Positions 1 through 5,158 of a stretch of DNA of 5,158 nt are shown here, in pieces. The DNA is taken from positions 1 to 5,158 of the forward strand of contig JAMCTO010000031.1 in NCBI GenBank assembly GCA_023381095.1, in the 5' to 3' direction. The notes beneath the pieces were generated by a model, which was not told where the DNA came from, made no database searches, and saw nothing but the letters and a program-made list of their open reading frames with translations. The position numbers and the translations under genes are program-made. The stretch's first letter is position 1, and each line of letters starts with the position of its first letter. Source of the stretch: Bacillota bacterium. Its GTDB lineage: Bacteria > Bacillota > Sulfobacillia > Sulfobacillales > Sulfobacillaceae.

Positions 1-124
1 CGAAAGATTTCGCAATAAAGGGGACGAGGGGGTCAACTAAATCCCATCACGGAATTCGTCCGAATAGGCACACATCATTTGATCTGTTTCTTGCTCTTTC
101 AATTCGTTACCATTGTTGTAGACT

Positions 125-173
125 AGTACAAAGGAGCCACTTAGATAGTGTGGTATTAACCAGTACAAAGGAG
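125..173 (+). repeat. 12-bp direct repeat AGTACAAAGGAG, two copies
   Basis: The 12-mer AGTACAAAGGAG occurs at 125-136 and again at 162-173, a spacing of 37 bp start to start. The match continues with one mismatch on the left (ACT versus ACC before it). The second copy forms an AAAGGAGG Shine-Dalgarno-like string before an ATG at 178 that opens only a 24-codon frame. It may be an old local duplication. Function is unknown. Confidence 0.6.
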
Positions 174-296
174 GACAATGATTTGTACATCAATGGCCAT
201 AAATGTGTTGCTGTCCTTGACCCAACGAATGGTACGGACATCACTTTCCTAACGGACACGAATAGATTCGGGAGGGCCATGCGAAAGGGGGATTAG
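150..296 (+). pseudogene. Possible remnant of a beta-propeller-type protein
   Basis: A short open frame can be read from GTG 150 to the TAG at 294-296, giving 48 residues. It contains DLYINGHKCVAVLDPTNGT, then ITFLTDTNRFGRAMRKGD. The pattern of a short strand (LYING), a VAVLDP strand with a polar turn, and another strand resembles one blade of YVTN/YncE-like beta-propellers; this comes from recalled family patterns. The frame stays open upstream to the window edge, but the residues before about position 150 look non-coding, so it may be the 3' end of a decayed gene. It has no ribosome binding site of its own at GTG 150, and it stops two bases before the GTG of paralog 1. A chance reading frame remains quite possible. 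Confidence 0.25.
284..292 (+). promoter_or_regulatory. Ribosome binding site for paralog 1, fixing the GTG 299 start
   Basis: The purine string AAAGGGGGA lies 7 nt before GTG 299. The frame begins with a basic stretch and a hydrophobic core typical of a signal peptide. This supports GTG 299 as the start. The internal TTG at 505, which opens the catalytic frame, has only a GGGAG two bases ahead of it, too close to work well. Confidence 0.6.
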
Positions 297-298
297 CC

Positions 299-2415
299 GT
301 GGTTAAGTTACCGATCCGGACAGTCCGCGGGGTGGTGATCGGACTTCTCTCGGCAGGACTTATGTTAGAAATTCCCGGGGCGGGTGTAGGGTGGAGTAAA
401 GCTCATTCGAGTCTCTTTCTCTCATCGAAGATCGCCACGCAAAATCAAGAGACAAGATCGCCACGCAAAATCAAGAGACAACGTCTCCGAAAAGTCCGGG
501 AGCTTTGGCTGCCACTTCGAACACCTTGCCATATTTTCGCCATGTCTTTGTTATCATGCTCGAGAATCACAGCTATGCGGACACTTGGTATGAGCACGAC
601 ATGCCCTATTTGCATCAACTCGCCAGAACTTACGGTTTGCCCACGCAAATGTACGGCATCACCAATCCCACGGTACCCAATCGCGTAGGTCTCTTAAGCG
701 GTCGTGGGCGGAGCATTGGCGACAATGTGAAGGCCGGACAGTTGTCATACCCTAATCTCATTGATCAATTGCAACAACACCATTTGACATGGGGAGCTTA
801 CTATCAACATACGGAAACATCGTCGAATCAACATCCGGTGTATAACTTCAGTCAAAGCACTCTCCTGCGCTTCCAAGACATCTATGACAATTCGGCACGC
901 CGCGCCCGCTTATTGCCGTTGCCCGACTTGGAATCCGCTCTGAAGGACAATACGGTTCCCAATTTCGCGTGGATTGCTCCCAATTTTCTGACAAATTCCC
1001 ATGGGACGGCTCGCCCGGGACCTTATCAGTACACGTTTCAAGGAGCAGGGCCCGGGGGATCCGCGGGAAATGATACCCGTTTGGAAAATTTGGCGAATAC
1101 CTTCTTAAAACACTGGATTCCCCGGATTATCCATTCAAAGGCGTGGAAGTCCGGCCCCTCCGCCATTTTTATTACAGAAGATGAAACCAGTTACGATGCG
1201 AGTATGCCCCAGAACGGCAATTGGGCATCGAACTTAGGAACAACAGGCAGTCCATCCGTCGCAGCAGGCACCATTCTGGGAGGGAATCCGCGTTTTCCTT
1301 TCCCCGGAGGGATTAACGGGGGTGGAAGAATTCCCGCGGTAGTCCTGACCAATGTCGCCAAACATGTGGTTTCATCCCAGCCGTTTAATCAATTTTCTAT
1401 TCTCAAGACGATCGAAAGTGCTTGGCACCTGGGATATCTCGGCCACGCTGCGAATCCTCAAGTCAAGACAATGAGCGTGTTTTTTCACGGCGGTGGGAAA
1501 CCGGCAGGGCCGTCATCCACTCCCTGGTCGAGGCCCACCGCACCCGTTCCGACTACCCGCGATCAATGGACTGCAAACCCCGCTGTGCCTGCGTTGCCGC
1601 CGAAACAAACCTCTTCACCCGATGCGATTATTTTGCCGTCGGCCGATCCTCACATCAGTTTGGGGGCTTCGGGACAGGCGGCGGCCAGTCTTGCCGTCTT
1701 CGTTACCAACCATGCTTCCTCCCTGTCAAAAAATCTTAGCTTGAGGCTCACCCAATCTTCCGGCGTAACATTTTCTCGCCGATCCTCGCCTGTTGGCTCA
1801 ACCCAGGTTGCCAACGCCGATGAAACTGCTACACAGTTTGGGCCGAGTGTTGTTGGTTCCCACACGATAAGCTTGCCGATTGCGGGTAGTCGGAACGGGG
1901 TCGGTCAAGTTCCCGAAACCCTTGATATCACGGGTCTTTTATTGAATGCGGCACCCAATGCCGCAACAGGGCCGGTAAAAGTGAACGTATCGGCCGGATC
2001 CGTTCAGTTGGGCACAGTGGTTTTAGCAACCGTCGGTCGTCCCAAGCAAAGAACCCATCCCAATTTGTTGGCCCCGATCATCCGGCCGGGTACGATTCAG
2101 ATACGGTTTCAGACTCTCGGCTGCGAAACTCCCGGTTGTTCATCGGGACGGCAGTATGAAATTGAAATCACAGGGCAAAATCCCCAAACGGCCACTCACC
2201 CCAACATAAACGAGCACGCCATCCTTTACACCCATTCCCATTCCCTGATAATCACGGACTTTACCGCTGAACTGACTTCCTTGGCGGGAAAGTTGTACTG
2301 GGTGCGAGTGCGCAGTGTAGGGCATTCTTCGCAAAAATCTCCCGTCCACAGTGAGTGGAGCCTTCCTCTACCCTTTAGCGTATTGCCCGGTCCTCTCCCT
2401 TCGGGAGTATCTTGA
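299..2415 (+). pseudogene. Secreted phosphoesterase (PF04185-like), paralog 1, frameshifted by a 26-bp duplication
   Basis: If one copy of the 26-bp tandem repeat at 428-479 is removed, the gene encodes 696 residues. The N-terminus (MVKLPIRTVR, then a hydrophobic core to about residue 32) reads as a Sec signal peptide. The catalytic domain spans about residues 70-387, with the metal-site motif ENHSY (E80, N81), a likely nucleophile T116 in TNPTVPNR, and EDETSYD (D286, E287). A Pro/Ser/Thr-rich linker (about 388-434), a beta-rich domain ending near VGRP (about 576), and a fibronectin III-like C-terminus (YWVRVRSV, then SEWSLP) follow. The last domain has two cysteines (GCETPGC) absent from paralog 2. 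As written, translation from GTG 299 leaves the frame after the repeat and stops at 686-688 after 129 residues. The catalytic frame (505-2415) is intact but lacks the signal peptide. The family hydrolyses phosphate esters; the substrate here is unknown. It may be a pseudogene, phase-variable, or misassembled. Confidence 0.85.
428..479 (+). repeat. Perfect 26-bp tandem duplication causing a frameshift in paralog 1
   Basis: Two identical 26-bp units lie head to tail at 428-453 and 454-479, each starting AAGATCGCCACGC and ending CAAGAGAC; two further bases (480-481) also match. Since 26 is not a multiple of three, the signal-peptide frame and the catalytic frame are out of register. With one unit removed, the reading passes through IATQNQETTSPKSPGALAAT into LPYFRHVFVIMLENHSY without a stop. 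Confidence 0.97.
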
Positions 2416-2459
2416 ATATCCGAACTCGCCGAACACTAATCAAAAGAGAGAAAAAACAT

Positions 2460-2465
2460 AGGAGG
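2460..2465 (+). promoter_or_regulatory. AGGAGG ribosome binding site fixing the ATG 2475 start of paralog 2
   Basis: AGGAGG ends 9 nt before ATG 2475, a near-ideal arrangement. The same frame is open back to a TTG at 2412 that overlaps the stop of paralog 1, but that start would place the AGGAGG inside the coding region and add a highly basic, arginine/lysine-rich extension before the signal peptide. ATG 2475 is therefore preferred. Confidence 0.85.
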
Positions 2466-2474
2466 TTTTTGAGC

Positions 2475-4431
2475 ATGTCGGTACCCACCAAAGCGTTAAC
2501 AGCACTCATCGCGACATGCGGAATCGCAGGATTGCTCGGTTCGACACCGTCGGCATATGCAGCGTCCTTTAAAGGACATGCACCGAGAGTTCCGGATTTC
2601 CGCCATGTGTTCGTTATTGTGATGGAAAATCACAGCTATCATGATCTGATGGATGAGAATGACGTGCCATATCTTCATCACCTCGCCACTCATTACGGTC
2701 TAGCCACCAGTTATTACGGGGTGACAAATCCGAGTGTAGGAGACCGTGTGGCCCTTCTCAGCGGAGAAACCGCCGGAACCGAGCTTCCTCATAGCAAGAC
2801 TACGGGGCTGAGTCAAAAAAATCTGGTGGATCAATTGTCGGTTCACCATTTATCCTGGGGTGCATTCTATCAGCATTCCCGTCTGTCCTCCAGCCAAAAC
2901 CCCGTCTATCGATATAAGGAGGGTCACAGCACTTTTCTGCGCTTTCAAGATATCGCAAGCAATCCGAATCGCACCTCTCATCTTCATCCTCTGAGGGACT
3001 TGAGCACGGCTTTGAGTTCCAATACCGTGCCCAATTTTGTATGGATCTCGCCCAATAGTATCGGCAATATGGAAGGGGGATACCGTTCTCCCGGACAATT
3101 TACCTTTCAAGGCGCAGGACCGGGAGGATCGACAACAGCGGATTCCCAACTGGAACAAGGGGGAAACACTTTTCTCAAAACCTGGATTCCCAAAATTATG
3201 AATTCCAGGGCTTGGCATCAGGGACATAATGCCATATTTATTGCCTTTGACGAGACCAGCTACGATGCCAGCATGCCTCAAGACGGATATTGGCTGTCTC
3301 ATAAGGGTGTGACGGGAAGCCCCATCATCGCGGCCGGCGGGAAGCCCCATCATCGCGGCCGGGACCAATCTTTCCGGAAATTCGCATTTCTTGTTCCCCG
3401 GAGGCATGGATGGCGGAGGTCATACCTTGGCCATGGTGCTCACCAATCATGCACACCATGTTGTTTCATCCACTCCTTATAACGAATATTCGATTTTGAA
3501 AACGATTGAGGCCGGGTGGCATTTGGGTTATCTCCACCACACTGCCGCTCATGATGTGCATCCGATGTCCCAGTTTTTTGGCCCGCCGACCAAACCCTAT
3601 TCACTGCCATCTATGCGAGTAGATTCCTTAACCGGCTATAACGCTCGTTTGAAAACGACACCGACCTTATCCCCTGTGAGCACACCCGAGTTCCATTCCT
3701 CATCATCGGAAGCAGGAGTGTTAACGAGTACGAACCCCTATTTTGTGCGCGGCATTGCACATCAAGTGGGATCCACATTGATTATCCACGAATCCCGGCC
3801 AGGTGTGCTTAGCGGCTCCGTAAGCGTGAATTTGGCACCGTCGTCAGGCCGGAACATCAGTTTTTCTTCATCTTCACATCCGGTTGCCACCACGAAAATT
3901 TCCGATCCCAGTGCCCAAGGAGTCCAATTTGCATCCTCGTCCGTGACTTCAAGCACCGTGAAATTTCCCGTAGTCACACCAAGCCAACTTGCCTCCACTG
4001 CCATTATTACGGGACTGACATTAAATATTGGTTCTGGAGCACCGATCGGGCCCGTTACGGCCACGGTGAGTTCGCATGGGCAAATCTTGGGCACGGTAAA
4101 TATGGGAACGGTGGGGAAGCCCAGGCCCACTACCGTGCCTGAGATGATGGCTCCCGTGGCGTTAAGGCACCATATGGCCTTTCCCTTCATCCCTCCGATT
4201 GCGCCCAAGGGTCAACACCAGATAGTTTTACGCATTGAAGGCCAATATCCGACTTCCCAAGCGAATGATCCGAATCAGTACAGAACCTTTGCCAGTGCAA
4301 CGAATGTACCTGTCATTGCCGATTCTCGGGCTCTTTTAACGCCTCAAGCAGGTAAACAGTATTGGATTGAAGCGAAATCGCATCAAAACCGAACATGGTC
4401 GATGCCGGCCACCTTTAGTGTCAGTCGCTAA
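2475..4431 (+). pseudogene. Secreted phosphoesterase (PF04185-like), paralog 2, frameshifted by a 25-bp duplication
   Basis: With one copy of the 25-bp repeat at 3313-3362 removed, this gene encodes 643 residues. A clear signal peptide (MSVPTKALTALIATCGIAGL) ends at a likely AYA/A cleavage site near residue 29. The catalytic domain has ENHSY (E51, N52), likely nucleophile S87 in TNPSVGDR, and FDETSYD (D259, E260). It then continues through a GGMDGGG segment and YSILKTIEAGWHLGYL to about residue 358. A Ser/Thr-rich linker, a beta-rich domain ending at VGKP (about 541), and a fibronectin III-like end (KQYWIEAKSH, then TWSMPATFSV) follow. It aligns with paralog 1 along its length, so the pair arose by tandem duplication. 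As written, translation stops at 3482 after 335 residues, having lost the second half of the catalytic domain; the remainder is open from 3391 to 4431. It starts 59 nt after paralog 1 with no clear terminator between, so co-transcription is likely. Confidence 0.87.
3313..3362 (+). repeat. Perfect 25-bp tandem duplication causing a frameshift in paralog 2
   Basis: Two identical 25-bp units lie at 3313-3337 and 3338-3362, each starting CGGGAAGCCCCATC and ending GCGGCCGG, with mismatches immediately outside both ends. As 25 is not a multiple of three, the frame is lost. With one unit removed, the protein reads VTGSPIIAAGTNLSGN and then FPGGMDGGG, which matches TTGSPSVAAGTILGGN and FPGGINGGG of paralog 1 position for position. 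Confidence 0.97.
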
Positions 4432-4486
4432 AGGAACAAGAGACGAGAAGGCTATCAGAGGTTCTCAAGAATATCAGGATCTAAAA

Positions 4487-4502
4487 GGGCATCTGGGCAT
4501 CT
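4487..4502 (+). repeat. 8-bp perfect tandem repeat GGGCATCT x2
   Basis: GGGCATCT is repeated head to tail without a gap. It is short enough to occur by chance, but it has the same two-copy form as the longer duplications inside the phosphoesterase genes. Confidence 0.7.
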
Positions 4503-4725
4503 TCGGTCGCAAGCTATCCCTTGTGTTTATTGACATCTCTCGTTGTCCGAATTTCTCGGTTTCTCGTGCGAGTCCATTGCCACTGTGCAGAAAACGAGGA
4601 GATTTTGGGAAATTTCTTGAGGGTCTTATTGAGAAGGAACCCAATCCAAACACAAACTTGGCTTCGCATCCTTTGGAATTAGGGTGCAAAGAACGGCGAA
4701 CATGCCATCCTAAGAAAAATTAAAT

Positions 4726-4733
4726 AAGGAGGG
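4726..4733 (+). promoter_or_regulatory. Ribosome binding site for the transporter
   Basis: AAGGAGGG ends 8 nt before ATG 4742. A second in-frame ATG follows at 4745, and either could be used; the first has the better spacing. Confidence 0.8.
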
Positions 4734-4741
4734 ACAAGACC

Positions 4742-5158
4742 ATGATGTCGGAAACAACCGGAGTGCGGGAGGAACGGTGGACACCGACCGACAGTTGGTC
4801 CTTTTGGGCCTTCGGCCTGGGAATGTTGTTGGAAGCCTACATTTTTGGGATGGCCGGCCCCTTGGCGGATCGGGTCGGCCGTAAGAACACCTTTTATATG
4901 ACGATGGCCCTCTATGGCTTAGGGGCCATCGGGATTGTCTTCAGTGGATCCTATGTGTTGATTCTCGTGTTTTTGGCCGTGCTCTTATTCGCCGCGGGCG
5001 GCGAAATGAACACCATTATGGCGGCGTCCCACGAGGTGATGCCCACCAAGCACCGGGGTAAAACCATGATGATGGAAATCAATTTCATTAACTTGGGGGG
5101 CTTTTTATTAGCCTTGGTGTCCTTATTGAGTGCCTATCATGCGGTGGCCTTTCAGCGC
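4742..5158 (+). CDS. MFS transporter, sugar-porter-like, 5' part only, apparently lacking TM2
   Basis: This is an inner-membrane transporter fragment of 139 codons, cut by the right edge of the window. Visible elements are a short polar N-terminus, one hydrophobic segment (W19-A38, containing GLGMLLEAYIFG), and the MFS motif A GPLADRVGRK at 39-48. Two further membrane segments follow (about 51-68 and 71-93), then HEVMPTKHRGK with the E-x-x-P-x-x-x-R-G signature (E98, P101, R105, G106) of the loop between TM4 and TM5 in sugar/metabolite porters, and a further segment to about 131. In the family, motif A sits between TM2 and TM3, usually some 50 residues after the middle of TM1. Here it follows TM1 directly, so about one loop and TM2 appear to be missing, in frame. 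The substrate cannot be told. It may be under its own promoter, as 310 nt separate it from paralog 2. Confidence 0.85.
   Translation, partial: MMSETTGVREERWTPTDSWSFWAFGLGMLLEAYIFGMAGPLADRVGRKNTFYMTMALYGLGAIGIVFSGSYVLILVFLAVLLFAAGGEMNTIMAASHEVMPTKHRGKTMMMEINFINLGGFLLALVSLLSAYHAVAFQR

Follow-up and report, generated by a model that had tools for sequence, protein, structure and literature searches.

The two short exact tandem duplications that split a pair of adjacent phosphoesterase genes in this draft genome are, all artefact routes taken together, very probably a product of how the sequence was made. The likely cause, whose exact step we infer, is that overlapping sequence ends were joined with the overlap kept twice, and the duplications are probably present in no cell. 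An artefact is the best explanation because the duplications fall without regard to frame or to how important the gene is, lack any sequence trigger, are peculiar to the draft and appear to lie in DNA of two lineages.

The window, the whole stretch of DNA analysed, is an entire contig (C31) of 5158 bp. It belongs to a draft of 1,706,012 bases in 326 contigs, which is 63.67% complete with 1.61% contamination. The contig contains two tandem PF04185 phosphoesterase genes, followed by the first part of an MFS transporter gene (Table 1). The downstream piece of gene 1 scores 80.8 bits for PF04185 and the upstream ORF of gene 2 (2412-3482) scores 60.8 bits, against a cut-off of 23; the downstream piece of gene 2, searched alone, gives no Pfam match. 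The two genes are paralogues, the gene-1 piece sharing 59% identity with gene 2 in the first part and 39% in the last part. Both carry PF04185 and are predicted to encode secreted phosphate-cleaving enzymes, and the N-terminus of gene 1, judged by eye, resembles a signal peptide. Against the NCBIfam model for phosphocholine-specific phospholipase C the score is 23.1 bits, far short of the 580 bits required. The listed gene 2 ORF opens at TTG 2412, overlapping the gene 1 stop; by eye, the ATG at 2475, downstream of an AGGAGG, is the likelier start. Among public proteins the upstream ORF of gene 2 has 119 matches, the top one with 62% identity across 83% of the query. None of the 119 is a close copy with a shifted tail, a result that says little as the search took only proteins up to 1.75 times the query length. 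A third related gene, on contig C231, had been flagged with three internal stops and was rejected as a further broken copy: its frame is open from 2073 to 3188 (372 aa), the match runs 45 bases beyond 3188 and the stops most likely lie past the end of the gene.

Table 1. Features of the window and the exact two-copy tandem duplications on other contigs of the draft.
Contig	Feature	Position	Strand	Remarks
Window	Gene 1, upstream piece	299..688	+	GTG start; true frame until the duplication, then out of frame until the stop at 688; from the ORF list
Window	26-bp exact two-copy tandem duplication	428..479	+	frame-breaking; missing in relative
Window	Gene 1, downstream piece	505..2415	+	636 aa from first listed start; PF04185 phosphoesterase
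Window	12-bp in-frame insertion	1885..1896	+	missing in relatives; from alignment
Window	Gene 2, upstream piece	2475..3482	+	PF04185; out of frame from the duplication until the stop at 3482
Window	25-bp exact two-copy tandem duplication	3313..3362	+	frame-breaking; missing in relative
Window	Gene 2, downstream piece	3391..4431	+	346 aa from first listed start
Window	MFS transporter gene, start	4742..5158	+	PF07690, 41.5 bits; runs off contig end; unsplit
C6	17-bp duplication			near 5' end of tyrS
C80	19-bp duplication			FAA hydrolase gene
C245	28-bp duplication			near 5' end of DNA methylase gene
C61	30-bp duplication			HtrA-like protease gene; in-frame, ORF stays open
C61	15-bp duplication			unnamed 203-aa ORF; in-frame, ORF stays open
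C61	35-bp duplication			rho

A preliminary description of this DNA had reported exact two-copy duplications of 26 and 25 bp that break the frame in adjacent paralogues, and both the coordinates and the frame switches are confirmed. At the first site the exact 26-nt copies occupy 428-453 and 454-479, with two more matching bases, to 481; at the second the exact 25-nt copies occupy 3313-3337 and 3338-3362, with no further matching base. The pair is beyond chance: two perfect tandem repeats with a period of 15-60 are present in the window and none in any of 200 first-order Markov simulations. When the intact proteins of the closest relative are aligned with the unaltered window, gene 1 changes from frame 2 to frame 1 at the first duplication and gene 2 from frame 3 to frame 1 at the second. 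Residues 1-67 of the relative's gene 1 protein correspond to window frame 2 and residues 55-703 to frame 1, as do residues 312-675 of its gene 2 protein. The copies are identical to each other at both sites, and no strain difference between them marks a join. A seeming cluster of substitutions at the duplications, 4 or 5 where 1.0 would be expected (P 0.02 or 0.004), came from a post hoc test and is not relied on.

The same alignments bear on decay. The relative's proteins reveal no other frame break in either gene, and pN/pS is below 1 in all five pieces: 0.37 upstream of the break in gene 1, 0.35 and 0.70 downstream of it, 0.00 upstream of the break in gene 2 and 0.33 downstream, on small counts of 2 to 23 substitutions per piece. 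In line with the earlier view that the clean frames argue against long-standing decay, such decay is not supported.

The closest relative of the window comes from another genus. This is contig C90 of G031 (JAKACM010000102.1, MAG WH4.bin11), which matches with 97% identity across 4854 bp; both genes are whole there and in the same order (692 and 664 aa), with neither the duplications nor the 12-bp insertion. A global alignment of the two contigs contains 78 substitutions, the two duplications, the 12-bp insertion and three single-base insertions outside genes; every indel consists of extra bases in the window. Orthologues of gene 1 at 65-97% identity in six relatives (G031, G027, G028, G001, G002, G003) are uninterrupted over 674-703 aa. 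Another six long matches fall at 47-50%; five are free of internal stops and the sixth, in G002, contains a single TAA.

Within the four genomes of the draft's own genus, gene 1 reaches 65-68% protein identity in three and 36% in the fourth. Five other contigs of the draft, the short ones compared by 0.7 kb pieces, are all nearest to that genus: C6 to G001 (97%), C11, C61 and C80 to G002 (94%, 90% and 85%) and C245 to G003 (82%). Four of these five carry duplications. Because the window matches a genome of another genus and these five contigs match the draft's genus, the window is probably a mis-binned contaminant; recent gene transfer is the alternative. If the contig is a contaminant, then the same duplications occur in the DNA of two organisms within one assembly, and one kind of fault would thus have affected two lineages in a single draft.

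The preliminary description had named a genome-wide scatter of such duplications at contig joins as the mark of an artefact, and duplications scattered among contigs are what was found. We fetched 114 of the 326 contigs (608,214 bases, of which 553,536 are readable; 20 contigs are wholly masked), and these contain eight exact two-copy tandem duplications of at least 15 bp in 554 kb of readable sequence, mostly in unrelated genes. The six outside the window are spread over four other contigs. Every one of the eight sits in an open frame that relatives share, and wherever a relative's alignment spans the site the duplication is absent there by exactly the unit length, with the gap sometimes split in two by the aligner. 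The spanning relatives number one at each window site, three for C6, two for C80, one for C245 (a second alignment stops short of the site) and two at each C61 site.

Neither reading frame nor gene seems to have constrained where these duplications lie. Six of the eight units have lengths not divisible by three, about the two thirds to be expected if there were no selection. The frame switches at all six of these sites: five switches were seen directly in alignments with relatives' proteins, and that in C245, where the aligner ran through in one frame, was shown by translating the pieces. The affected tyrS (TIGR00234, 336 bits against a cut-off of 114) is the single copy found in the draft, which is incomplete, and the names of both tyrS and rho were confirmed against NCBIfam. 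Loss of either gene would be expected to harm cells, as is well established for tyrS; rho is dispensable in some Firmicutes.

The boundaries of the eight duplications share 2, 0, 0, 2, 0, 1, 3 and 2 bp of microhomology, a sum of 10 against 5.3 by chance (P 0.07). Because this microhomology amounts to only 0-3 bp, slippage on flanking repeats is not indicated. The unit lengths span 15 to 35 bp, which bears out the earlier argument that unequal units count against a single fixed-k fault; a fixed k-mer length as cause is rejected. The duplications cluster: one contig has three and another has two (P 0.002 under even scatter over the readable contigs). Given the rate elsewhere, two in the window has P 0.0015, the window having been chosen for having them.

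Two of the other contigs show further irregularities. The rho gene of C61, the contig with three duplications, lacks 145 bp relative to G002 and G003 (L173 8628/8629), which is also where its matches to G004, G027 and G031 are interrupted. In C80, aligning a relative's protein with the FAA hydrolase gene reveals another change of frame (L079, about 5351-5363) besides that at the 19-bp duplication.

The window itself holds the 12-bp insertion, which is missing in all eight related loci compared. The inserted bases make 1878-1905 an inverted near-copy of 1537-1564 (28 nt, 89%, 18 identical bases), the partner stretch lying 313 nt away. It is a genuine template-switch mutation or else a chimera in inverted orientation.

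Relatives were searched as a control. In 37 of their loci (357,720 readable bases) there is one exact duplication of at least 15 bp, a 17-bp unit at a site spanned by no open frame above 80 codons. The rates, eight in 554 kb of the draft against one in 358 kb of the relatives, do not differ significantly (P 0.10). When copies of at least 90% identity are allowed, an earlier sample of the draft has six in 436 kb against two in 358 kb in the relatives. Since the difference in rate is not significant, the argument rests on where the duplications fall and not on their number. Among the ends of the 94 readable fetched contigs of the 326 (one end cut) there are no exact overlaps of at least 13 bp. 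This counts against joining with a retained overlap; it bears on joins not made rather than on joins made.

We propose that sequence ends sharing 15-35 bases were joined during assembly with the overlap retained twice. In both phosphoesterase genes the duplication shifts the reading frame, and the joins would have fallen regardless of gene or frame. The preliminary description had argued for a common cause of the two window duplications, which is supported in the form of an artefact; of the origins it listed, this one has gained and phase variation, long decay and a mutator strain have lost. With affected contigs from two genera, a mutator strain is unlikely. There is a second route to an artefact, in which contig joining plays no part: chimeric reads, formed by template switching during library preparation or amplification, would have become the consensus where contigs were thinly covered. 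Amplified DNA is known to show template switches of both the direct and the inverted kind. The inverted near-copy with its 18 identical bases 313 nt away, the 145-bp deletion in the rho gene of C61 and coverage near 3 in two of five related contigs would all suit such an origin. Against it, the boundary microhomology is near chance, priming chimeras usually showing more; we regard this route as rather unlikely.

An artefact has to be weighed against the point that a real duplication, if recent, would likewise be confined to one genome. Mutations that arose recently in the cells sampled, breaking both genes with no role in switching, would also leave identical copies and otherwise clean genes, as observed. 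Six more duplications elsewhere in the draft, two of them in tyrS and rho, the lack of bias against frame-breaking lengths and the occurrence in DNA of two genera nevertheless make this origin improbable. A phase-variable pair of secreted enzymes, switching by gain or loss of one repeat copy, was another option in the preliminary description. Exact frame-breaking duplications in two secreted-enzyme paralogues have the form that such a switch would take, and spontaneous sequence duplications provide a precedent in the pneumococcal capsule (PMC4022640). However, each site has two copies only, neither site is a repeat in the closest relative, microhomology at the window sites is 2 and 0 bp (0-3 bp over all eight), and the duplications are not confined to surface, secreted or contingency genes, with tyrS, rho and the FAA hydrolase gene also affected; tyrS, rho and others among the affected genes are improbable targets of a switch. 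This option is highly improbable. It is just as hard to credit that two related genera living together undergo frequent, microhomology-free tandem duplication of 15-35 bp in their living cells, some of which would at any given time carry reversibly broken genes, even tyrS and rho.

Known systems offer two comparisons. False duplications in vertebrate assemblies have been tied to heterozygosity, sequencing errors and incorrect gap filling (Genome Biol 2022, PMC9516828). As there, duplicated sequence made by assembly would change gene models in this draft; unlike there, where whole exons or genes of vertebrates are concerned, the units are 15-35 bp in a bacterial draft. Our literature search found no paper describing exactly this small-scale assembly error. 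In pneumococcus, phase variation of the capsule genes is under the control of sequence duplications that arise spontaneously (Waite et al. 2001, 2003, cited in PMC4022640), and there, as here, a tandem duplication within an ORF turns the gene off. Unlike that system, the present duplications affect unrelated genes, including tyrS and rho, in one draft with DNA of two genera, and each assembly presents one state. In form, then, the duplications resemble capsule phase variation, but those of its features that were tested are not seen here, and in cause they would seem to resemble false assembly duplications on a much smaller scale.

In a fragmentary draft, short exact tandem duplications that split genes should be checked against the rest of the assembly before phase variation or decay is read into them. 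In this draft, calls of pseudogenes are unreliable, and those for tyrS and rho are no exception.
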